Source: Vibrio superstes
Lineage (GTDB): Bacteria; Pseudomonadota; Gammaproteobacteria; Enterobacterales; Vibrionaceae
DNA: 64,000 nucleotides
Assembly: GCF_003569005.1 (NCBI RefSeq)
Contig: NZ_BCUR01000004.1
Coordinates: 956,003-1,020,002, forward strand
Reading direction: 5' to 3'
This document shows positions 1 through 64,000 of this stretch, piece after piece. Every line of letters begins with the position of its first letter. The first letter of the stretch is position 1. Below the pieces are notes generated by a model that had not been told where the DNA came from, made no database searches, and saw nothing but the letters and a program-made list of their open reading frames with translations. The position numbers and the translations under genes are program-made.

Positions 1-27
1 TCAACTGATAAATCAATTAAGAGAATA

Positions 28-112
28 TGGTGGTGGGAGATGGATTCGAACCATCGAAGGCAGTGCCGTCAGATTTACAGTCTGATCCCTTTGGCCACTC
101 GGGAACCCCACC
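28..112 (-). tRNA. tRNA-Tyr (GTA anticodon)
   Basis: Read on the minus strand, this folds as a long-variable-arm tRNA of about 85 nt that starts GGTGGGG and ends with an encoded CCA. The anticodon GTA is at 76-78, in the context CTGTAAA, and the T-arm reads GGTTCGAATCC. Tyr tRNAs are class II, which fits the extra arm. Other members of a tRNA cluster could lie before position 28, outside the window. Confidence 0.96.
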
Positions 113-358
113 AGGGTATTTTATACTTAAGAGCAGATTTCCCAACGCTATTCTCAAGTTCGGAGCGCATAATATCCAGACCTGGATTTTCTGTAAAGCA
201 TTTTCTTAAAAAAACAGTTTGTATGACCGATTTTTGCACGCAATGGCTAAAAAGCGTCATTTTTGATGCTCAATTGTACGCAAAGCTTAGCCTTAACGCC
301 GATCGTATAATCACCTCAAAACGTATTAATGCTTCTAAATCCCAATACTTTACATTGA

Positions 359-390
359 TTGACGTTATGAACCCGTCCAGCTGATAAAAT
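359..390 (+). promoter_or_regulatory. Possible sigma-70 promoter of the RND operon
   Basis: The 310 bases between the tRNA and the adaptor gene hold no gene. TTGACG at 359-364 is followed after 18 bases by GATAAA at 383-388, about 30 bases before the adaptor start codon. The -35 is good and the -10 is weak. This was judged by eye only. Confidence 0.35.
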
Positions 391-421
391 GAGGCCAGAT
401 TAGGAAAATCTACGAATTATT

Positions 422-1495
422 ATGAAGAGAATGACTCAACAAATGGCAAAACCACTTTCTATCGCCTCTGCACTTTTGCTTGGCACTTTACTCTGTGCGC
501 CATCTTTTGCAAAAGGACCTCGCGGGCCTTCACAAGTCGCAGTTACCACGCAAGACGTGGGTGTGCATGAGATTTCTCAAAGCTTAGCATTGGTTGGTAA
601 GCTCAAAGCATCGCAATCTGTAATCATCGCCCCTGAAGTCAGCGGCACAATCGAACGTATTGCGGTTGGAACGAATCAGAAGGTTAAAACCGGACAGGTG
701 TTGATTCGACTTAGTGATGACAAGGCAAAAGCATCGGTCGCTGAGGCGCAGGCGTATTTGAATGACGAGCAGCGTAAGCTCAATGAATATGAACGCTTGA
801 GAAAGAGCGCAGCGATTACCCTGACTGAGATTGAAGGGCAAAAATCGAGTGTCGATATCGCGAAAGCTCGCCTAGATGCAGCGAAAGCTGAGTTACAAGA
901 CCGAACTCTTAGAGCCCCATTTTCTGGTCAGATCGGCTTTGTTGATTTTAGTTTAGGTAAATTAGTGAGCGCGGGCACTGAACTGCTTACCCTCGATAAC
1001 CTAGAAAAGATGGAGCTGGATCTTCAGGTACCTGAACGATACTTGCCAATGCTGTCCACTGGCATGTCGGTTTCGGCTATCTCGAATGCATGGGGCGACC
1101 AGTTGTTTGAAGGTACGTTAGTGGGCATCGACTCACGCGTAAACCCAGACACCTTGAACCTTCGTGTGCGTATCGATATCGATAATGATACGGGTAAATT
1201 GAAGCCGGGTATGCTGGTTCAAGCTACGATGAAATTCCCACCGATAGAAGCAGCAATTATTCCTGTTCAAGCACTTGAGTACATGGGAACGAAGCGTTTT
1301 GTGTATGTGGTTGAGGAAGGTAACAAAGCGGTGCGTCGTGAGGTGTTCCTTGGTACTCGTGTAGAAAACGAAGTTGTTATCGAAAAAGGCTTAGAAGTCG
1401 GCGAAACTATCGTAGTGCAGGGCGTGGTAAATATGCGTGGCGGCGCTTTGGTTAAGGTGGTTGGCGAAGAAGAGAGCAGTGAGGTTAGTCAGTAA
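422..1495 (+). CDS. RND efflux periplasmic adaptor (membrane fusion protein)
   Basis: Periplasmic adaptor linking an inner-membrane RND pump to an outer-membrane channel. Residues 1-30 look like a signal peptide ending near PSFA. A lipoyl-like half-motif around residues 70-100 (APEVSGTIERIAVG) and its partner near residue 165 (LRAPFSGQIG) flank a helical hairpin rich in Ala, Glu and Lys; beta-barrel and membrane-proximal domains follow. The 357-aa length is normal for the family. The stop TAA and the pump's ATG overlap by one base (TAATG), so the two genes are translationally coupled. There is no adjacent outer-membrane factor gene, so a TolC encoded elsewhere is probably used. Assignment to a particular vex/vme system cannot be made here. 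Confidence 0.93.
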   Translation: MKRMTQQMAKPLSIASALLLGTLLCAPSFAKGPRGPSQVAVTTQDVGVHEISQSLALVGKLKASQSVIIAPEVSGTIERIAVGTNQKVKTGQVLIRLSDDKAKASVAEAQAYLNDEQRKLNEYERLRKSAAITLTEIEGQKSSVDIAKARLDAAKAELQDRTLRAPFSGQIGFVDFSLGKLVSAGTELLTLDNLEKMELDLQVPERYLPMLSTGMSVSAISNAWGDQLFEGTLVGIDSRVNPDTLNLRVRIDIDNDTGKLKPGMLVQATMKFPPIEAAIIPVQALEYMGTKRFVYVVEEGNKAVRREVFLGTRVENEVVIEKGLEVGETIVVQGVVNMRGGALVKVVGEEESSEVSQ

Positions 1496-4400
1496 TGTTG
1501 TTATCTGACATTTCGGTTAAACGACCGGTTGCCGCTATCGTTCTGAGCTTGTTGCTGTGCGTGTTTGGTATTGTGTCGTTCTCAAAGCTTGCTGTACGAG
1601 AGATGCCAGACATCGAAAGCTCAGTGGTGTCAATTAATACTCGCTATGACGGCGCTTCTGCCACCATCATTGAAAGCCAGATAACCTCGGTCATTGAAGA
1701 TCAATTATCGGGTATCAGTGGTATCGATGAGATCACCTCCACCACTCGAAATGGTATGTCACGTATTACCGTGGTGTTTGACCTAGGCTATGACCTCAAT
1801 ACCGGGGTCAGTGACGTTCGTGATGCGGTGGCAAGGGCTCAGAATCAGTTACCCGACGAGGCCGATACCCCCACCGTTTATAAAAACAACGGCAGTGGTG
1901 AAGCCTCTATCTATATCAATTTAAGTTCCGACTTTTTAGATAGAACAGAGCTTACTGACTATGTAGATCGCGTATTATTAGACCGCTTTAGCCTTATCTC
2001 CGGCGTGAGTTCGGTGCAGGTATCTGGCGGTTTGTATAAGGTGATGTACGTTAAGCTCAAGCCAATCTTAATGGCAGGTCGAGCGGTGACTACTGCGGAT
2101 ATCACCTCAGCACTGCGCTCTGAAAACATTGAGAGCCCAGGCGGGCAAGTACGAAACGATGCCATCGTCATGTCAGTGCGAACCGACCGTACCTACAACA
2201 GCGCGGAAGATTTTGATTACTTAGTGGTAAGAAGAGCGGCAGACGGCACACCTATCTATCTAAAAGATGTGGCGGACGTTTATCTTGGCGCGAAAAACGA
2301 AGACTCTACCTTCAGAAGCGATGGTGTCGTCAACGTAAGCTTGGGTATTGTACCTCAGTCGGATGCTAACCCCTTGGATGTGGCGACAGCCGTTCACAAG
2401 CAAGTGGATGATATCCAAAAGTTCTTACCTGAGGGTACGCGCCTAGCGGTAGATTACGACTCCACAGTGTTTATCGACCGTTCTATTTCCGAGGTTTATA
2501 ACACCTTGTTCATCACTGGTGGTCTAGTGGTGTTGGTGCTGTATATCTTTATTGGTCAGGCGAGAGCGACGCTGATCCCGGCGGTAACGGTGCCGGTATC
2601 GTTAATATCCTCATTTATCGCTGCATATTACTTTGGCTTCAGTATTAACCTCATCACGCTGATGGCGCTTATCTTGTCCATTGGTCTGGTAGTGGATGAT
2701 GCCATTGTGGTAGTTGAGAATATCTTCCACCATATTGAGCGCGGTGAAACGCCATTGCTTGCGGCCTATAAGGGCACGCGAGAGGTAGGCTTTGCGGTTG
2801 TTGCGACCACATTGGTATTGGTGATGGTATTCCTGCCAATTTCCTTTATGGATGGCATGGTAGGTCTGCTATTTACTGAGTTCTCAGTGCTGCTGGCAAT
2901 GTCCGTTATATTCTCGTCCTTGATTGCTTTGACCTTAACGCCAGTACTGGGTAGTAAAATCCTCTCGGCCAATGTGAAGCCAAATCGATTTAATCGTGGC
3001 GTAGAGTTCTTGTTTAAGAAGCTTGAGCGAGGCTATCGACGCGTACTGACTGTCGCCTTGAAGCTTAGATGGGCTGCGCCTGTGGTTATCCTTGCCTGTG
3101 TGGGCGGTTCATATCAATTAATGAATCATGTGCCAGCGCAGCTGACCCCGCAAGAAGACCGCGGCGTTATCTTTGCCTTTGCTAGGGGCGCAGACGCAAC
3201 CAGTTATAACCGCATGGCGGTTAACATGGATATTATTGAAACACGTCTGTTACCTCTATTAGGGCAAGGGTTGCTTAAATCTTTCTCTATTCAATCGCCA
3301 GCCTTTGGCGGTAATGCGGGTGACCAAACAGGTTTTGTCATTATGATCTTGGAAGATTGGGAAGAGCGAGACCAATCAGCAAATGAAGCTTTGGGCGTTG
3401 TACGAAAAGCCCTTGGGGATATTGCTGATGTTCGCATCTATCCATTTTTGCCTGGTTTTAGAGGCGGTTCTAGTGAGCCTGTGCAGTTTGTTCTCGGTGG
3501 TCCAGATTATAGCGAGCTAGAAAAGTGGGCGGAGATCTTAAAGAACGAAGCCGATGATAGCCCATTCATGGATGGCGCGAGCACCGACTACTCTGAGAAA
3601 ACCCCAGAGCTTGTGGTATCCATAGACAAAGAGCGTGCCGCCGAGCTTGGTATTACTCAAAGCGATATCTCTGACACCTTAGAGATCATGTTGGGGGGTA
3701 AAACAGAGACCACCTATGTTGACCGTGGTGAAGAGTACGACGTTTATCTGCGTGGTGATGAAAATAGCTTTAATAACATCACCGACCTGAGTCAGATTTA
3801 TATGCGCACGGGTAATGGTGACCTAGTGACCCTAGATTCCATTACTAAGGTGGAAGAGATTGCCTCTGCCATTCGTTTGTCGCACTACAACAAGCAAAAA
3901 TCAATTACGGTTAAGGCGAACCTAAAAGAGGGTGCGACGTTAGGCGATGCACTGGACTTCTTAGATCAGAAAGCCATTGAAATTTTGCCAAGTGATATCT
4001 CAATCTATTACTCCGGAGAGTCGAAAGACTTTAAAGAGAACCAATCGTCAATCTTGATTGTGTTTGCGTTAGCACTGCTGGTGGCCTACTTGGTGCTAGC
4101 GGCGCAGTTTGAGAGCTTCATTAACCCGCTGGTGGTAATGTTCACTGTACCTATGGGTATCTTTGGCGGTTTCCTTGGGCTAGTGATCATGTCGCAGGGG
4201 CTGAATGTGTATAGCCAAATCGGCATGATCATGCTTATTGGTATGGTGACCAAGAATGGTATCTTGATTGTCGAGTTTGCTAACCAGCTTCGAGACAAGG
4301 GCGTTGAATTTGAACAAGCGATCATCGATGCCTCGGCACGTCGTTTAAGACCTATCATGATGACTGCCTTTACTACTCTTGCGGGTGCTATTCCGTTGAT

Positions 4401-4605
4401 TCTATCCACAGGCGCAGGTTATGAGAGTCGTATTGCGGTGGGTACTGTTATCTTCTTTGGTATGGCATTTGCGAGTTTAGTGACCTTGTTTGTTATCCCT
4501 GCGATGTACAGACTATTGTCGATTAAGACTCAGTCACCAGGTCATGTAGAAGAGATGCTAAATCAAGATCTTGAACATGATACTAAGGGGCGCATCAGTC
4601 ACTAG
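1495..4605 (+). CDS. RND efflux transporter permease (HAE1 type)
   Basis: Inner-membrane proton-driven drug exporter of 1036 aa, the normal length for HAE1 pumps. TM1 lies near residues 10-30 and is followed by the typical periplasmic start REMPDIE. The proton-relay Asp pair in TM4 is intact (GLVVDDAIVVVEN, Asp401/Asp402), and a Lys is present in the TM10 motif MVTKNGILIVE (Lys920). The two periplasmic loops and 12 membrane spans follow the family pattern. It is cotranscribed with the adaptor just upstream and ends at a strong hairpin. Substrates cannot be inferred from sequence alone. Confidence 0.94.
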   Translation: MLLSDISVKRPVAAIVLSLLLCVFGIVSFSKLAVREMPDIESSVVSINTRYDGASATIIESQITSVIEDQLSGISGIDEITSTTRNGMSRITVVFDLGYDLNTGVSDVRDAVARAQNQLPDEADTPTVYKNNGSGEASIYINLSSDFLDRTELTDYVDRVLLDRFSLISGVSSVQVSGGLYKVMYVKLKPILMAGRAVTTADITSALRSENIESPGGQVRNDAIVMSVRTDRTYNSAEDFDYLVVRRAADGTPIYLKDVADVYLGAKNEDSTFRSDGVVNVSLGIVPQSDANPLDVATAVHKQVDDIQKFLPEGTRLAVDYDSTVFIDRSISEVYNTLFITGGLVVLVLYIFIGQARATLIPAVTVPVSLISSFIAAYYFGFSINLITLMALILSIGLVVDDAIVVVENIFHHIERGETPLLAAYKGTREVGFAVVATTLVLVMVFLPISFMDGMVGLLFTEFSVLLAMSVIFSSLIALTLTPVLGSKILSANVKPNRFNRGVEFLFKKLERGYRRVLTVALKLRWAAPVVILACVGGSYQLMNHVPAQLTPQEDRGVIFAFARGADATSYNRMAVNMDIIETRLLPLLGQGLLKSFSIQSPAFGGNAGDQTGFVIMILEDWEERDQSANEALGVVRKALGDIADVRIYPFLPGFRGGSSEPVQFVLGGPDYSELEKWAEILKNEADDSPFMDGASTDYSEKTPELVVSIDKERAAELGITQSDISDTLEIMLGGKTETTYVDRGEEYDVYLRGDENSFNNITDLSQIYMRTGNGDLVTLDSITKVEEIASAIRLSHYNKQKSITVKANLKEGATLGDALDFLDQKAIEILPSDISIYYSGESKDFKENQSSILIVFALALLVAYLVLAAQFESFINPLVVMFTVPMGIFGGFLGLVIMSQGLNVYSQIGMIMLIGMVTKNGILIVEFANQLRDKGVEFEQAIIDASARRLRPIMMTAFTTLAGAIPLILSTGAGYESRIAVGTVIFFGMAFASLVTLFVIPAMYRLLSIKTQSPGHVEEMLNQDLEHDTKGRISH

Positions 4606-4628
4606 TTGCTTACATAGCTGACTAAACG

Positions 4629-4658
4629 AATAAGCCAGATCTTCGGATCTGGCTTATT
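4629..4658. terminator. Bidirectional terminator
   Basis: Perfect 13-bp stem (4629-4641 with 4646-4658) around a TTCG tetraloop, with A-tract and T-tract ends. It serves the RND operon on the plus strand and overlaps the stop codon of the convergent glycosylase gene. Confidence 0.85.
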
Positions 4659-5454
4659 GATTCCACAGATGAAAAGTAGCGTAACTCCCATAAGGGTGGG
4701 CGGTGTTTTCATTCAGCCTAGCAAAATGAGCTAATGCCTTTTTCACCACCAAGTCTCCACTAAGAAAGCAGTCTTGTTCTGATAGTCCTCGTAGCTGCAC
4801 ATATTGCACAGTCCACGGCCCAATGCCTTTGATGGCTAGCCATTCATTGGGCGACGCACTTGGATGTTTAATTAGGTAGTCGGCAAGGGCGCTTAGGGAG
4901 TCTTTTCGGCGCTGAGGCATCTTTAGAAATGATAGGTCTGCACTCGCGACTATCTTTGGGCTAGGAAACTGAGTAAGGTCAGTCAATTGTTCGGTCAGCC
5001 TGTTTAGTTGAGTAATGGCGGCAGTAACGGAGACTTGCTGCCCAAGTACGGCTCTAACCCCTGCCTCCCATGAGCTCCACACTCCAGGGATACGAATACC
5101 TGTCCTTTTGATGAGATCAGGCTCAACAGCTTTAAGGTGAGCCTCAATAGCGTCAATGTCCGCATCAAGATCCAGCATCCTTCTTAGCTTGGCTATTAAT
5201 GGTCGAAGCTCGGTATCAGACGCAACATCGTATTCTAGAGTGAGGGATTGAGGGCGGTTTTGGGTGAGCCTAAACCAAATAGGTTTGTCATTTAAAAAGG
5301 CGTATCGAGAGTAGCTATTTTCGTCAATGGACTCGATATGCTGGATCGCTCTGCGTTGATAAAACGACAGCATGAAAGACCAGTCTAGCGAGCCCTTATA
5401 ATCGAGTTCTACGCTAGGTAAGACTTTTGTTTTAGGTAAATCCGATGCTGGCAT
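4654..5454 (-). CDS. AlkA-type DNA-3-methyladenine glycosylase II
   Basis: Base-excision enzyme that removes alkylated purines. The N-terminal AlkA-N domain begins LDWSFMLSFYQRRA. A helix-hairpin-helix follows (LAIKGIGPWTVQYV) with the catalytic Asp in SGDLVVKKAL (Asp234, matching Asp238 of E. coli AlkA). At 266 aa it is slightly shorter than E. coli AlkA (282 aa) because the C-terminal tail ends soon after GSYATFHLW. No Ada-type domain is fused. It stands alone on the minus strand, and its stop lies inside the shared terminator. Its presence with the Atl protein at 13.3 kb gives this segment two alkylation-damage genes, but they are not linked. Confidence 0.9.
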   Translation of the reverse strand: MPASDLPKTKVLPSVELDYKGSLDWSFMLSFYQRRAIQHIESIDENSYSRYAFLNDKPIWFRLTQNRPQSLTLEYDVASDTELRPLIAKLRRMLDLDADIDAIEAHLKAVEPDLIKRTGIRIPGVWSSWEAGVRAVLGQQVSVTAAITQLNRLTEQLTDLTQFPSPKIVASADLSFLKMPQRRKDSLSALADYLIKHPSASPNEWLAIKGIGPWTVQYVQLRGLSEQDCFLSGDLVVKKALAHFARLNENTAHPYGSYATFHLWNQ

Positions 5455-5481
5455 TTTAGTGTCTACATAAACGCAACGACA

Positions 5482-6045
5482 TCAAAAGTCGAGTCCAAGG
5501 CTGATCTGTAAGCCATCATAATCTGCATCATAATTGCCTACACCTGAGTTGGCATAGCCATAAATGTATTCAGCTCTTAACCAGTAGTCAGTGTTGATAT
5601 TCCATATCAAGCCTGCTCCCACGGTAAAGACACCACCGGTAGTATCACCAATATCCTCTCTTGAGCCATTACTTATATCATGGCCTTGGATATTCGTCGC
5701 TATGGCACTGGTACGGCCAAAGATCTCTAGTGGGGTATCGCCCAATTCGCCCGTGGATAGCAATAAAGATAGGCCTAACTCGTAGTAGTTGATTTCATAG
5801 GTCTTGGCATCGTCAGAGGCCTCTGAATAACGAAAGAAACCCTCCATGCTGAGGTGCTCGTTGAAGGATTGTCCTCCGCCGATAATAAAGCTAGGGCTGG
5901 AGAAGCTATCGGTAGAGTCACCATCAGGAGAGAAGCCTACATCACCGACACCGAGGAAAAATGAGTTGTTACCTGCAGCGGCAGAAGAAAATGAGAATAG
6001 GGTTGCAGATATCAGGCTAATGAGCCGCAGCTTGTTCATAGTCAT
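5482..6045 (-). CDS. Small outer-membrane beta-barrel protein
   Basis: 187 aa with a signal peptide (cleavage near SSAAAG). Alternating aromatic strands include FFLGVGDVGF, SMEGFFRYSE and LRAEYIYGYA, and the protein ends in Phe (LGLDF), as outer-membrane barrels do. The size suggests an 8-stranded OmpW/OmpX-like or porin-family barrel. The start at MTMNKL is adopted; MNKL two codons later is equally possible. No catalytic residues are visible and the function is unknown. It is monocistronic. Confidence 0.72.
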   Translation of the reverse strand: MTMNKLRLISLISATLFSFSSAAAGNNSFFLGVGDVGFSPDGDSTDSFSSPSFIIGGGQSFNEHLSMEGFFRYSEASDDAKTYEINYYELGLSLLLSTGELGDTPLEIFGRTSAIATNIQGHDISNGSREDIGDTTGGVFTVGAGLIWNINTDYWLRAEYIYGYANSGVGNYDADYDGLQISLGLDF

Positions 6046-6208
6046 CCTTGATTACGTGTTAGTATTAACATTATCGATACTTAGCTTAGGTAAATAACAA
6101 ACTGTTCGAAAGTGTATTTACATCATAAGCTTAACAGTTATATTACAACTAGGTTTCTATAAATATCAAAAACGTTATCTAGTGCTGTTTAGCATAAGGA
6201 GAAGAACA

Positions 6209-6526
6209 TTGACTCAGGTAAAACATCAACAACTGTCTCAAGAAGAACAAGACAAGCTGGATGCTGCTGTATTTCGTCGTCTACTGGCTCATTTAGACAA
6301 CAATAAAGATGTGCAAAACATCGACCTAATGATTCTGGCTGGGTTTTGCCGTAACTGCTTTAGTAAGTGGTATGCCGCTGAAGCCAAAGAGAATGGCTTA
6401 GATCTGGATATCGATGATGCTCGCATGCGCGTGTATGGCATGACCTATGATGAGTGGAAACAGAACCATCAATTGCCGGCTACACCAGAGCAACTTGCCG
6501 CATTCGAGGCAAAAGACAAGAAGTAA
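6209..6526 (+). CDS. DUF1244 domain protein
   Basis: About 105 aa, all-helical, with the family's conserved core GFCRNCFSKWY followed by an acidic stretch and RVYGMTYDEWK. The frame is open further upstream, but the best start is TTG at 6209, seven bases after an AAGGAG ribosome site (6196-6201). The alternative GTG at 6182 has no such site. DUF1244 proteins are small and cytoplasmic, with no established biochemical role that I can name. The gene is bounded by a hairpin at 6536-6563. Confidence 0.88.
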   Translation: MTQVKHQQLSQEEQDKLDAAVFRRLLAHLDNNKDVQNIDLMILAGFCRNCFSKWYAAEAKENGLDLDIDDARMRVYGMTYDEWKQNHQLPATPEQLAAFEAKDKK

Positions 6527-6535
6527 CCCTCTTCG

Positions 6536-6563
6536 CTAGCTCTCTAAGATGGCAGAGAGCTAG
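6536..6563. terminator. Bidirectional terminator
   Basis: A 10-bp perfect stem (6536-6545 with 6554-6563) and an 8-base loop lie between the convergent DUF1244 and nuclease genes. It overlaps the nuclease stop codon. Confidence 0.7.
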
Positions 6564-8206
6564 TGATTCACGTAACACACCTCAGCCTTGATACCTAAAT
6601 TAGAAAACTGCTTAAACCATCGAATCTGGTTGTCTTGCAATTTGTCTCCCGGTCCTTTTACTTCAATCCAGCGATAGTCATTATTCTTAAAGGCGATGAG
6701 ATCCGGCATGCCGGTTCTAAAGCTGCGCACATCAGCGAGTATGATCTCAAATAGCCCTAACAATTCTTTCATCCTAAAACAGTGCTTAGCATGTTGCAGA
6801 ACCGTCAAATCAAACATTGGCCAATGCACAAACGGGTTAGTGAGCCCTTGCTTGCATTGATAAACTCGTTCCAGCTCTGCAAAACCTAAGTGCTGCAATT
6901 CCTCTTTCCGAGTATCAATCAGCGGCTGACGCTTCTCGGTAAACTCAGGCGTATAGAGATCCTTTGGGCCAATCTGATAAGCATTTAGAAAGGCCCCCTC
7001 AATGGGCGCATAGATCACATCCCAAAAAGCCAGCCCAAATAGGCCCGTCAAAAAGGTGTTTTCCAGAAAGTAGGCTTGCCAACCCGTTTGTTCTAGGTGA
7101 TGCACGACAGCGGACTCAACCCTTTGGGCGGTGAGATCGAGCTCAATATGGTATGAAGCGATAGTCGGTTTAGAAACCCTAGCTGTCTTTATGCCAAGCT
7201 TACGATTTAGCTGCTGGTGCAACCGCTGTGCTACCTCATGCTCGGGTTCGTCTTGTGGCGCTTCTAGCATTTGCTCAACAAGGGATTTAGCCTCACTCAG
7301 CCTATCACGCTTAATGAGTATACGTACTCTGCGTTCTCTTGAAGGGGCAAGAGTCGATTGCTCAAATAATTGAATCGCTTTGTCGAAGTCTTCTAGGCGC
7401 TCTAAATCACGAGCAATATTATTGATTAACCTTTGATGTCGTCTCGTTACATAAGAGTGTTCTATGTTGACTGGCATTGCATCGAGTAGTGCTGACAGGG
7501 TTTCAATCTTATCTGTCTTTGAGGCAGATTTTTCCATTTGGTAATAACGGTCGCTAACCTGTGCCAGCGATAGCAATTGCTCGACCTCAACTCTGCGGTT
7601 AAAAAAGCGTAATTCCTTGCTTAGGCTGTACTGCTCAAATTGATGAAGCCCGAGGTCACTAAGGACAAATTGACTCAAATCCTGTCTTGCGTTGGCAAAG
7701 AACAGTGTGGTTAATGTGTCGAGAAAGGCGCTGTACTCTAGGTGTACCAAGGTAAAATCGAGCTGGTCGGTCGCAATTTCCTCGCACTCTTCAGCGGCCT
7801 GTTGCACGAGGTTTGATTTAGATAAGGATTTGCCTAGCTGGGGAAATAGCTTAAGAACCTCTGGCTTGGTGAGGATAGAGCGGCAAAGAACCTCGGTGTC
7901 TATGGCATCGGGTATGGAGATAAAACTAAGGCGTACAAGTTGCTCAAACGCTCGATCTAAATCGGGGATTTCAGCATAGTGTAATTTGTCACTGCGAAAC
8001 CACTCTCCCTTTCTTGAATACAAGCGAACGAGTAGTCGCTGCGCTTCTCTATCGAGAGCGTAATAATCCTTTATCCACTGAAGTTCTTCCCTGTGCAACA
8101 AATCAGAATAATGATTTTGAGCATGCTCAATTAGGGCATTGAAATTGCGATGGTAATAGCCTTCAGGAAGTTCCATTTGCTGCATTGTGTCTTTAAATAA
8201 ACCCAA
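6560..8206 (-). CDS. FAN1-like VRR-NUC structure-specific nuclease
   Basis: 548-aa homologue of eukaryotic FAN1, which cleaves flap and crosslink-repair intermediates. Residues 1-120 form an N-terminal helical DNA-binding region (YYHRNFNALIEH; RLYSRKGEWFR). TPR-like helices occupy the middle. The C-terminal VRR-NUC fold carries a PD-(D/E)xK site: Asp502 in GMPDL, and Glu515/Lys517 in WIEVKG. The motif LTGLFGLAFWDVIYAP before it is typical of FAN1. All catalytic residues are present, so the enzyme should be active. It is a single gene with its own terminator. Confidence 0.9.
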   Translation of the reverse strand: MGLFKDTMQQMELPEGYYHRNFNALIEHAQNHYSDLLHREELQWIKDYYALDREAQRLLVRLYSRKGEWFRSDKLHYAEIPDLDRAFEQLVRLSFISIPDAIDTEVLCRSILTKPEVLKLFPQLGKSLSKSNLVQQAAEECEEIATDQLDFTLVHLEYSAFLDTLTTLFFANARQDLSQFVLSDLGLHQFEQYSLSKELRFFNRRVEVEQLLSLAQVSDRYYQMEKSASKTDKIETLSALLDAMPVNIEHSYVTRRHQRLINNIARDLERLEDFDKAIQLFEQSTLAPSRERRVRILIKRDRLSEAKSLVEQMLEAPQDEPEHEVAQRLHQQLNRKLGIKTARVSKPTIASYHIELDLTAQRVESAVVHHLEQTGWQAYFLENTFLTGLFGLAFWDVIYAPIEGAFLNAYQIGPKDLYTPEFTEKRQPLIDTRKEELQHLGFAELERVYQCKQGLTNPFVHWPMFDLTVLQHAKHCFRMKELLGLFEIILADVRSFRTGMPDLIAFKNNDYRWIEVKGPGDKLQDNQIRWFKQFSNLGIKAEVCYVNH

Positions 8207-8240
8207 GTATTTTAGTTATGGATTAAGGATACAACAAAAA

Positions 8241-8276
8241 GATAGGGGCTTATCTATCTCTAGTTAAGCCCCTATC
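8241..8276 (-). terminator. Rho-independent terminator
   Basis: 12-bp perfect stem (8241-8252 with 8265-8276) downstream of the cysteine-synthase-like gene on the minus strand. It could also slow readthrough toward the nuclease gene. Confidence 0.7.
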
Positions 8277-8308
8277 CTTTATAGCCTTGTTTAGCTCTAA
8301 TGATTAGA

Positions 8309-9373
8309 TTATGCCAATAGTGTGAGCAGGTGATCGCGACTGGCGCTGATGTCACCAATGGTCTCTTTAACCCACTGCGGATTGTAGTAAGTGTCAAGGT
8401 AGCGCTCGCCACTGTCACACAACAAAGTGACAATAGAACCCGTTTCGCCATTATCTCGCATCTTTCTTGCTAGCTGGAAAACACCGTATAAGTTAGTGCC
8501 AGTAGACGGACCAACCTTACGTCCCAGTTTTTCTTCTAGCCATTGCATAGTCACGATAGAGTGCGCATCAGGCACTTTGATCATCTCGTCAACCACACCA
8601 GGAATAAAGCTTGGCTCAACACGAGGGCGACCAATGCCTTCAATGTTACTGCCACGATCTAGGGTGATCTTAGCATCACGCGATTGGTAGTAGTCGTAGA
8701 AAACAGAGTGCTCGGGATCGACAACACAAAGCTGAGTTTCACATTGCTGATAGCGAATGAAGCGACCAATGGTTGCAGACGTGCCACCTGTACCTGGGCT
8801 CATTACGATCCACTTTGGAATTGGATGTTGTTCCATCTTCATTTGACCGAAGATAGAGTTTGCTATGTTGTTGTTACCACGCCAGTCGGTGGCGCGCTCA
8901 GCGTAAGTAAACTGGTCCATATAGTGACCGCCTAGCTCATCAGCCAAGCGATGCGACTCTGCATAGATCTCATCAGAGCGTTCAACAAGGTGTGCCTTAC
9001 CGCCGTAGAATTCAATTTGCTCAATCTTTTTCTTTGCTGTGCCTTTTGGCATAACCGCAATAAACGGCAGGCCTAGCAAGCGGGCAAAGTAAGCCTCTGA
9101 AACCGCAGTGCTCCCTGAAGAAGACTCAATGATTGGCGTTTTTGGGCCAATCCAGCCATTACATAGTGCATACAAGAACAGTGAACGGGCAAGGCGGTGC
9201 TTAAGAGAACCGGTTGGATGGGTGCTTTCATCTTTTAGATAGATATCAATGCCAGGAAACTCGTCCACATCTAGCTTAATAAGGTGAGTGTCTGCAGAAC
9301 GTTGATAGTCAGATTCAATGATTTGAATAGCGCGATTGATCCAACTGTGAGTGCAAGTAGATTCAGTGTTCAT
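8309..9373 (-). CDS. PLP-dependent cysteine synthase/desulfhydrase family enzyme
   Basis: 354-aa fold-type II PLP enzyme of the cysteine synthase/cystathionine beta-synthase family. The Schiff-base Lys is in [10 protein letters not shown] (Lys58). The substrate loop is [11 protein letters not shown] in place of the usual TSGNT, and the phosphate loop is [13 protein letters not shown]-terminal motifs [14 protein letters not shown] and [13 protein letters not shown] follow. The altered substrate loop and the divergent Lrp/AsnC neighbour suggest cysteine breakdown, as for Lrp-regulated cysteine desulfidases, rather than biosynthesis; that is inference. No CBS domain is present. The Lrp gene starts 129 bases away on the other strand, so a shared regulatory region is likely. 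Confidence 0.85.
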
Positions 9374-9502
9374 GATGTGATTCCAGAAGTCTTTGACCGA
9401 ATACAGATAATTTACCCCTTCCCCCTGAGAAAAACTTACCCATAAATGCAGTGTTTAGCCTAAAATGTAGAATAATTTTCTCTTTGTGTGGGTTTTAATG
9501 AA

Positions 9503-9970
9503 ATGAAACTGGACCGAACGGACAAAACACTACTTACTATGCTGCAAAAAGATGCCACGGTATCTCTTGCTGATCTTTCAGAAGCTGTGAACCTGACGAC
9601 AACGCCGTGCTGGAAACGACTCAAGCGATTGGAAGAAGATGGGGTTATTCAAAACAGAGTGGCATTGCTCGACCCTGAAAAGTTGGGGTTGTCTTTCACT
9701 GCCTTTGTATTGATAAAAACCAGTGATCACTCCCATGAGTGGTATCAGCAGTTTGTAGAGACGGTTTCTGAGTTTGAACAGGTGATGGAGTTCTACCGAA
9801 TGGCAGGGGACTATGACTATATGCTCAAGGTATTGGCGAAGGATATGCAGAGCTTCGATAACTTTTATAAGACCTTAGTGAACTCGGTCTCAGGAATATC
9901 GAACGTAACCTCAACCTTTGCCATGGAGTCCATCAAGTACACGACTGAATTGCCACTTGGTGCGGTTTAA
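9503..9970 (+). CDS. Lrp/AsnC family transcriptional regulator
   Basis: 155-aa regulator: winged helix-turn-helix at residues 3-60 ([30 protein letters not shown]), then an AsnC/RAM effector domain ([15 protein letters not shown]). The ATG at 9503 gives the canonical MKLDRTDK start; the in-frame GTG at 9488 only adds five residues. It diverges from the PLP enzyme at 8309-9373, and divergent pairs of this kind usually place the enzyme under control of the regulator, with a sulfur amino acid as likely effector (inference). Confidence 0.9.
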
Positions 9971-10027
9971 CCTTTGGTTGGTATTACTCTGATTGCGGAC
10001 CATGAATAGAATGAAATCTAGATACAA

Positions 10028-10054
10028 AAAAGCGAGGCACTAGGCCTCGCTTTT
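10028..10054. terminator. Bidirectional terminator
   Basis: 11-bp stem AAAAGCGAGGC/GCCTCGCTTTT between the convergent Lrp regulator and putP genes, with A and T tracts on both sides. Confidence 0.85.
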
Positions 10055-10082
10055 GACATCCGTTTTTAAGGTCTAAGTTTAA

Positions 10083-11516
10083 TTAGATCTTAAATTGTTC
10101 CAACGTCTTTTGCGATGGAGCTTGGGTTACCTTGCTCACAACAACAATAGAGATGAATGACAGAATGAATGCAGGTAGTAACTCATAGAAGTATTCGCCT
10201 TCAATTGAGATGTAGTTCTTAACGATAAAGATACTCAGAGCACCCACGATCATACCGGTAACCGCGCCGGCCTTAGTGGTTCCTTTCCAGCAAAGAGATA
10301 GAATCATTAGTGGACCAAATGCCGCACCAAATCCGCCCCATGCATAACCCACCATGGATAGGATTGAGCCATCATCGTTTGCTGCAATTACTAGTGCGAA
10401 CACGGCAAAACCAACCACACCCATACGACTAATCCATGCTTTCTTCTTCTCGTCCATCTTGCTAATGAAGCCAATGTCTTCAGTAAGAGAGGAGGTCAGA
10501 ACTAATAGCTGTGAATCAGCAGTAGACATAACCGCTGCCAATACTGCAGCAAGAATAAAGCCTGCGAATACAGGGTGGAATAGGGCATCCGTTAGCGCTA
10601 AGAAAATGCGCTCGCTGTTACCGCCTTCTCCAGAAACGCTCTGCAGTGGGTGGGTAGCATCGTAACCGATACCAATAAGAGCGATAGACACGGACAGCAC
10701 TAGTGTCAGGATCATCCAAGTGATACCAATGCGGCGCGCTTTAGGGATGTTCTCAACCTTGTCGATACCAATAAAGCGAGCAAGGATGTGTGGCTGACCA
10801 AAGTAACCTAGGCCCCAAGCAACGAGAGAGGCTCCTGTAATAAAGCTGGTTGAGAACTTAAATGCTTCAGGTCTCACCTCACTGATCACAACACTTGAAT
10901 CAGCAATCGCCATGTAGCCGAGCAACATACAGAAGAACAAGGCCGCTAGCATTAGAATGCCCTGAATAAGGTCAGTCCAACATACCGCCATGTAACCACC
11001 AAGGAAGGTGTAGGAAATCACGACAAACGCGGTGACATAAAGAGCCACCTCTTCTGTTGCACCAAAGCTATGAGCAAATAGCAATGTGCCGCCTTTCAAA
11101 CCCGAAGCCACATATAGAGTGAAGAAGAAAAGAATAACTAGGGTAGAAACGGTTTTGATCAAACCTGAATTATCTTCGAATCGTTTTGAGAGGAAGCTAG
11201 GCAGGGTGACGGTGTTGCTTGCTTCTGTGGCAACGCGCAGACGCGGAGCGACGATAAGCCAGTTTAGGTATGCACCCATGGTGAGACCAAAACCAATCCA
11301 AACACCTTCAACCAAACCACTGGCAAAAACGGCACCAGGTAGTCCAAGTAATAGCCAGCCACTCATGTCTGAGGCGCCAGCACTGACCGCTGAAGTTACA
11401 GGGCCTAAAGAACGACCACCAATAATGAAGTCTTGGTTATCGTGTGTTTTTCTCATTGAGTAATAGCCAATCCCTAGCATAAGCACTAGGTACAGGCCGA
11501 ATTGTATATAGATCAT
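10083..11516 (-). CDS. putP: Sodium/proline symporter PutP
   Basis: 477-aa member of the solute:sodium symporter family that imports proline with Na+. The diagnostic block GGRSLGP...SAGASDMSGWLLLGLPGA is present, including Asp50, equivalent to the essential Asp55 of E. coli PutP. About 13 membrane spans are visible. The length and motifs closely follow E. coli PutP (502 aa). putA, often linked to putP, is not adjacent. Downstream lies the terminator shared with the Lrp gene. The start ATG is used as given; the next gene upstream (tesB) has its own terminator. Confidence 0.94.
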   Translation of the reverse strand: MIYIQFGLYLVLMLGIGYYSMRKTHDNQDFIIGGRSLGPVTSAVSAGASDMSGWLLLGLPGAVFASGLVEGVWIGFGLTMGAYLNWLIVAPRLRVATEASNTVTLPSFLSKRFEDNSGLIKTVSTLVILFFFTLYVASGLKGGTLLFAHSFGATEEVALYVTAFVVISYTFLGGYMAVCWTDLIQGILMLAALFFCMLLGYMAIADSSVVISEVRPEAFKFSTSFITGASLVAWGLGYFGQPHILARFIGIDKVENIPKARRIGITWMILTLVLSVSIALIGIGYDATHPLQSVSGEGGNSERIFLALTDALFHPVFAGFILAAVLAAVMSTADSQLLVLTSSLTEDIGFISKMDEKKKAWISRMGVVGFAVFALVIAANDDGSILSMVGYAWGGFGAAFGPLMILSLCWKGTTKAGAVTGMIVGALSIFIVKNYISIEGEYFYELLPAFILSFISIVVVSKVTQAPSQKTLEQFKI

Positions 11517-11730
11517 GTTCTGCCTTTACATCTGAGGGAGAAAAGAAATGGAGGATTTGCAATATTAATTGCTAAAGGGATGTTAACAGTGATGTTGTGA
11601 ATGTTAATCCAAACAGCCATTTATAGTCGGCCAGCTCACAAAATAAGCAAGTAATTCCGATGTTTAGCGTATTTTACGGATAGTTATGCGGATAACAAAC
11701 AGATTAGATCAACATTTGTGTCGAAACCAA

Positions 11731-11758
11731 AAAGCACACCCCAATATGAGTGTGCTTT
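11731..11758 (-). terminator. Terminator of tesB
   Basis: 9-bp stem AAAGCACAC/GTGTGCTTT followed, on the minus strand, by a short T run. It lies 25 bases after the tesB stop, in the 266-base gap before putP. Confidence 0.75.
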
Positions 11759-11782
11759 ACTATGTTTTGCGTCGGTGTTTGG

Positions 11783-12640
11783 TTATTTAAAGCGCATTAC
11801 ACCTTCTTGAACGGCGCTTGCTACCATGTTGCCAGAGCGGTCGAAGATTTCACCGCGCACTAAGCCCCTTGAGTTAGCCGCATTTGGACTCTCAATCGCA
11901 TAAAGTAGCCAATCATCCATCTTAAATGGGCGGTGGAACCACATAGAGTGGTCAATAGTAGCCACTTGGAACTTAGGAGTGAACAAGCTGACTTCATGAG
12001 GATGAAGCGCTGTTACCAAGAAGCCCCAGTCTGATGCATAAGCCATAATATACTGATGGATTAATTGGCTCTCAGGAAGTTCGCCATTCGCTTTTATCCA
12101 AAGATATTGCTTAGGCTCTTCTTTATGCGGCTTGAGCGGGTTGACTACCTTAACTGGGCGAACCTCAATAGCCTTCTCACCGCAAAAGGTTTGACGAATT
12201 GGCTCTGGCAAAAACTCAGCAATCTTGGAAGCAAGTTCGCCTTCTGATGCAAAGTTATCAGGGCCCGGGATGTCAGGCATTGCATTTTGATGCTCAAATC
12301 CGGGCTGATCGCCATGATAAGATGCTGTGAGATAGAAGATGGGACGGCCGTTCTGTATGGCTTTTACACGTCGAGTGCTAAAACTTCTTCCGTCTCTAAG
12401 ATTCTCAACATCATAGATGATGCTTTTGTTGGGATCGCCGGGGTGCAAGAAGTAGCTGTGAAAAGAGTGGACGCTGCGATCGCTTGGCACGGTATAACGA
12501 GAAGCCGAGAGTGCTTGCCCTAACACTTGACCACCGTACACTTGCGGTAATCCAAGGTGTTCGCTTTCACCTCGGAACAAACCGAGTTCTAGTTGCTCTA
12601 ACTGTAAAAGTGTTAATAGTTCATTTAGTGGCTTGCTCAT
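11783..12640 (-). CDS. tesB: Acyl-CoA thioesterase II TesB
   Basis: 285-aa double-hotdog thioesterase that hydrolyses medium- and long-chain acyl-CoA. The catalytic triad known from E. coli falls at identical numbers: Asp204 in YASDWGF, Thr228 in ATIDHSMWFHRPF and Gln278 in VQEGVMR. The N-terminal hotdog carries YGGQVLGQAL. It is monocistronic on the minus strand. The order tesB, ybaY-like gene, alkyltransferase-like gene, ffs reproduces the enterobacterial neighbourhood, which supports the assignment. Confidence 0.96.
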   Translation of the reverse strand: MSKPLNELLTLLQLEQLELGLFRGESEHLGLPQVYGGQVLGQALSASRYTVPSDRSVHSFHSYFLHPGDPNKSIIYDVENLRDGRSFSTRRVKAIQNGRPIFYLTASYHGDQPGFEHQNAMPDIPGPDNFASEGELASKIAEFLPEPIRQTFCGEKAIEVRPVKVVNPLKPHKEEPKQYLWIKANGELPESQLIHQYIMAYASDWGFLVTALHPHEVSLFTPKFQVATIDHSMWFHRPFKMDDWLLYAIESPNAANSRGLVRGEIFDRSGNMVASAVQEGVMRFK

Positions 12641-12790
12641 CCGACCTCCGATTCAGTTGCAATCCGAAAATACCCGTTAATGACCTATTAAACAAGAGCT
12701 ATTTGTGACAGAGCGCGCGTTTTATATTGAGTAACATCGGTAACTAAGCGTAGGATATAGTTAGAAAAACCCAACAATAAGAGAGAATCA

Positions 12791-13237
12791 ATGACCATGA
12801 ACTTACGAAATTGGATGTTGGCATCAGCAGTGGGCGTATTGCTAGTAGGGTGTGCACAAACCGAGAGTGACGCAATGAAAGTGAATATGGCAGAAAGCGC
12901 AGAAATGGTAGAGGTGACAGGGACTCTTGCCTATAGAGAAAGAATAGCCTTGCCGGATAATGCCGAGGTAACGGTGACCCTTGAAGATACCTCCCTTGCA
13001 GATGCGAAAGCTGTGGTTCTAGATACTCAAACCTTTACCACAGAGGGCAAGCAAGTGCCGTTTGGCTTCAGCCTAAGCTATAACAGCGCGGATATTGACC
13101 CTAGACACACCTACAATGTTCGAGCGCAAATTCGTGTGGACGGTAAGCTTAGATTCACTACCGATACGGCGGTAAGAGTGATTACCGATATCGAACAAAC
13201 TCACGACGTAGCGATTCAATTAGTTGGAGTTCGTTAG
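12791..13237 (+). CDS. YbaY-like lipoprotein
   Basis: 148-aa predicted lipoprotein: signal peptide with lipobox LLVGC (Cys21), then a beta-sandwich domain of the YbaY type. Features include VTGTLAYRERIALPDNAEVTVTLEDTS and the ending VRVITDIEQTHDVAIQLV. The residue after the lipid Cys is Ala, so outer-membrane sorting is expected by the usual +2 rule. It sits beside tesB and atl, as ybaY does in E. coli. The molecular role of this family is not established. An MTM or an internal MNL start are both possible. Confidence 0.85.
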   Translation: MTMNLRNWMLASAVGVLLVGCAQTESDAMKVNMAESAEMVEVTGTLAYRERIALPDNAEVTVTLEDTSLADAKAVVLDTQTFTTEGKQVPFGFSLSYNSADIDPRHTYNVRAQIRVDGKLRFTTDTAVRVITDIEQTHDVAIQLVGVR

Positions 13238-13290
13238 TTTTTTACATTTGGATAACATCTGATGAAAAGTGGCGATCCTGAGCTTTTGGC

Positions 13291-13593
13291 TTAGGGTTGC
13301 CAGCGAAACTGCCTTAACTTCACTTTTCCTGCTGTACTAAACACAATTCCTTCTTCAACTAGCCGTAATTTCTGGCGTTGTAAATCCTCACCTTTAAGCG
13401 AAATCTCCCCTTTACTATTGATTACTCTATGCCAGGGCAGGGCTGAGCCTTCTGGTAAATTACTTAAAATGGCGCCTACCTGCCTCGCGTAACCCGGATA
13501 GCCCGAAAATTTAGCAATATCTCCGTAGGTACTGACCATTCCTAGCGGAATTTGGTGAACTACCGCAAAGACTTTGTATTTTAATTGGTGCAT
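13291..13593 (-). CDS. atl: Alkyltransferase-like protein (Atl, MGMT family)
   Basis: 100-aa DNA-binding protein that recognises O6-alkylguanine and hands it to nucleotide excision repair. It is the C-terminal domain of MGMT with Trp54 in PWHRV replacing the catalytic Cys of PCHRV, the defining mark of Atl proteins. The arginine finger and recognition helix region (GYPGYARQVGAILS) is intact. The length equals other Atl proteins. It is convergent with the ybaY-like gene and divergent from the membrane protein gene that follows. Confidence 0.93.
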   Translation of the reverse strand: MHQLKYKVFAVVHQIPLGMVSTYGDIAKFSGYPGYARQVGAILSNLPEGSALPWHRVINSKGEISLKGEDLQRQKLRLVEEGIVFSTAGKVKLRQFRWQP

Positions 13594-13652
13594 AATGTTA
13601 TCGACTGTTAAATAAATTGAGGAATAAAAACAGTAATCGCAAGGAGGCGAGT

Positions 13653-14387
13653 ATGATGTTTTCTACAGTTCAGTTCTTTATTACCACGTTGTTGGCCATT
13701 ATATGTGCTCAGTCCATCGATGTCAGTCAGGGAAATGTTCCCGTTCTGGCTCTGGCTATCCCAGCACTGTGGATTATCTCGCGCTCACGTGCATCAGGCA
13801 TTTTCCTACTTGTCGGCCTCTGTCTATACGGCTTCACTCTCTCATATCAACCTACAGCACTTTCAGTATCGATGTGGATCTTATTTCCTCTATTGATGGT
13901 GGCGTTTTCTAAGCGTTGTAACATTGGCGCTCGATTGTGTGTGTTCTCGTTTTTCTTATTCATGCAGTCAGGGATTATCTACTCCCAAGTTATTGGTGCG
14001 CTAAGCGGAGAAGCTATCTACACACTGCTGCAAATAGTCAGTGTGGCGATGATTTGGCTGGCGGCCGTATCATGGAAAACCTCCTCTAAGCACGGCTGGT
14101 GGGCTCTTTTCTTAGTGCTGCCTTTGCTGGTGGCTGATATGACTCACGCAGCGCTTATCTCGTTGACGATTGTCGGTATCATGTTCTCAATGGAAAGCAT
14201 GGTGAAGAGCAAGTCTAAGCTTCTTAAACTGCAATGCTGGACACTGCCAACCGCAGCGTTCGCTTCACTGGTTGCAATGCCAAGCGGAAATGTACAAGGA
14301 ATCGTACTGCTGGTTTGGTTACTGATTTTGGGTGCAATCTGGATGACAGATTACATCCTGCGTATAAATGAAGAGATTGGCGATTAA
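13653..14387 (+). CDS. Multi-pass membrane protein of unknown function
   Basis: 245 aa with about seven hydrophobic spans and short loops. A strong ribosome site AAGGAGG (13641-13647) precedes two adjacent ATGs (13653 and 13656), so the longer upstream frame is not used. No transport or catalytic motif is recognised. The last cytoplasmic tail is short and charged (RINEEIGD). It lies between atl and ffs in a conserved core neighbourhood and reads toward ffs. I do not recognise the family. Confidence 0.75.
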   Translation: MMFSTVQFFITTLLAIICAQSIDVSQGNVPVLALAIPALWIISRSRASGIFLLVGLCLYGFTLSYQPTALSVSMWILFPLLMVAFSKRCNIGARLCVFSFFLFMQSGIIYSQVIGALSGEAIYTLLQIVSVAMIWLAAVSWKTSSKHGWWALFLVLPLLVADMTHAALISLTIVGIMFSMESMVKSKSKLLKLQCWTLPTAAFASLVAMPSGNVQGIVLLVWLLILGAIWMTDYILRINEEIGD

Positions 14388-14481
14388 ACTTTCAACGGTT
14401 AACACCAAAGCCAGAAAAAGCGCTTGTATAAACTCAGGGGATGATGAATAATCCCCACACTTCTTTAGCAAAGCTATTTGT

Positions 14482-14601
14482 TGGAGATGCTCTATGGAGG
14501 CCTGGTCCTCCCGCAACAATAGTTCGTGAACTCGGTCAGGTCCGGAAGGAAGCAGCCGCAGCGGATGACTTGTGTGCCGGGATGTGGCTGGGTCTCCACC
14601 C
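14482..14601 (+). ncRNA. ffs: 4.5S RNA of the signal recognition particle
   Basis: The universally conserved SRP domain IV is present: GGTCAGGTCCGGAAGGAAGCA with the partner strand GTGTGCCGGGATG, forming the Ffh-binding hairpin. The 5' end (GGAGATGC) pairs with the 3' end (GGTCTCC). At about 120 nt it matches the bacterial 4.5S class. The last 18 bases are part of the direct repeat that bounds the genomic island, so this gene is the insertion site and stays intact after insertion. Confidence 0.95.
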
Positions 14602-14765
14602 AATCTAAAGAAGCCGCTTTTATAGCGGCTTTTTGCTATCTAAAGCATTGAAATAAATCGCTATTTACGCAAAGTAAACCTTTACCTCAAATTATTTTTG
14701 CGAGTCTTCACGCATTTCGGACTGGTACTAAACCTTGGTACTACACTATGCGATATCTTTCTCTC
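14584..14765 (+). repeat. Left copy of 182-bp island-bounding direct repeat
   Basis: Identical, base for base by eye, to 35654-35835. It spans the last 18 bases of ffs, its terminator, about 110 bases of AT-rich sequence and the first six codons of the integrase gene. Normal attachment cores are far shorter, so most of this repeat is probably a duplicated island end, not the crossover core. Confidence 0.95.
14611..14635 (+). terminator. Terminator of ffs
   Basis: Stem AAGCCGCT/AGCGGCTT followed by a T run just after 4.5S RNA. An identical second copy lies in the right repeat near 35680-35705. Confidence 0.9.
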
Positions 14766-16766
14766 AGCTCAAATGGGATCTGGCGTTTTCGATACCAGAT
14801 CCCTGTGCTTGCTCGGCCGTTTTTTGGCTTTCGACGTGAGGTAAAAACGTCCTTAGGTTCGATATCCAAACAGGCGGCTCAAATTAAAGCCTTGCAACTT
14901 GAAGTTGAGATAAAAATAAAGATGAAGACACTGCATACTCATTGTATTACCAGTACTGAACTTACGCTCCAGACTGTGCCAGTTATCATTCACCTGTGTG
15001 CTTTGGATAGTCAAAGGCTAATAGAGAAAGCGTTGGAGCTACTTGAGAACGTTCCCGAGAATCAGGAGAAATTACGCCAGCTGAATCAGGTATTTACGAA
15101 AGAGCGTATACCACCCAATAAGATGTATCTTCTCGACTTGAGCCTCACTCCATCGCTTGCGGTAGTGAATGAGATTTATGCGGGAGGATTAGCTCCCTCA
15201 CAGTTTGTTAAGAACATGATGAAGCAGATCAGCTTTATTGACGGTACATCACCTGCCCCTGAAGCGATGGATCTGCTGATGATGAAGTTCACGAATCTAC
15301 TTGATTTAAGGTTGGATGCACGCCGAGCATTCGAGTCACTGGATTTTCCATTGATAAAGAAGATCCACAATCAGTTAAGTCAGCTCTCTGAAAGTACCCA
15401 ATATCTTGATAATGAGTGTTTTGATCACAGCTACACAGAGCCGATTGATGTAAAGAGTCGACAAGATGAAGCCTCGCAACAATGCCCAACGAGTTCATCA
15501 CAACCGTTCAGCCAACCGCAGACCAGTGCCACCGTTTCTCACTCAAATGCAGAGGCAGATCCTATGCCTGCTCCTTCGTGTCCTCGCCATTGGCATATCC
15601 AAACGGTGCTTGAGGCGCAGAAGAAGGAAAAGGAACAGCTGTTGGTTGTGAATTCGAATAGATCAGAGCTTCCCCCTGAGGGAGATCGTGCACAGCGTCG
15701 ATGTTTGGTGGTGCATGAAGTGCTAGGTACGGATGATGTGCGTAACATTTCGCGAGATCAGGCCATTAGAGCCGCCGCGATCATCACCACTTTGCCTGTT
15801 GACCCACTAAAGACACGTCATAAGGCATTATTTGAGGGGCGTTCGAGAACCGAATGGCCTGAGATTAATGTGAGCCTAGACTCGCCATTACCCACGCTGA
15901 AACAAAAAACGGTCAGCGACTATATCGGCTCGATATCTACGCTTTATGCTTGGGCCTCGAAGCATTATGACAAAAAACACATACAGAATCCTTGGGTAGG
16001 CATCGTTAAGAAGCGTCCTCAAGGGCAAAAGGAAGTGGATGACCGATTACCAATGGACGAGACTGATTTAGCCATGGTCTTTGGCCATCGGGTGTTCTCG
16101 AAGGGGCAACTTGGGGTGAATCCACGTACGAAAACCCCTTGTGCTTATCAATATTGGCTACCACTGCTGAGCTTATATGATATGTTGCGAGGCAACGAGG
16201 GGGCGCAATTATATCGCGATGATATTAAAACCGAGTGCAGCATCCCCTATATTGAGGTGCGCGCGGGTAGGGAGCTTCAGAGTGTCAAGAATCCTCAATC
16301 CATTCGGAAGCTGCCGATACATGCACGATTGATAGAGTTAGGGTTTATCGATTACGTGTCTTTGTTTGAGCCCAATGAACGTATTTTTCCAGAGTTAAGT
16401 TATCACCAGAAAGATAAATACTTTCGAGGTGCCGGTGACTGGTTTTCACGAACGTTCAGTAAAAAATATCAAGAGAGCCCTGAATTAAAGTCATTCTACA
16501 GCTTGCGCCATAATTGCCTTGGTTTCTATAAAGATAACATCGGGATAAATCAACCCCTGATAAAGGCGCTGGCCGGGCATATTAATGCAGACATTACGTT
16601 TGAGCGATATGGAAAAGAAGTCGCGCTGAAAATGTTAAAAGAACAGCTTGATGCGCTGCATTTTCCGTGTGTTCCTGAGCACATTACCCCATTTTTTGAG
16701 GGGAATTACCTGCAATACCACAAAGAGCATCGTGAGAAATATCTCGCCATGCAGTCTAAAAAATAG
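14748..16766 (+). CDS. Large tyrosine recombinase (island integrase)
   Basis: 672-aa site-specific recombinase, long for the family. The N-terminus is of the short beta-sheet type seen in large integrases (MRYLSLSSNGIWRFRYQIP). A Ser/Pro/Gln-rich linker lies near residues 240-285. The C-terminal catalytic domain carries Arg481 (MLRGNEGA), Lys514 (SVKNPQS), Arg587 (SLRHN), His611 (AGHINAD) and the nucleophile Tyr621 (FERYGKE). All catalytic positions are filled, although the usual HxxR motif is SLRH. The gene starts inside the left repeat, 146 bases after ffs. It should catalyse island integration and excision at ffs. Confidence 0.92.
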   Translation: MRYLSLSSNGIWRFRYQIPVLARPFFGFRREVKTSLGSISKQAAQIKALQLEVEIKIKMKTLHTHCITSTELTLQTVPVIIHLCALDSQRLIEKALELLENVPENQEKLRQLNQVFTKERIPPNKMYLLDLSLTPSLAVVNEIYAGGLAPSQFVKNMMKQISFIDGTSPAPEAMDLLMMKFTNLLDLRLDARRAFESLDFPLIKKIHNQLSQLSESTQYLDNECFDHSYTEPIDVKSRQDEASQQCPTSSSQPFSQPQTSATVSHSNAEADPMPAPSCPRHWHIQTVLEAQKKEKEQLLVVNSNRSELPPEGDRAQRRCLVVHEVLGTDDVRNISRDQAIRAAAIITTLPVDPLKTRHKALFEGRSRTEWPEINVSLDSPLPTLKQKTVSDYIGSISTLYAWASKHYDKKHIQNPWVGIVKKRPQGQKEVDDRLPMDETDLAMVFGHRVFSKGQLGVNPRTKTPCAYQYWLPLLSLYDMLRGNEGAQLYRDDIKTECSIPYIEVRAGRELQSVKNPQSIRKLPIHARLIELGFIDYVSLFEPNERIFPELSYHQKDKYFRGAGDWFSRTFSKKYQESPELKSFYSLRHNCLGFYKDNIGINQPLIKALAGHINADITFERYGKEVALKMLKEQLDALHFPCVPEHITPFFEGNYLQYHKEHREKYLAMQSKK

Positions 16767-17598
16767 ATATTGTATTCGAGCTCTTATCAGTTCAGCACCA
16801 TCGCTATATAAATCGCTTATGTCTCAAACGTGCTTAAGGACTCTTCGCTAGCAAGGTTTTGCCCCATTTCGTGCTAGCACCGCTTACCTCTTCTTGGGAT
16901 ATCCGTCCTAATTGGCTAATTTTTCTTTATGTCTGTAATGCAAGGTAATACCCCTTTACTCTTTCTAGAATTTTTTAGGTTTATTAATGTCAATTCATTT
17001 AGGCTTCTTAAATACACAGTTAGATTATCGTGAGAATTAATGGCTGTATACTTAGCGATGTTTTCTTATTGGGCAAATTTCTTAAAGATTTTATTTGAGA
17101 ATCATTGTATTTTGGTACTAACGCTGCTTGATTGTAACTACAGCTAACATCGATAAGAACGTCACTTAGCGAACGTAAACCTAGTCCAGAGACAGTGCTG
17201 CAGTGTGCTTTCTATCTAGTCGCTCTTCAGTTGCTGGGTCGAATCGTATGAAATGTCTTATGAATATTAAAGCTTCCTCAGAATCATAGAGTACTATGAT
17301 CGGATGCTGCGTTAACCCAATCCCTTATTTGAAAGGTATTTCTTCGCTTAATCAAAATAAGAACTTAGTTATTCTATAATTAAAGAGCATTTCTTGTTTT
17401 TGTGACTTAAAGCTCTAAAAACCAGACAGGTTAGTTACTATAGTAAATAGTGTCCTACTGCATGGTCAGCTAAGAAAGTGATAATTAATTACGCAGAATA
17501 ATTTGCCAAAACGGACTAAATGGTTTACGTAATCAGTAGATTCTTCAGCAAGGTTAATGGGGAGAGGCTTATTAGGATGACACACATCGAGGGTGTAA
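16767..17598. other. Long non-coding stretch after the integrase
   Basis: About 830 AT-rich bases without a supported gene. No repeat, tRNA or IS remnant is apparent. A near-palindrome TCATAGAGTACTATGA at about 17287-17302 is the only structure seen. It could hold regulatory DNA for the LysR pair, or the excision-associated sites expected beside an integrase. Confidence 0.5.
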
Positions 17599-17607
17599 TA
17601 TATTAAT

Positions 17608-18534
17608 ATTCATGATTTAGACCTAAATCTATTAAAAGTATTACGAGCGATCGTAGAGACGAAAAGCGCAAGTTCAGCAGCGGTGAGGTTAGGGATTTCT
17701 CAAGCCAGCGTGAGTCGTGGAATAGTGAAGCTCAGAGAGCATTTTGGGCCACAGTTCATTGTTCGACAACATCACGGGTTAGCACCCTCTGAATTAGCGA
17801 TTAAACTAGCTCAAGCTTCTGCAGAAATTCTGTTGCCTATTGAGAAAGTACTGGACGCCTATTTAGACTTTGAACCACAGCAGTACACTGGCAAGATCAC
17901 TATTCTGGTGAATACGTTTTTGCTCGAATTTTTTGGCCCAGAATTGGTGCTTCAATTAAGGCGATCTTTCCCAAACGCGACGTTTAATCTATCTCAATGG
18001 CAAAAAGACTCATTGAACGACGTGCTCAAAGGCAACGTTGATTACGTTATTCAATTGCAATCTTACCAATTCCCACAACAACTGCACTGCCGCGGCTTAG
18101 CTCAGCTAGAGAATGTTCTTATTGCGCGTAAAAACCATCCAGTGCTATCGAAAAGCAGCGATTGGGAGAGCATTCATCACTTGCCCATAGCTCGGTTGTA
18201 TTTGGATGGCATCAATCCTAATAAAGGCATTTTAGAGACTCTCTACGAACAAAGAGGTTACAAGGCGAATTTCTTACTGACTACGCACAGCATTCGTGCG
18301 GCTGTGGCTTTGATAAAAAATAGCGATGCGATTCTATTCTCAAACCGATATGTGTGTGTGAACGATCCGGTACTCTCAGAATATGCGCTTCCACCGACGC
18401 CAGAGACATTCAACCTTTTGGACATCAATGGCTTGTATTTGCAAGACCGACGAGGGAACCCCTTAACTCAGGCCCTTCATCAATCAATACAAACCTTTTT
18501 TGACTCCAACTCTCTCATTAAGGGTAAGCAATGA
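17608..18534 (+). CDS. LysR family regulator, first of a tandem pair, start codon unclear
   Basis: The protein from HDLDLNLLK onward aligns well with the next gene, and a complete helix-turn-helix (SSAAVRLGISQASVSRG) is encoded. There is no ATG, GTG or TTG ahead of it: where the paralogue has its ATG this frame has TAA (17596-17598). The first usable GTG (17683) would delete half of the DNA-binding domain. An ATG at 17577 is out of frame by one base. Either ATT (17608) initiates, or a one-base change has silenced the gene. The C-terminal effector domain is intact (DWESIHHLPIARL; NSDAILFSNRYV). Its stop overlaps the ATG of the next gene by 4 bases. Confidence 0.7.
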   Translation: MHDLDLNLLKVLRAIVETKSASSAAVRLGISQASVSRGIVKLREHFGPQFIVRQHHGLAPSELAIKLAQASAEILLPIEKVLDAYLDFEPQQYTGKITILVNTFLLEFFGPELVLQLRRSFPNATFNLSQWQKDSLNDVLKGNVDYVIQLQSYQFPQQLHCRGLAQLENVLIARKNHPVLSKSSDWESIHHLPIARLYLDGINPNKGILETLYEQRGYKANFLLTTHSIRAAVALIKNSDAILFSNRYVCVNDPVLSEYALPPTPETFNLLDINGLYLQDRRGNPLTQALHQSIQTFFDSNSLIKGKQ

Positions 18535-19448
18535 AAACAAAACTGCACGACCTCGACCTTAACTTACTGAAATATCTGGAAGCTATTGTCCATTCAGGCA
18601 GCACCGCAGCGGCAGCGGAACACTTAGGTGTCTCACAGGCGAGCGTGAGCCGAGGTTTAGCGACACTGAGAGAAACGTTTGGTGATGAGCTTTTTATTAG
18701 AAGAGCTCATGGGGTCGAACCTTCTGATTTGGCGGTTAAACTCGCTGAAGCCAACGCTGAAATGCTTAGGCCATTGAGCCAAATCATTGACTCATACCAA
18801 GACTTCGACCCAAAGATGTTTGAGGGGACAATAAGAATAGCGATCAACATCATCATATTAGAGTTGCATGGGGATGGGCTCTTTAGTCAATTGAGAAACA
18901 CCTTTCCGAAAGCTGATTTTGAATTGATTTACTGGCAAGAAAATTCATTAAGTCAGGTATTAGACGGCAACATTGATTACATCGTTCTTTTTGCCTCTCA
19001 AAACCTCCCACAAAACATCTATCGTCATACTTTAAAGGAAGTCGATCTTTGTCTTGTGGCTAGGAAAGATCATCCGATCCTTAGTTTAAACTCAGATTGG
19101 GAGAATATTCATGACTTGCCGATCGCTAAAATCATTGTTGATGGCGTCAAAACTAAACACTCAAAGATAGAAGAGTATTACGCCTACAAGGGCTATCGAG
19201 CTAGAGTCTCACTATCCACACACAGTGTACGTGTAATCATTAACAAATTAGTGAACTCCGATGCCATTATGTTTGGCAGTCAGTTTGTCAGCACATTAGA
19301 TGAGCAGTTATGCCGTTATAGTTTGCCGCTTTTACCCGAAGGGTTGAGAACAAGTGAAGTGTGTGGTGGGTACTTGCAGTCCAGAAGAGGAGTGCCTTTC
19401 TACTCCGCGTTACAGCAATCTGTTCAACACTATTTCACTAAAATATAG
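18531..19448 (+). CDS. LysR family regulator, second of a tandem pair
   Basis: 305 aa. Winged HTH at residues 8-66 (LDLNLLKYLEAIVHSG; HLGVSQASVSRGLA), then a periplasmic-binding-like effector domain (ARKDHPILSLNSDWENIHDL). The ATGA overlap with the preceding paralogue implies one operon. It is related to that gene and to the regulator at 21300-22235 over the whole length, so the three arose by duplication, either in this island or in an ancestor. Its targets are probably the adjacent outer-membrane and efflux genes (inference). Confidence 0.9.
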   Translation: MKTKLHDLDLNLLKYLEAIVHSGSTAAAAEHLGVSQASVSRGLATLRETFGDELFIRRAHGVEPSDLAVKLAEANAEMLRPLSQIIDSYQDFDPKMFEGTIRIAINIIILELHGDGLFSQLRNTFPKADFELIYWQENSLSQVLDGNIDYIVLFASQNLPQNIYRHTLKEVDLCLVARKDHPILSLNSDWENIHDLPIAKIIVDGVKTKHSKIEEYYAYKGYRARVSLSTHSVRVIINKLVNSDAIMFGSQFVSTLDEQLCRYSLPLLPEGLRTSEVCGGYLQSRRGVPFYSALQQSVQHYFTKI

Positions 19449-19653
19449 AACAGCCAACAATTCAACAGCCTTTTCGGTAGGAAGCACTCCTATTGGCCAA
19501 ATATGAAAATGCCATGCCATCGTTTAGGCGCTGTTTAAGCACGATGGCGACACCTCTTTTCTCATGTCGCTTTAAGCCTAATTAAATGTGTTAGCAGCCT
19601 CTCTATTTTTCAGAGTTATATCACATTGGTCGATGGCCTTTGGTGGCGTGAAA

Positions 19654-20040
19654 CTAGAAATTGCTTTTTAGCAGTGAGCGTGAGTACTTTCTCAATGCAA
19701 CAACGTCAAAAACGGCAGTCATATCGACATGCTTGACCTCTGATTTTATTTGAACATCCTCTAGCCAAAAAACATCAAAGAGGAGGTGAAGGTCATTCGC
19801 CAGCAATTGCGAGATCACTTCCTTTTTATCGATGTACTTTTCGAGCATTTTGGTAATGTCCACCAAGATAACACGATTTTTAACCCTCGCTTTAGTGAGC
19901 TGCTCGATGTGCGATCCAATATTGTTCACTATGATGATTGAACACTGTCCTTCTCCAGTATCGAAAACATCATAGGGTCTGTCGTTCAGATAGATAGTTG
20001 TTTGGTATTGCTCTTCTTTAAGCATCAAATTTAGGGTCAT
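19654..20040 (-). CDS. Unknown small protein
   Basis: 128 aa from the ATG at 20040 (MTLNLMLKEEQYQ); the frame is open for 36 more codons, but that part is hydrophobic and poor in coding character. A beta-strand-rich start (TTIYLNDRPYDVFDTGEG) is followed by a Rossmann-like strand (CSIIIVNNIGSH) and a mixed C-terminal half. It loosely recalls the N-terminal strands of alpha/beta hydrolases without a catalytic site, so it may be a fragment. I do not recognise it. It lies alone on the minus strand between the LysR pair and the DUF2860 gene. Confidence 0.5.
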   Translation of the reverse strand: MTLNLMLKEEQYQTTIYLNDRPYDVFDTGEGQCSIIIVNNIGSHIEQLTKARVKNRVILVDITKMLEKYIDKKEVISQLLANDLHLLFDVFWLEDVQIKSEVKHVDMTAVFDVVALRKYSRSLLKSNF

Positions 20041-20251
20041 TTTAATTTTCCAAATAAGAATAGATAGCGACATATTATATTTAGCAATGGACAGTAAAAA
20101 TGAATAAGAGATATTCATTTTTACCATTGAAGATAAACAAATTTGCATAGCTGTTATTCATTTTAAAAATAAAAATAACACTTAATATAGCGCTCACTAA
20201 ATGGATGTAACGAAGTCAACATAAGGAAAGAAATATTAAGAGAGTTATAAA

Positions 20252-21205
20252 ATGAAAACTAAAAGCATACTATCCGCAGCCATTCTATCTTCATTAGCAG
20301 CAGGCGCTTTCGCCTTCGATTCTTCACGCTTGAGCGGTGAGATCATATTAGCAACAGGTTATGTGTCGACAAACTCAAACCTCAGCACTGAAAGCGATGC
20401 GCAGCTAAACGATAGAACGAGTAAAGGTTCCCATAACGATGACGTTATTGTGATGCCTCTAGGTCACATCTCGTACGAACTGGTTGATAACCATACTCAG
20501 AGGGTTTATATGGGTACTTCTCGTGACGATTTGGCTGTTGGTGACCTCGCTTTTGAGATTGGCTATCAGTTTGATATGCAAAACGGTACTCAGGTAGATA
20601 TTGCTTACCTACCAACCGTTCTATCTGGTGAAGTATGGAAAGACCCATACTTACAAGGCCGTCGAAGCAAAACGGATATTGATGGGCACGCTTATCGATT
20701 GAAGTTGAATAACATTGTAGGCTCTGGCTTCTCTGTTGATATGGCGTACGCAACCCAAGAAATTGATGAAGAGCACATTCAAGAAGCAGAGCTATTGCGT
20801 GACAGCGATATGTACGCGCTAAAAGGTAGCTATTTAGCACACTTTGGACCAAACATGGGACTGAGTACAAGCCTTGGCTATCTAAATAATGACGCAGATG
20901 GTAAAGCAGAGACGTTTGAACAATATGAATTAGAAATGACGTACTTTGTGACTCATGCAACGCACACACTTGCTGTGACGAGCAGCTACGCGTACCGAGA
21001 CTACGATGGCCATAACTCTTTGTATGGTAAAACGCGCTCAGACAACAAATACAAATTGTTTGTCGCTTATGAGTACGCTAACTTTGCTGGTTTAGATAAC
21101 TGGAGCTTAGTGTCGTTTGCGGGTGTGAACTATAACGATTCCAACATCGATTTCTACAAGAATGAAGAGTATCTCGCATCAGTTGGTATGAGCTACAAGT
21201 TCTAA
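20252..21205 (+). CDS. DUF2860 outer-membrane protein
   Basis: 317 aa with a signal peptide ending near AGAFAF, followed by a beta-rich barrel (LSGEIILATGYVSTNSNL; VSFAGVNYNDSN) ending in aromatic KF. Early content and size fit the DUF2860 family found in vibrios. It is flanked on both sides by related LysR regulators (tandem pair upstream, third copy downstream and convergent). This pattern suggests it is their regulated target. The ligand is unknown. A long hairpin terminator follows directly. Confidence 0.82.
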   Translation: MKTKSILSAAILSSLAAGAFAFDSSRLSGEIILATGYVSTNSNLSTESDAQLNDRTSKGSHNDDVIVMPLGHISYELVDNHTQRVYMGTSRDDLAVGDLAFEIGYQFDMQNGTQVDIAYLPTVLSGEVWKDPYLQGRRSKTDIDGHAYRLKLNNIVGSGFSVDMAYATQEIDEEHIQEAELLRDSDMYALKGSYLAHFGPNMGLSTSLGYLNNDADGKAETFEQYELEMTYFVTHATHTLAVTSSYAYRDYDGHNSLYGKTRSDNKYKLFVAYEYANFAGLDNWSLVSFAGVNYNDSNIDFYKNEEYLASVGMSYKF

Positions 21206-21219
21206 GTTTATAAAGAATT

Positions 21220-21281
21220 AAAGCCTCTTATGTATTTCCTTTCCCAACTCCCCTTTTGAGTTAGGAATACAGAGAGGCTTT
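21220..21281. terminator. Long hairpin terminator
   Basis: Outer stem AAAGCCTCT/AGAGGCTTT, then an inner stem pairing GTATTTCCT and AACTC with GAGTTAGGAATAC, closed by a run of T. It serves the convergent DUF2860 and LysR genes. Confidence 0.8.
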
Positions 21282-21299
21282 TTTTGTTTGGATAAACCA

Positions 21300-22235
21300 C
21301 TATTCAATTGTTGGTTGGACAATAGAATTAAAAAAACCTTGCACTGCTTGATGTAAGTGTTGATTAAGTGGATAACCTCGCTTGGACTGCAAATATCCCC
21401 CCGACACACTGATCTCTTTTAGTCGCTCTGGCAACGGAGGCAAGGCATAGCAAGCCAGCTGGTCATCATGGGTCAGCAGGTAGCTGCTGTTAAATGCGAT
21501 GGCATCCGAGTTGATCAGCTTATCCACCAGAATCGGAACACTATGACTGACTAATACGACGTTTGGCTCTGCGCCTTGATCTAGAAACAGCTCATCGTAA
21601 GGGTCGTATCTACCTTTCATCGAGTCCGATACATACTTCACTAACGGGAGGTGTTTAATGGACTCCCAATCTGATGTGTTGCTTAACACAGGGTGATCTT
21701 TCTTGGCGACAAGGTTGATAACGATGTTCGATAGGTGGTGAGTGTAAATATCTTGCGGCAATTGGAACATGGTGTAATGAAGGATGTAGTCGACTTCTCT
21801 GTTTAATGTATCTTGCAAGGAGTTTTGTTGCCAATAAGTAATCTTGAACTTTGTCTTTGGTAATGCTTTTGTCAATGCTTGATAGAGCCCTTTACCAAAT
21901 ATGTCGAGTAAGGTTAATTCACACGCAATCACAATGTTGCCATCATATTCAAGTGGGTCAAAATCTTGATAAGACTCTAATACTTGACTAAAAGGCACCA
22001 ACATATGCTCAGCGGCTTCTGCTAGTTTCTCTGCTAATTCCGAAGGTTCAACCCCGTGTGCTTTGCGGATGAACAATTGATCACCAAACGTTTCTCGGAG
22101 CTTCGCCATTCCACGACTGACACTGGTTTGAGAAATGCCAAGTTTTTCCGCCGTGATCGAGGTGTTTTGAGTCTCTACCACCACCTTTAATAACCTGAGT
22201 AGGTTTAAATCGAGGTTTTCTAGATTCTTATCCAT
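21300..22235 (-). CDS. LysR family regulator, third paralogue
   Basis: 311 aa from MDKNLENLDLNLL; a slightly longer MTSDMDKN start is possible, and the open frame continues upstream without support. HTH: EKLGISQTSVSRGMAKLRE. The effector domain keeps the paralogue signature (AKKDHPVLSNTSDWESIKHL; NSDAIAFNSSYLL). It lies on the opposite strand from the LysR pair, with DUF2860 between them. It is followed at 22480 by the Omp85-like gene on the same strand, which suggests influence over that gene as well (inference). Confidence 0.9.
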   Translation of the reverse strand: MDKNLENLDLNLLRLLKVVVETQNTSITAEKLGISQTSVSRGMAKLRETFGDQLFIRKAHGVEPSELAEKLAEAAEHMLVPFSQVLESYQDFDPLEYDGNIVIACELTLLDIFGKGLYQALTKALPKTKFKITYWQQNSLQDTLNREVDYILHYTMFQLPQDIYTHHLSNIVINLVAKKDHPVLSNTSDWESIKHLPLVKYVSDSMKGRYDPYDELFLDQGAEPNVVLVSHSVPILVDKLINSDAIAFNSSYLLTHDDQLACYALPPLPERLKEISVSGGYLQSKRGYPLNQHLHQAVQGFFNSIVQPTIE

Positions 22236-22479
22236 GTCTGACGTCATCCTCTTTAAAGTCTCATTCTGACTCACAACATAGCATAAATAGGTGAAAAATA
22301 GAGACTTATCCGCTGAGAAAGCGAGCTTAGAGATTGGAAGCAATCACATTGAAGAAGATGGGAGATAAATCATTGAGAAGAGATGGCAGTAGTTACCTAG
22401 ATAACGCTTATCCTTGATAGTCATAGGTATTACTGCTGATACACGAAGAGATGGATTCGATGCATCAGCAATCGCAATG

Positions 22480-23745
22480 TTAGAAGGCTTGGTTAACCGT
22501 GAAGCGAAGGATTGAATCGTCTTGACTGAACGCAAAGTCAGCGCGAGCGACGATGTTCTCTATGAACACCCTTACACCCACACCACTGCTCCATTGCATG
22601 TCTTTGTGTAGCTCGATCATATCGAATTTGTTTTCAACGCTCCCAAGTTCTGCAAACACGGCAAATTGCCACCAAGGAAAATTGTAGTGCCTTAGCAGTG
22701 GCGCTGTGGTTTGCGGTTGCCAGTTCGGAACAAGTCGATATTCCGCGCCATAAAAGAGTGCACTGCGATCATGGAAGTAATTATCGCCATAACCACGCAT
22801 TCGGTCAGGGCCACCCAATGTTGACTGTGCAAACCAATCTGGCTGGGTACTCGCGACACTGTTTTTCCAGGTGGGCATGTCTGATAGATACCCAGTTAAT
22901 GAGAGCGTCTGCTGTTGACTCCATGTGTTGCTACCAAGGTCTAGATATTGTGTATGTTGCGCTTCCCATCGAGTGTAGCTAGCTCTCGTTGAGTTACCCC
23001 AGTCACGGATAATGCTGGCGTAACTATGGGAGCCATTGCTTGCCGAAGGCGCGTAATTTCTTGTGTCACGGTCTAGCTTCATGCTCATGCCATACGTTAC
23101 ACCTTCCACATTCTCAACGTCAGGAGAGATAAAATCTCGACTTCGGTAAAAGGGCTCTATTTCGAAGACTGTCCGTATGGGGTTGGCAGAGTAGGTTGTT
23201 AATGAATTATGCGTGGTCGGATAGCTCGTTTTAACCTTGTCCTGAGAAAGGAGATACCGAAAGGTCATGAGCACATCTCTTTGAAGGTGGGACGCATTAC
23301 TTGAGGCGTTACTCTCTCGATCACCAATAAAAAAATCGGTGTCGGTAAACTCAGCCTGAAGTGCAGATATATCAAGGGTCCAGCGATCGGACAATCCATA
23401 GTTGAAATAACCTAGGTAGCTAAGATAGCTGTCATTGACTGAATAGGCGCCAAAGGCTACGGCTTGGGCTTGACGCTGTCCAACGCCTGTTTTCGAAATC
23501 AGTGAGCCTGCGAGTAAACCGGTACTTTCCATCGCCCCTACAATAGGGATGATGACCGTATCTTTCGTCGATTGGGAGGTTTCAATTGGGTAAACTTCAA
23601 GATCGCCTTCGTCAGCACGTAGTTCAAACCCAGCCACGAAAAGAACGGAAAAGCCAACAGATAGAGCGGAGCTCTTAACCTGGCTAAGCTTGGCTTTCCT
23701 TAGCGAAACTCTATTTGTATTGTGTTTGTGTGCACCAAAATTCAT
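22480..23745 (-). CDS. Omp85-superfamily outer-membrane barrel without POTRA domains
   Basis: 421 aa. A long N-terminal hydrophobic signal region (residues 22-43) precedes a barrel of D15/BamA type. The C-terminal part has the family's loop-6 motif in GGPDRMRGYGDNYF (RGY), strand motifs ALFYGAEYRL and SSGVGVRVFIENIVARADFA, and terminal Phe (RFTVNQAF). There is no room for POTRA domains: barrel-like sequence begins by residue 70. It lies 264 bases downstream of a patatin lipoprotein gene on the same strand. In type Vd secretion a patatin domain and such a barrel form one protein, so this may be a split version. A stand-alone barrel unrelated to secretion is the alternative. Confidence 0.75.
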   Translation of the reverse strand: MNFGAHKHNTNRVSLRKAKLSQVKSSALSVGFSVLFVAGFELRADEGDLEVYPIETSQSTKDTVIIPIVGAMESTGLLAGSLISKTGVGQRQAQAVAFGAYSVNDSYLSYLGYFNYGLSDRWTLDISALQAEFTDTDFFIGDRESNASSNASHLQRDVLMTFRYLLSQDKVKTSYPTTHNSLTTYSANPIRTVFEIEPFYRSRDFISPDVENVEGVTYGMSMKLDRDTRNYAPSASNGSHSYASIIRDWGNSTRASYTRWEAQHTQYLDLGSNTWSQQQTLSLTGYLSDMPTWKNSVASTQPDWFAQSTLGGPDRMRGYGDNYFHDRSALFYGAEYRLVPNWQPQTTAPLLRHYNFPWWQFAVFAELGSVENKFDMIELHKDMQWSSGVGVRVFIENIVARADFAFSQDDSILRFTVNQAF

Positions 23746-24009
23746 TGTCGTTTACTCAAGTTTGCTTGCTAAACCGCGAATGTGGCGATCATTTAAAACA
23801 TTAATGATTTTAAGGTTTACGGCGGTTTTAACTATGAATTAGAGATATCCAAATATGAGCATTCGGCGACAATTTGGTGTTTGGATTGGCAGTAGGAAAT
23901 GACCGCTGAACATGGGTTTGTGTTCAGCGGTACTGATGGGTTTGTTTTAAGTTGAGATAGCTCTCGCGGGTGTTTTTAAAGGTGTGATCTTATCTGGGAT
24001 TGCTGGCCT

Positions 24010-25359
24010 TTATTCGCTGTCTATAGTGAGCAAGCATGTCTGTATTTGCTTGCTCAATCCGCTGTCAAGTTGCTCCCAGTCAAAATCACGAATACTAGTC
24101 GCACCATTTCTCATTTGATGTGCCGCGCCTTCTTCGTGGATCTGAGCGTAATTGGGAAGGTCGCTATTCCAGTGGCTTTGATTTAAACCTAGAGCGTAAC
24201 CGTAACAATAGAGATTTTGCATGTAGATCTTATCAAAAGGCGCGTCTTCAGGTGCGTCGGGTAGACGGTCGGGTATGTATGAGTAGTTAAACGATGATTC
24301 CGTTAACTGACTTTGTTGGTAAACTTGAGCAATGCTGTTTCGGCCTTGGAATTTGATCATCGTGGATATTGAACGGCTGACAATATCTGTGATTGAGAGT
24401 GCCGTGGGGTGCCAACTGGCTCCAATTCGAGCGTTGCTGATCAACCAAACATAGCTCTCTTTCCCACGTTGAACATCAAGGCCTCGCTGTTTAAGATTAA
24501 GCTTTTCCACTTCGGCTACCGCTTCAATATCCAGATCTTCAGGGATAAAGAAGACTTGTGCGATCACCCCACCATCCACGTGCATTTCATCATAGAGAAC
24601 ACCGTCGACATTAACTGGAATTAATACGGGCTCAAATATGCCAGGAATCGAAGCGGACGCTAAAATAACACTCTCAAATAAGGCTTCTGCTTCAGGACTG
24701 TCGTGCATCGCAATCGCCCCCATGTTCCAAATCACGGGGCGTTGCTCGTCAAGATTGGTGGTTTGAACGAGGAAACTTCGGCCTCTTAAATACTGCTTTT
24801 TCACCTCATTGAGTAATTCCCTGTCGATTTCCTCTCTCACACGCGTCTCAAATGCTGCAGTATCAAGCAGCGATGAGCTAGAAAATAGCTGCCAAATGTA
24901 GCGAGTTTGATAGAGGTCTTGGTCAGACAGCTGGGTATAGAAACTCTTTAGTTTGTCATCGTATTCTTCGCCAAGAAAGGCGTACAAGCCAATGATTGCT
25001 CCTGTGCTGATCCCCGTGACTAGGCGGTATTCAGGACGTTCACCGCTTTGTGTTAATCCATTCAGTAAGCCCGCACCATAGGCCCCATTTGCACCACCAC
25101 CAGAGATAGTTAGGTGATGTTGCGGCTTGGGTTGCCCATCTTCGTCAATGATCAAAGAAATATCCAAACTGTCTTTGCGCTGTGTTTCACTCTCAATCAA
25201 CTGTTCGACGGATAGAGGAACGTCTCCCCAAACCCTTATTGTGGGGTCACTGAACAGTGAATTAACGGACATTGGGTTCGCTGGGGCAGCTACACGGTTT
25301 ACTCCACTACTGCACGCAACAAGGAGTAGGGACAGACAAACAACACTGAAAATTTTCAT
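24010..25359 (-). CDS. Patatin-like phospholipase lipoprotein
   Basis: 449 aa. Lipobox LLVAC gives lipid-modified Cys16, with Ser next, so outer-membrane sorting is expected. The patatin fold carries the oxyanion loop GGGANGAYGAG (88-97 region), the nucleophile elbow GISTG (Ser118), the ASASIPGIFEP block, and the catalytic Asp in VDGG (Asp262). All catalytic elements are present. The start ATG at 25359 is chosen; a TTG three codons earlier is less likely. The gene has no neighbour between it and the Omp85-like barrel. Phospholipid or lipid-ester hydrolysis at the envelope is the expected activity. Confidence 0.87.
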   Translation of the reverse strand: MKIFSVVCLSLLLVACSSGVNRVAAPANPMSVNSLFSDPTIRVWGDVPLSVEQLIESETQRKDSLDISLIIDEDGQPKPQHHLTISGGGANGAYGAGLLNGLTQSGERPEYRLVTGISTGAIIGLYAFLGEEYDDKLKSFYTQLSDQDLYQTRYIWQLFSSSSLLDTAAFETRVREEIDRELLNEVKKQYLRGRSFLVQTTNLDEQRPVIWNMGAIAMHDSPEAEALFESVILASASIPGIFEPVLIPVNVDGVLYDEMHVDGGVIAQVFFIPEDLDIEAVAEVEKLNLKQRGLDVQRGKESYVWLISNARIGASWHPTALSITDIVSRSISTMIKFQGRNSIAQVYQQSQLTESSFNYSYIPDRLPDAPEDAPFDKIYMQNLYCYGYALGLNQSHWNSDLPNYAQIHEEGAAHQMRNGATSIRDFDWEQLDSGLSKQIQTCLLTIDSE

Positions 25360-25547
25360 TATGGTCAATAAGTTCCAATCATTTTATGGCTTTAATGGAG
25401 TATAGGTTTTTATCTCTACTAAAGAATGCTTTTAAATTCGAGATAGTTATAAGTGCTGGCTTGTATCACTTTGTCGATTGTTAGCATACTTACTCGCACT
25501 GAGCGCCTTCTATCTACTTGACAGTTCTTCAGAGAACAGCAGATAAA

Positions 25548-25578
25548 AATAAAGCCCAATAAGATCTTGGGCTTTATT
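25548..25578 (-). terminator. Terminator of the island RND operon
   Basis: 12-bp stem AATAAAGCCCAA/TTGGGCTTTATT with a 7-base loop, just after the RND stop on the minus strand. It separates the RND operon from the patatin gene. Confidence 0.85.
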
Positions 25579-25604
25579 ATTCGACGATTTTCCTTAACCC
25601 ACGG

Positions 25605-28600
25605 TTAGTGCGTAGCTAGCGATTTAGGCTTCACTCTGAAGAAAAGCGCATAGTTCAATGGAATCACAACAAGAGTCAGCACCGTTGCGAACAGCAGACC
25701 AAACATAATGGTCACAGCCATACTCTTGAAGAATGGGTCGACCAGCAGCGGCGCAACACCAAGAATTGTCGTGGTTGCTCCGAGTATTACTGGGCGAGCC
25801 CTGCTCATTGCCGCATCAATAATCGCATCGTAGGCTTCTTTACCTTGTTTGATTTCATTCTCAGCTTGGTCGACGAGAACAATCGCATTTTTCACCATCA
25901 TGCCCACAAGACTTAAGAAACCAAGCGTCGCCATGAACTCGAAAGGTGTTTGGAATATCACCAAACCAACAGCAACACCTAATACCGCAAGTGGCACCGT
26001 ACACCAGATAACCAAGGCCTGACGAATGCCGTTGAACATAAACACGACCGCAAGCACCATGGCAGCGAAGCCATAAGGGGCTGAAATAGCAAGCCCTTCG
26101 TCTGCATCTTTAGCGTCTTTGTATTCACCGTGCCATTCCATTTGGTAACCCAAAGGCAGTGGCATCTCTTCGATCTTCGCCTTGATTGCTTCGAGCGCTT
26201 CTGATGAAAGTACGCCTGTTTGAGGGTCGGCTTGTGCCTTAATTGTTGGCACACGGTCTACACGGCGCAGCATAGAGTCTTGCCAAGTAAGGTCAACACG
26301 CTCAACAAACTGCTCTAGTTGTAAATATTGGCCAGCGGTTGGGCTAAATACTTGTGTATTCTCAATGGTTCTATCGTGTGTGCGCTCGTGCTCTGGCGAT
26401 CTCACCACAATTGGAATCAAGTCATTACCTTCGCGGAAAACACCCACGTTCTTACCAACCAACGATTGCTCTAACGCTTGGTTCAACTCTTGAGTTGTTA
26501 AGCCAAATTGTTGCGCTTTTTCTGAAGAGTAAACAGGGGTAACAACAGGGACTTGTTGTCTCCAGTTATCTTGGATCGCAATCAGTTCAGGTGTTTCTGC
26601 CATCAGCTGTTTTGCTTGCTCAGCCAGTTCTCTGAGTACTTTACTGTCTGGGCCGCTAAATGCCGCTTCAATCTTTTTACCGCCGCCTGGACCAAGCACA
26701 AATTTCCAAACGTTTACGGCTGCTTCTTCGTATTGTTCATTTAACTCAACTTGTAGCTTTTCAATTAGAGGAGCGATTACATCAAAATCGTCAACATCAA
26801 CCAACATTTGAGCATAGCTGGTGTTCTGCGCTTCCGGCGAGTATATCAACATAAAGCGTAAGCCGCCTGAGCCGATGAAACTTGTCGTATTGGTTACGCC
26901 TTCGTTTGCACGAACATCGCGTTCAATATCCAGCATCACACTTTCAGTGGTACGAATATCGGTACCTTGAGGCAGAAATACATCAATGACGAACTGTTCT
27001 CTTTGAGATTCAGGCATGAACCCAGGAGGCACGTGACCAAACATTTTGACACCAAGTACAAACAGAAGAACGACAACACCTAGACTTCTTTTCTGGTTGT
27101 TTAGCACCCACTCTAGAACGCTTTTGTACCAGATACTCAGCTTACTTGGTCCTTTGTCCTTCTTATTTTCACTTACTTTTAAGAAGTCATGACAAAGCAG
27201 TGGAGTCACCGTAATAGCTAGTACCCAGCTCAGGAACATTGAATACAGAATGACCCAAAACAGTGAACCCGCATATTCGCCCATATCAGAAGGTGAAAGG
27301 CCGATTGCGCTGAACGCACAGATACCGACAATGGTGCCACCCAGCAGAGGCCATTTTGTTTCGTTCACAATGTCATTAACAACGGCTTTCTTATCCGCGT
27401 TAGGGTTCTTTTGTAAACGAGTGATGACGCCATCGGTTACAACAATCGCATTATCAACCAACATGCCAAGCGCGATGATCAGTGCGCCCAACGAGATACG
27501 TTGCATAGCAATGTCGTCTATCAGCATCACAACGAGCGTACCCGCAACGGTGAGAATTAAGACAAAGCCAATCACAATACCCGTTCTCAAGCCCATGAAT
27601 AGCAACAGTACAACAAAAACAATAACAACAGCGGCAATAAGGTTGTTAATAAAGTCAGCGACGGAGTCTCGAACCGAATCTGATTGAATGGAAATATCGT
27701 GAAGCTCAATGCCATGGGGGCGCTGAGTTTCTAATTCTGCAATTCTTGCTTTCACAGCGTCGCCCATTTCGACAACGTTACCGCCAGCAATGTTAGAAAT
27801 ACCTAGCCCCACTGCGCGCATGCCGTTAAAACGCATGAGTTCTGAAGCGGGCTCTTCAAAGCCGCGAATGACAGTAGCAATGTCTTCAAGACGCATCACA
27901 GTGTTGTTGTCGCCAAGACTAATTTGCAGCGATTTCAACTGTTCGAAAGAGCTAATGTTGGCACTAGGAATGACGGAAACTCGCATGCCATCAGCGTTCA
28001 TCGCGCCAGCCACCGTCACCACGTTTTGCTTTTCTAATACCTGGTAGATCTGCTGAGCTGATACGCCAAATTGAGCTAAACGATCGTTAGAGAGCTCGAC
28101 GAAAATCGACTCTTGTTTCTCTGCGTAGGTAGCCGTCTTCGATACTCCCGGAACCAGAACCAATTCTCTTCTTAGCTCGTCGACGTAGTCTTGTAATTGT
28201 TTGTCAGAAAAGCCTTCACCTGTCACCGCATAAAATTGGGCATAAACATCGGCAAAGTCATCGTTAACAATAGAGGGTGCCGCGCCGGGTGGCAGTGAAC
28301 GTTGGGCATCGCTGATCTTTCTTCTTAACTTATCCCAAACTTGTTGAAGTTCAGCTTCGTTACCGGAAAATTCACGTTTGATTTCAACCGTCACCTCAGA
28401 CATACCTTGCTTGGATACCGAGGTGATTTCATCGACTTCTTGCAGTGATTGAGCTGCACCTTCAATGATATCGGTGACCTCGTCCGCGACCTCTTGAGCG
28501 GTAGCGCCAGGGTAAGGTGTGACGATGACCGACTGACGAATAATAAATTCTGGGTCTTCGAAACGTCCTAGTTTTAGGTAACTGATGTAGCCGCCAATGA

Positions 28601-28664
28601 GCATGAGCGCCACGATAACCCAAACACTGGTTCGTTTAGCTATGGTTTGTTGAGCGATATTCAT
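25605..28664 (-). CDS. RND efflux transporter permease
   Basis: 1019 aa with the RND start pattern (SYLKLGRFEDPEF; VTPYPGATAQEVAD). TM4 reads GMLVDNAIVVTDG: Asp404 is kept but the second Asp of the usual DD pair is Asn405. The TM10 Lys is kept (GMMVKNAIVLVDQ). The D-N form occurs in a known RND subfamily, so the pump is probably active. The adaptor gene ends one base before this ATG (TAA-G-ATG), which indicates coupling. There is no outer-membrane factor nearby. It is the second RND pump in the window and differs clearly from the chromosomal one at 1.5 kb. Confidence 0.92.
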   Translation of the reverse strand: MNIAQQTIAKRTSVWVIVALMLIGGYISYLKLGRFEDPEFIIRQSVIVTPYPGATAQEVADEVTDIIEGAAQSLQEVDEITSVSKQGMSEVTVEIKREFSGNEAELQQVWDKLRRKISDAQRSLPPGAAPSIVNDDFADVYAQFYAVTGEGFSDKQLQDYVDELRRELVLVPGVSKTATYAEKQESIFVELSNDRLAQFGVSAQQIYQVLEKQNVVTVAGAMNADGMRVSVIPSANISSFEQLKSLQISLGDNNTVMRLEDIATVIRGFEEPASELMRFNGMRAVGLGISNIAGGNVVEMGDAVKARIAELETQRPHGIELHDISIQSDSVRDSVADFINNLIAAVVIVFVVLLLFMGLRTGIVIGFVLILTVAGTLVVMLIDDIAMQRISLGALIIALGMLVDNAIVVTDGVITRLQKNPNADKKAVVNDIVNETKWPLLGGTIVGICAFSAIGLSPSDMGEYAGSLFWVILYSMFLSWVLAITVTPLLCHDFLKVSENKKDKGPSKLSIWYKSVLEWVLNNQKRSLGVVVLLFVLGVKMFGHVPPGFMPESQREQFVIDVFLPQGTDIRTTESVMLDIERDVRANEGVTNTTSFIGSGGLRFMLIYSPEAQNTSYAQMLVDVDDFDVIAPLIEKLQVELNEQYEEAAVNVWKFVLGPGGGKKIEAAFSGPDSKVLRELAEQAKQLMAETPELIAIQDNWRQQVPVVTPVYSSEKAQQFGLTTQELNQALEQSLVGKNVGVFREGNDLIPIVVRSPEHERTHDRTIENTQVFSPTAGQYLQLEQFVERVDLTWQDSMLRRVDRVPTIKAQADPQTGVLSSEALEAIKAKIEEMPLPLGYQMEWHGEYKDAKDADEGLAISAPYGFAAMVLAVVFMFNGIRQALVIWCTVPLAVLGVAVGLVIFQTPFEFMATLGFLSLVGMMVKNAIVLVDQAENEIKQGKEAYDAIIDAAMSRARPVILGATTTILGVAPLLVDPFFKSMAVTIMFGLLFATVLTLVVIPLNYALFFRVKPKSLATH

Positions 28665-28665
28665 C

Positions 28666-29751
28666 TTATTGTGCCTCTACAATTTCAGGTTGTACAACAA
28701 GCCCTTCTTGCAGGTTTTGAGTACCAGAAACAACAATCTGCTCTCCCAATTGCAAATTTGACTCGATGGCAACTCGCTCTCCATTTAGGCTGCCGGTAGT
28801 GATGGTTCGTTTGCGCAATACGTTTTCATTGTCTACAACCCAAACATATTGGTTGCCAAGGTTGTCTGGATTAATTGCAGTCAGTGGAATTTGTATCTCT
28901 TTCGAATCCAGTTGTTCTGCGCTTGAGTACAATTGAATTCTCATTCCTGGCAATAGGCGAGAGTTCTCAGAAGTAGCGACAGAAAAGGTAATCGAGTATG
29001 TACCGGTGACCGGGTCTGGTTCCGTTTCATACTTCTTCAGCGTTAATTCATAGGTTTCGTTAGGAATGATGGAAGAGCGTGCAAAAGTTTTTAGTGCGCC
29101 ACTGTCACGAGTCATTACACTTTCAGGAACATGAATTTCGGCTTCAAGATTATTGAGGTCATGCAAAGAGACAACCATTTCGTTCGATTGAACCAAAACA
29201 TGATTGTCAACGAAAGTACGGCTAATAACACCCGCGAATGGAGCACGAAGATTGGTATCATCAAGACGACGCTCCGCTTCAGCATAATGATTTTCAGCAA
29301 GTCTAAAGCGCAGGGTTAGCTCTTCAAATTGGCTCTTAGATATGGACTGTTGTCTTTCAAACAGCGTTTTTGCTCGTTGATATTCGGCACGCGCATTCAT
29401 TAATTCATTGTGTGCAGAGGTCAGAGCAAGCTGGGCGTCAACAGAATCAAGCTTTGCGATGACTTGGTTTTCTTCGACCGAATCCCCTTCCTTTATCAGC
29501 ATTTCAACGATACGACCGCTGGTTCTAAACGAAAGGTCGGCGCGTGAGGCAGAGTGCACGGTACCGCTGAATGAGAGGTCGCTGACTTCAACAGTAGAAA
29601 CGACTTCGGTAAAGACAGGGCGAACAACCGGGTCTAGGGCTACAACTTCAGACTCTGATTTACAACCCGCTAAAAATACAGTCAGGGACATTGCTACCGC
29701 TATGGCTGTTGGTCGAAATTTTTGTGCTGTTGTTGTGTTTAAATTGTTCAC
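28666..29751 (-). CDS. RND efflux adaptor lipoprotein
   Basis: 361 aa. The best start is GTG at 29751, six bases after GGAG; the in-frame ATG at 29757 overlaps that ribosome site. The signal peptide ends in lipobox FLAGC (Cys30), so it is a lipoprotein adaptor, unlike the soluble adaptor at 0.4 kb. The lipoyl halves are RTSGRIVEMLIKEGDSV and NLRAPFAGVISRTFV, with a helical hairpin between (AEYQRAKTLFERQQ). Barrel and membrane-proximal domains follow. It is coupled to the permease downstream, and the small open frame at 29856-30095 lies upstream on the same strand. Confidence 0.92.
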   Translation of the reverse strand: MNNLNTTTAQKFRPTAIAVAMSLTVFLAGCKSESEVVALDPVVRPVFTEVVSTVEVSDLSFSGTVHSASRADLSFRTSGRIVEMLIKEGDSVEENQVIAKLDSVDAQLALTSAHNELMNARAEYQRAKTLFERQQSISKSQFEELTLRFRLAENHYAEAERRLDDTNLRAPFAGVISRTFVDNHVLVQSNEMVVSLHDLNNLEAEIHVPESVMTRDSGALKTFARSSIIPNETYELTLKKYETEPDPVTGTYSITFSVATSENSRLLPGMRIQLYSSAEQLDSKEIQIPLTAINPDNLGNQYVWVVDNENVLRKRTITTGSLNGERVAIESNLQLGEQIVVSGTQNLQEGLVVQPEIVEAQ

Positions 29752-29855
29752 TACCATCTCCAAATGAGTTCGTTGATTGTTCGCGTGATTCGCCGTGTAC
29801 GCCTATCATCCTTAATCGCTTTCCCTCATGCCGAGCAGTTTACCGAGTTAGATAT

Positions 29856-30095
29856 TTATCTCGATGGATAAGAGTTATTCATTTTTGCATTGAATGGTTC
29901 TTTAGTGACCGATTCAAGTCTGTTCTTGTTTTCGCCGCTATTATTTTGCAGTGATTCTTTGTCCCCTGAAGGGGTGTGAGAGTTCTCTGATACGAACTGT
30001 AGGTACGACGGAAATGAATGATCCGTCAGTAAGTCAGTACCGGTGTAGTAACTCATCGAAGTGAGTGTAGAAAGAAGTTCTCGAATGTATCGCAT
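29856..30095 (-). CDS. Putative 79-aa leader-position protein
   Basis: Begins MRYIRELLSTLTSMSYYTG seven bases after an AAGGAG ribosome site, which is the main support. It is hydrophilic, rich in Ser and Asn, with no signal peptide or recognisable domain. It ends about 100 bases before the adaptor gene on the same strand, so it may be the first gene of the efflux operon or a regulatory leader. The sequence is like nothing I recognise. It could be spurious despite the ribosome site. Confidence 0.45.
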   Translation of the reverse strand: MRYIRELLSTLTSMSYYTGTDLLTDHSFPSYLQFVSENSHTPSGDKESLQNNSGENKNRLESVTKEPFNAKMNNSYPSR

Positions 30096-30403
30096 ACCGT
30101 TTCTCCTTTGAGATTTGTGGCAATGCACAAACCTTAAAGTATTTTTATCGGTAGACGCCACGGTTTAGAGATATTCAATATTGAGGAATGTCAGTTTTCA
30201 TAAATGAATACCTCCTATTCATTTTTACTTGATATAAAAAGAAGCAAGATATAACCAAATACACTAAATGCGAATTAAAAAATGAAAAAGCACCTTCCAA
30301 TTATTATTATATTTTCTAGTTATTTAGCGTTCTTTTTCTTACTTGTTGGAAGGTTGGCTTAGCCATTATTAATATTTAAATAGTTCAATACGGTTATTAA
30401 TTT

Positions 30404-31603
30404 ATGCAAGTTTTAGAAATAGATGGTTTTATCTCATTTACGTTGGCAATCGTGCTGTTATTTATCGGTAAGTTTGCAACAATGCGATATCAATTATTAC
30501 AGAAATACAGTATTCCGGAGCCTGTGATCGGTGGTTTTTTATGTGCTATCGTGGTGGCGGCGGTGTATTGGTTATTCGATCTGACCATTGAGTTCGATTT
30601 GGCCATTAGGGACACATTGCTGCTGTACTTCTTTGCGGGAATCGGCCTCAGTGCCAATCTGAAAACCTTGGTGTCTGGAGGAAAGCCGCTATTGATTCTG
30701 ACGTTCCTTGCGATTGTCTACATAGTGCTTCAAAACATTATTGGCGTGAGTGTGGCTTCGCTGCTTGGGTTAGAGCCAATCTTAGGTCTGATGGCGGGAT
30801 CGATCTCTTTGATTGGTGGCGTGGGCACGACAATGGCTTGGTCTCCAATCTATGCGGATATGGGCATTGAAAGCGCGGCAGAAGTTGGGTTAGCGGCAAA
30901 TACGCTCGGTTTAATATCAGCCTGTTTGGTTGGTGGCCCAATTGCAAAATACTTAATCACCAAACACAAACTCACCCCAAACCCAGACCACAATCTGGAT
31001 ATTGGTGTGTGTCACAATGAAACCACAAAACTGGATCACTTTGGCTATCTTTACGCTTGGTTAATGCTCAACCTGAGCCTGATTTTTGGTTACTTCCTCA
31101 ATATTGGATTTGAACATATTGGCTTACAACTGCCTATGTTTGTCGCATGTTTGGTTGGGGGCATCATTCTAGGCAATGGCAAGTCGATGTTGCTGAAAAA
31201 GAAGAAGAGTAACAATGCGCACCTTGGGCAAGCGCTTATCTCTGACATCTGTCTGGGTATGTTCTTAACCATGGCGTTAATGGGGCTTCAGCTGTGGCAA
31301 CTGCAGAGTACTATTCTGTTCTTAACCATTGTTATGTTTTTCCAAATTGTTCTGTCGATTGTGTTCACCATCTGGGTTGTCTTTCGCTTCATGGGCAAAG
31401 ATTACGAGGCCGCGGTTATTGGTTCCGGCTTTGGTGGTATTACCTTGGGTTCAACCGCAACAGCGATTGTGAATATGACAGCGGTGAGTCAGCGATATGG
31501 CGCAGCTCATAAGGCGTTCATTATTGTCCCGTTGGTGTGTGGATTCTTCATCGATATTGCCAATGCCTTGATCATCAACTCTTTTATCACCTTTAGTTTT
31601 TAG
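30404..31603 (+). CDS. gltS: Sodium/glutamate symporter (GltS family)
   Basis: 399-aa Na+/glutamate importer of the GltS family, with about ten membrane spans in two inverted repeats. Diagnostic features are the N-terminal YSIPEPVIGGF, the re-entrant loop SLIGGVGTTMAW and the second-repeat counterpart GFGGITLGSTATAI. The length equals E. coli GltS (401 aa). It is monocistronic, divergent from the efflux operon. Two GltS-type transporters in one genome are common in vibrios, so this may be an accessory copy and not the housekeeping one. Confidence 0.9.
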   Translation: MQVLEIDGFISFTLAIVLLFIGKFATMRYQLLQKYSIPEPVIGGFLCAIVVAAVYWLFDLTIEFDLAIRDTLLLYFFAGIGLSANLKTLVSGGKPLLILTFLAIVYIVLQNIIGVSVASLLGLEPILGLMAGSISLIGGVGTTMAWSPIYADMGIESAAEVGLAANTLGLISACLVGGPIAKYLITKHKLTPNPDHNLDIGVCHNETTKLDHFGYLYAWLMLNLSLIFGYFLNIGFEHIGLQLPMFVACLVGGIILGNGKSMLLKKKKSNNAHLGQALISDICLGMFLTMALMGLQLWQLQSTILFLTIVMFFQIVLSIVFTIWVVFRFMGKDYEAAVIGSGFGGITLGSTATAIVNMTAVSQRYGAAHKAFIIVPLVCGFFIDIANALIINSFITFSF

Positions 31604-31960
31604 GGTGTGTTGATCTTTTGAGGTGTTCATTAAACATACATTGGACACCACATGATTATAAATGTCAGTGATAGCAGGCTGGCATGAATTTGGGCTCATT
31701 AATCGTTAGGACTATATGTAGCCCAAATTAATAACGAAAGATTAACGTGCAAGTGTTGTGTTAACCACTAGGCGATGTTGATGATGAGTAGTTCTATTGT
31801 GTGTCGGTGTGAAAGTAACAATATTCTTATAGTGGAAAATTGACACTAAATGATTTCTGTCCAAAAACGTTTTACGACACTCGTAATCAGGCTCGCTCGT
31901 GAACAATTATGAGTTCAGTCACTAGTAATCTGACCTTCACACTAGTCATAAGGATTGAAA
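31604..31960. other. Non-coding stretch
   Basis: About 357 bases between gltS and a small minus-strand gene. No supported gene, repeat or clear terminator is visible. Confidence 0.5.
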
Positions 31961-32296
31961 CTACGCCTTAATATTCAGGCGCTTCTCACGGTGCAAACAT
32001 ACTAATAGAACGCTGGTTTTGCCCTGGTGATCAGTACATAAGGCAACCATTTTCCAATGTTCAATAACGTCATTGTTAGAGAAGGTTATGATCCTACTTT
32101 TGGGGGCGATGGACATAGGCTTTCGTTTCGAATAACAAGCATTCATGTCGAAGAAACAGTAGGCCAGCAATTGCTGAGAAGAGGGTGTACCAAAAATAGG
32201 TCCTTTGATTTCCACGAGTTGTAGTGGAGCGTTGTGTAGGAGACTGAAATCAGTCTCTTCAAACAGTGTTAGCGTATGGCTCTTTGAGTTATTCAT
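31961..32296 (-). CDS. Unknown small protein
   Basis: 111 aa from MNNSKSHTLTLF; an MESL start four codons earlier is possible. Reverse of 32297-32310 gives GGAGAG a few bases ahead of the shorter start. Composition is mixed alpha/beta with three Cys and many His; there is no signal peptide. I recognise no domain. It lies ahead of the repeat-rich region near the second integrase, where small unknown cargo genes are common. Confidence 0.5.
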   Translation of the reverse strand: MNNSKSHTLTLFEETDFSLLHNAPLQLVEIKGPIFGTPSSQQLLAYCFFDMNACYSKRKPMSIAPKSRIITFSNNDVIEHWKMVALCTDHQGKTSVLLVCLHREKRLNIKA

Positions 32297-32765
32297 TAGG
32301 CTCTCCAAAAAATAAACGGTCTGTATCCACTTTTTGAGTACCTAAGGACCGTATCATTAGTCATCTTTCCCGAAAGTCTTCGCAGCCCCTTTTTTTGGGA
32401 CGTCTTTTTCTTCTAGGTGAGAGGGGGATTTACCTTGTATTTGATGGTGTTGAAATCAAATACAAAGGATTTAAGAAATAGCGTCGAAGAGAGAGGGAGT
32501 CGCTATCCATTAAATCGAAGGCACGCTATGTCACTGGGCGATAAAGCGCCAAAATAAAAGCATCACTTCTTCATCAACCTTAAAAGCGAGACATACTCTT
32601 TAGTGAGGCGCAGCAGCGTCGTTCAAAACCTCCTCTACAGAGGACACACCGAGAGGTCAGTTAAGGTTTCATCATTCCTACTCGCTCGGAGATATCCGCT
32701 TGCACAGCGAACTCGAAAGAGTGAGCGAATCAGTGCAAGCGACAGGCTCAATAGAGCGCACGCTT

Positions 32766-32804
32766 AGACTTCGTCTAATTATCGAAAGAAATTAGACGAA
32801 GTCT
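32766..32804. repeat. Perfect 15-bp inverted repeat
   Basis: AGACTTCGTCTAATT pairs with AATTAGACGAAGTCT around a 9-base loop. There is no T tract after it, so it is not an ordinary terminator. Confidence 0.85.
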
Positions 32805-32825
32805 CCCACTGTAAGCCCAGCCCTT

Positions 32826-32928
32826 GAATTACGGGAGTTGCGGAATCAAAGACTCAGAAGTATTCGGAAGTCACGGTATTCAAGCTTACCCTTGAAGCCC
32901 ATCTCTGAATTTCGGCATTCACGAAATC
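32826..32928. repeat. Three imperfect 22-bp repeats
   Basis: Copies at 32826-32847, 32861-32881 and 32907-32928 share the pattern ATTTCGG-N4-CACGAAATC with variations. The third is itself an inverted repeat (ATTTCG/CGAAAT). Start-to-start spacings are about 35 and 46 bases. Confidence 0.55.
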
Positions 32929-33031
32929 CACGGACTTGGTACAGATAGAAGCAACTTCGGTTTGGCGTTCTATCTCTAATGCAATCCAAGTCGATTTCAT
33001 GAATCAATCATTGAATACATAGCTCTAGGTA

Positions 33032-33155
33032 GAGGATGCAATAAGCCGCCTGCTGATGCCAACAGCACTGCCTAATGGACCGAGGATGCAATAAGCCCAC
33101 AGCCCTTAAAGTACAAGGGAGCGGTCACCACACTGATGCGAGGATGCAACAAGCC
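33032..33155. repeat. Three copies of GAGGATGCAATAAGCC
   Basis: Copies at 33032-33047, 33082-33097 and 33140-33155 (the last has C for T). Start-to-start spacings are 50 and 58 bases. The intervening DNA differs but tends to form small hairpins. They end about 150 bases before the integrase reading frame. Confidence 0.85.
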
Positions 33156-33311
33156 CTTCAGACTCTGCGATGGAGTAGCACATCAGATAAAAAAGGCGTC
33201 ATCATTTATCGAGACAGAGGTGAAACACTCTGCGCAACATACGCTATGTGACACAGTAAAAAGGCCATAACATGACAAAAAGACAATACAGTGGGGTGAT
33301 GCCCAGCCCCC

Positions 33312-34289
33312 ATCAGGAACTTCAATAAGCTCAATTTTGGCTTAGGTGCTAGGCAAATTGATCGAGGTTTAATTAATGCGTCTCTTGAACGGGTAGGGGA
33401 CTTAAAAGACAATACGCATAAAGCTAGGATTTCAGCTTGCCGCGACTTTGCGCAGTATTTAAAAGACGAAACTGACGTGAAGCGTTTAATTGACATTGAA
33501 AAGGCCCACGTCGTGAATTACGGCGAGCATTTGAGAGCACGATTTGAGTCTGATGTGAAATTTACGGCCAGTACGGCGAGAGATTATATCAGTCATATCA
33601 ACGTGTGTATGGCGCAGGCTCGAGGTGACGACAAACTGAACGTCACTGCGAGTAAAGAGTTAGATTACCCTCCCAAGTCAGGTATTGCGACAGTAGACCG
33701 CTCAACAACACTCGAGCAACATCAATCCATTCTTCATCATGCCAGTGAGCCAGTGGCGCTAGCTGCGCAACTGGAGCGCACTCTGGGTCTTCGAACGCGA
33801 GAGGCTTGCTTGCTGGATTCACACAAGGCTCTGGTTGAATATAAAAAGACGGGCGTCATCACCGTAGGCCGCGGGACCAAAGGGGGGCAACCACGCATGA
33901 TACCGATTGAGAATGATGAACAAATTACTGCTCTCGAGCGTGGAGAGAAGCTTCAAGAAACCACAGGACATAACAACCTAGTGCCTGTTGACCAAAGCTT
34001 CAAAGCGTTTCAGAGCCACATCTATAAAGAAACCAAAGCGATTGACCCCATCTACAACTGTCATGGCGAACGAAAGTTCTTTGCTTGTCAGTTCTATCAA
34101 ACCCAAATGGGAGTAGAAGCGCCAGTTCGAGTCGGGATTGAGCATGGCCGTGCTCATCATGAGTACATTGCTAAGACCTTGTGCATCTCTTTGAGCGAGG
34201 CTAAAGCGCGAGATAAAGCCGTGCGCTTACAACTGTCAAAAATAATGGGTCATCACAGACCTGGGATCACCAACGCCTACCTTGGGTAA
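33312..34289 (+). CDS. Second tyrosine recombinase (Phage_integr_N / Integrase_1 type)
   Basis: The conserved frame is open from 33300 and reads RNFNKLNFGLGARQIDRGL, SLERVGDLKDNTHKAR, then the core-binding and catalytic domains. The nearest plausible initiator is ATC at 33312, where relatives might have ATG; the first GTG (33477) would remove about 55 residues of the N-terminal domain. Catalytic elements are RTLGLRTREACLL, a Lys in the following strand (GRGTKGGQPR), HGERKFFA as the HxxR motif, and GHHRPGITNAYLG with the nucleophile Tyr near the end. It belongs to a family unrelated to the 672-aa integrase. Either translation starts at a non-standard codon or the 5' end is damaged. Confidence 0.75.
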   Translation: MRNFNKLNFGLGARQIDRGLINASLERVGDLKDNTHKARISACRDFAQYLKDETDVKRLIDIEKAHVVNYGEHLRARFESDVKFTASTARDYISHINVCMAQARGDDKLNVTASKELDYPPKSGIATVDRSTTLEQHQSILHHASEPVALAAQLERTLGLRTREACLLDSHKALVEYKKTGVITVGRGTKGGQPRMIPIENDEQITALERGEKLQETTGHNNLVPVDQSFKAFQSHIYKETKAIDPIYNCHGERKFFACQFYQTQMGVEAPVRVGIEHGRAHHEYIAKTLCISLSEAKARDKAVRLQLSKIMGHHRPGITNAYLG

Positions 34290-34372
34290 TGAAAAACGTT
34301 ATGTGTTATGAATAGAAAAAAGCCTGCAAAAACAGACTTGTGATTAACGTTGCTGTAGGGCACTCTCGTTAT

Positions 34373-34573
34373 CTAGACGCGGACTTTAACCGATAACGTG
34401 TTACGTGTTCCATCTTCATCAGACCATACATATTGCCAGCCGAATCAAGCGCTTTCATTTTCCCAAAACTCACCTTGAAAGACATCTCCTGTTTCTACAA
34501 CGTTAAAACCTAATTCAAGATTGATAGTTGCGTCAGGAGCATAACATTCCTCTAAGTAATGAGGAGAAGAATG
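34373..34573 (-). pseudogene. Decayed coding remnant, function unknown
   Basis: One minus-strand frame reads like protein (YAPDATINLELGFNVVE; FGWQYVWSDEDGTRNT; ends KVRV) across 66 codons but is interrupted by an in-frame TGA (34445-34447) and has no start codon. Composition is acidic and strand-rich, as at the end of an extracellular or beta-sandwich protein. The family is not recognised; it could be chance. Confidence 0.3.
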
Positions 34574-34575
34574 TT

Positions 34576-34866
34576 ATGAACCCCACAACCTATAAACAAA
34601 TCCGTACTGTCATGGCGCCATTTATGAAAAAAGGCATCCCGTATCGCAAGAAACAGCTAAAGCGATTGCTGGCCATCATTGAGGACATTTTTGAACATGA
34701 GTCTTATCTGCACGAAAACTTAAGCCGGATTGGGCGTAAGCAAATGATGGGCTATTGGAGAAGAACGGCACACGAAACACGCAAGACGCGAAAAGAAAAA
34801 TACGACGTACTGAAGCTGTTTTTTGATACAGCAAAACTTCAAGGAAAAGTGCCTCGTCCCAAATAG
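34576..34866 (+). CDS. Small basic protein next to the integrase
   Basis: 96 aa from MNPTTYKQIRTVMAP, with GAGGAGA (34561-34567) upstream as ribosome site. It is very basic and helical (YRKKQLKRLL; RIGRKQMMGYWRR; THETRKTRKEKYD-like stretch). The pattern resembles the DNA-binding N-terminal helices of recombinases. A recombination accessory role beside the integrase is plausible but inferred. A hairpin terminator follows at 34908. Confidence 0.6.
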   Translation: MNPTTYKQIRTVMAPFMKKGIPYRKKQLKRLLAIIEDIFEHESYLHENLSRIGRKQMMGYWRRTAHETRKTRKEKYDVLKLFFDTAKLQGKVPRPK

Positions 34867-34907
34867 GCGCAAGGTCTACCTCGGGTGTTCTGATCAACAT
34901 CAAAAAG

Positions 34908-34937
34908 AAAGGGCATAGCTCAGGTGCTGTGCCCTTT
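34908..34937. terminator. Hairpin terminator
   Basis: 12-bp stem AAAGGGCATAGC/GCTGTGCCCTTT with one mismatch and a 6-base loop, between the convergent small genes. Confidence 0.7.
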
Positions 34938-34984
34938 ATGCGTAAACGTATGTGCGCTTTGGTCTCTATTAAATGCCGTCACTA

Positions 34985-35338
34985 TCACCCATTGAAGCTA
35001 TGTTGCCTCTTTGCATTGGAAGGTTCCATAAGGGTAAAGACGGCATGAACAAGCCCTACGTTATCGGTTGAAAAACAAAACAGCTCCCACGTTTGAGTGA
35101 AGGTACCACTCTTTACTTGAAACCTCCCCAGACACAGGTCGATATCGAGCAATACCCAACCTGAGCGTGCGAGTGATTGAATGAGGTATTCTGCATGCCG
35201 TTCTGCGCCCAACTTGTCGGGTGCGTTTTGGTCCACTGCAACAGGCACAAACAGAGCAGGCCTACTCGCAATGATGTTGCTCAGCTGCGCGTTCATTTTC
35301 ATGAGCGGGACGAGTTTGGGTTGAGTTCGTTCAGACAT
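34985..35338 (-). CDS. Unknown small protein near the island right end
   Basis: 117 aa from MSERTQPKLVPLMKMNAQL, with GGAGAG nine bases upstream. Features include ASRPALFVPVAVDQNAPD and LARSGWVLLDIDLCLGRFQV; it looks like a soluble alpha/beta protein. No family is recognised. It is convergent with the small basic protein gene and is the last gene of the island. Confidence 0.55.
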   Translation of the reverse strand: MSERTQPKLVPLMKMNAQLSNIIASRPALFVPVAVDQNAPDKLGAERHAEYLIQSLARSGWVLLDIDLCLGRFQVKSGTFTQTWELFCFSTDNVGLVHAVFTLMEPSNAKRQHSFNG

Positions 35339-35653
35339 AGTGACTCTCCGTAGTGATAGTGAATGAAAGCAATCCATTGATTGCATGTAATGACGTTATC
35401 ATTTGATTTCGGTCCGGAAAGTGAATGGTGCATTTTAATCGGGTGGAAGTGAGACGCTAACGAATCATAAAGCCTTGCCGATATCAAAAATCCAGTGATG
35501 CCAAAAACGAAGAGGGTGGCAATCGAGCTCATTCGAACTAAGATTAGAGGGTACAATGCAGGGGTACTGAACTCCGTAAACTCAACTCTACCACCGATGT
35601 GAATCTCCGGTAAGTAATTGAATTATAATGGTTTTATTGTGTGATGCATGGGA
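35339..35653. other. Non-coding stretch before the right repeat
   Basis: A 77-codon hydrophobic frame on the minus strand (start near 35532, SSIATLFVFGITGFLIS) overlaps the preceding gene and lacks a ribosome site; it is not called. Nothing else is seen. Confidence 0.45.
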
Positions 35654-35835
35654 GTGGCTGGGTCTCCACCCAATCTAAAGAAGCCGCTTTTATAGCGGCT
35701 TTTTGCTATCTAAAGCATTGAAATAAATCGCTATTTACGCAAAGTAAACCTTTACCTCAAATTATTTTTGCGAGTCTTCACGCATTTCGGACTGGTACTA
35801 AACCTTGGTACTACACTATGCGATATCTTTCTCTC
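35654..35835 (+). repeat. Right copy of the 182-bp island-bounding repeat
   Basis: Exact copy of 14584-14765: 18 bases of the ffs 3' end, the ffs terminator, the AT-rich arm and the first six integrase codons. After CTTTCTCTC the two copies diverge abruptly, and the integrase frame here meets TAG after a few codons. It therefore looks like the left end of a second, deleted island. Confidence 0.95.
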
Positions 35836-36007
35836 TGCCCCAAGGTACGATAGCTCTGTTAACAAGACATGAGATTAATCATTAGAAACCGCTGTTTCCC
35901 AAATGCCCAAAATCTGTCATGCACCATTTGGTATGACAGATTGATTCATTGTGGCAAGACTTTATATTCTTCCCCTAACGCCTTACTGCATAATTGATAG
36001 CGAATGG

Positions 36008-37273
36008 TTATTTTCTCCAGTTCGCTTCGTATACCCGCATGAGGTTCTCACCTAGGAAGCCAACGATCTCATCATGCGTCCACTTGTACTTGTCCTCTAG
36101 AACAGAGACAACCGACCAAATATGCTTTGCGTGCAGGTTTGAGATAGGTGCGGCCATGCCAAGCTCAGGCGGGTATATATCAGCACGAGGCACAGCCACG
36201 GCATAAAAATCAGCCACGTTGTGCGCGACGTCTGTCGAGTAGCAGGTCTTGTCTTTACCGATCAGCTTAGCGATATGAACCACATGTTCAGCAAACACCT
36301 CAGGCGTTGCCTTGCCATCTTCAGCCAAGAAACCACCTGCGCCAGTAGGGCATACAGCGCCGTCCGTCTCACCAATTGCAAGGATAGCATCATCGCTTAG
36401 GTTACGCGTATGGTTATACACTGCCGCAGCGTTGCTGTGCGAAGCAATCATAGGTTTGTTTGTAGCTTCTGCCGTGTCAATACATGTCTGGTTTGAGGCG
36501 TGTGAACAGTCGAGCACAATACCCTGTTGGTTTGCATACTTAACAAAGCGCTTGCCAGCGTCAGTCAGTCCGGTTTCAACCTTATCCGAGCCACCGCCCG
36601 CCAGTGCATTGGCGTTGTTGTATGTGGTGTTCATCACCTTGATCTGGTTGCGTGCTGACCAGATGGTTTGACTCTCAATGTCACCAACCACATAGTCAGC
36701 GCCTTGAGTGTTGAACATAACTGCGACCTTTCCTTCCTGCTTAGCCTTGCGAATGTCCGCAACCTTATCAACGACCACACCACCGTAATTCACAGTCGAT
36801 GCCTTGCTGTCTTTTAGAATCGTCGGCATCGTATCACCGAAGATTTTCTCGGTGTTGTACACAGACGCAGAGATGAGCGTAATGCCTGCCTCTTCATTAT
36901 CGCGCACACCCTTTTGGAAGTGTGACTCATTCATCGCCATAGCGGGAGCAACCGCTGTCGCCATTAATGAGTTAATCGCAATATATTCTGCGTAATTCTT
37001 GCGCGCTAAAGCGTCTCTTGCTTCCTGTTCTGGGGTACTCGGCGGAATATACGCCTCGGTCAAAAATTGGATACGAGTAGCAATCTCTTCCTTGCTTTTT
37101 CCCCTTGGGTTCCAGAGATAAGACTTAGGATCCGTGTCTGATACATAACCGGCTTTGGAATTCCAGCCTCCATCAAGGTGTTCATGCTCATGGCCAATAT
37201 CATGGCTGTGAACGGCCGTTACGTTAAACAAAGACGCCATTATGGTGCAAAGGGAGAGAGTTAGATTTTTCAT
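36008..37273 (-). CDS. M19 (renal dipeptidase-like) periplasmic protein with altered metal site
   Basis: 421 aa from MKNLTLSLC, preceded by AGGA; signal peptide to about residue 23, then a His-rich stretch (HDIGHEHEHLDGG). The M19 fold is clear from VLDCSHASNQT, ASHSNAAA and HTRNLSDDAI. Human renal dipeptidase binds zinc through an N-terminal DGHND, a Glu in IEGG and two His. Here the first site reads INSLMAT, the Glu position reads NTQG, and only the two His remain. It may be a non-peptidase member, or use a different metal set. It lies 89 bases downstream of an AraC regulator on the same strand. Confidence 0.8.
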   Translation of the reverse strand: MKNLTLSLCTIMASLFNVTAVHSHDIGHEHEHLDGGWNSKAGYVSDTDPKSYLWNPRGKSKEEIATRIQFLTEAYIPPSTPEQEARDALARKNYAEYIAINSLMATAVAPAMAMNESHFQKGVRDNEEAGITLISASVYNTEKIFGDTMPTILKDSKASTVNYGGVVVDKVADIRKAKQEGKVAVMFNTQGADYVVGDIESQTIWSARNQIKVMNTTYNNANALAGGGSDKVETGLTDAGKRFVKYANQQGIVLDCSHASNQTCIDTAEATNKPMIASHSNAAAVYNHTRNLSDDAILAIGETDGAVCPTGAGGFLAEDGKATPEVFAEHVVHIAKLIGKDKTCYSTDVAHNVADFYAVAVPRADIYPPELGMAAPISNLHAKHIWSVVSVLEDKYKWTHDEIVGFLGENLMRVYEANWRK

Positions 37274-37362
37274 GTGAATTCCTACGATGGAGAGACTTTG
37301 CATATCTTATCGCTCATCCTAGGTTGCGATTTATCTATTGACGCCAGAGTCATTAACCAAGT

Positions 37363-38361
37363 TTATTTATCGGACAAGACCCTCATGTACTCTGTGGCAG
37401 TCACACCGGTTATGCGACGAAATGCCCGAGAGAAGTGAGATATGTTTTGGAACCCAAGTTGCTCGGCAATGTATGTAAGATTTTGACCTTGCTGCATCAT
37501 TTGACAAGACAGCGAATAGAGGACGCTGTCTTTAATGTTTCTATAGGTGGTACTCTCCGCCTTCAGTTTACGCTGGAGTGTTCGCTCTGATAAACCAAGA
37601 ATATCGGCAGCTTCTGTTATAGAAAGATTCTGCTCTCGTGAGTAACTCTCGACTAAATCAAAAACAGTATCCGAAAAGGTGGTGTGCCATTTGGCAAATA
37701 TCTCTGGTTTGGTCGCGTTGTTATCTGAGAACGATATTGCCTGGTCTAATATATCTTCCGAAATATAGATAGCCGTATGGGCTTGGTTGATATAAAGCTG
37801 GCACTGTTTTCCTACGAGAAGGTCTACAAGATCGCAGTTAACCACCTGTAACTTCAGCTCTGATGGCACCCACTGTTTTTGAGTCAGTGCAAAAATCAAC
37901 TCCATCACATAGGCAATGACAAAGGGTTCATGCCATTGAATAGAATCGACAGGTTCATTGTATGGAGAACGACAGAACCAGCTTTTACCATACTCTGAAT
38001 GCAAATAAACCGAGCTACCTGGTGAATCTAGTGTGAAAATCGATTCAGCATTGCTCAGGGCTTCGCGTATGGTGGAATACTCAGAGAACAGATGCAGAAC
38101 ACTTGGGATTGCCTTGTTTCGAAAAACGGATTGGATAATCTCTAGTGTCACTTTGTCACCTAACTCCTTGGCTGCAGAGTAAATCAGACGCCGTAAAGAC
38201 AAAGTAGGGATAAGCTCTTGTTCATCACTCACTATGTCAGCGGGTAGACGATTCTCATTAAGCAGCTTTACTTTGTTAAGACCCGCATCTGTAAAGGCGG
38301 AGACAAAAACATTGATATAGGAAGAGCGTGTTACAGGGACATGATAAGCAGTAGACGACAT
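37363..38361 (-). CDS. AraC family regulator with Arabinose_bd-type N-terminal domain
   Basis: 332 aa. N-terminal sensor of the OruR/ArgR-like type (residues 20-210), then two HTH motifs: SITEAADILGLSERTLQRKLK and NLTYIAEQLGFQNISHFSR, ending FRRITGVTATEYM. It lies directly upstream of the M19-like gene on the same strand and probably controls it. The ligand is unknown. Confidence 0.9.
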   Translation of the reverse strand: MSSTAYHVPVTRSSYINVFVSAFTDAGLNKVKLLNENRLPADIVSDEQELIPTLSLRRLIYSAAKELGDKVTLEIIQSVFRNKAIPSVLHLFSEYSTIREALSNAESIFTLDSPGSSVYLHSEYGKSWFCRSPYNEPVDSIQWHEPFVIAYVMELIFALTQKQWVPSELKLQVVNCDLVDLLVGKQCQLYINQAHTAIYISEDILDQAISFSDNNATKPEIFAKWHTTFSDTVFDLVESYSREQNLSITEAADILGLSERTLQRKLKAESTTYRNIKDSVLYSLSCQMMQQGQNLTYIAEQLGFQNISHFSRAFRRITGVTATEYMRVLSDK

Positions 38362-38486
38362 AGTGACACAAGCTTTAATCAGGAATATCTTTAAAGCTAG
38401 TTGAAATATAAGATCATTTAAAGGTTCATGTTATCCAGTAGTGAAGTTGTATTTGAGACTGACATATAGCAAAGAGTGGATGTGTA

Positions 38487-38588
38487 GTTGCATAGTGAAT
38501 TTGACCACCAGATTAGATATTTGCTATATCTCAGATAATCCATGAATGGCTAATTTAGCAAGGTCTCTGGCACGGTTTTGTCCAAAAG
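38487..38588. repeat. IS-end-like repeat, copy A (102 bp)
   Basis: Matches 47763-47864 over the same 102-bp length, roughly four fifths identical by eye. It begins GTTGCATAGTGAATTTGACC and ends TTTTGTCCAAAAG. It looks like the preserved end of an IS whose body is lost, or a MITE. A shorter relative lies at 57266-57331. Confidence 0.7.
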
Positions 38589-38657
38589 AGTGTTATATCA
38601 CTCAGTAATGTTAACGGTCAAAGTGCTACCTTAACTGAAAAGGCAACCCCCGCTTTT

Positions 38658-38971
38658 TTGAGTGCTAAATTACCACACCGTCTAGACTTGGGCATTTCTG
38701 GCATTATGGTCGTAAGCCTTAACAGTGCGGCATCCAAGAGTCTGAAAAAACAGTTTCAAGAACGCACCGTACAAAAACGTTACCTTGCTATGTTAGCTGG
38801 GTGGGTTGAAGCTGACAGTGGCCAAATATCTGCGCCTATTGCTAAAGATAGGGCGATATTCCCACGGGTAAAGATATGCCACAACGCTTAATGTTGCATG
38901 CCAGTGATATCTATTTTACTCACCCAGCAAGAGGTGAAGCTATCCATGGACAAAGGCCAAACCCGTTTTAA
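38658..38971 (+). pseudogene. RluA-family pseudouridine synthase remnant
   Basis: The fragment begins near the catalytic block LPHRLDLGISGIMVV (family HRLDxxTSG, Asp retained) and continues QFQERTVQKRYLAMLAG. A frameshift near 38865-38880 then moves to the frame reading PQRLMLHASDIYFTHPARGE, the family's C-terminal motif. About 105 codons survive of about 230-300; the N-terminal half is missing. It lies just after the IS-end-like repeat, which suggests truncation by transposition. Confidence 0.8.
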
Positions 38972-39141
38972 GTAGACACTCTCCCAGACTTATTCTCGAT
39001 AACCTTTGCTTTAGACCCTATGTCGACAAACCTAAAGGCAAGTAGGTAACAATGTAAGTCGTTGCATAAAATTACGAAAGGTAACACGTGTATGCTATAG
39101 AATCTGGAACCCCATTCCTGAGATAATATAAGAGCATATAA

Positions 39142-39612
39142 ATGCCAAATAATAATCTTCCATCGTCAGTTATTACGATTCTTAAGCAGACCCTCTATGA
39201 CGGGTTACCTATTTTTATTCACCCTAGTATGGGGCCCTCAAAAACCCATTTTGTAGAAGCCACCGACTGCGTTAACTTGCGGTTCGGAACGTCCACCAGC
39301 GAAGGTCGCTTTAACCTCTTACCCCAGTCAACAAAAGAAGCCTGCCCATCATTGATTAATGCAGGGTTTGAGCTGTGGCATGAAAACACATTGGTTGGTC
39401 TGTTTGTTGTGACGATCAACGATATGGCTCATGAAGGAAATAACTATAAAGTGATTGCATCTATGTGTATGCACTTAGAGCCAGAGTATCGCTCATACAC
39501 ACTATCAGCTTACACCCAAGGTTTGATTGAAAGCGAAGTAGAGAAGGCTTGGAAGAGTAATTCAGGTGACGACTCGTTAAGAGTCATGACCTACATGAGC
39601 CCATGCTGTTAA
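39142..39612 (+). CDS. Unknown 156-aa protein
   Basis: Soluble mixed alpha/beta protein without signal peptide (PSSVITILKQTLYDGLPI; FELWHENTLVGLFVVTIND; CMHLEPEYRSYTLSAY). No motif is recognised; the central strand pattern faintly recalls acetyltransferase folds but lacks an acetyl-CoA loop. It is monocistronic between the RluA remnant and a VOC gene. Confidence 0.6.
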   Translation: MPNNNLPSSVITILKQTLYDGLPIFIHPSMGPSKTHFVEATDCVNLRFGTSTSEGRFNLLPQSTKEACPSLINAGFELWHENTLVGLFVVTINDMAHEGNNYKVIASMCMHLEPEYRSYTLSAYTQGLIESEVEKAWKSNSGDDSLRVMTYMSPCC

Positions 39613-39791
39613 GTTGAACCCCTAGGTTTCGTCTAGATTAAATGAGAAAAGCTGCGTCAATAATCATTCGACAAGCTCTTATATCTTGTGCTGTCTCAAT
39701 ATCAGCTTGGGACAGTGGCACGATGGCAATTTACCATCGTGCCAATTAAGCATCGGGAAGCTAACATCTTTGTTGGCCTCGCAAATCTGGT

Positions 39792-40151
39792 TTAAGAAAA
39801 TACTCGTAGACGATGACCATCAGGGTCAACAGCCACAAAGTTAACACCATATACTGATTCTTCACGCTCTTGAGAAAATTCAATCCCCTGCTGTTGCCAA
39901 TTATCAAATAGAGTATCGAATGTTTCTCTATTTGCTATTGGGATAGAAAGTTCAGTGCCTCCGCCTCGGACTGGACTGCTTGGTGTCAGTGCATCCGCCT
40001 GCTTCAGGGTGATCTTAACGTTGCTGGCAAAATCTAGAGTTGCAAACGTCGGAGACAAAAGCTTGGGTTCGCAATTGAAGGCTTTAGCATAGAACGCCAT
40101 GCTAGATTGGACATCTTCAACATACAGAACGATGGAATCGAGAGTAAACAT
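39792..40151 (-). CDS. VOC family (glyoxalase/dioxygenase-like) protein
   Basis: 119 aa, a single vicinal-oxygen-chelate unit: it starts FTLDSIVLYVEDVQSSMAFY and ends with the family motif YGVNFVAVDPDGHRLRVF. Such proteins act as metal-dependent lyases or antibiotic-binding proteins; the substrate cannot be told. The WYL regulator gene 63 bases upstream is on the same strand, which suggests a regulator/effector pair. Confidence 0.85.
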   Translation of the reverse strand: MFTLDSIVLYVEDVQSSMAFYAKAFNCEPKLLSPTFATLDFASNVKITLKQADALTPSSPVRGGGTELSIPIANRETFDTLFDNWQQQGIEFSQEREESVYGVNFVAVDPDGHRLRVFS

Positions 40152-40213
40152 AATAACTTCTTCACTGGGTATAATAGAAACGAGAGTATAGTAAGAACGA
40201 CTGACAGTTTTTG

Positions 40214-40915
40214 TCAGTAGCGATAAAACCTATTATTGATCTGCTCTAATTTTTCCCATTCTAGAAGTAACTCATGCCGAGACCGTTGATATTTTTGTTC
40301 TACGTGTTGCCAAGTCTTTATTCTGTCTAGCCTAAAGTTGCGAAAAGCTTGCCTTGTTTCACACCATGCAACTAACACGTGGTATTGCTCAAACAAACCA
40401 ATCAGCATGGGCCATATGATTCGTGTGCTTGTGTTCTCTTTGGCATCTAGATAAGTAATTTCCGCTTTGTGCTCTTTTTTAATCGCTTGCTTGATTTCGG
40501 ATAGTTCAACCAACACTTTGGGAATATCGATGATAGAAGCGACACGCACTATGTCTTCGCTGTATTTGACTTGATGCTCTGGCGGTAAAACAGCTGAAAT
40601 CTTAGCAAGAGCATTACCCACAGCCTCACTAAACTCACCATTAGCCTGTTTCGCAACCCACTGAGCTCCGAGCCTTAGAGCTTCAAGTTCCTCCAGGGTA
40701 AACATCATGGGTGGTAAATCAAAGCTAGGCTTTAATATATAACCAAGACCCGCTTCTCCCTCGATATCAGCACCTTGAGATTGCAAGGTAGCAATATCTC
40801 GATAGATAGTTCGTACGCTAACATCTAACTTTCCTGCTAATTTTTCTGCAGAAACGGGAAATTTATAACAGCGAAGTAGTTGGAGGAGATCAAAAAGGCG
40901 TTGGCTTCGAGACAT
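40214..40915 (-). CDS. YafY-like HTH/WYL-domain regulator
   Basis: 233 aa from MSRSQRLFDLLQLLRCYK; the longer open start is unsupported. Winged HTH (SVRTIYRDIATLQSQGADIEG) is followed by a WYL domain (KAEITYLDAKENTSTR; FEQYHVLVAWCETRQAFRNF). The canonical WYL triad is changed here (YHVLVAWC). It probably regulates the adjacent VOC gene, as in many similar pairs. Confidence 0.87.
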   Translation of the reverse strand: MSRSQRLFDLLQLLRCYKFPVSAEKLAGKLDVSVRTIYRDIATLQSQGADIEGEAGLGYILKPSFDLPPMMFTLEELEALRLGAQWVAKQANGEFSEAVGNALAKISAVLPPEHQVKYSEDIVRVASIIDIPKVLVELSEIKQAIKKEHKAEITYLDAKENTSTRIIWPMLIGLFEQYHVLVAWCETRQAFRNFRLDRIKTWQHVEQKYQRSRHELLLEWEKLEQINNRFYRY

Positions 40916-41630
40916 AGCAATACTTGAACCTGACAAGATAGATAATAGGTATAACACATTCATCTTGATTTAAAAAAGAGAAGCCAAAGATAGGTTGCTG
41001 TAGCTCTAGTTGGCAGTGGAACCGTTTAAATACAACAAGACAATGTCACTGTACCCTACCCCAACTAGTACACCCTGCATAGCAACCGAAGGTGGAACTG
41101 ACTATGGCACAGGCTTAGTAATTCCGTTTCGAGGGTTTGTTATAACCGGACTTTTCACACTGCCACTCAACAACCAATTATCACCCAACAGCCTGTCTCT
41201 TGATCACAAATCGGACTTTAGGGTATCCGTCATGCCCTCGGGACGACGTTTATTAATCGCTTGAACATCAGAGTAGTGATCTAATAAGGCATACACTCTG
41301 TTCGATCACATTTAGATCGACTATCAATACTTATGTATGAAAGTCAGCCCTGCAGTTATTCGCTCGAATCATTAGAATACAACCAACCTTGAGTGCTCTG
41401 CTTAAGTCAAACACGATTCATATCTCTATTTAATATTAGTTAATCTACATTAAAGACTTCTTCAATAGTGCTCAGAAAAGAGAACAGGCATGCTTGTATC
41501 TCAAAAGAAATATGGACCAAAGGCATGACGAATATGTCCTAACCAGGAGATGCAGCAAAGCTTTTCTCTATGCTGAACCTCCTTCGAACTAGCGCATATT
41601 CACTCGCCCATAAATAGCACGAGAGGCACT
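40916..41630. other. Non-coding stretch
   Basis: About 715 bases. An 84-codon plus-strand frame at 41010-41264 has no ribosome site, is Pro/Thr-rich and resembles no protein, so it is not called. No repeat is evident. Confidence 0.45.
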
Positions 41631-41948
41631 ATGAATATTACAGCGAAAGGCGTAACCCTAACTGAATCAATGAAAACATTGGTTGCTGAACGGTTTACTC
41701 ATTTAGAGAGCCATACACCTGATATGGACAAAATGCATTGCCATATTACCTACCATGAGAGTTATCAGGAGTTCGAGTGTGAAGTGTCTGTTCATCATGG
41801 AAAAAAGACGTTGTTTGCTAAAGAGCGTGGAGCTGAGTTTAAGTCTACATTGATGCATACTTTTTATGCTGTAGAACATCAACTAGAGAAACAAAAAACA
41901 CAACAAATCTCTAAGCAAAAACACAGTTCAATGCCTCTAGAGCAGTAA
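41631..41948 (+). CDS. HPF/RaiA-type ribosome hibernation factor
   Basis: 105 aa of the short HPF family: MNITAKGVTLTESMKTLVAERFTHLE matches the conserved start. The basic helices that enter the decoding centre are partly retained, and FECEVSVHHGKKTLFAKE is typical. A Gln/Lys-rich tail replaces the RaiA tail. These proteins bind the 30S subunit and inactivate ribosomes in stationary phase. The main chromosomal hpf normally lies in the rpoN locus, so this is probably an extra copy. Confidence 0.82.
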   Translation: MNITAKGVTLTESMKTLVAERFTHLESHTPDMDKMHCHITYHESYQEFECEVSVHHGKKTLFAKERGAEFKSTLMHTFYAVEHQLEKQKTQQISKQKHSSMPLEQ

Positions 41949-42081
41949 GAATTTTACTTTCGAGGATTGATAGATTTCTCAGCGCTCTTGGTACCGTCCA
42001 GCGTTGAAAGCTTCAGCTAGAAAATAGCTAACCCCATCAGCAGAGAGTTAGCTATACGCAATCAATATTAAGGGGATATCT

Positions 42082-42621
42082 ATGTCACTTACCGACAAAC
42101 AAGTTGGTGTTTTGAAAGGAATGATTAAAGGAGGAGCAATTGCAGTTTCCATCGTTGCACTTGGCTCTTTTTTCAATCCTTTCGGATTCGAAGAATTGAT
42201 GACTCCCATCGAAAAGATCAGCATCGCTATTCTATGGAGCTTGATTCCAACACTATTCTTAGCCGTTTCTATTGGTCGCCTAGCTAAGCATCGCTTTTTC
42301 ACAGCGGAAGACATCGATGGTGGTGGCTTATCTGCCGGCACCCAACAAGCAAAGTTATTGCAGTCCCTCTTACAAAACACCTTCGAGCAGACGGTACTTG
42401 CTGTGCTCGTATATTTAGCCTGGTCAGTCGCAATGCCAGCCTCTTGCTTGTCTGTAATTCCAATTGCAGCTCTGGCTTTTGGTTTAGGCCGTATCTTATT
42501 TTTTGCAGGTTATGAAAAGGGAGCGCCTTCGAGAGCCGTCGGGTTTACTATATGCTTTTACCCTTCTATCGCAATGCTAATTACAATAGCGATTGCTATT
42601 ACTTATCAACAGCTTAGCTAG
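42082..42621 (+). CDS. MAPEG family membrane protein
   Basis: 179 aa with four hydrophobic spans, as in membrane-associated eicosanoid/glutathione proteins. The family loop GTQQAKLLQSLLQNTFEQT, followed by AVLVYLAWS and the ending RILFFAGYEKGAPSRAVGF, is characteristic. A glutathione-dependent activity is known for some bacterial members; the substrate here is unknown. Monocistronic, with AAGGGG upstream of the ATG. Confidence 0.85.
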   Translation: MSLTDKQVGVLKGMIKGGAIAVSIVALGSFFNPFGFEELMTPIEKISIAILWSLIPTLFLAVSIGRLAKHRFFTAEDIDGGGLSAGTQQAKLLQSLLQNTFEQTVLAVLVYLAWSVAMPASCLSVIPIAALAFGLGRILFFAGYEKGAPSRAVGFTICFYPSIAMLITIAIAITYQQLS

Positions 42622-43014
42622 TAAAGTGTTCAATCGGATCTGATAACTCGGAGTCAGGTAATAATCTGGGTGCTGTTGTCTATATCATTTCGACCATATC
42701 AAAAGTAACCCTGAAGACTGACGCAGATACACAAAGAGTTTAGCGCGAAAGGACGCAGAGATAGGTTGCCATTATGTGGCTTTGAGTATTTTCGTATGCT
42801 CTCTTAGGCGAATTAGGGCAAGCATATTTAAGCATTACCCTAATATAAACCAAACAAGTAATGAATATCGTCATCTTATTTAGTTCACGATCATCCCTTA
42901 TTTCAGTAAGTCTTGGGGGGCATGGCATCTAGAACAGCACCCCGCAACAGTTCTGCATCACCACCTAGTTCAAGAGGGTGAGCGTAATAACAGTAACCTG
43001 TCTATTTGATTATT
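42622..43014. other. Non-coding stretch
   Basis: About 390 bases between the MAPEG and AraC genes. No supported feature seen. Confidence 0.5.
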
Positions 43015-43800
43015 TTAACTCAATATAACAGTGTTACTTTTTATAAAGTTCAATGGTGTCTGCCCTGTTTGTTTCTTAAAGAATGCGATAAAGGCACTAT
43101 CAGAACAAAAGCCTAGGCTATGAGCAACGTCGTTAACTTGCATTTCTCTAGACAGCAACTCAATCGCCTTTAATAACCGCCATTGATGCCTCCAATCTTG
43201 GTAGGACATTCCAGTTTCTATTTTAAATAGCCTAGTGACGGTTTTAGTGCTAGCTCCAACGGAATCTGCAATCGAAGTGAGGTCTGGCACTAAAAAGCTT
43301 TCTTCCATCAATTGCTGTCGGAATTTTGTAAATCGACGGTTTGATGGCAAGGGTAGTTGGAAAGAGTGGCGTTTAGCGTCATAAAACTCTTCCCAAAAAA
43401 GGGCTGCGGTATTCTGCATCTCATCTTCAGGTTTATCCCATGCCCATAATGCCATCCTATCAATGAGCGCTTTTAGCAGAGCATTCACTTCAATCATTAT
43501 TATGTCACTGGGGCATTTAAACGCAGTGCAATCGAAGTACAGGGAACGGTAAGCAACGACATTTGTCATCATCGCGCGATGTTGGGTAGATGGAGGAATC
43601 CAAACCGCTTTTGTAGGAGGTAAAATGCAGATGGAGTTCCCTAATGCAAAGCTCATACAACCTTGAGGTGCAAACAGTAATTGGCCTTTCTTATGTTGAT
43701 GCATGCCAGAGTCATGCCTGCCTACCTCGGCCGCTATCCCAACAACGCTAATGTTTAAACTATCAGGGTTGAATTGGGTTTTCTGATCAATAATTGCCAT
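43015..43800 (-). CDS. AraC family regulator (cupin N-terminus)
   Basis: 261 aa from MAIIDQKTQFNPDS; the longer open start at 43875 would leave only 24 bases to the divergent MFS gene, so the shorter start, which gives room for promoters, is preferred. The cupin-type sensor reads SGMHQHKKGQLLFAPQG and VWIPPSTQHRAMM. Two HTHs follow (LTSIADSVGASTKTVTRLFK; VNDVAHSLGFCSDSAFIAFF). The arrangement resembles NimR-type repressors paired with a divergent exporter; control of the MFS gene is inferred. Confidence 0.88.
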   Translation of the reverse strand: MAIIDQKTQFNPDSLNISVVGIAAEVGRHDSGMHQHKKGQLLFAPQGCMSFALGNSICILPPTKAVWIPPSTQHRAMMTNVVAYRSLYFDCTAFKCPSDIIMIEVNALLKALIDRMALWAWDKPEDEMQNTAALFWEEFYDAKRHSFQLPLPSNRRFTKFRQQLMEESFLVPDLTSIADSVGASTKTVTRLFKIETGMSYQDWRHQWRLLKAIELLSREMQVNDVAHSLGFCSDSAFIAFFKKQTGQTPLNFIKSNTVILS

Positions 43801-43899
43801 TTGTCCGAATTTTGATGTTTTTGGTTTTAATGTTGTTAATGGGTAAAGAGTAGTCCCATTTATACTGTGCGCCAAGTTAATTCATAGTCAGGACTCAAG

Positions 43900-45018
43900 A
43901 TGAATACTAAACCTTCTTTATGGCTGATGGTTGTCATGCTGATGTTTCCACAAGTCGTAGAAACCATTTACAGCCCTGCATTGGGCTCTATTGCCCAATC
44001 ATTTTCTGTAAGTTATCCGCAAGCAGCGCAAACGTTATCTATTTACTTTTTAGCCTTTGCCGTGGGTGTTGTTGCTTGGGGGATATTGGCGGATAAATTG
44101 GGCAGACGGCCAACAATGATGATTGGTCTATTTATTTACGGTTTTGCCACTTTAGTTGCAATGCAGACCGACAGTTTTTTGACACTTATGCTGGCGCGAG
44201 CACTGAGCGCATTCGGAATAGCGGTTGGCTCTGTCGTCACACAGACGATGCTTCGTGATGCGTTTACAGGCGAGGACTTAGGCAAAGTATTTAGTTTAAT
44301 GGGAATGGGGATCTCAATTAGCCCCGTGCTAGGAATGCTATTGGGTGGTCAACTAACTGCAGCTGGTGGTCATCAATATGTGTTCTTGGCCCTTTTTACC
44401 ATGGCACTGGTGTTATTTGTTTATAACCTGTTTAAACTCCCTGAGACGCAACAAGAAAAACGACCGATAAAATTAACGCAGTTAGCCATTAGTATGCTGA
44501 AAGACAAACAAATATTGCTGTCAGCACTCTTAGTAGCGCTATACAACATTGCCTTATTTTCTTATTACCAACTTGGCGCGTTTATTTTTTTCGGTCTAGG
44601 TTTTGACTCGGAGCAATTTGGTTACAGCGGCATCGTATTAGGTATTAGTACATTACTTGGAAGCTATACAAACAAAGTTCTACTATCAAGAAACATGCCT
44701 GCGCGTTTTCTATTGTGGGTATCCGCTGCACTGCTAACAATTGGCGCTTTTGGGGTTTACCTTAGACTGGGTTCAATCTGGTTTATTGCCCCCATGATAC
44801 TCGTGGTTATGTCATTTGGTGTTGCTATCCCAAATTTACTGAGTGTTGCTTTAGCCGAATATAAACAACAAGCTGGTAGCGCAGGTGCACTCTTCGGACT
44901 CATGTATTACCTTATGATTGGTGGCGGCTTGGCACTAACTGGCGCAGTTCAGCATTTAGGTATTGTACTCATCACATGCAGTATAGTGACTGTGTTGGCA
45001 ACAGTGTTACGTAAATAA
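43900..45018 (+). CDS. MFS drug exporter (Bcr/CflA-like)
   Basis: 372 aa with about 12 membrane spans. The MFS motif A is clear (WGILADKLGRRPTMM) and the early SPALGSIAQSFSV fits the Bcr/CflA (DHA1) group; SISPVLGMLLGG matches the drug/H+ antiport motif C region. It is slightly short for the family (about 390-400). Divergent from the AraC regulator. The substrate is unknown. Confidence 0.88.
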   Translation: MNTKPSLWLMVVMLMFPQVVETIYSPALGSIAQSFSVSYPQAAQTLSIYFLAFAVGVVAWGILADKLGRRPTMMIGLFIYGFATLVAMQTDSFLTLMLARALSAFGIAVGSVVTQTMLRDAFTGEDLGKVFSLMGMGISISPVLGMLLGGQLTAAGGHQYVFLALFTMALVLFVYNLFKLPETQQEKRPIKLTQLAISMLKDKQILLSALLVALYNIALFSYYQLGAFIFFGLGFDSEQFGYSGIVLGISTLLGSYTNKVLLSRNMPARFLLWVSAALLTIGAFGVYLRLGSIWFIAPMILVVMSFGVAIPNLLSVALAEYKQQAGSAGALFGLMYYLMIGGGLALTGAVQHLGIVLITCSIVTVLATVLRK

Positions 45019-45355
45019 TAAGTGACCGATATTGATATGCTAAATCTTCCCTTACTTCTACTATTTTGAATATGACAGTTTTAAGTAGAAGTTCTAACTC
45101 GCTTTTGTCCAAATCTGTGTTGGCGGGGTAGATCACCTTAATTCAGAAATGCCCCATTATCATCCAGAGTAAATACTCTTTCACATATTGTTCAAATGTA
45201 TTTCCCCTACTAAATCTAAGGGGCTAGACAATGCTATTTTTGTGTAAGAAGTTAAAAATCGTATTTTTAGGGCGGGAGGATTACCGTACAGAATGAGAAT
45301 TCTGTCTGTTTACTGGAACATCTAAAAGCAATTCAACAGAAAATGAGTATGGAAA
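45019..45355. other. Non-coding stretch
   Basis: About 340 bases after the MFS gene. No gene or repeat is supported; the terminator of the next minus-strand gene begins at 45356. Confidence 0.5.
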
Positions 45356-45376
45356 AAGGTCGCAACACGCGACCTT
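45356..45376 (-). terminator. Terminator of the Ntn hydrolase gene
   Basis: Perfect stem AAGGTCGC/GCGACCTT, loop AACAC, followed by T residues on the minus strand. Confidence 0.8.
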
Positions 45377-45390
45377 CTGTATACTTTATC

Positions 45391-46422
45391 TTACCACTGG
45401 ATATCACTGTACTCAGTTTTTGACTTGTAGATATCACGATGCGTAAACTTGACATTGGCAAAGTCAATTTTGTTCAGATCAATTTTCTGGATATCCATAT
45501 TGTCAAAGGTGCGTAGGTAGTAATCAGTGTTTTTCAGATCCACTACGTTAAAATAGCCCACCATCTGTGGTTTCGCGTCTAGCCATTTCCAGTATAGAGA
45601 ACCTTGTGGAATATCCATGGTGTTGAGCATGGTCCAAGCGTGGTTGACTGCATCAAAGTCATTTTTAACACGCGCAAAATCGTTGGTGTAGTTCATTGAA
45701 ACAATGTGTTTAGTACGACCAAATGGGGTGCGCTCAAACGCAGGGAAACCCAAGTCAGACCATTTCACATCAGACGCTTCATAATCAGCTACACCGCCCA
45801 AATGTAATGCCGCTTCTTCCATTTGCAGTGGGTATGCTGGCTCATTAGTCATAACACCTAGTTTATTTTCATGGATTTCTGGGTAGCCAGAGCCATCCGT
45901 CCACTCAACCACAATGGCTTTCTCGGTGTCAGTGATCGCTAGGTGTAAGCCCACATCGATACCATGTGCAACAGGCAGATCAGAGTTTTCAACTTTCACT
46001 TTCTTCAGCAGTTCAATGGCTTCATCAACTGACTTTGCGTTTGCCAAAATATAAACTGAGATATTCTGTTGATTGTAATCACCCTCACCAATTTCAGCGT
46101 ATTTACTATGGTTTCCACCACCGCCTAGACCGAGGGTTTCAACGTTTAGGCCTTGCTCGTTTAGACCTGAAGAAACCCAGTCTGTATCGCCGTGCATGAT
46201 GCCAACATAACCGATGCTACCTGTAACACCACCGAATCCTTCATAGTTACGTGGTGCCATGAAAACACGTTCTTCCAATTTAATTGGCGATTCCATAGAA
46301 CGACCAACGATGCGGTTGTCCTGTGGAGTGTCAAAGAAAAAAGTAGAACATGCGTTTGCAGTGCCAGCCAAACCAGCAGAAACTGCTGCAGCGATAGCTA
46401 AAGTTTTAAATGTGTTTTTCAT
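45391..46422 (-). CDS. Secreted linear-amide C-N hydrolase (choloylglycine hydrolase/penicillin V acylase family)
   Basis: 343-aa Ntn hydrolase exported by a Sec signal (residues 1-24, TANA|C). Cleavage exposes the nucleophile Cys25, in CSTFFFDT, as in periplasmic penicillin V acylase relatives. Further family motifs are RIVGRSMES, GLNEQGLNVETLGL and VVEWTDGSGYPEIHENKLGVMTNEP, which supplies the Asn of the active site. It cleaves amides such as bile salts, acyl-homoserine lactones or penicillin V; which one cannot be read. It is divergent from a LysR regulator that starts 200 bases away. Confidence 0.88.
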   Translation of the reverse strand: MKNTFKTLAIAAAVSAGLAGTANACSTFFFDTPQDNRIVGRSMESPIKLEERVFMAPRNYEGFGGVTGSIGYVGIMHGDTDWVSSGLNEQGLNVETLGLGGGGNHSKYAEIGEGDYNQQNISVYILANAKSVDEAIELLKKVKVENSDLPVAHGIDVGLHLAITDTEKAIVVEWTDGSGYPEIHENKLGVMTNEPAYPLQMEEAALHLGGVADYEASDVKWSDLGFPAFERTPFGRTKHIVSMNYTNDFARVKNDFDAVNHAWTMLNTMDIPQGSLYWKWLDAKPQMVGYFNVVDLKNTDYYLRTFDNMDIQKIDLNKIDFANVKFTHRDIYKSKTEYSDIQW

Positions 46423-46621
46423 CTCAATTACCTCGTGGATTTAAATTCTTCGACATCCGTTGCCGTGTTGTCCTTGCGTGGTTTGAATTATTCCAACAAA
46501 CAAGTTCCTCAACAAACCGCTATGAGCACCTTTTGGGTGCTCTAAAATCATTGATAGCCCTTTCATTGTCAATTACACTTTTACTCAATGAGAAAATACG
46601 ACACTTTCACAAAGGGCAAAC

Positions 46622-47527
46622 ATGGAATACTCATTGAACCAAATAGAAGCCTTTGTTCACACCGTCGAAACTGGCAGTTTTAAAGACGCGGGCATTCGAT
46701 TAGACAAGCGCCGACAAGTGGTTGCTCGCAGCGTGGCCTCGCTTGAAGAAACATGTAACGTATCTTTATTTACAAGACATACGCGTCACGTAGAAATAAC
46801 TGAGGAAGGAAAAAAGTTATATAGAACCGCAAAAAGAGTACTACTTGATGCCCGAAATTTTGAAAATCAGTTAGCGAGTTTTAATCGCCAATTACCCAAC
46901 TCTTTCTCTGTAGCAATTGATAGCAGCCTAGCCTGTCCTGAGATAGCAAACTGTTACCTCGCAGTTCTTGAAGAAATCCCTAGCATCGATTTGAAAATAT
47001 CTATGGGAGGCACCAAGCAAGTGATTGACTGGGTGAGCGAGGGCACGGTTGAAATGGCATTGTTATTTTCTCCATTACTTAACCTAGATAACTTACAAAA
47101 TATCACAGTATTAGACTTTCCTGTTGTGGATGTTGGTCCACCCAACCTGGTCAATTTCGGAGAGATAAAAGAACAAGACACACTCTCTGACATGACGCAA
47201 ATTGTCCCTCAATCTGTTTTGGACTTTGGTTATCAACAAGGTTACATCGATAGCGATAAGAACATTTTTGTCAATGACTTACAAGAGAGTGTCAATATGA
47301 TGTTAGCGGGTGTCGGTTGGGCGAGGCTACCTGAATTTATCGCCCGTCCTCATATAGAAGCCGGTCGTCTCAACGCTTTCTCTCGCTTAGGGGGCAGTTC
47401 AGGAAATTGGTATGCTGAAGTGATTTATGCCAATGATGAAATGCTCACGTTGGCAGGAGATATATTTTTAGAGCACGCCTTGCGGTTGCGTGAAAAGTTA
47501 TACAAACGCAATGGAGTCAGATCTTGA
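46622..47527 (+). CDS. LysR family regulator divergent from the Ntn hydrolase
   Basis: 301 aa. HTH at residues 4-60 (SLNQIEAFVHTVETGSFKDAG; VVARSVASLEE), effector domain after residue 90. It is transcribed away from the hydrolase gene with 199 bases between, the usual arrangement for control of the neighbour. Its HTH differs from the standard LysR pattern in the turn (RLDKRRQVVARS). An IS graveyard begins 100 bases downstream. Confidence 0.9.
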   Translation: MEYSLNQIEAFVHTVETGSFKDAGIRLDKRRQVVARSVASLEETCNVSLFTRHTRHVEITEEGKKLYRTAKRVLLDARNFENQLASFNRQLPNSFSVAIDSSLACPEIANCYLAVLEEIPSIDLKISMGGTKQVIDWVSEGTVEMALLFSPLLNLDNLQNITVLDFPVVDVGPPNLVNFGEIKEQDTLSDMTQIVPQSVLDFGYQQGYIDSDKNIFVNDLQESVNMMLAGVGWARLPEFIARPHIEAGRLNAFSRLGGSSGNWYAEVIYANDEMLTLAGDIFLEHALRLREKLYKRNGVRS

Positions 47528-47624
47528 TTTACGGTGAGATAGCGAACGTTTATTGAACGATTTCATCCTGTTTGACCTAATGATCCAGCTGTGATCTTAT
47601 ACTCTCTTTTACGGGAGTATCTTC

Positions 47625-47762
47625 ATGAGCATCGACGCTTTTTCTGAGCACTTCGGCCAACTAAATGACCCTCGCCAATCTGCCAAGATCAGCTATCCAT
47701 TATTTGACGTCTTGTTTCTGACGATCTGCGCCACTATTGCTGGTGCTGAAGGCTGGAATATA
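47625..47762 (+). pseudogene. ISAs1-family transposase N-terminal fragment
   Basis: 46 codons from an ATG read MSIDAFSEHFGQLNDPRQS and end at ICATIAGAEGWNI, the family's conserved N-terminus. Homology stops exactly where the IS-end-like repeat (copy B) begins, so the element was cut by that insertion. Confidence 0.85.
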
Positions 47763-47864
47763 GTGGCATAGTGAATTGGGCCACCAGATTAGAGGTTTGC
47801 AATACGTCAGGTAATCCATGAATTACTAATTTAGTGAAATCACTGACACGAAAATGTCCAAAAG
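47763..47864. repeat. IS-end-like repeat, copy B (102 bp)
   Basis: Counterpart of 38487-38588, starting GTGGCATAGTGAATTGGGCC and ending AATGTCCAAAAG. It begins exactly where the ISAs1 fragment ends. Confidence 0.7.
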
Positions 47865-47872
47865 CTTGCTAG

Positions 47873-47889
47873 AAGTCGGTCAATAGGGA
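47873..47889 (+). repeat. Left 17-bp target duplication
   Basis: AAGTCGGTCAATAGGGA, identical to 49631-49647 on the other side of the element. Confidence 0.9.
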
Positions 47890-49630
47890 TGTGATCACCA
47901 AGCAATTCTGTCGTACCTTAATTACCAAGCGACTTTGTCATTACATTAACTACCAAGGGATTTTGACGGAACTCATTTAGCTTACCTTTTAAAGTAATTA
48001 ATGGAGCTTTAGAAGGGGCGAAGGATGTTCTATATGGATTCTAAATCCCAATTTACCGTCGATATTATCTGCAAAATCATCGATGGAAAAATCAGTATCA
48101 ATAGCGCTACTACCTTGCTCAACAAGTCTCGTCGAACCGTTGAACGTTATCTCTGTCGATATCGGAAAGAAGGTATTCGCTTCATCATTCACGGTAATCG
48201 AGGGCGAACTCCAGCCAATAAGATCCCTGAATCGCTCAAGAAAGAAGTTCAAAGCCTCATACAAACTAAGTACTTCGATTTCAATTTGCAGCATCTTTCT
48301 GAAGTTCTCAAAAAGAATGAAGGTATCGTCATTAAGCGTGAAACTTTACGCTCTTGGGCACACGATATCCATCATGTTAAACGTGCAAAGCGACGTAGAA
48401 GCCGCGTCAGAAAGTACCGAGAGCGTATGGAGTTACCTGGGCTTATGCTTCAAATGGATGGGAGCCCTCATCGTTGGTTTGGGGATGAGAAATCTTGTTT
48501 GATAGCGATGATTGATGACGCTACGAGTGATATTCATGCTCAGTTTTTTCCCTCGGAGACCACTGAAGGCTGCATGAAGGTGATGAGAGCTTACATTGAG
48601 AAGCGAGGGATATTTAAGACGCTCTACGTCGATAGAGCGGGCATCTTCGGTGGTCCCAAACGGAGCAACTTCTCGCAGATGCAACGAGCTTGTGAAGAGC
48701 TCGGTATTGAAATTATCTTTGCTAACTCCCCACAAGGGAAAGGGCGTATCGAACGATCATTCGATACTTTCCAAGATAGGCTGGTACCAGAGCTACGAGT
48801 ACGCAAGGTCACCGACATGGAGAGTGCAAATCGGTATCTACAAGAAGAGTTCATCCCTAATTACTGGGATAAAAAGGTTCGAGTTCAGCCCAAAAGTTCC
48901 CGCTCTGCTTTTAAGCGCTTACCTCCCAATTTAGATCTGAATGGCATCTGCGTACAAAAAGAATATCGAACAATACGACGTGATCATACGTTCGGCTTTA
49001 ATAACAAAAGGTATGTCATCGATTCGCCCATTCGTTACTCTATTGAAAATCAAAAAATAGAGATCCGATGCCAGTTCGATGGCACATTCTGCGCTTATTT
49101 TGGCCACCGCCGATTAGATATCACGGAGTTGGTTGAGCCTCGTAAATGCAGTGAATATGGCAAAGAGGTTCAGCGGAAAATTGAAGCACTGGAACTCGTT
49201 GAACAGCTCGGCAGTATATCTAAAGCCGCCCGTATCCTTGGCTGTTCTCGCCAATCGCTTTATACCTATCAGAAAATCATGGCAGAAGAAGGGCCTATAG
49301 GTCTGAAACGGATCAATAAACCCCTCAAGCGCAACAAGAAGCGTATATCGGAGCATGCAGAAGACAAGATTATCGAGCTGACGCTACAGAACCCTTACTT
49401 TACATTGATGCAATTGATGATGGAGTTAAAACAACATGACATCACCGTGAGTATCGGCACGATTAAAAACATCTGGAAGGAAGAAAACCTTAATACCAGA
49501 GAGCTTAGGATTAAAAAATCACAATCGCTGAATATCGAGGTTTAAGGCGAGAAGTATCAATCCTAGCTAGAATGAAAGAGCATGACAGAATCGGTTGGTA
49601 CTTATCCCGTCAAGATCCCTCAGTAATGAC
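47890..49630. mobile_element. Insertion sequence of IS1202/ISNCY type (1741 bp)
   Basis: Bounded by identical 17-bp direct repeats. The left end carries three subterminal repeats of ACCAAG-N2-ATTTTGACG type (starting 47897, 47924 and 47952, spacing 27-28); the right end carries two related copies in inverted orientation (ACTGAGGGATCTTGACGG and ACCAACCGATTCTGTC). Long target duplications are known for the IS1202 family, and 15-17 bp is the size I recall for its ISTde1 subgroup. One intact transposase gene. Confidence 0.85.
48025..49545 (+). CDS. DDE transposase of the IS1202/ISNCY element
   Basis: 506 aa. N-terminal HTH (SINSATTLLNKSRRTVERYL), then an rve integrase core with Asp in LMLQMDGSPHRWFG, Asp in TLYVDRAGIFG and Glu in SPQGKGRIERSFDTFQ, the DDE triad. 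A second HTH near residues 395-425 (SISKAARILGCSRQSLYTYQ) is unusual for a C-terminus and may contact subterminal repeats. The start at 48025 or the ATG three codons later are both possible. The frame is uninterrupted, so the element is probably active. Confidence 0.92.
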   Translation: MFYMDSKSQFTVDIICKIIDGKISINSATTLLNKSRRTVERYLCRYRKEGIRFIIHGNRGRTPANKIPESLKKEVQSLIQTKYFDFNLQHLSEVLKKNEGIVIKRETLRSWAHDIHHVKRAKRRRSRVRKYRERMELPGLMLQMDGSPHRWFGDEKSCLIAMIDDATSDIHAQFFPSETTEGCMKVMRAYIEKRGIFKTLYVDRAGIFGGPKRSNFSQMQRACEELGIEIIFANSPQGKGRIERSFDTFQDRLVPELRVRKVTDMESANRYLQEEFIPNYWDKKVRVQPKSSRSAFKRLPPNLDLNGICVQKEYRTIRRDHTFGFNNKRYVIDSPIRYSIENQKIEIRCQFDGTFCAYFGHRRLDITELVEPRKCSEYGKEVQRKIEALELVEQLGSISKAARILGCSRQSLYTYQKIMAEEGPIGLKRINKPLKRNKKRISEHAEDKIIELTLQNPYFTLMQLMMELKQHDITVSIGTIKNIWKEENLNTRELRIKKSQSLNIEV

Positions 49631-49647
49631 AAGTCGGTCAATAGGGA
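49631..49647 (+). repeat. Right 17-bp target duplication
   Basis: Second copy of AAGTCGGTCAATAGGGA. It lies inside the IS6-like coding remnant, which identifies the target of the insertion. Confidence 0.9.
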
Positions 49648-49944
49648 ACTCATCCCAGAATCGATACATGATAAAGAAAAGTATCATGATAACCGGTGCG
49701 AAAGTTCCCATGAGCCGACAAGAGTGAGAGAAAGACAAATGAGGAAAGTTAAGAGTAGGGAACAAGCTAATCGTTTCCTCAGAGTTTTCTCGTCCGTTTA
49801 TAACCTGTTCAATTTGCAACGTCATTTATGTAGTGCGCATTTTTACAAAATTCGAAGAACTGCGGTATTTGGCATGATATTACCGCAGTTAATCTATTAT
49901 TTGTCGAACCGTAGAGGCCAAAACCGGTTAAGTTGACAGTACCC
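49648..49944 (+). pseudogene. IS6-like transposase C-terminal remnant
   Basis: The frame reads NRCESSHEPTRVRERQMRK, then SREQANRFLRVFSSVYNLF and LQRHLCSAHFYKIRR, the conserved end of an IS6-type transposase. The N-terminal part is missing on the far side of the IS1202 insertion. The right terminal inverted repeat probably ends near 49944 (GGGTACTGTCAACTTAAC on the minus strand). A hairpin around 49859-49890 (ACTGCGGTA/TACCGCAGT) lies between. Confidence 0.7.
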
Positions 49945-49968
49945 TTCAATGCAATAGGTAGTCCCTTA

Positions 49969-51411
49969 TCAATCCCAAGTCGGGAAATTTGAACCCAAAG
50001 GTGAGGTTGGTTTGTCCCAGTAAGCCGGTGTGTGTGAGTACTCTAAGACAGGTTTTAAATGAGTAATTACTCCAAATGGCGTTGGCGTTTTTATCGTGTT
50101 GTTGCTGATGTTTCCACCCGAAATTACCTTATGTATTGTGGCGAATTTCTTATCAATGTTCTCTTGGTCTTTCTTTTGACTTCTTAGTCGATTCTGCGGG
50201 TTCGAATTCAAACTTTGGTTTTGATACCACATACAAGTTTGGGCCAATGAAACACTGACACGTTGAGATCCACCAATGAAGGCTCGATTGTGAAGTGCTT
50301 TCAGGATGCCAATAGAGCCCATTAAGCCAGTGCCGTAGTCGGTAATGAAACCGTACGGGCATAAAATTGGTTGGTTCTCGGTGCCGTGATCAAAGGCTGA
50401 ACCGACAGCCGCTTGTGCAATATTTTCCCACCCATGTCGATTTGCCCAAGGGCCGATTTCACCAAATGCAGAGCTGGTTACGATGATTAAGTTAGGGTTA
50501 AGTGACAGTAACTTCTCTTCAGTTAAGCCAAACTTTTCTTGAAGTCGACCAGGTGCATAGCCATTTACATACACATCAGTTTCTGTGATCAGTTGATAGA
50601 ACGTCTCGAGATCCTTTTGTTTATTAAAGTTGAGGTAGGCATTGCGTTTACCAAAGCCAGTATCAAGATAGTTTGACGTAATACGCTCAGCTGCAGGGTT
50701 GGCAATATGCAAGACCTGAGCACCTTGTTCTGCTAAAAAGGTCGACATGGAAGGCCCAGCAATGATATGGCTGACGTCCAGCACTTTTACGTCACTGAGC
50801 GGTCTTTCGCTCGGTTTGAACGGAACTTTAGAACCCGTGCCGAGTGTTTTGACTTGGATTGGTGGAAGCTTACTTAGAGCTTGGCCTTGTGGGTGCGCTT
50901 GAAACTCTTGTTGGGTTCGAATCTTGGTGCCACTTAACCCATGTTCATTAAAGATATCTTCCCACTCTTGTGCTGTTTTAGATAAGTAGGCGGCTTCAAT
51001 AGCTTCCTGTTCTGGTGGGCAGTTCAGTACTTTTAAAGTCTCGTCGTGTAAGTGTTCCAGCGCCGTAATGGTTTCAAAATATCCATCTTTTGTTTTGTGA
51101 GTAAGCGATTCAAAGCGCTTGAATGCATCCAGCGAGAGTGGCTGACCATTAATGTGGAGGAAGTTCGGGCGATAAAGCATTTCCATCGCTTTTTTATGAT
51201 CGACAGTGACGGTTTGAGCTTCGCCAGTTTTGTACTTCCAAATATTGGCAACCAGCAAACCATTCATCATTAACAGAGACGAAAAACTGTCAGACATATT
51301 GTACGGTGATAGTTCATCTGAGCTAGCCTCGTAATTCGTATCAATGCATTTAATATCCGATGATATTTCAATATCGACCATTTTTTTTAAGTTTTCTAGA
51401 CCATGTAACAT
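49969..51411 (-). CDS. Family III CoA-transferase (CaiB/BaiF), unusual domain order, copy A
   Basis: 480 aa, longer than the usual 400. Residues 1-200 resemble the second half of a canonical enzyme (LLVANIWKYKTGEAQTVTVD; THKTKDGYFETITAL; GLSGTKIRTQQEFQAHPQG). Residues 205 onward are the canonical first half (KVLDVSHIIAGPSMSTFLAE; LNPNLIIVTSSAFGEIGPW), with the catalytic-type Asp in FITDYGTGLMG. So the order of halves is reversed, like a circular permutation. The enzyme should move CoA between carboxylic acids; the substrate is unknown. A LysR gene diverges 86 bases away. Confidence 0.8.
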   Translation of the reverse strand: MLHGLENLKKMVDIEISSDIKCIDTNYEASSDELSPYNMSDSFSSLLMMNGLLVANIWKYKTGEAQTVTVDHKKAMEMLYRPNFLHINGQPLSLDAFKRFESLTHKTKDGYFETITALEHLHDETLKVLNCPPEQEAIEAAYLSKTAQEWEDIFNEHGLSGTKIRTQQEFQAHPQGQALSKLPPIQVKTLGTGSKVPFKPSERPLSDVKVLDVSHIIAGPSMSTFLAEQGAQVLHIANPAAERITSNYLDTGFGKRNAYLNFNKQKDLETFYQLITETDVYVNGYAPGRLQEKFGLTEEKLLSLNPNLIIVTSSAFGEIGPWANRHGWENIAQAAVGSAFDHGTENQPILCPYGFITDYGTGLMGSIGILKALHNRAFIGGSQRVSVSLAQTCMWYQNQSLNSNPQNRLRSQKKDQENIDKKFATIHKVISGGNISNNTIKTPTPFGVITHLKPVLEYSHTPAYWDKPTSPLGSNFPTWD

Positions 51412-51496
51412 AAATAAACCTTTGTTGTTTTCGTAATAGATAATCAGCTTACTTCAGTCTATATTTAGGATAAACTCCTACAAATGAGGAAGAGTT

Positions 51497-52384
51497 TTGC
51501 ACAGAAGCAATAATAATTTTGACTTAAATACACTAACGATTTTCAGACGAGTGGTAGAGCTTAATTCGCTATCTAAGACAGCGGAAGAGTTGGTCATTAA
51601 CCCATCCACAGTGAGCCGAAAAATATCAGATTTAGAGTCTTTCTATGGGGTTAAGTTATTGCTAAGAACAACGCGGACTCTTACTCTTACTGAAGAGGGC
51701 AAGGCGTTTTATGGCTATTGTCAGAGCATTGACGACTTATTGGTGCGTTCGGAAAACGAGATAACCAATACACAAGTTGAGCCTACCGGTTTGTTGCGAT
51801 TGGTGATCCCCGTTGATACTGGAAACCTGGCTATGAGTGATGCACTTAATGAATTTGCGATTAAGTATCCTAAAGTGGTTCTGGACTTAGAATTTTCAAA
51901 CCGAACCGTAGATGTTGTCGAAGAGGGCGTTGATGTTTGGTTTTGTGTTGGTGAAGCTGCGAACCAAAGTTTAATCTCAAAACGTGTCATGACACATAGA
52001 CGTTATTTGATGGCCTCGAAAGAATATTTGTCCAAATACGGCAACATCGAATCGATTGATGATATTGCTCCCCCTCATAGACAAGTTCTGAACAAGAACC
52101 CGTTCAATTACAAAAATAAGAATGCGATAAAGCATCTGCCGTATTCGATCGGAGTAAACAGTAGCTATGCGGTATTTAAATCTTGTTTAGCTGGTCTTGG
52201 TTTAGCGTACGTTGCCGAATCTCTCGTCAATAAATATGACACGGAAAACCAGTTGGTGACTATCTTGGGAGAAGAGCTATGGTCTGAGGCGGTGATTAGC
52301 ATGGTGTATCCAGAACGGAAGTTAAAACCAATGAGGACAGAGTATTTCCTTGATTTTATGTCGAACTATTTCCGATACATATAG
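51497..52384 (+). CDS. LysR family regulator of the CoA-transferase cluster
   Basis: 295 aa starting at TTG, preceded by a GAGGAAG ribosome site. HTH: SLSKTAEELVINPSTVSRKI; effector domain after residue 88 (PTGLLRLVIPVDTGN). This is the CrgA-like LysR form. It is divergent from CoA-transferase copy A and convergent with copy B, so it probably controls the cluster. Confidence 0.9.
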   Translation: MHRSNNNFDLNTLTIFRRVVELNSLSKTAEELVINPSTVSRKISDLESFYGVKLLLRTTRTLTLTEEGKAFYGYCQSIDDLLVRSENEITNTQVEPTGLLRLVIPVDTGNLAMSDALNEFAIKYPKVVLDLEFSNRTVDVVEEGVDVWFCVGEAANQSLISKRVMTHRRYLMASKEYLSKYGNIESIDDIAPPHRQVLNKNPFNYKNKNAIKHLPYSIGVNSSYAVFKSCLAGLGLAYVAESLVNKYDTENQLVTILGEELWSEAVISMVYPERKLKPMRTEYFLDFMSNYFRYI

Positions 52385-52561
52385 CCGAATAAAATTTAGA
52401 TAAAACAAGCTTTTATTTGGTCTAAACCTCTATGGTTACTCATGGGTGTTTCGCTTGCTTTACTTTCTTTTGGCAGGGCCTGAAGTTAGAAAACGAAACA
52501 CTCATCTCTTAACGCTAGTTGTATTTATCAAGATGACTTGTTTAGTTATTAAACGAGTCAA

Positions 52562-54067
52562 TTAGCGATGCATTATATCTTCATGGCCATAGCCTGGCAT
52601 AAATCCAAATAAGCCTCGGTTAACCACTTCAGATGGTCGGTGAGTCACAACACCATTTCCTGCGGGGTCGTCACTCCATGTCGTTGCGATAGGGTCGTGC
52701 GACCCCATGACTGACGGGCCCGTTTGGCAATAAGCTGGAGTCTCAGACAACTGCACATAAGGCATAATGCGAGTGAACACCGAACCGGATTCACTAGTTT
52801 GGTCGATTAAGTACTCGCGCATGTCAGCCATTGAAATTGGCACCACTTCTTCTTTATGAACATCTAAGCTCAGAAGCTCCATGGCTGAACGCGCTAGCAT
52901 GGTTTCTACGTTCCAAAATCCACCCTTTTTCTCGCGTTGGATAAGCGCTGAAATCGTCCCGATTGCTGCTAAGAACCCAGTGCTGAAATCGAGTGCAAGG
53001 GCGCCAACAAGGTGGTGCTGATCGCGACCTTGTGATGCAATGTGCGTCATGCCAGTACAAGTTTGAGCTAATTGTTCCCAACCTTTACGTTTGCTCCAAG
53101 GGCCCGTTGGACCGTATGCAGATATCTGAGTTACGACAAGGTTTGGGTTAATTTCCATTAGTGTTTCTTGGTCAAACCCTAATCTTTCTAAAGAGTTAGG
53201 TCCATAACCCCACACAAGAGCATCGGCATCTTTCAATAACTCAGTAAATTTGTCTTTGTGTTGCTGCTGCTTCAGGTCAAGCTGAATTTGCTTTTTACCG
53301 TAGCTTTGTTCAAAAATCACTGGGTACAGGAAGGGAAACTCAGGATTACGAATTGAGATAACGTCTGCGCCATACTCTGACAGTTGGCGAGTTGACCATG
53401 GGCCAGCGACAACGTGTGTTACATCAATAATCTTAAGTCCTTCAAGTGGGCGATGCTTTGCCTGAGTGAGTTTCTTAGATTTTGCATTACCTTGGTGATC
53501 CATCAACACTAGTGGGTGTTTAGCCATAGCTTGACCCTGTGGGTGTTCTCGCCATTGTTCAGGTGTGTATAGCGGAGCCATACATAGACCTTGTTCTTCA
53601 AAATCGGCTTCAATCTTTGCTATGTCAACCTTGGCAACTTGGTCACTCAAGCTTTGGTAGTTATTTGCCGAATCGAAGTAATTTAGAATACCGTCGCGTA
53701 GATGTGGGTAAGCGCCGTTCATACACATCCACTGGCCGTCTTTTGATTGTTGGATGCTGTTCACCGGTACCTCGATTTCGCCACCAAGAATCAATGTACC
53801 GTTTAGGTAATGATAAGCCGGATCGTTTAGGCTGATCGTCGCATGACGTCGGTCAACAGTAACGTTCTGTTTTGGCAAGCCTCTTAGTTCGCCTATTTCC
53901 TCTAAGCTAGCACCAAACGCTGCAATAACACCGGTAATGTAGTCTGCTGTTGCGAGGTTTTCTTTTAGGTAAGTTGGCGTTTGAATGACATTAATATCCG
54001 ATGCTGGTGTGCTCAGGTTTAGTGTCTCTGTAATGTGTTGGTATACTTTTCTTTGATTAATATTCAT
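52562..54067 (-). CDS. Family III CoA-transferase, unusual domain order, copy B
   Basis: 501 aa with the same reversed order of halves. N-terminal half: ADYITGVIAAFGASLEEI, DGQWMCMNGAYPHLRD, GLCMAPLYTPEQWREHPQG. C-terminal half: LKIIDVTHVVAGPWSTRQLS, NPNLVVTQISAYGPTGPW, and the Asp of ALALDFSTGFLAAIG. It is only moderately similar to copies A and C, so it is an older duplicate. Downstream of the SnoaL-like gene on the same strand, with 83 bases between; possibly one operon with that gene and the outer-membrane barrel. Confidence 0.8.
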   Translation of the reverse strand: MNINQRKVYQHITETLNLSTPASDINVIQTPTYLKENLATADYITGVIAAFGASLEEIGELRGLPKQNVTVDRRHATISLNDPAYHYLNGTLILGGEIEVPVNSIQQSKDGQWMCMNGAYPHLRDGILNYFDSANNYQSLSDQVAKVDIAKIEADFEEQGLCMAPLYTPEQWREHPQGQAMAKHPLVLMDHQGNAKSKKLTQAKHRPLEGLKIIDVTHVVAGPWSTRQLSEYGADVISIRNPEFPFLYPVIFEQSYGKKQIQLDLKQQQHKDKFTELLKDADALVWGYGPNSLERLGFDQETLMEINPNLVVTQISAYGPTGPWSKRKGWEQLAQTCTGMTHIASQGRDQHHLVGALALDFSTGFLAAIGTISALIQREKKGGFWNVETMLARSAMELLSLDVHKEEVVPISMADMREYLIDQTSESGSVFTRIMPYVQLSETPAYCQTGPSVMGSHDPIATTWSDDPAGNGVVTHRPSEVVNRGLFGFMPGYGHEDIMHR

Positions 54068-54150
54068 ATTGTTCTCACTAATTTTTTACTTAATTGAGCG
54101 CTGCTAGGTTTAACAGCAGCGCATCTAACTAATGCCGTTGGGCATGACGG

Positions 54151-54555
54151 TTAGTCCTGCGGTTTGTGTTGCTCCAGCTCTGGCGGATAATCAACGACAT
54201 AACGCTCAACTCGGTTGTTTTCGTCCAGCCACAGAATATTCAGCAGTGTGTCGACGACAATAACGTTGTCTAGGTTCTGTTTTTCGGTGATCTGAGCACC
54301 ACCATGCATAATGATCGCGCTACCAACTTGGTAAACATCGTGGATGAAATGCTCCGTGATGTATGGTTCATCGATTTTTTTGAAATAGGCTTTGGCCGTT
54401 TCAATTCCGACGATCATTTCCTGTCCAAATTGCATCACAATGTCGTCACGCAAGATCTCGAAACCTGAGTTTTCAGAGAAATCTAAGGAATCAATTGCCT
54501 GAAATAGTTTTGGCAACCAGATTGGTATTTCGATTTTTTTCATTTGTGTTTTCAT
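54151..54555 (-). CDS. SnoaL-like / NTF2-fold protein
   Basis: 134 aa with the NTF2-like cone fold pattern: an N-terminal helix (WLPKLFQAIDSLDF), then strands with QFGQEMIVGIETAKAYFKKI and ITEHFIHDVYQVGSAIIMHG, ending ILWLDENNRVERYVVDYPPE. Family members are small dehydratases, isomerases or binding proteins (for example SnoaL and BaiE). A catalytic dyad cannot be assigned. Upstream of CoA-transferase copy B on the same strand, so a role in the same pathway is inferred. Confidence 0.75.
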   Translation of the reverse strand: MKTQMKKIEIPIWLPKLFQAIDSLDFSENSGFEILRDDIVMQFGQEMIVGIETAKAYFKKIDEPYITEHFIHDVYQVGSAIIMHGGAQITEKQNLDNVIVVDTLLNILWLDENNRVERYVVDYPPELEQHKPQD

Positions 54556-54655
54556 GAGGTTTCCCTAACTCCAATAAACAAGTAAATGTTTGTTTATCAT
54601 TCGATTGCTTATCTGGAGTACTGTTAACTAAACTTAATCGGGTATTTATGTATGG

Positions 54656-55420
54656 TTAGAACTTGTAGTTGAATTCGAATCCACGGGTTGCGTCTGAGTA
54701 GTCTTGCTCTGAATCCCACTCTTCATGATATTGAACGTCGAAGTTGGTGGTGATTCGGTAAGTTAGGCGGATCTCGTTGGTGAATTGAGTATCGTCACCG
54801 TTGTAGTAGCCGTTTGTGTAAGCCGCTGCACCGCCCAGTGTGCTGCGCCATTCTGGGTTATACATAAAGTCCAAGTTGTCCAAGATGTTAACTTTTGCGT
54901 ACGCACCGATTTGGCCGTAAGTACCGGGTAGGGTGTAGCCAGTAACGTGGTCATCAGCTGCGATACCATGTTCTTCAAGAGGTATTTCGCCATTCAGGAT
55001 AGTTAAGCCAACACCCGCATAAGGTAAAATTTCAAGGCGGTTGAATTGGTATCTCCAAGTGATGTTTGCTGATAGGTCGAGTTTTTCTTGTTCTACGTCG
55101 TACTCTGTATCGACGTAACTACCGAAGTTCGATGCCTTGTCAGTATTGAAGTAGCGAGCACGAACACTATCAATTGAATCATCGCGCTCGTTTGAGCCAG
55201 ACCAACCTAGACTGTCTCCCGCAATGCCTTTTACTTCAAGAATACCTTTGGTTTGATGTGCTTCAGTCTGGTCGTCAATTTGCACTTTTACGCTTGCGCC
55301 GTAGTTGTCAAAGCCAATACCTGCGGTAACAGAAGAAGTGTCTTCATTGCTAGCAGCTAGAGCGCTAGTTGAAGCTAATGAAGCAATGAGGATAGCGGTT
55401 GTTGTGGCATTCAGTTTCAT
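54656..55420 (-). CDS. Outer-membrane beta-barrel protein
   Basis: 254 aa from MKLNATTTAILIASL; signal peptide ends near SALAASNE. Alternating barrel strands (ASVKVQIDDQTEAHQTKGIL; LDLSANITWRYQF; IRLTYRITTNFDVQYHEEW) finish with FEFNYKF, a terminal Phe. It probably admits or binds the substrate of the CoA-transferase locus, because it lies at the head of the minus-strand genes and diverges from CoA-transferase copy C. No family is assigned with certainty; porin-like. Confidence 0.72.
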   Translation of the reverse strand: MKLNATTTAILIASLASTSALAASNEDTSSVTAGIGFDNYGASVKVQIDDQTEAHQTKGILEVKGIAGDSLGWSGSNERDDSIDSVRARYFNTDKASNFGSYVDTEYDVEQEKLDLSANITWRYQFNRLEILPYAGVGLTILNGEIPLEEHGIAADDHVTGYTLPGTYGQIGAYAKVNILDNLDFMYNPEWRSTLGGAAAYTNGYYNGDDTQFTNEIRLTYRITTNFDVQYHEEWDSEQDYSDATRGFEFNYKF

Positions 55421-55751
55421 GGTGGTTCTCTCTTTCAATTTAAAATTTGGCGTAGTGCCGTGTTGTTGAGGGAGAGTATATTCACCACCTTATTTTCGAT
55501 AAATATCTTGAATTACACTTCATAATTGCATTGATGCAACAATAGGGTTGCTATCGATTTCGTATATAGCGGGCAGTTTTTATTTGAGAAGTTCTGGGCG
55601 AGAAGTTAAATATGAGAGGCTTTTGCGTGTACCCAATATTGATTAAAGATTCTTGCATGAAAACAAGAGTGTTTACGAATGTCAGGTGTATTTCCACAAG
55701 CAGACGTTGAATACGATGAGCGCATATTCAAATCATTGATTAGGAAATAGC
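55421..55751. promoter_or_regulatory. Divergent regulatory region with an inverted repeat
   Basis: 330 bases between the divergent barrel and CoA-transferase C genes. TTGCAT-TG-ATGCAA at 55526-55539 is a perfect 6-bp inverted repeat, a possible operator. No gene is supported here. Confidence 0.35.
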
Positions 55752-57170
55752 ATGTTACAAGCACTTGAAAATCTGAAAGAAATGGTCGGTATTGAGATCG
55801 CACCTTCAATTACTTATTGCGATATTAATAAACAAGGTCCAGATAAGTACAACCTAGTAAATTGGGATATTAGTGATGCTTACTCATCATTGATCATGAT
55901 GCAGGGGTTGTTAGTCGCAAACATTTGGGAAAAGAAAACGGGGGAAGGTCAGCACATCGAAATCGATCATGAGCGTGCGATGGAGCAAATGTATCGTCCA
56001 TTTTTCATTCATGTGAATGGTAAACCACAGAATATCGCTGGTTTGGGGCGTCATACTTCCCTAACTCATAAAACGAAAGACGGACGTTTCATTGAAACGA
56101 TGAACACGTTTAACCGTTTACATGAGAAAACGTTAGAAGTATTAGACTCCTCACCAAGCAAAGATAAAGTAGATGCTGCCTATGCCAGCAAAACCGCCCT
56201 AGAATGGGAAGAACAGTTGAACGCCGAAGGGCTGAGCTGCGCTATTCACCGCACAAGAGATGAGTTTAGAGCAACTGAACAAGGGCAATATTTGGATTCG
56301 ATTACGCCTTTCGAAGTCACGCCTTTAGGTACTGGCTCTATTGTTCCTTTTTAAAAGAGTGATCGACCATTGAGTGACATTCAAATAGTCGATCTGAGCC
56401 ATGTGTTGGCAGGGCCTTCAATGTCGAATTTATTGGCAGAGCAAGGTGCTAACGTGATTCATGTATCTAATCCAGGAGCTGAACGTGTACCTCTTAATGT
56501 ATTAGACACAAGTCACGGTAAGAAAAATGTCGAGCTTGATCTGAATGCCCCTGAAGATTTGGAGACACTGAAAGGTCTTATCAAAGATGCCGATGTTTTC
56601 GTCAATGGTTATTCTCCAAGTCGCCTACAAGAGAAGTTTGGATTGAGCTTTGATTCGTTAACCGAGTTAAACCCAAATCTTATTATTGTCACTGAAAGCA
56701 TGTATGGCGGTGGCCCGTGGGCAAATCGTCCAGGTTGGGAAAACCTAGGTCAAGCAGTCACCGGTATGATGATGGAAATCGGGACGGAAGAGCAGCCATT
56801 GCCATTTCCTTATGGTGCGCTGAACGATTACAGTACTGGCATTATGGGCGCGATTGGCGTGTTGAAAGCGTTGCACATTCGTGCGACGGAAGGTGGCAGC
56901 CAACATGTGAGTGCGGCTTTAACCAAAACGGCAATGTGGTACCAAGACCAACCTAAAACTAAACAAGTCAAAAGTTTACCAGCGTTCAAGGCGTTCTTAG
57001 GAGGGATACTTAAAGGAGGTCATTACAGTGAACACTCGATTGATACGCCTTCACCGTTCGGTGTCATTACTCACTTGAAGCCAGTGCTTGAGTATTCGAA
57101 AACCCCCGCGTATTGGGATAAACCAGCATCACCACTAGGCAGTTCATACCCATCTTGGGATGTTGATTAA
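55752..57170 (+). pseudogene. Family III CoA-transferase, copy C, split by an in-frame stop
   Basis: The upstream part (200 codons) ends GTGSIVPF, followed by TAA at 56352-56354. Without any frameshift the same frame continues KSDRPLSDIQIVDLSHVLAGP and runs 271 further codons to YPSWDVD. Copy A has FKPSERPLSD at the same place, so the TAA replaces a sense codon (probably Lys). Both halves match copy A closely, including the Asp in LNDYSTGIMG. A TTG at 56370 with GAG upstream could start the second half on its own. Two separate half-proteins, or a recent pseudogene, are both possible. Confidence 0.85.
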
Positions 57171-57729
57171 TCTAAATATAGCCACTTAGTGTTAGTAGAT
57201 ATGAGTAATTGAGACCATGTAGGAGGTTATTGCGGTCTCGTTTATTCGTTCTAATTCCGAAACTCTGATTTAGCACATCGTACAACACGTTTTTGTCCAA
57301 AGACGAGTCAGATGCTTCAGTAATGACATGAGGCTCATTGCTTCAACATGCATCACATCGCTAGCATAAGCCGACTATTCTCAATTCAGCACATAACCTC
57401 TTGCTTGTTGTAGCCATAGAACAAGCGTTAGAACTAAACTATTTGCACTCTTCTTAAAATGCGATGTCACACATAGTAATTTCCGGATTGTCTTAAATTT
57501 CTGCTGTTTATACCTAAATAACACATAAGTGTTGAAGCCTTATGCTCTTATTATTTCTATCTTATGTATCTGATTAAATTTGGTTTACTGGTTTATTTCT
57601 TAACTATTAAGTTTCTGATTTTAGTGTAGTTTGCAACGTATCTGTCATTGGCAAGTTGTTGAATAAGTTCGTCATTGGTTTGATGACCATTAGTTCAATA
57701 ATCATATCTTTCAATTTTTGGAGTATATA
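57171..57729. other. Non-coding stretch with a short repeat
   Basis: About 560 AT-rich bases before the phosphoesterase gene. A 66-base relative of the IS-end-like repeat lies at 57266-57331; otherwise nothing is seen. It separates the CoA-transferase cluster from the next operon. Confidence 0.5.
57266..57331. repeat. Short relative of the IS-end-like repeat, copy C
   Basis: Shares TGATTTAGCA, ACACGTTTTTGTCCAAA and, downstream, TCAGTAATG with copy A (38487-38620). More diverged than copies A and B. Confidence 0.45.
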
Positions 57730-60276
57730 ATGCGTATTATGTTGCCATTCTTGGCACTAGCAGTATTGACCGCTTGTAACAGTTCAAAATCAGATAACGA
57801 TAGTCATGCGCCTGTAGAGCCGCCTGTTGTTAACCCACCTCAACTTGTTCCCCTGACAGGTTTTGCTCTCGGCGAATTCATTGTGAATGGTGAAGTGAAA
57901 GCTGAAGACATTTCTGTTGAGCGCGACCACGTAGTTACGGCTACAACTACACGCAACGGCCAGTTCGTGTTTTCTGGTGAACAACTAGATGGTTTGCATG
58001 AAGATAGTGTTTATTTAGTTGAGGTAACGGGTGGATATTTAAGTCGCTCTGGCTCTATGAGTGATGACAGTTTTACCACGAGCTTTGAGGAAGAAACCTT
58101 ATCAGCTTTGGTTAAGACGGGCTTGAACAAAGATCTTATTATTAGCCCTTTAACAACGGGTATCTCACGCTATGTGATGGAAAATGGTCTTGACTACCAA
58201 GACTATGAAGCATTGTTGCAAAGCTTACCTGAACCACTGCAAGCCATGCTTGAGCTTGACGAAAATTGGTCGTCAGTTAATGAGTTGGGTTATGCAATCA
58301 GTTATTTGAACCAAGCAGTTGCTGGTGCTTCTGAGTCAACCATCACGGGTATGAATAACGTAATTTCGTCACTAGAAGATGATGCAAAGTTCGATACAAA
58401 TGATCTTGTTACACCAGAGATGATTGCTGAGTTTGCACCGCTTGCATATAAGTATGCTGAACGTGCACACAATCACATCAATGCGGCTGGGCAGTATGGT
58501 GCTACATTAAATGGCAACGAAGAGAGAGTTAAAGTTGGTGTTGTACCAGATACACAAGGTAGTGGCGACAACAACTCTTGGATTCTTCAAGACGGTTTGA
58601 TGAACTTCTATAAAGAGCAAGGCGTTGATCTTGTTTTAGCGGTTGGAGACTTGACCAACAGCAATACTCAATATGAGTACGATAACTGGCTACGTATCAT
58701 GGATAAGTACATGGACGAAACCGACGTTACTATCCTGCCTGTACGCGGAAACCATGAGAAGAACAGCATCTCTATCGCTGATCCTTCTGGGGGAGCAGAT
58801 ATATTCAAAGAAAACCTCCACTTTATGACTGAAGGGGGTGAGCACTTAGAGGGTTATGAAGGTCTGACATATGCTCATAAGTACAAAAACGTACTAGCTA
58901 TCAGCCTTGATGTATACAAACACCACAACGGCAGTGATCTCAACCTTAAAAACCCTTGGTTAACCGCTTATCCATGGATCCAAGCTTTACTGGAAAAATA
59001 TCACGACGAAGTTGACCATGTCTTCTTATCCACCCATGAGCCTATGTTTGGACGCCGCCGTAATGGTTATTGGAGTAGTATCGCTCAATGGCCTATAACG
59101 GGTGGAGCAGATAAATTAGAAGAAATGATGAAGTTGTTCTCCGATAACAATATTACCTACGTTTCTGGTCACGACCACCAGTACTCTCGCTCGGCGATTT
59201 TGGTTGATAGAAATCGTAATGTCAGCGATGAGCTACAAAAGCTCGTTCCTGTGCAGTACTTCGATCATATGATTAGTGGTAATGCCTCGTTTAAAGAGTA
59301 CACGACCCGTTATCATGCTGGTGCACATCACTCTAATGATGATGAGTCGGTTCATGAAAGGTTAGTGGCTCGTCACACAATGTCAGGTATTGATACCGTT
59401 GGTTTGAACGCTTCAATTTTTGATATTCGAGGTAACCTTATCGAATACACTGGATACGTGGCACCACACACCTATACACAGTCAATTCAAGATGAGCATG
59501 AAGAGCGTGAAGAATGGGACGCATTTGACTATGACATTCCGTTCGAGTTGATTGACCGTTACAGCAAGGTTAAAGGTGCACATTCATATATTCTTGATAG
59601 TGAATTCAATACGGCAACTGAGACGGGGCTTATTCACCTTACTGCCGAAGCGAATGATGACTATGTAGGGACTCAAGCTCAGCTGCTTAACTACATCAAT
59701 TACACCTTCAATACCTACGATAGTGAGGGGAGTGGCGGTATTTTAGAGCGCACTATGAACCAGGATACGCTTCTTACCTTCTCTTTCTTATCTGATTCAG
59801 AAAGTAACACGACATTGACCGATGTCTTGATGGTTAGTGGTACTCAGCAACAAGATGGTGTTCATTTGGATTCAGCAGGTGTTAACGTAACAGATGAAGG
59901 TCGTTTTGATGCTCACCGCATTCGTTATGACGATGAATCAATGGATGGCTTTATTGAAGATGTAAAAGGTGACCTATATGCACTTGGCTTCATTGTGCCA
60001 GAGGGCGTTGAACTTGATGAAGTCGAACCTGCTCGTTACGAGGAAGCAACAGGCCAATGGATTTCACAAGCCTACTCTGAGGGTGCGTTGAGTGAAGGCC
60101 GTCCGTTTGATGATACGTACTTGCAAGCTGGTACTTCGCTACCGGCTGAAATCGCCAATATCACAGACACAGAGCGTCACAAAATCAATGGCGTCGATCC
60201 AGAGTCACGCATGATTTGGTTCTTGTCGAATCAAGATGGCAAATTTGCTCTAGTTCGCAAGGGCTCTGCACTGTAA
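57730..60276 (+). CDS. Calcineurin-like metallophosphoesterase lipoprotein
   Basis: 848 aa from ATG 57730, which has TTGGAG seven bases upstream. Lipobox LTAC gives lipid-modified Cys16. Residues 45-250 form an N-terminal beta-rich and helical region. The phosphoesterase domain follows with all five motifs: VVPDTQ, AVGDLTN, RGNHEKN, FLSTHEP and SGHDHQYS, which bind two metals. A C-terminal region of about 250 residues carries no known motif. It should hydrolyse phosphate esters at the cell surface or periplasm. It heads a run of three genes on the plus strand, and a hairpin follows its stop. Confidence 0.85.
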   Translation: MRIMLPFLALAVLTACNSSKSDNDSHAPVEPPVVNPPQLVPLTGFALGEFIVNGEVKAEDISVERDHVVTATTTRNGQFVFSGEQLDGLHEDSVYLVEVTGGYLSRSGSMSDDSFTTSFEEETLSALVKTGLNKDLIISPLTTGISRYVMENGLDYQDYEALLQSLPEPLQAMLELDENWSSVNELGYAISYLNQAVAGASESTITGMNNVISSLEDDAKFDTNDLVTPEMIAEFAPLAYKYAERAHNHINAAGQYGATLNGNEERVKVGVVPDTQGSGDNNSWILQDGLMNFYKEQGVDLVLAVGDLTNSNTQYEYDNWLRIMDKYMDETDVTILPVRGNHEKNSISIADPSGGADIFKENLHFMTEGGEHLEGYEGLTYAHKYKNVLAISLDVYKHHNGSDLNLKNPWLTAYPWIQALLEKYHDEVDHVFLSTHEPMFGRRRNGYWSSIAQWPITGGADKLEEMMKLFSDNNITYVSGHDHQYSRSAILVDRNRNVSDELQKLVPVQYFDHMISGNASFKEYTTRYHAGAHHSNDDESVHERLVARHTMSGIDTVGLNASIFDIRGNLIEYTGYVAPHTYTQSIQDEHEEREEWDAFDYDIPFELIDRYSKVKGAHSYILDSEFNTATETGLIHLTAEANDDYVGTQAQLLNYINYTFNTYDSEGSGGILERTMNQDTLLTFSFLSDSESNTTLTDVLMVSGTQQQDGVHLDSAGVNVTDEGRFDAHRIRYDDESMDGFIEDVKGDLYALGFIVPEGVELDEVEPARYEEATGQWISQAYSEGALSEGRPFDDTYLQAGTSLPAEIANITDTERHKINGVDPESRMIWFLSNQDGKFALVRKGSAL

Positions 60277-60300
60277 GCGCAGTAATATGAGTTCATTCAT

Positions 60301-60326
60301 AAGTAGGGGAGTAGTATCCCCTACTT
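60301..60326. terminator. Hairpin after the phosphoesterase gene
   Basis: 10-bp stem AAGTAGGGGA/TCCCCTACTT with a 6-base loop and little T tract. It may attenuate transcription into the next two genes without stopping it. Confidence 0.55.
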
Positions 60327-60412
60327 ATTCGTGTCACTCCCCTATGATTTATAGGCTCTATTGAGCGTCACTTCGCAGTTACTTAACTGCATGAGATCAG
60401 TAAGACAAAGTT

Positions 60413-61267
60413 ATGTTGAAAAAGAACGCTATCTTCATCCTTTTTTTAATTCTTTCGGTGGCCTACACATACACTGACTATCATTCATCACAAACTAATA
60501 AAGAGGTTAGGGTTGATAAAGCTGCAGTCAATAATTATCTCCACCACACCCTTGAAATAGTTCATCCTGAAGCGTTTGAAAACTTTCAAACAGGGCTTGA
60601 TAAACAAACGCAACAAGCATTAATCAATAACCTCATTAACGATGAAATCCTCTATGAATATGGAATGCGCAAGCGCTTTGCTGAAAATGATGGAGACATA
60701 AAACAGATCGTTATAGGCAAAGCACAAAATGATATCGAGATGGAGTTACTCTCTGAGATAGATATCAGCAATGATCAAGTCTATGCCTACTATTCTAGTA
60801 ATATTGATGACTATGTGTCGCCAGAGACGATTTCATTGGAACTGATCAATTTAATTGATAGCTCAGAGCAAACGGTCGGGGCCGCGCTACGCGCTATTGA
60901 TAACGGTCAGAGTGCCAAAGAAATATCAACTCTTGCCAATATGCCTAACTTGATGCGCAACACAGATCCTCAGCGCCTCGACTTGGTGTTTGGACCAGAG
61001 GTTAGACAGCAGCTCTTTGAACAGGCTCGTGCTGGTCAATTAAATCGCTGGCAACAGGGCTTTACGACGAAACAGGGTTACCATCTCTATCGCCTCTCAC
61101 AGTATCAAGAAGCACAACCAATTCCATTTAACCACGTTAAACAAAGTGTTGCGCAAGAACTGCTGATGGACGAATTACGCACCGCTTACGACGCACGCTT
61201 GGCAGATAAAAGACAGGCGTTTGAGGTTACCATTGAGCTTGACCAAGGAGGCAATGATGCGTCGTAA
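60413..61267 (+). CDS. Parvulin-type peptidyl-prolyl isomerase (PpiC/SurA-like)
   Basis: 284 aa with an N-terminal membrane anchor or signal (residues 5-21). Helical region NLINDEILYEYGMRKRF resembles SurA/PpiD N-domains. The parvulin core spans about residues 140-240 (ISLELINLIDSSEQTVGAAL; DLVFGPEVRQQLFEQARAG; YHLYRLSQYQEAQPI). The conserved His/Ser of classical parvulins are not obvious, so it may be a chaperone more than an isomerase. Its end overlaps the HupE gene by 14 bases, so they form an operon. Confidence 0.82.
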   Translation: MLKKNAIFILFLILSVAYTYTDYHSSQTNKEVRVDKAAVNNYLHHTLEIVHPEAFENFQTGLDKQTQQALINNLINDEILYEYGMRKRFAENDGDIKQIVIGKAQNDIEMELLSEIDISNDQVYAYYSSNIDDYVSPETISLELINLIDSSEQTVGAALRAIDNGQSAKEISTLANMPNLMRNTDPQRLDLVFGPEVRQQLFEQARAGQLNRWQQGFTTKQGYHLYRLSQYQEAQPIPFNHVKQSVAQELLMDELRTAYDARLADKRQAFEVTIELDQGGNDAS

Positions 61268-62204
61268 GCTCACCCTTACTATCTTGTGTTGGTTATATTC
61301 GCTCAGTGCATTCGCTCACTCGTTGGACGCAATGTTTGTCTCAATCACCGAGTATGCTCCCAAGCAATATCGAGCGGTTGTTACCCCAAGCGCAAAAGCG
61401 GATGCTGGAAATACTCCAAACTTGGTATTTCCAGAATTTTGCTCAAACGAATCCATCTTGGAGAATTTTTATACCTTAAACTGCAGTGAAAGCCTCATTG
61501 ATGCTCAGATCAAAGTGGACTACTTCCTCAACGATTTGTGGGTCAACATGGTGGTCAGCTTTCGTGATATCTCAGGTAGAACTTCGGCTATAGAGATTCA
61601 TCAAGATAATTACTTCACCTTGTCACAAAGTACTCACAGTACCCAGAGCTTCTCTTTTTTAACTGGCTTTGAGCACATGCTTGCGGGTATTGAACATGTG
61701 CTGATGGTGATTTTAATAGTCATGCTCTACCCAAAATGGCGAACGTTACTGAAAGTGATTTCACTTTTCACGATTGCACATCTATCAGCAATGTGGGCAG
61801 GCGGACATATCTCAAACTTTATCAGTTCTCAAAGTGCTGAGTACGTCATTTATCTTGCTTTGATTATAGGATTCTATCGTTTGGTGATGGCTCCTGAAGA
61901 GCATGCGATTCCACCCGTGTTCTTCGCCCTTGTAGGGTTATTTCATGGCTTGGCAATGTATAGCGTCATTTCAGAGATTTCGGCTCAGGGCCAATCGTCA
62001 CTAGAACTTGTGCATTTTAATTTTGGGGTGGAGTTTGCTCAGTTGGTTGTAATAGGGGGCCTATTATTGCTATCAGCAATCGTTCGTCGATTGCAGATAC
62101 CTAAGCAAGAGATAACCAAACATCTCTCCCTTGCTACTTATGTTATGAGCTTTTTTAGCCTGTACTTTATGATCGACTTCATCGCTAAACATCATATCTA
62201 TTAA
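61254..62204 (+). CDS. HupE/UreJ family membrane protein
   Basis: 316 aa from ATG 61254 (an ATG at 61257 is equally possible), with AAGGAGG (61245-61251) inside the preceding gene. Signal peptide to about residue 20, an extracytoplasmic beta-domain (30-130), then about six spans containing the family motif GFEHMLAGIEHVL with two metal-binding-like His. The domain layout (signal, soluble domain, HupE) is the long form. HupE/UreJ proteins transport nickel or cobalt in some bacteria. Here the partners are a phosphoesterase and a parvulin, so the role may differ. Confidence 0.83.
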   Translation: MMRRKLTLTILCWLYSLSAFAHSLDAMFVSITEYAPKQYRAVVTPSAKADAGNTPNLVFPEFCSNESILENFYTLNCSESLIDAQIKVDYFLNDLWVNMVVSFRDISGRTSAIEIHQDNYFTLSQSTHSTQSFSFLTGFEHMLAGIEHVLMVILIVMLYPKWRTLLKVISLFTIAHLSAMWAGGHISNFISSQSAEYVIYLALIIGFYRLVMAPEEHAIPPVFFALVGLFHGLAMYSVISEISAQGQSSLELVHFNFGVEFAQLVVIGGLLLLSAIVRRLQIPKQEITKHLSLATYVMSFFSLYFMIDFIAKHHIY

Positions 62205-62493
62205 CCTAGACAGCCAAGTATCAAACTTGGCTTTGTCCAGAACCGTCATAGATGGCACTTCGTAACTCGGAAGTGTCCAAGACGTGCTATCGAACCATCC
62301 GAACTCGTGAACAATTGCTTCAACTCTTCTTTTGGCAGAAATAAATTGAACATATAGACCTCAAGTATATTTACCAACTTAGAAAAGAATCATTACAGCA
62401 AACTAATCATTAATATTAAACGTTCATTCGTTCACCCGCTCCAAATGCTTGTCTATTATTAACCATAAATATGACTATGATGTTGGAGAATTA

Positions 62494-63348
62494 GTGAGTA
62501 TGTCTAGAAAAGGAGTTCTGCTTCTTGTTTTGTCATTGATATCAACTATTGCTATATCAGTGATAGTAGCTTCGATTATTGCGCAGCAACAATTTCAAGA
62601 AAGTACATTTACTTCTTCGTCTCAAGGGGTTGAAAAACCTACAGATATCGGACTTAAATATGAGAAAATCGATATTATTCTAGATGGTCGTATATTGAAA
62701 GCTTGGTATGTCCCTGCGAAAAATGAAGTAGGTGCCGTATTGGTTTTTCATGGGCAGAATGAATCTTTGTCAAGTTGGATATCAGCAATTCAACGTCTGA
62801 ATAACTACGGATTATCGGTTTTTTTGTTTGATTACAGTGGTTTTGGAGATAGCCAAGGTGAACCATCGGTTACTGCGCTACGCGAAGATGCAGGGGCGGC
62901 GTACAAAGAATTCCGACGATGGAGAACAGACACTGTTCCATCGTATTTTCTTGGATATTCTCTAGGTACAGGCATTCTTATAGATGCACTTAGTCACTAT
63001 GACATGCCTGCAGACGGCATAATACTCGCTAGCCCATTTTCAACTATTCGTGATGTCGCGATTGAAGAAGGTTCTATACTACCTCTATTCTCATTCTTGG
63101 TGCCAAATGCCTATGATAATGTTGAGGGAGTTATGTCTATAAAACTCCCAATTCACATTATACATAGCGAAACTGACGGCCGATTTCCTGTATGGATGGC
63201 TCAACAAATTGCTAGTGCTACACCAAATGCTGATTTAGTAGTCGTTCCTACTCCAACCCATTCAGAGTTCTTAGCTAGCCCTCTTGAACTAGGTGGTGAT
63301 GGGAAGCTTTTCTGGGGTGCGGTTTTACATGCGATGCACCCTAATTAA
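62494..63348 (+). CDS. Membrane-anchored alpha/beta hydrolase
   Basis: About 284 aa. Ribosome site TTGGAG (62483-62488) favours the GTG at 62494 (ATG two codons later also possible) over the upstream open frame. One N-terminal span (residues 5-30) is followed by an alpha/beta hydrolase of the BEM46/ABHD13 kind: oxyanion HGQNES, nucleophile elbow GYSLGTG (Ser), acid in IHSETDGRFP and His in PTHSEF. The full triad is present. Serine hydrolase or lipase-like, probably in the periplasm; substrate unknown. Monocistronic. Confidence 0.85.
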   Translation: MSMSRKGVLLLVLSLISTIAISVIVASIIAQQQFQESTFTSSSQGVEKPTDIGLKYEKIDIILDGRILKAWYVPAKNEVGAVLVFHGQNESLSSWISAIQRLNNYGLSVFLFDYSGFGDSQGEPSVTALREDAGAAYKEFRRWRTDTVPSYFLGYSLGTGILIDALSHYDMPADGIILASPFSTIRDVAIEEGSILPLFSFLVPNAYDNVEGVMSIKLPIHIIHSETDGRFPVWMAQQIASATPNADLVVVPTPTHSEFLASPLELGGDGKLFWGAVLHAMHPN

Positions 63349-64000
63349 ACATGACACTTCAATGGATGTCAGAGGGATTAGTCAACTGACCAGTTCTCGC
63401 GAGCCGGCACACTCCGTCAATAGCATGTTGTTTTATACCGAGGGTACTTCAGGTAACGTCGAACAAAGGAAACGCACTCCAGAGAATATAAAAAAGTAAT
63501 TACCTTAGTTAATCATGGGGTAACAGGCTGTTGCTCATTTGTGGGGAATGATAGTTGTTGAAGATTCTGTAACTCCTTAGGATTACTCGGTAATTGCTCG
63601 ATGTCTAATGTGCATGTATTGCACATTAGCTAAAGCTAATTCGATGGCCAGTGCTATGACTTCTGAAACATTTTGGGGTATTTCCTTCTTAGCATAAAAG
63701 CACTAAGGTGCTTCCGCCCCAAAACGTGCCAGCTTAGTTTTGGAGCGATAATTCCGGTCACAATTTACCCTACATTTCCTAATGCTAGGTCAAGATCGGA
63801 GCGTTCACGTATGCTTCGCTATTAATACTCTCCAAAAAGTGAGTTCATTATCAGGCTTTGGTAATGCTTTTTGAAGTCGGGACAGTTCATTCGGGTATTG
63901 TTTAGAAGATTACTTAAAATAGGAAAGAGAATGGGCGAGGAAACTAAACCAAGTAGCACAATTAAGAATGTGTCCTCATTGTAGATTTCTAGTTGTTTAG
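63349..64000. other. Non-coding tail with several hairpins
   Basis: No gene is supported. Structures: perfect 10-bp stem CTAATGTGCA/TGCACATTAG at 63605-63629; AAGCAC/GTGCTT near 63700; CCAAAAC/GTTTTGG at about 63720-63744. Their purpose is unclear; the 3' context lies outside the window. Confidence 0.5.

What the first reader, a model, noticed from the sequence alone, without database searches (positions are those of the whole stretch)
22480..25359. Split type-Vd-like pair: patatin lipoprotein plus POTRA-less Omp85 barrel
Patatin with complete catalytic residues is encoded next to an Omp85-type barrel with the RGY loop motif and no visible POTRA domain. In known type Vd autotransporters (PlpD, FplA) the two are one polypeptide with a POTRA between. 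Here the patatin is a lipoprotein with its own export signal, and the genes are separate. This may be a two-component surface lipase, or a lipid-processing pair at the outer membrane.
Basis: partly seen in the sequence, partly recalled or inferred. Interest (0 to 1): 0.72.

Follow-up and report, generated by a model that had tools for sequence, protein, structure and literature searches.

The report
Lipid-cutting lipoprotein beside POTRA-less Omp85 barrel
Two neighbouring genes of a Vibrio-type bacterium encode a lipid-cutting lipoprotein and an outer-membrane barrel of the Omp85 family without its usual periplasmic arms; this exact pair was found in no other genome searched, but related lipase and barrel genes go together in part of the genus, which hints at an outer-membrane lipid machinery.

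Summary
24010-25359 (-) encodes a patatin (PF01734) with a lipobox and intact catalytic Ser/Asp; 22480-23745 (-) a 16-stranded Omp85 barrel with an RGY loop and no POTRA (AlphaFold2; nearest BamA, Z 23.8). Gap 264 bp.

The exact pair is not conserved: in the best 80 of 178 named relatives of the barrel, alr lies directly upstream in 80 and a patatin nowhere within 6 kb; of 102 fetched patatin loci of the family none has this barrel type.

The kind of pairing recurs. A paralogous patatin lipoprotein (about 30% identical) has another POTRA-less Omp85 within 2.5 kb downstream in 36 of 47 loci. All 24 of 99 genus genomes with that patatin also have that Omp85 type and a third protein (FPIW); at a laxer limit 17 further genomes have the Omp85 without the patatin. 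Carboxylesterase and phospholipase-D-type lipoproteins often sit nearby.

'Split type Vd surface lipase' is a poor model: PlpD's patatin domain is now reported to be periplasmic. I favour an outer-membrane lipid-processing partnership; incidental adjacency is nearly as likely.

The parts
24010..25359 (-). Patatin-family lipoprotein, 449 aa (ATG 25359; stop included)
   Evidence: PF01734 E 9.7e-25; invariant catalytic residues and C16
25312..25359 (-). Lipoprotein signal peptide with lipobox LVAC, Cys16, Ser at +2
   Evidence: sequence; C16 invariant in 17 rows
25006..25008 (-). Catalytic Ser118 codon (GISTG)
   Evidence: sequence; invariant
24574..24576 (-). Catalytic Asp262 codon (HVDGG)
   Evidence: sequence; invariant
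23902..23931 (-). 11-bp perfect hairpin in the gap between patatin and barrel, no U-tract
   Evidence: RNA fold
22480..23745 (-). POTRA-less Omp85 barrel, 421 aa, 16 strands
   Evidence: NF047779; AF2 model; BamA Z 23.8
22789..22797 (-). RGY motif of loop 6 (R317-Y319)
   Evidence: sequence; R317 invariant in 47 rows
21300..22235 (-). LysR-type regulator downstream on the same strand (ATG form; one search lists a TTG form from 22343); 54% identical to a LysR near an FPIW-Omp85-DUF4056 cluster of another genome. Membership in the unit is not shown.
   Evidence: L268
25605..28664 (-). RND efflux permease upstream; relatives (68-83%, in one genome broken into pieces) stand with gltS near the patatin in five other genomes. 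Membership in the unit is not shown.
25548..25578 (-). Terminator-like hairpin with T-rich tail between the RND gene and the patatin
30404..31603 (+). gltS (sodium/glutamate symporter type, name recalled), a recurrent neighbour of this patatin family

Best explanation
The patatin is an outer-membrane lipoprotein that hydrolyses phospholipids or other acyl lipids. The barrel is a POTRA-less ('noNterm') Omp85 in the outer membrane. They most likely act as separate polypeptides in one outer-membrane lipid-handling step, working like PlpD (patatin held at the inner face of the outer membrane beside an Omp85 barrel), with the lipid anchor taking the place of the covalent link and POTRA. The window pair would be a lineage-specific variant of a partnership that recurs in the genus with other paralogues (FPIW protein + patatin lipoprotein + POTRA-less Omp85, often with carboxylesterase and PLD-type lipoproteins). 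Shown: domains, predicted fold, lipobox, adjacency, linkage and co-occurrence of the paralogous set. Inferred: enzymatic activity, physical partnership, periplasmic side, and that the window pair does what the paralogous set does.
For: Patatin with intact dyad and lipobox. Omp85 fold without POTRA. The paralogous L263-type patatin has a POTRA-less Omp85 within 2.5 kb on the same strand in 36 of 47 loci. Presence in 99 genus genomes: this patatin in 24, this Omp85 in 26 (my limit 550 bits), long FPIW in 27, all three in 24, also where unlinked, as in the window's own genome (patatin C1:1428730, Omp85 C1:587241). Lipolytic context: carboxylesterase near the long FPIW in 19 of 29 fetched loci, PLD-type in 16 of 29; an alpha/beta-hydrolase lipoprotein next to other short Omp85 genes (L261; L320). 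A LysR 54% identical to the one behind the window barrel stands near an FPIW-Omp85-DUF4056 cluster. PlpD's patatin domain is reported periplasmic (PMC11116518).
Against: The window pair itself was found in no other genome searched. Its barrel groups with the alr-linked subfamily (84/66, long branch 1.6 with a long-branch warning), in whose best 80 named loci alr lies directly upstream every time and no patatin within 6 kb. The window genome's own alr-pgi locus has no barrel, so the window barrel may be the moved copy still doing that job. The other patatin loci show no Omp85 in the fetched flanks (0 of 45 'other', 0 of 11 'mid', flanks mostly about 6 kb), nor do 17 class genomes outside the family apart from one weak fragment. 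The Omp85 count depends on the limit: at E <= 1e-50, 41 of 99 genomes match, 17 of them without the patatin; the window genome's own member scores 558 bits, little above the limit. 10 of the 47 L263-type loci show no Omp85 in the fetched flanks. With 8 short Omp85-type genes and 9 patatins in this genome, some adjacency is expected by chance in about 3% of such genomes (9 x 2 x 8 / 4200, gene number assumed). The gap is 264 bp with a strong hairpin.
Confidence: 0.43

Rival explanations
1. Incidental adjacency: an alr-type POTRA-less Omp85 was moved next to an unrelated patatin lipoprotein; the barrel keeps its ancestral, unknown function and the patatin works with its RND/gltS neighbourhood.
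For: alr directly upstream of the barrel on the same strand (gap -37 to +89 bp) in 80 of 80 named loci, patatin in 0 of 80; the window genome's alr-pgi locus lacks the barrel; RND (68-83%), gltS and FPIW stand beside the patatin in L079-L082 and L132; same-strand RND within 4 kb in 10 of 45 and gltS within 2.5 kb in 7 of 45 'other' patatin loci; chance estimate about 3% per genome; an integrase-like gene 6 kb away.
Against: Patatin lipoprotein plus POTRA-less Omp85 recurs with other paralogues; same strand, no gene between; LysR of the same subfamily near this and another Omp85 cluster.
Confidence: 0.4
2. The barrel translocates or flips the patatin lipoprotein to the cell surface (two-component surface lipase, in the manner of two-partner secretion or Slam).
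For: Some Omp85 proteins translocate polypeptides (recalled); surface lipoprotein lipid enzymes exist (VolA: passages of PMC5500766; ClsO: passages of PMC12846801); an Omp85 protein without POTRA lies in a proposed export cluster for lipoproteins or another non-polar ligand in Borrelia (passages of PMC13078400).
Against: No POTRA to receive a substrate; PlpD's patatin domain is reported periplasmic (PMC11116518); [quoted passage not shown] coli (PMC5500766), so such an enzyme need not have a dedicated partner; no data on surface exposure here.
Confidence: 0.15

Closest known systems
PlpD / PL-Omp85 (type Vd, Pseudomonas aeruginosa)
   Same: Patatin enzyme together with a 16-stranded Omp85 barrel at the outer membrane
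   Different: Two genes instead of one chain; no POTRA; patatin is lipid-anchored; its family is only remotely similar to PlpD's patatin (PDB 5fqu, E 0.007)
'noNterm' Omp85 subfamily (Heinz and Lithgow 2014, PMC4104836, passages)
   Same: Omp85 barrel without N-terminal extension; only a possible role in membrane protein biogenesis is suggested there
   Different: Here beside a patatin lipoprotein; membership in their sequence cluster was not tested
alr-linked POTRA-less Omp85 of Vibrionaceae and Shewanella
   Same: Nearest relatives of the window barrel, 29-35% identical
   Different: Directly behind alr in 80 of 80 loci; no patatin within 6 kb
ClsO, surface cardiolipin synthase lipoprotein (PMC12846801, passages) and VolA, surface lysophospholipase lipoprotein (passages of PMC5500766)
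   Same: Lipid-modifying enzymes that are outer-membrane lipoproteins; PLD-type lipoproteins occur in the paralogous cluster
   Different: Different enzyme families; no Omp85 partner named in the passages seen
Borrelia BBJ25 (PMC13078400, passages)
   Same: Omp85-type barrel without POTRA in a gene cluster tied to non-polar ligands
   Different: Cluster of ABC transporter, LolA-like and TPR proteins; no patatin mentioned in the passages seen

Membership tests
Patatin-like phospholipase (PF01734) | Profile match above the gathering score, GxSxG nucleophile, DGG aspartate, oxyanion glycines | tested here: met
   88.3 bits vs 27.7; conserved residues
Patatin-like phospholipase (PF01734) | Lipid acyl hydrolase activity | not testable with these tools
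   no assay
Omp85 superfamily | 16-stranded BamA-like barrel with loop-6 RGY | tested here: met
   R317 invariant in 47 rows. Sequence profile match is below the NCBIfam cut-off and absent in Pfam
noNterm Omp85 | No POTRA or other N-terminal extension | tested here: met
   first strand at residue 63; residues 1-62 signal-like helix and low-confidence coil
Type Vd / PL-Omp85 | Patatin, POTRA and barrel in one polypeptide | tested here: not met
   two ORFs 264 bp apart
Type Vd / PL-Omp85 | POTRA domain | tested here: not met
Type Vd / PL-Omp85 | Homodimer with contact between patatin lid and barrel | not testable with these tools
   no complex prediction available
FPIW-patatin-Omp85 set of the genus (defined here) | Belongs to the L263-type patatin and Omp85 subfamilies | tested here: not met
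   window patatin 212 bits against 547-680 for the set; window barrel groups with the alr type
Slam-type lipoprotein exporter | Slam barrel and periplasmic domain | not tested
   no dedicated search; Pfam and NCBIfam report no such match for the barrel

The most novel reading that the evidence does not exclude
Vibrio-type genomes carry modular outer-membrane lipid-processing systems in which a POTRA-less Omp85 barrel, a second outer-membrane protein (FPIW) and exchangeable lipolytic lipoproteins (patatin, alpha/beta-hydrolase, carboxylesterase, PLD-type) work together, a 'split PlpD' architecture; the window pair is a second, independently formed member of this kind, in which a lipid-anchored patatin replaces the fused patatin-POTRA unit.
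Probability: 0.3. Interest if true: 0.75.

Novelty: new variant of a known kind. Interest (0 to 1): 0.5.

Why it matters
For Omp85 proteins without POTRA the passages I read offer only a guess at function. If they act with lipolytic lipoproteins, as the gene profile in part of this genus suggests, the Omp85 scaffold would have a use besides protein insertion and translocation: handling membrane lipids. The PlpD revision opened that question, and these systems offer genetically separate parts on which to test it.

Tried and rejected
The first neighbour screen, by BLAST with three barrel queries, found no Omp85 in 55 patatin loci (56 fetched); the profile screen showed that it had missed one (L247), and the zero was withdrawn. 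A scan of named genomes with the barrel alone found no relative; the alignment query found 178, of which the best 80 were kept. PDB sequence searches: A3 gave two matches of no meaning (best E 0.041); A6 and A4 none up to E 1. FPIW has only sub-threshold matches to OMP_b-brl, so calling it an outer-membrane barrel is a guess. Literature: only listings were seen, in part: 25 of 189; 20 of 20; 15 of 61; 12 of 87; 12 of 79; 8 of 636; 5 of 5; none of the listed titles describes a patatin lipoprotein with a POTRA-less Omp85, which is no proof of absence. Five papers were opened for passages only. Outside the family, 18 of 369 class genomes match the L263-type patatin profile, one being the window's own; in the 19 regions around the 19 other matches no Omp85 lies beside the patatin except one weak fragment (31 bits, L366); PLD-like genes lie near it in L358 and L362; in L363 and L370 the script found no patatin ORF. 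Co-occurrence was not corrected for kinship; the Fisher values overstate it. No genome tree was made. The second structure job and the remaining fold searches were not used; no complex prediction is offered.

Full report
What is there. The patatin gene (24010-25359, -) and the barrel gene (22480-23745, -) are both real. The patatin matches PF01734; its catalytic residues and Cys16 are conserved in a 17-row alignment. The barrel has no Pfam match and a sub-cut-off NCBIfam match to Omp85_fam, E 3.3e-14. A model from 47 rows has 16 strands (residues 63-419), RGY between strands 11 and 12, and nothing that could be a POTRA. SAM50, TamA and BamA are the nearest solved structures. The RND gene upstream ends before a terminator-like hairpin (25578-25548). 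The patatin-barrel gap is 264 bp and holds an 11-bp hairpin without a U-tract, so co-transcription is possible but not indicated.

The exact pair is not conserved. In 329 genomes of the family, relatives of the patatin (E <= 1e-40) occur in 72 and of the barrel (E <= 1e-20) in 193. I fetched 102 of the 103 other patatin rows plus one: 102 loci, 103 patatin ORFs of at least 250 aa. None carries a barrel of the window's type (flanks mostly about 6 kb, a few cut by contig ends). From the barrel side, alignment A1 found 178 relatives in named genomes, of which the best 80 were kept, from Vibrio, Photobacterium, Aliivibrio, Enterovibrio and Shewanella. alr lies directly upstream on the same strand, gap -37 to +89 bp, in 80 of 80; pgi is in the fetched stretch in 62, yjbQ in 51, a patatin in 0. 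The window's genome has dnaB-alr-pgi with no barrel between. The tree puts the window barrel beside the alr type with weak support (84/66) and a long branch, with a warning about long branches. A moved and diverged alr-type barrel is the natural reading (inference).

What the patatin usually stands beside. Its nearest relatives (58-62%, L078, L128-L131) have no Omp85, RND or FPIW in the fetched flanks. In five genomes (49-52%; L079-L082, L132) the order is RND (68-83% to the window's; broken into pieces in L082) - a small gene - gltS - FPIW - patatin. Of 45 'other' loci, 10 have DUF2955 directly upstream with an EmrA-like gene before it, 10 an RND permease on the same strand within 4 kb, 7 gltS within 2.5 kb. 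FPIW is my label: the short type (about 277-325 aa) has the motif FPIW or LPIW near its mature N-terminus and a weak match to OMP_b-brl; longer types (about 480-600 aa) are related by BLAST (24-29% over about 290 residues).

A paralogous pair recurs. The L263-type patatin lipoprotein (about 30% identical to the window's) has a POTRA-less Omp85 downstream on the same strand within 2.5 kb in 36 of 47 loci, and in 37 of 47 anywhere in the fetched flanks; two loci have under 2.5 kb on one side, and in G025 the Omp85 lies just outside the stretch fetched. Four such barrels tested match Omp85 in Pfam; three of the four are below E 1e-8 in NCBIfam, the fourth 0.0005. In 99 genus genomes this patatin (540 bits or more) is in 24, this Omp85 (550 bits or more, plus G059 in two pieces) in 26, the long FPIW in 27; all three in 24; FPIW+Omp85 without patatin in 2 (one of them 65% complete), FPIW alone in 1, none in 72. 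The Omp85 number depends on the limit: scores fall from 558 (the window's own genome) to 505 with no wide gap, and at E <= 1e-50 41 genomes match, including all 24. Kinship was not corrected for. Members co-occur even where unlinked, as in the window's own genome. Around the long FPIW a carboxylesterase lipoprotein lies within 4.5 kb in 19 of 29 fetched loci and a PLD-type lipoprotein in 16 of 29, in varying order; these loci were fetched for patatin or FPIW and some share a genome. A shorter FPIW type sits with a POTRA-less Omp85 and DUF4056 (L077, L259, L260, L268, L270), in L261 with an alpha/beta-hydrolase lipoprotein between; L262 has FPIW and DUF4056 without an Omp85. One short Omp85 gene of the window's own genome is followed by an alpha/beta-hydrolase lipoprotein (L320). 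Outside the family the pairing was not seen in 19 regions, apart from one weak fragment.

Mechanism. A recurrent link between lipolytic lipoproteins and POTRA-less Omp85 barrels fits a role in outer-membrane lipids better than protein secretion. The PlpD study reports that its patatin domain stays in the periplasm, that PlpD is a homodimer, and that a segment of the patatin domain swaps with the neighbouring barrel (PMC11116518, abstract and passages). A lipid-anchored patatin beside a bare Omp85 barrel could do the same job as separate chains. For the window pair this is inference. Adjacency alone carries little weight: the genome has 8 short Omp85-type genes (POTRA-less by length, modelled only for the window's) and 9 patatins, which gives about 3% chance adjacency per genome under an assumed 4200 genes.

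Verdict. The description is confirmed. The name 'split type Vd' is not: two defining features (one chain, POTRA) are absent and the pair is not conserved.

Noticed in passing
L247, L263-L267, L275, L278, L302, L306, L309 (unnamed genus genomes): FPIW protein, L263-type patatin lipoprotein and POTRA-less Omp85 within one stretch, with carboxylesterase and/or PLD-type lipoproteins nearby in permuted orders.
   Followed up: partly
L077:5071-8371; L259, L260, L268, L270: FPIW - POTRA-less Omp85 - DUF4056 triplets; in L261 an alpha/beta-hydrolase lipoprotein lies between Omp85 and DUF4056.
   Followed up: partly
L086, L087, L088, L145, L146, L232, L233, L235-L237: Patatin lipoprotein overlaps or directly follows a DUF2955-type gene and an EmrA-like adaptor gene: a possible efflux-linked lipase.
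   Followed up: no
L269:2741-7203: FPIW gene behind a START-domain gene and an HpnN-like MMPL transporter gene, suggesting lipid transport.
   Followed up: no
window 14748-22343: Integrase-like gene (phrog_1, E 1.8e-10), then three LysR paralogues (43-50% identical to one another) and a DUF2860 gene in a stretch of lower G+C (0.38-0.44 from 17000 to 21999).
   Followed up: partly
L264:7874-9099: The L263-type Omp85 gene is in two separate ORFs in this genome, while FPIW and patatin ORFs are whole.
   Followed up: no
L366:3331-4002: Weak Omp85-like fragment (31 bits) near a patatin lipoprotein in a genome outside the family.
   Followed up: no
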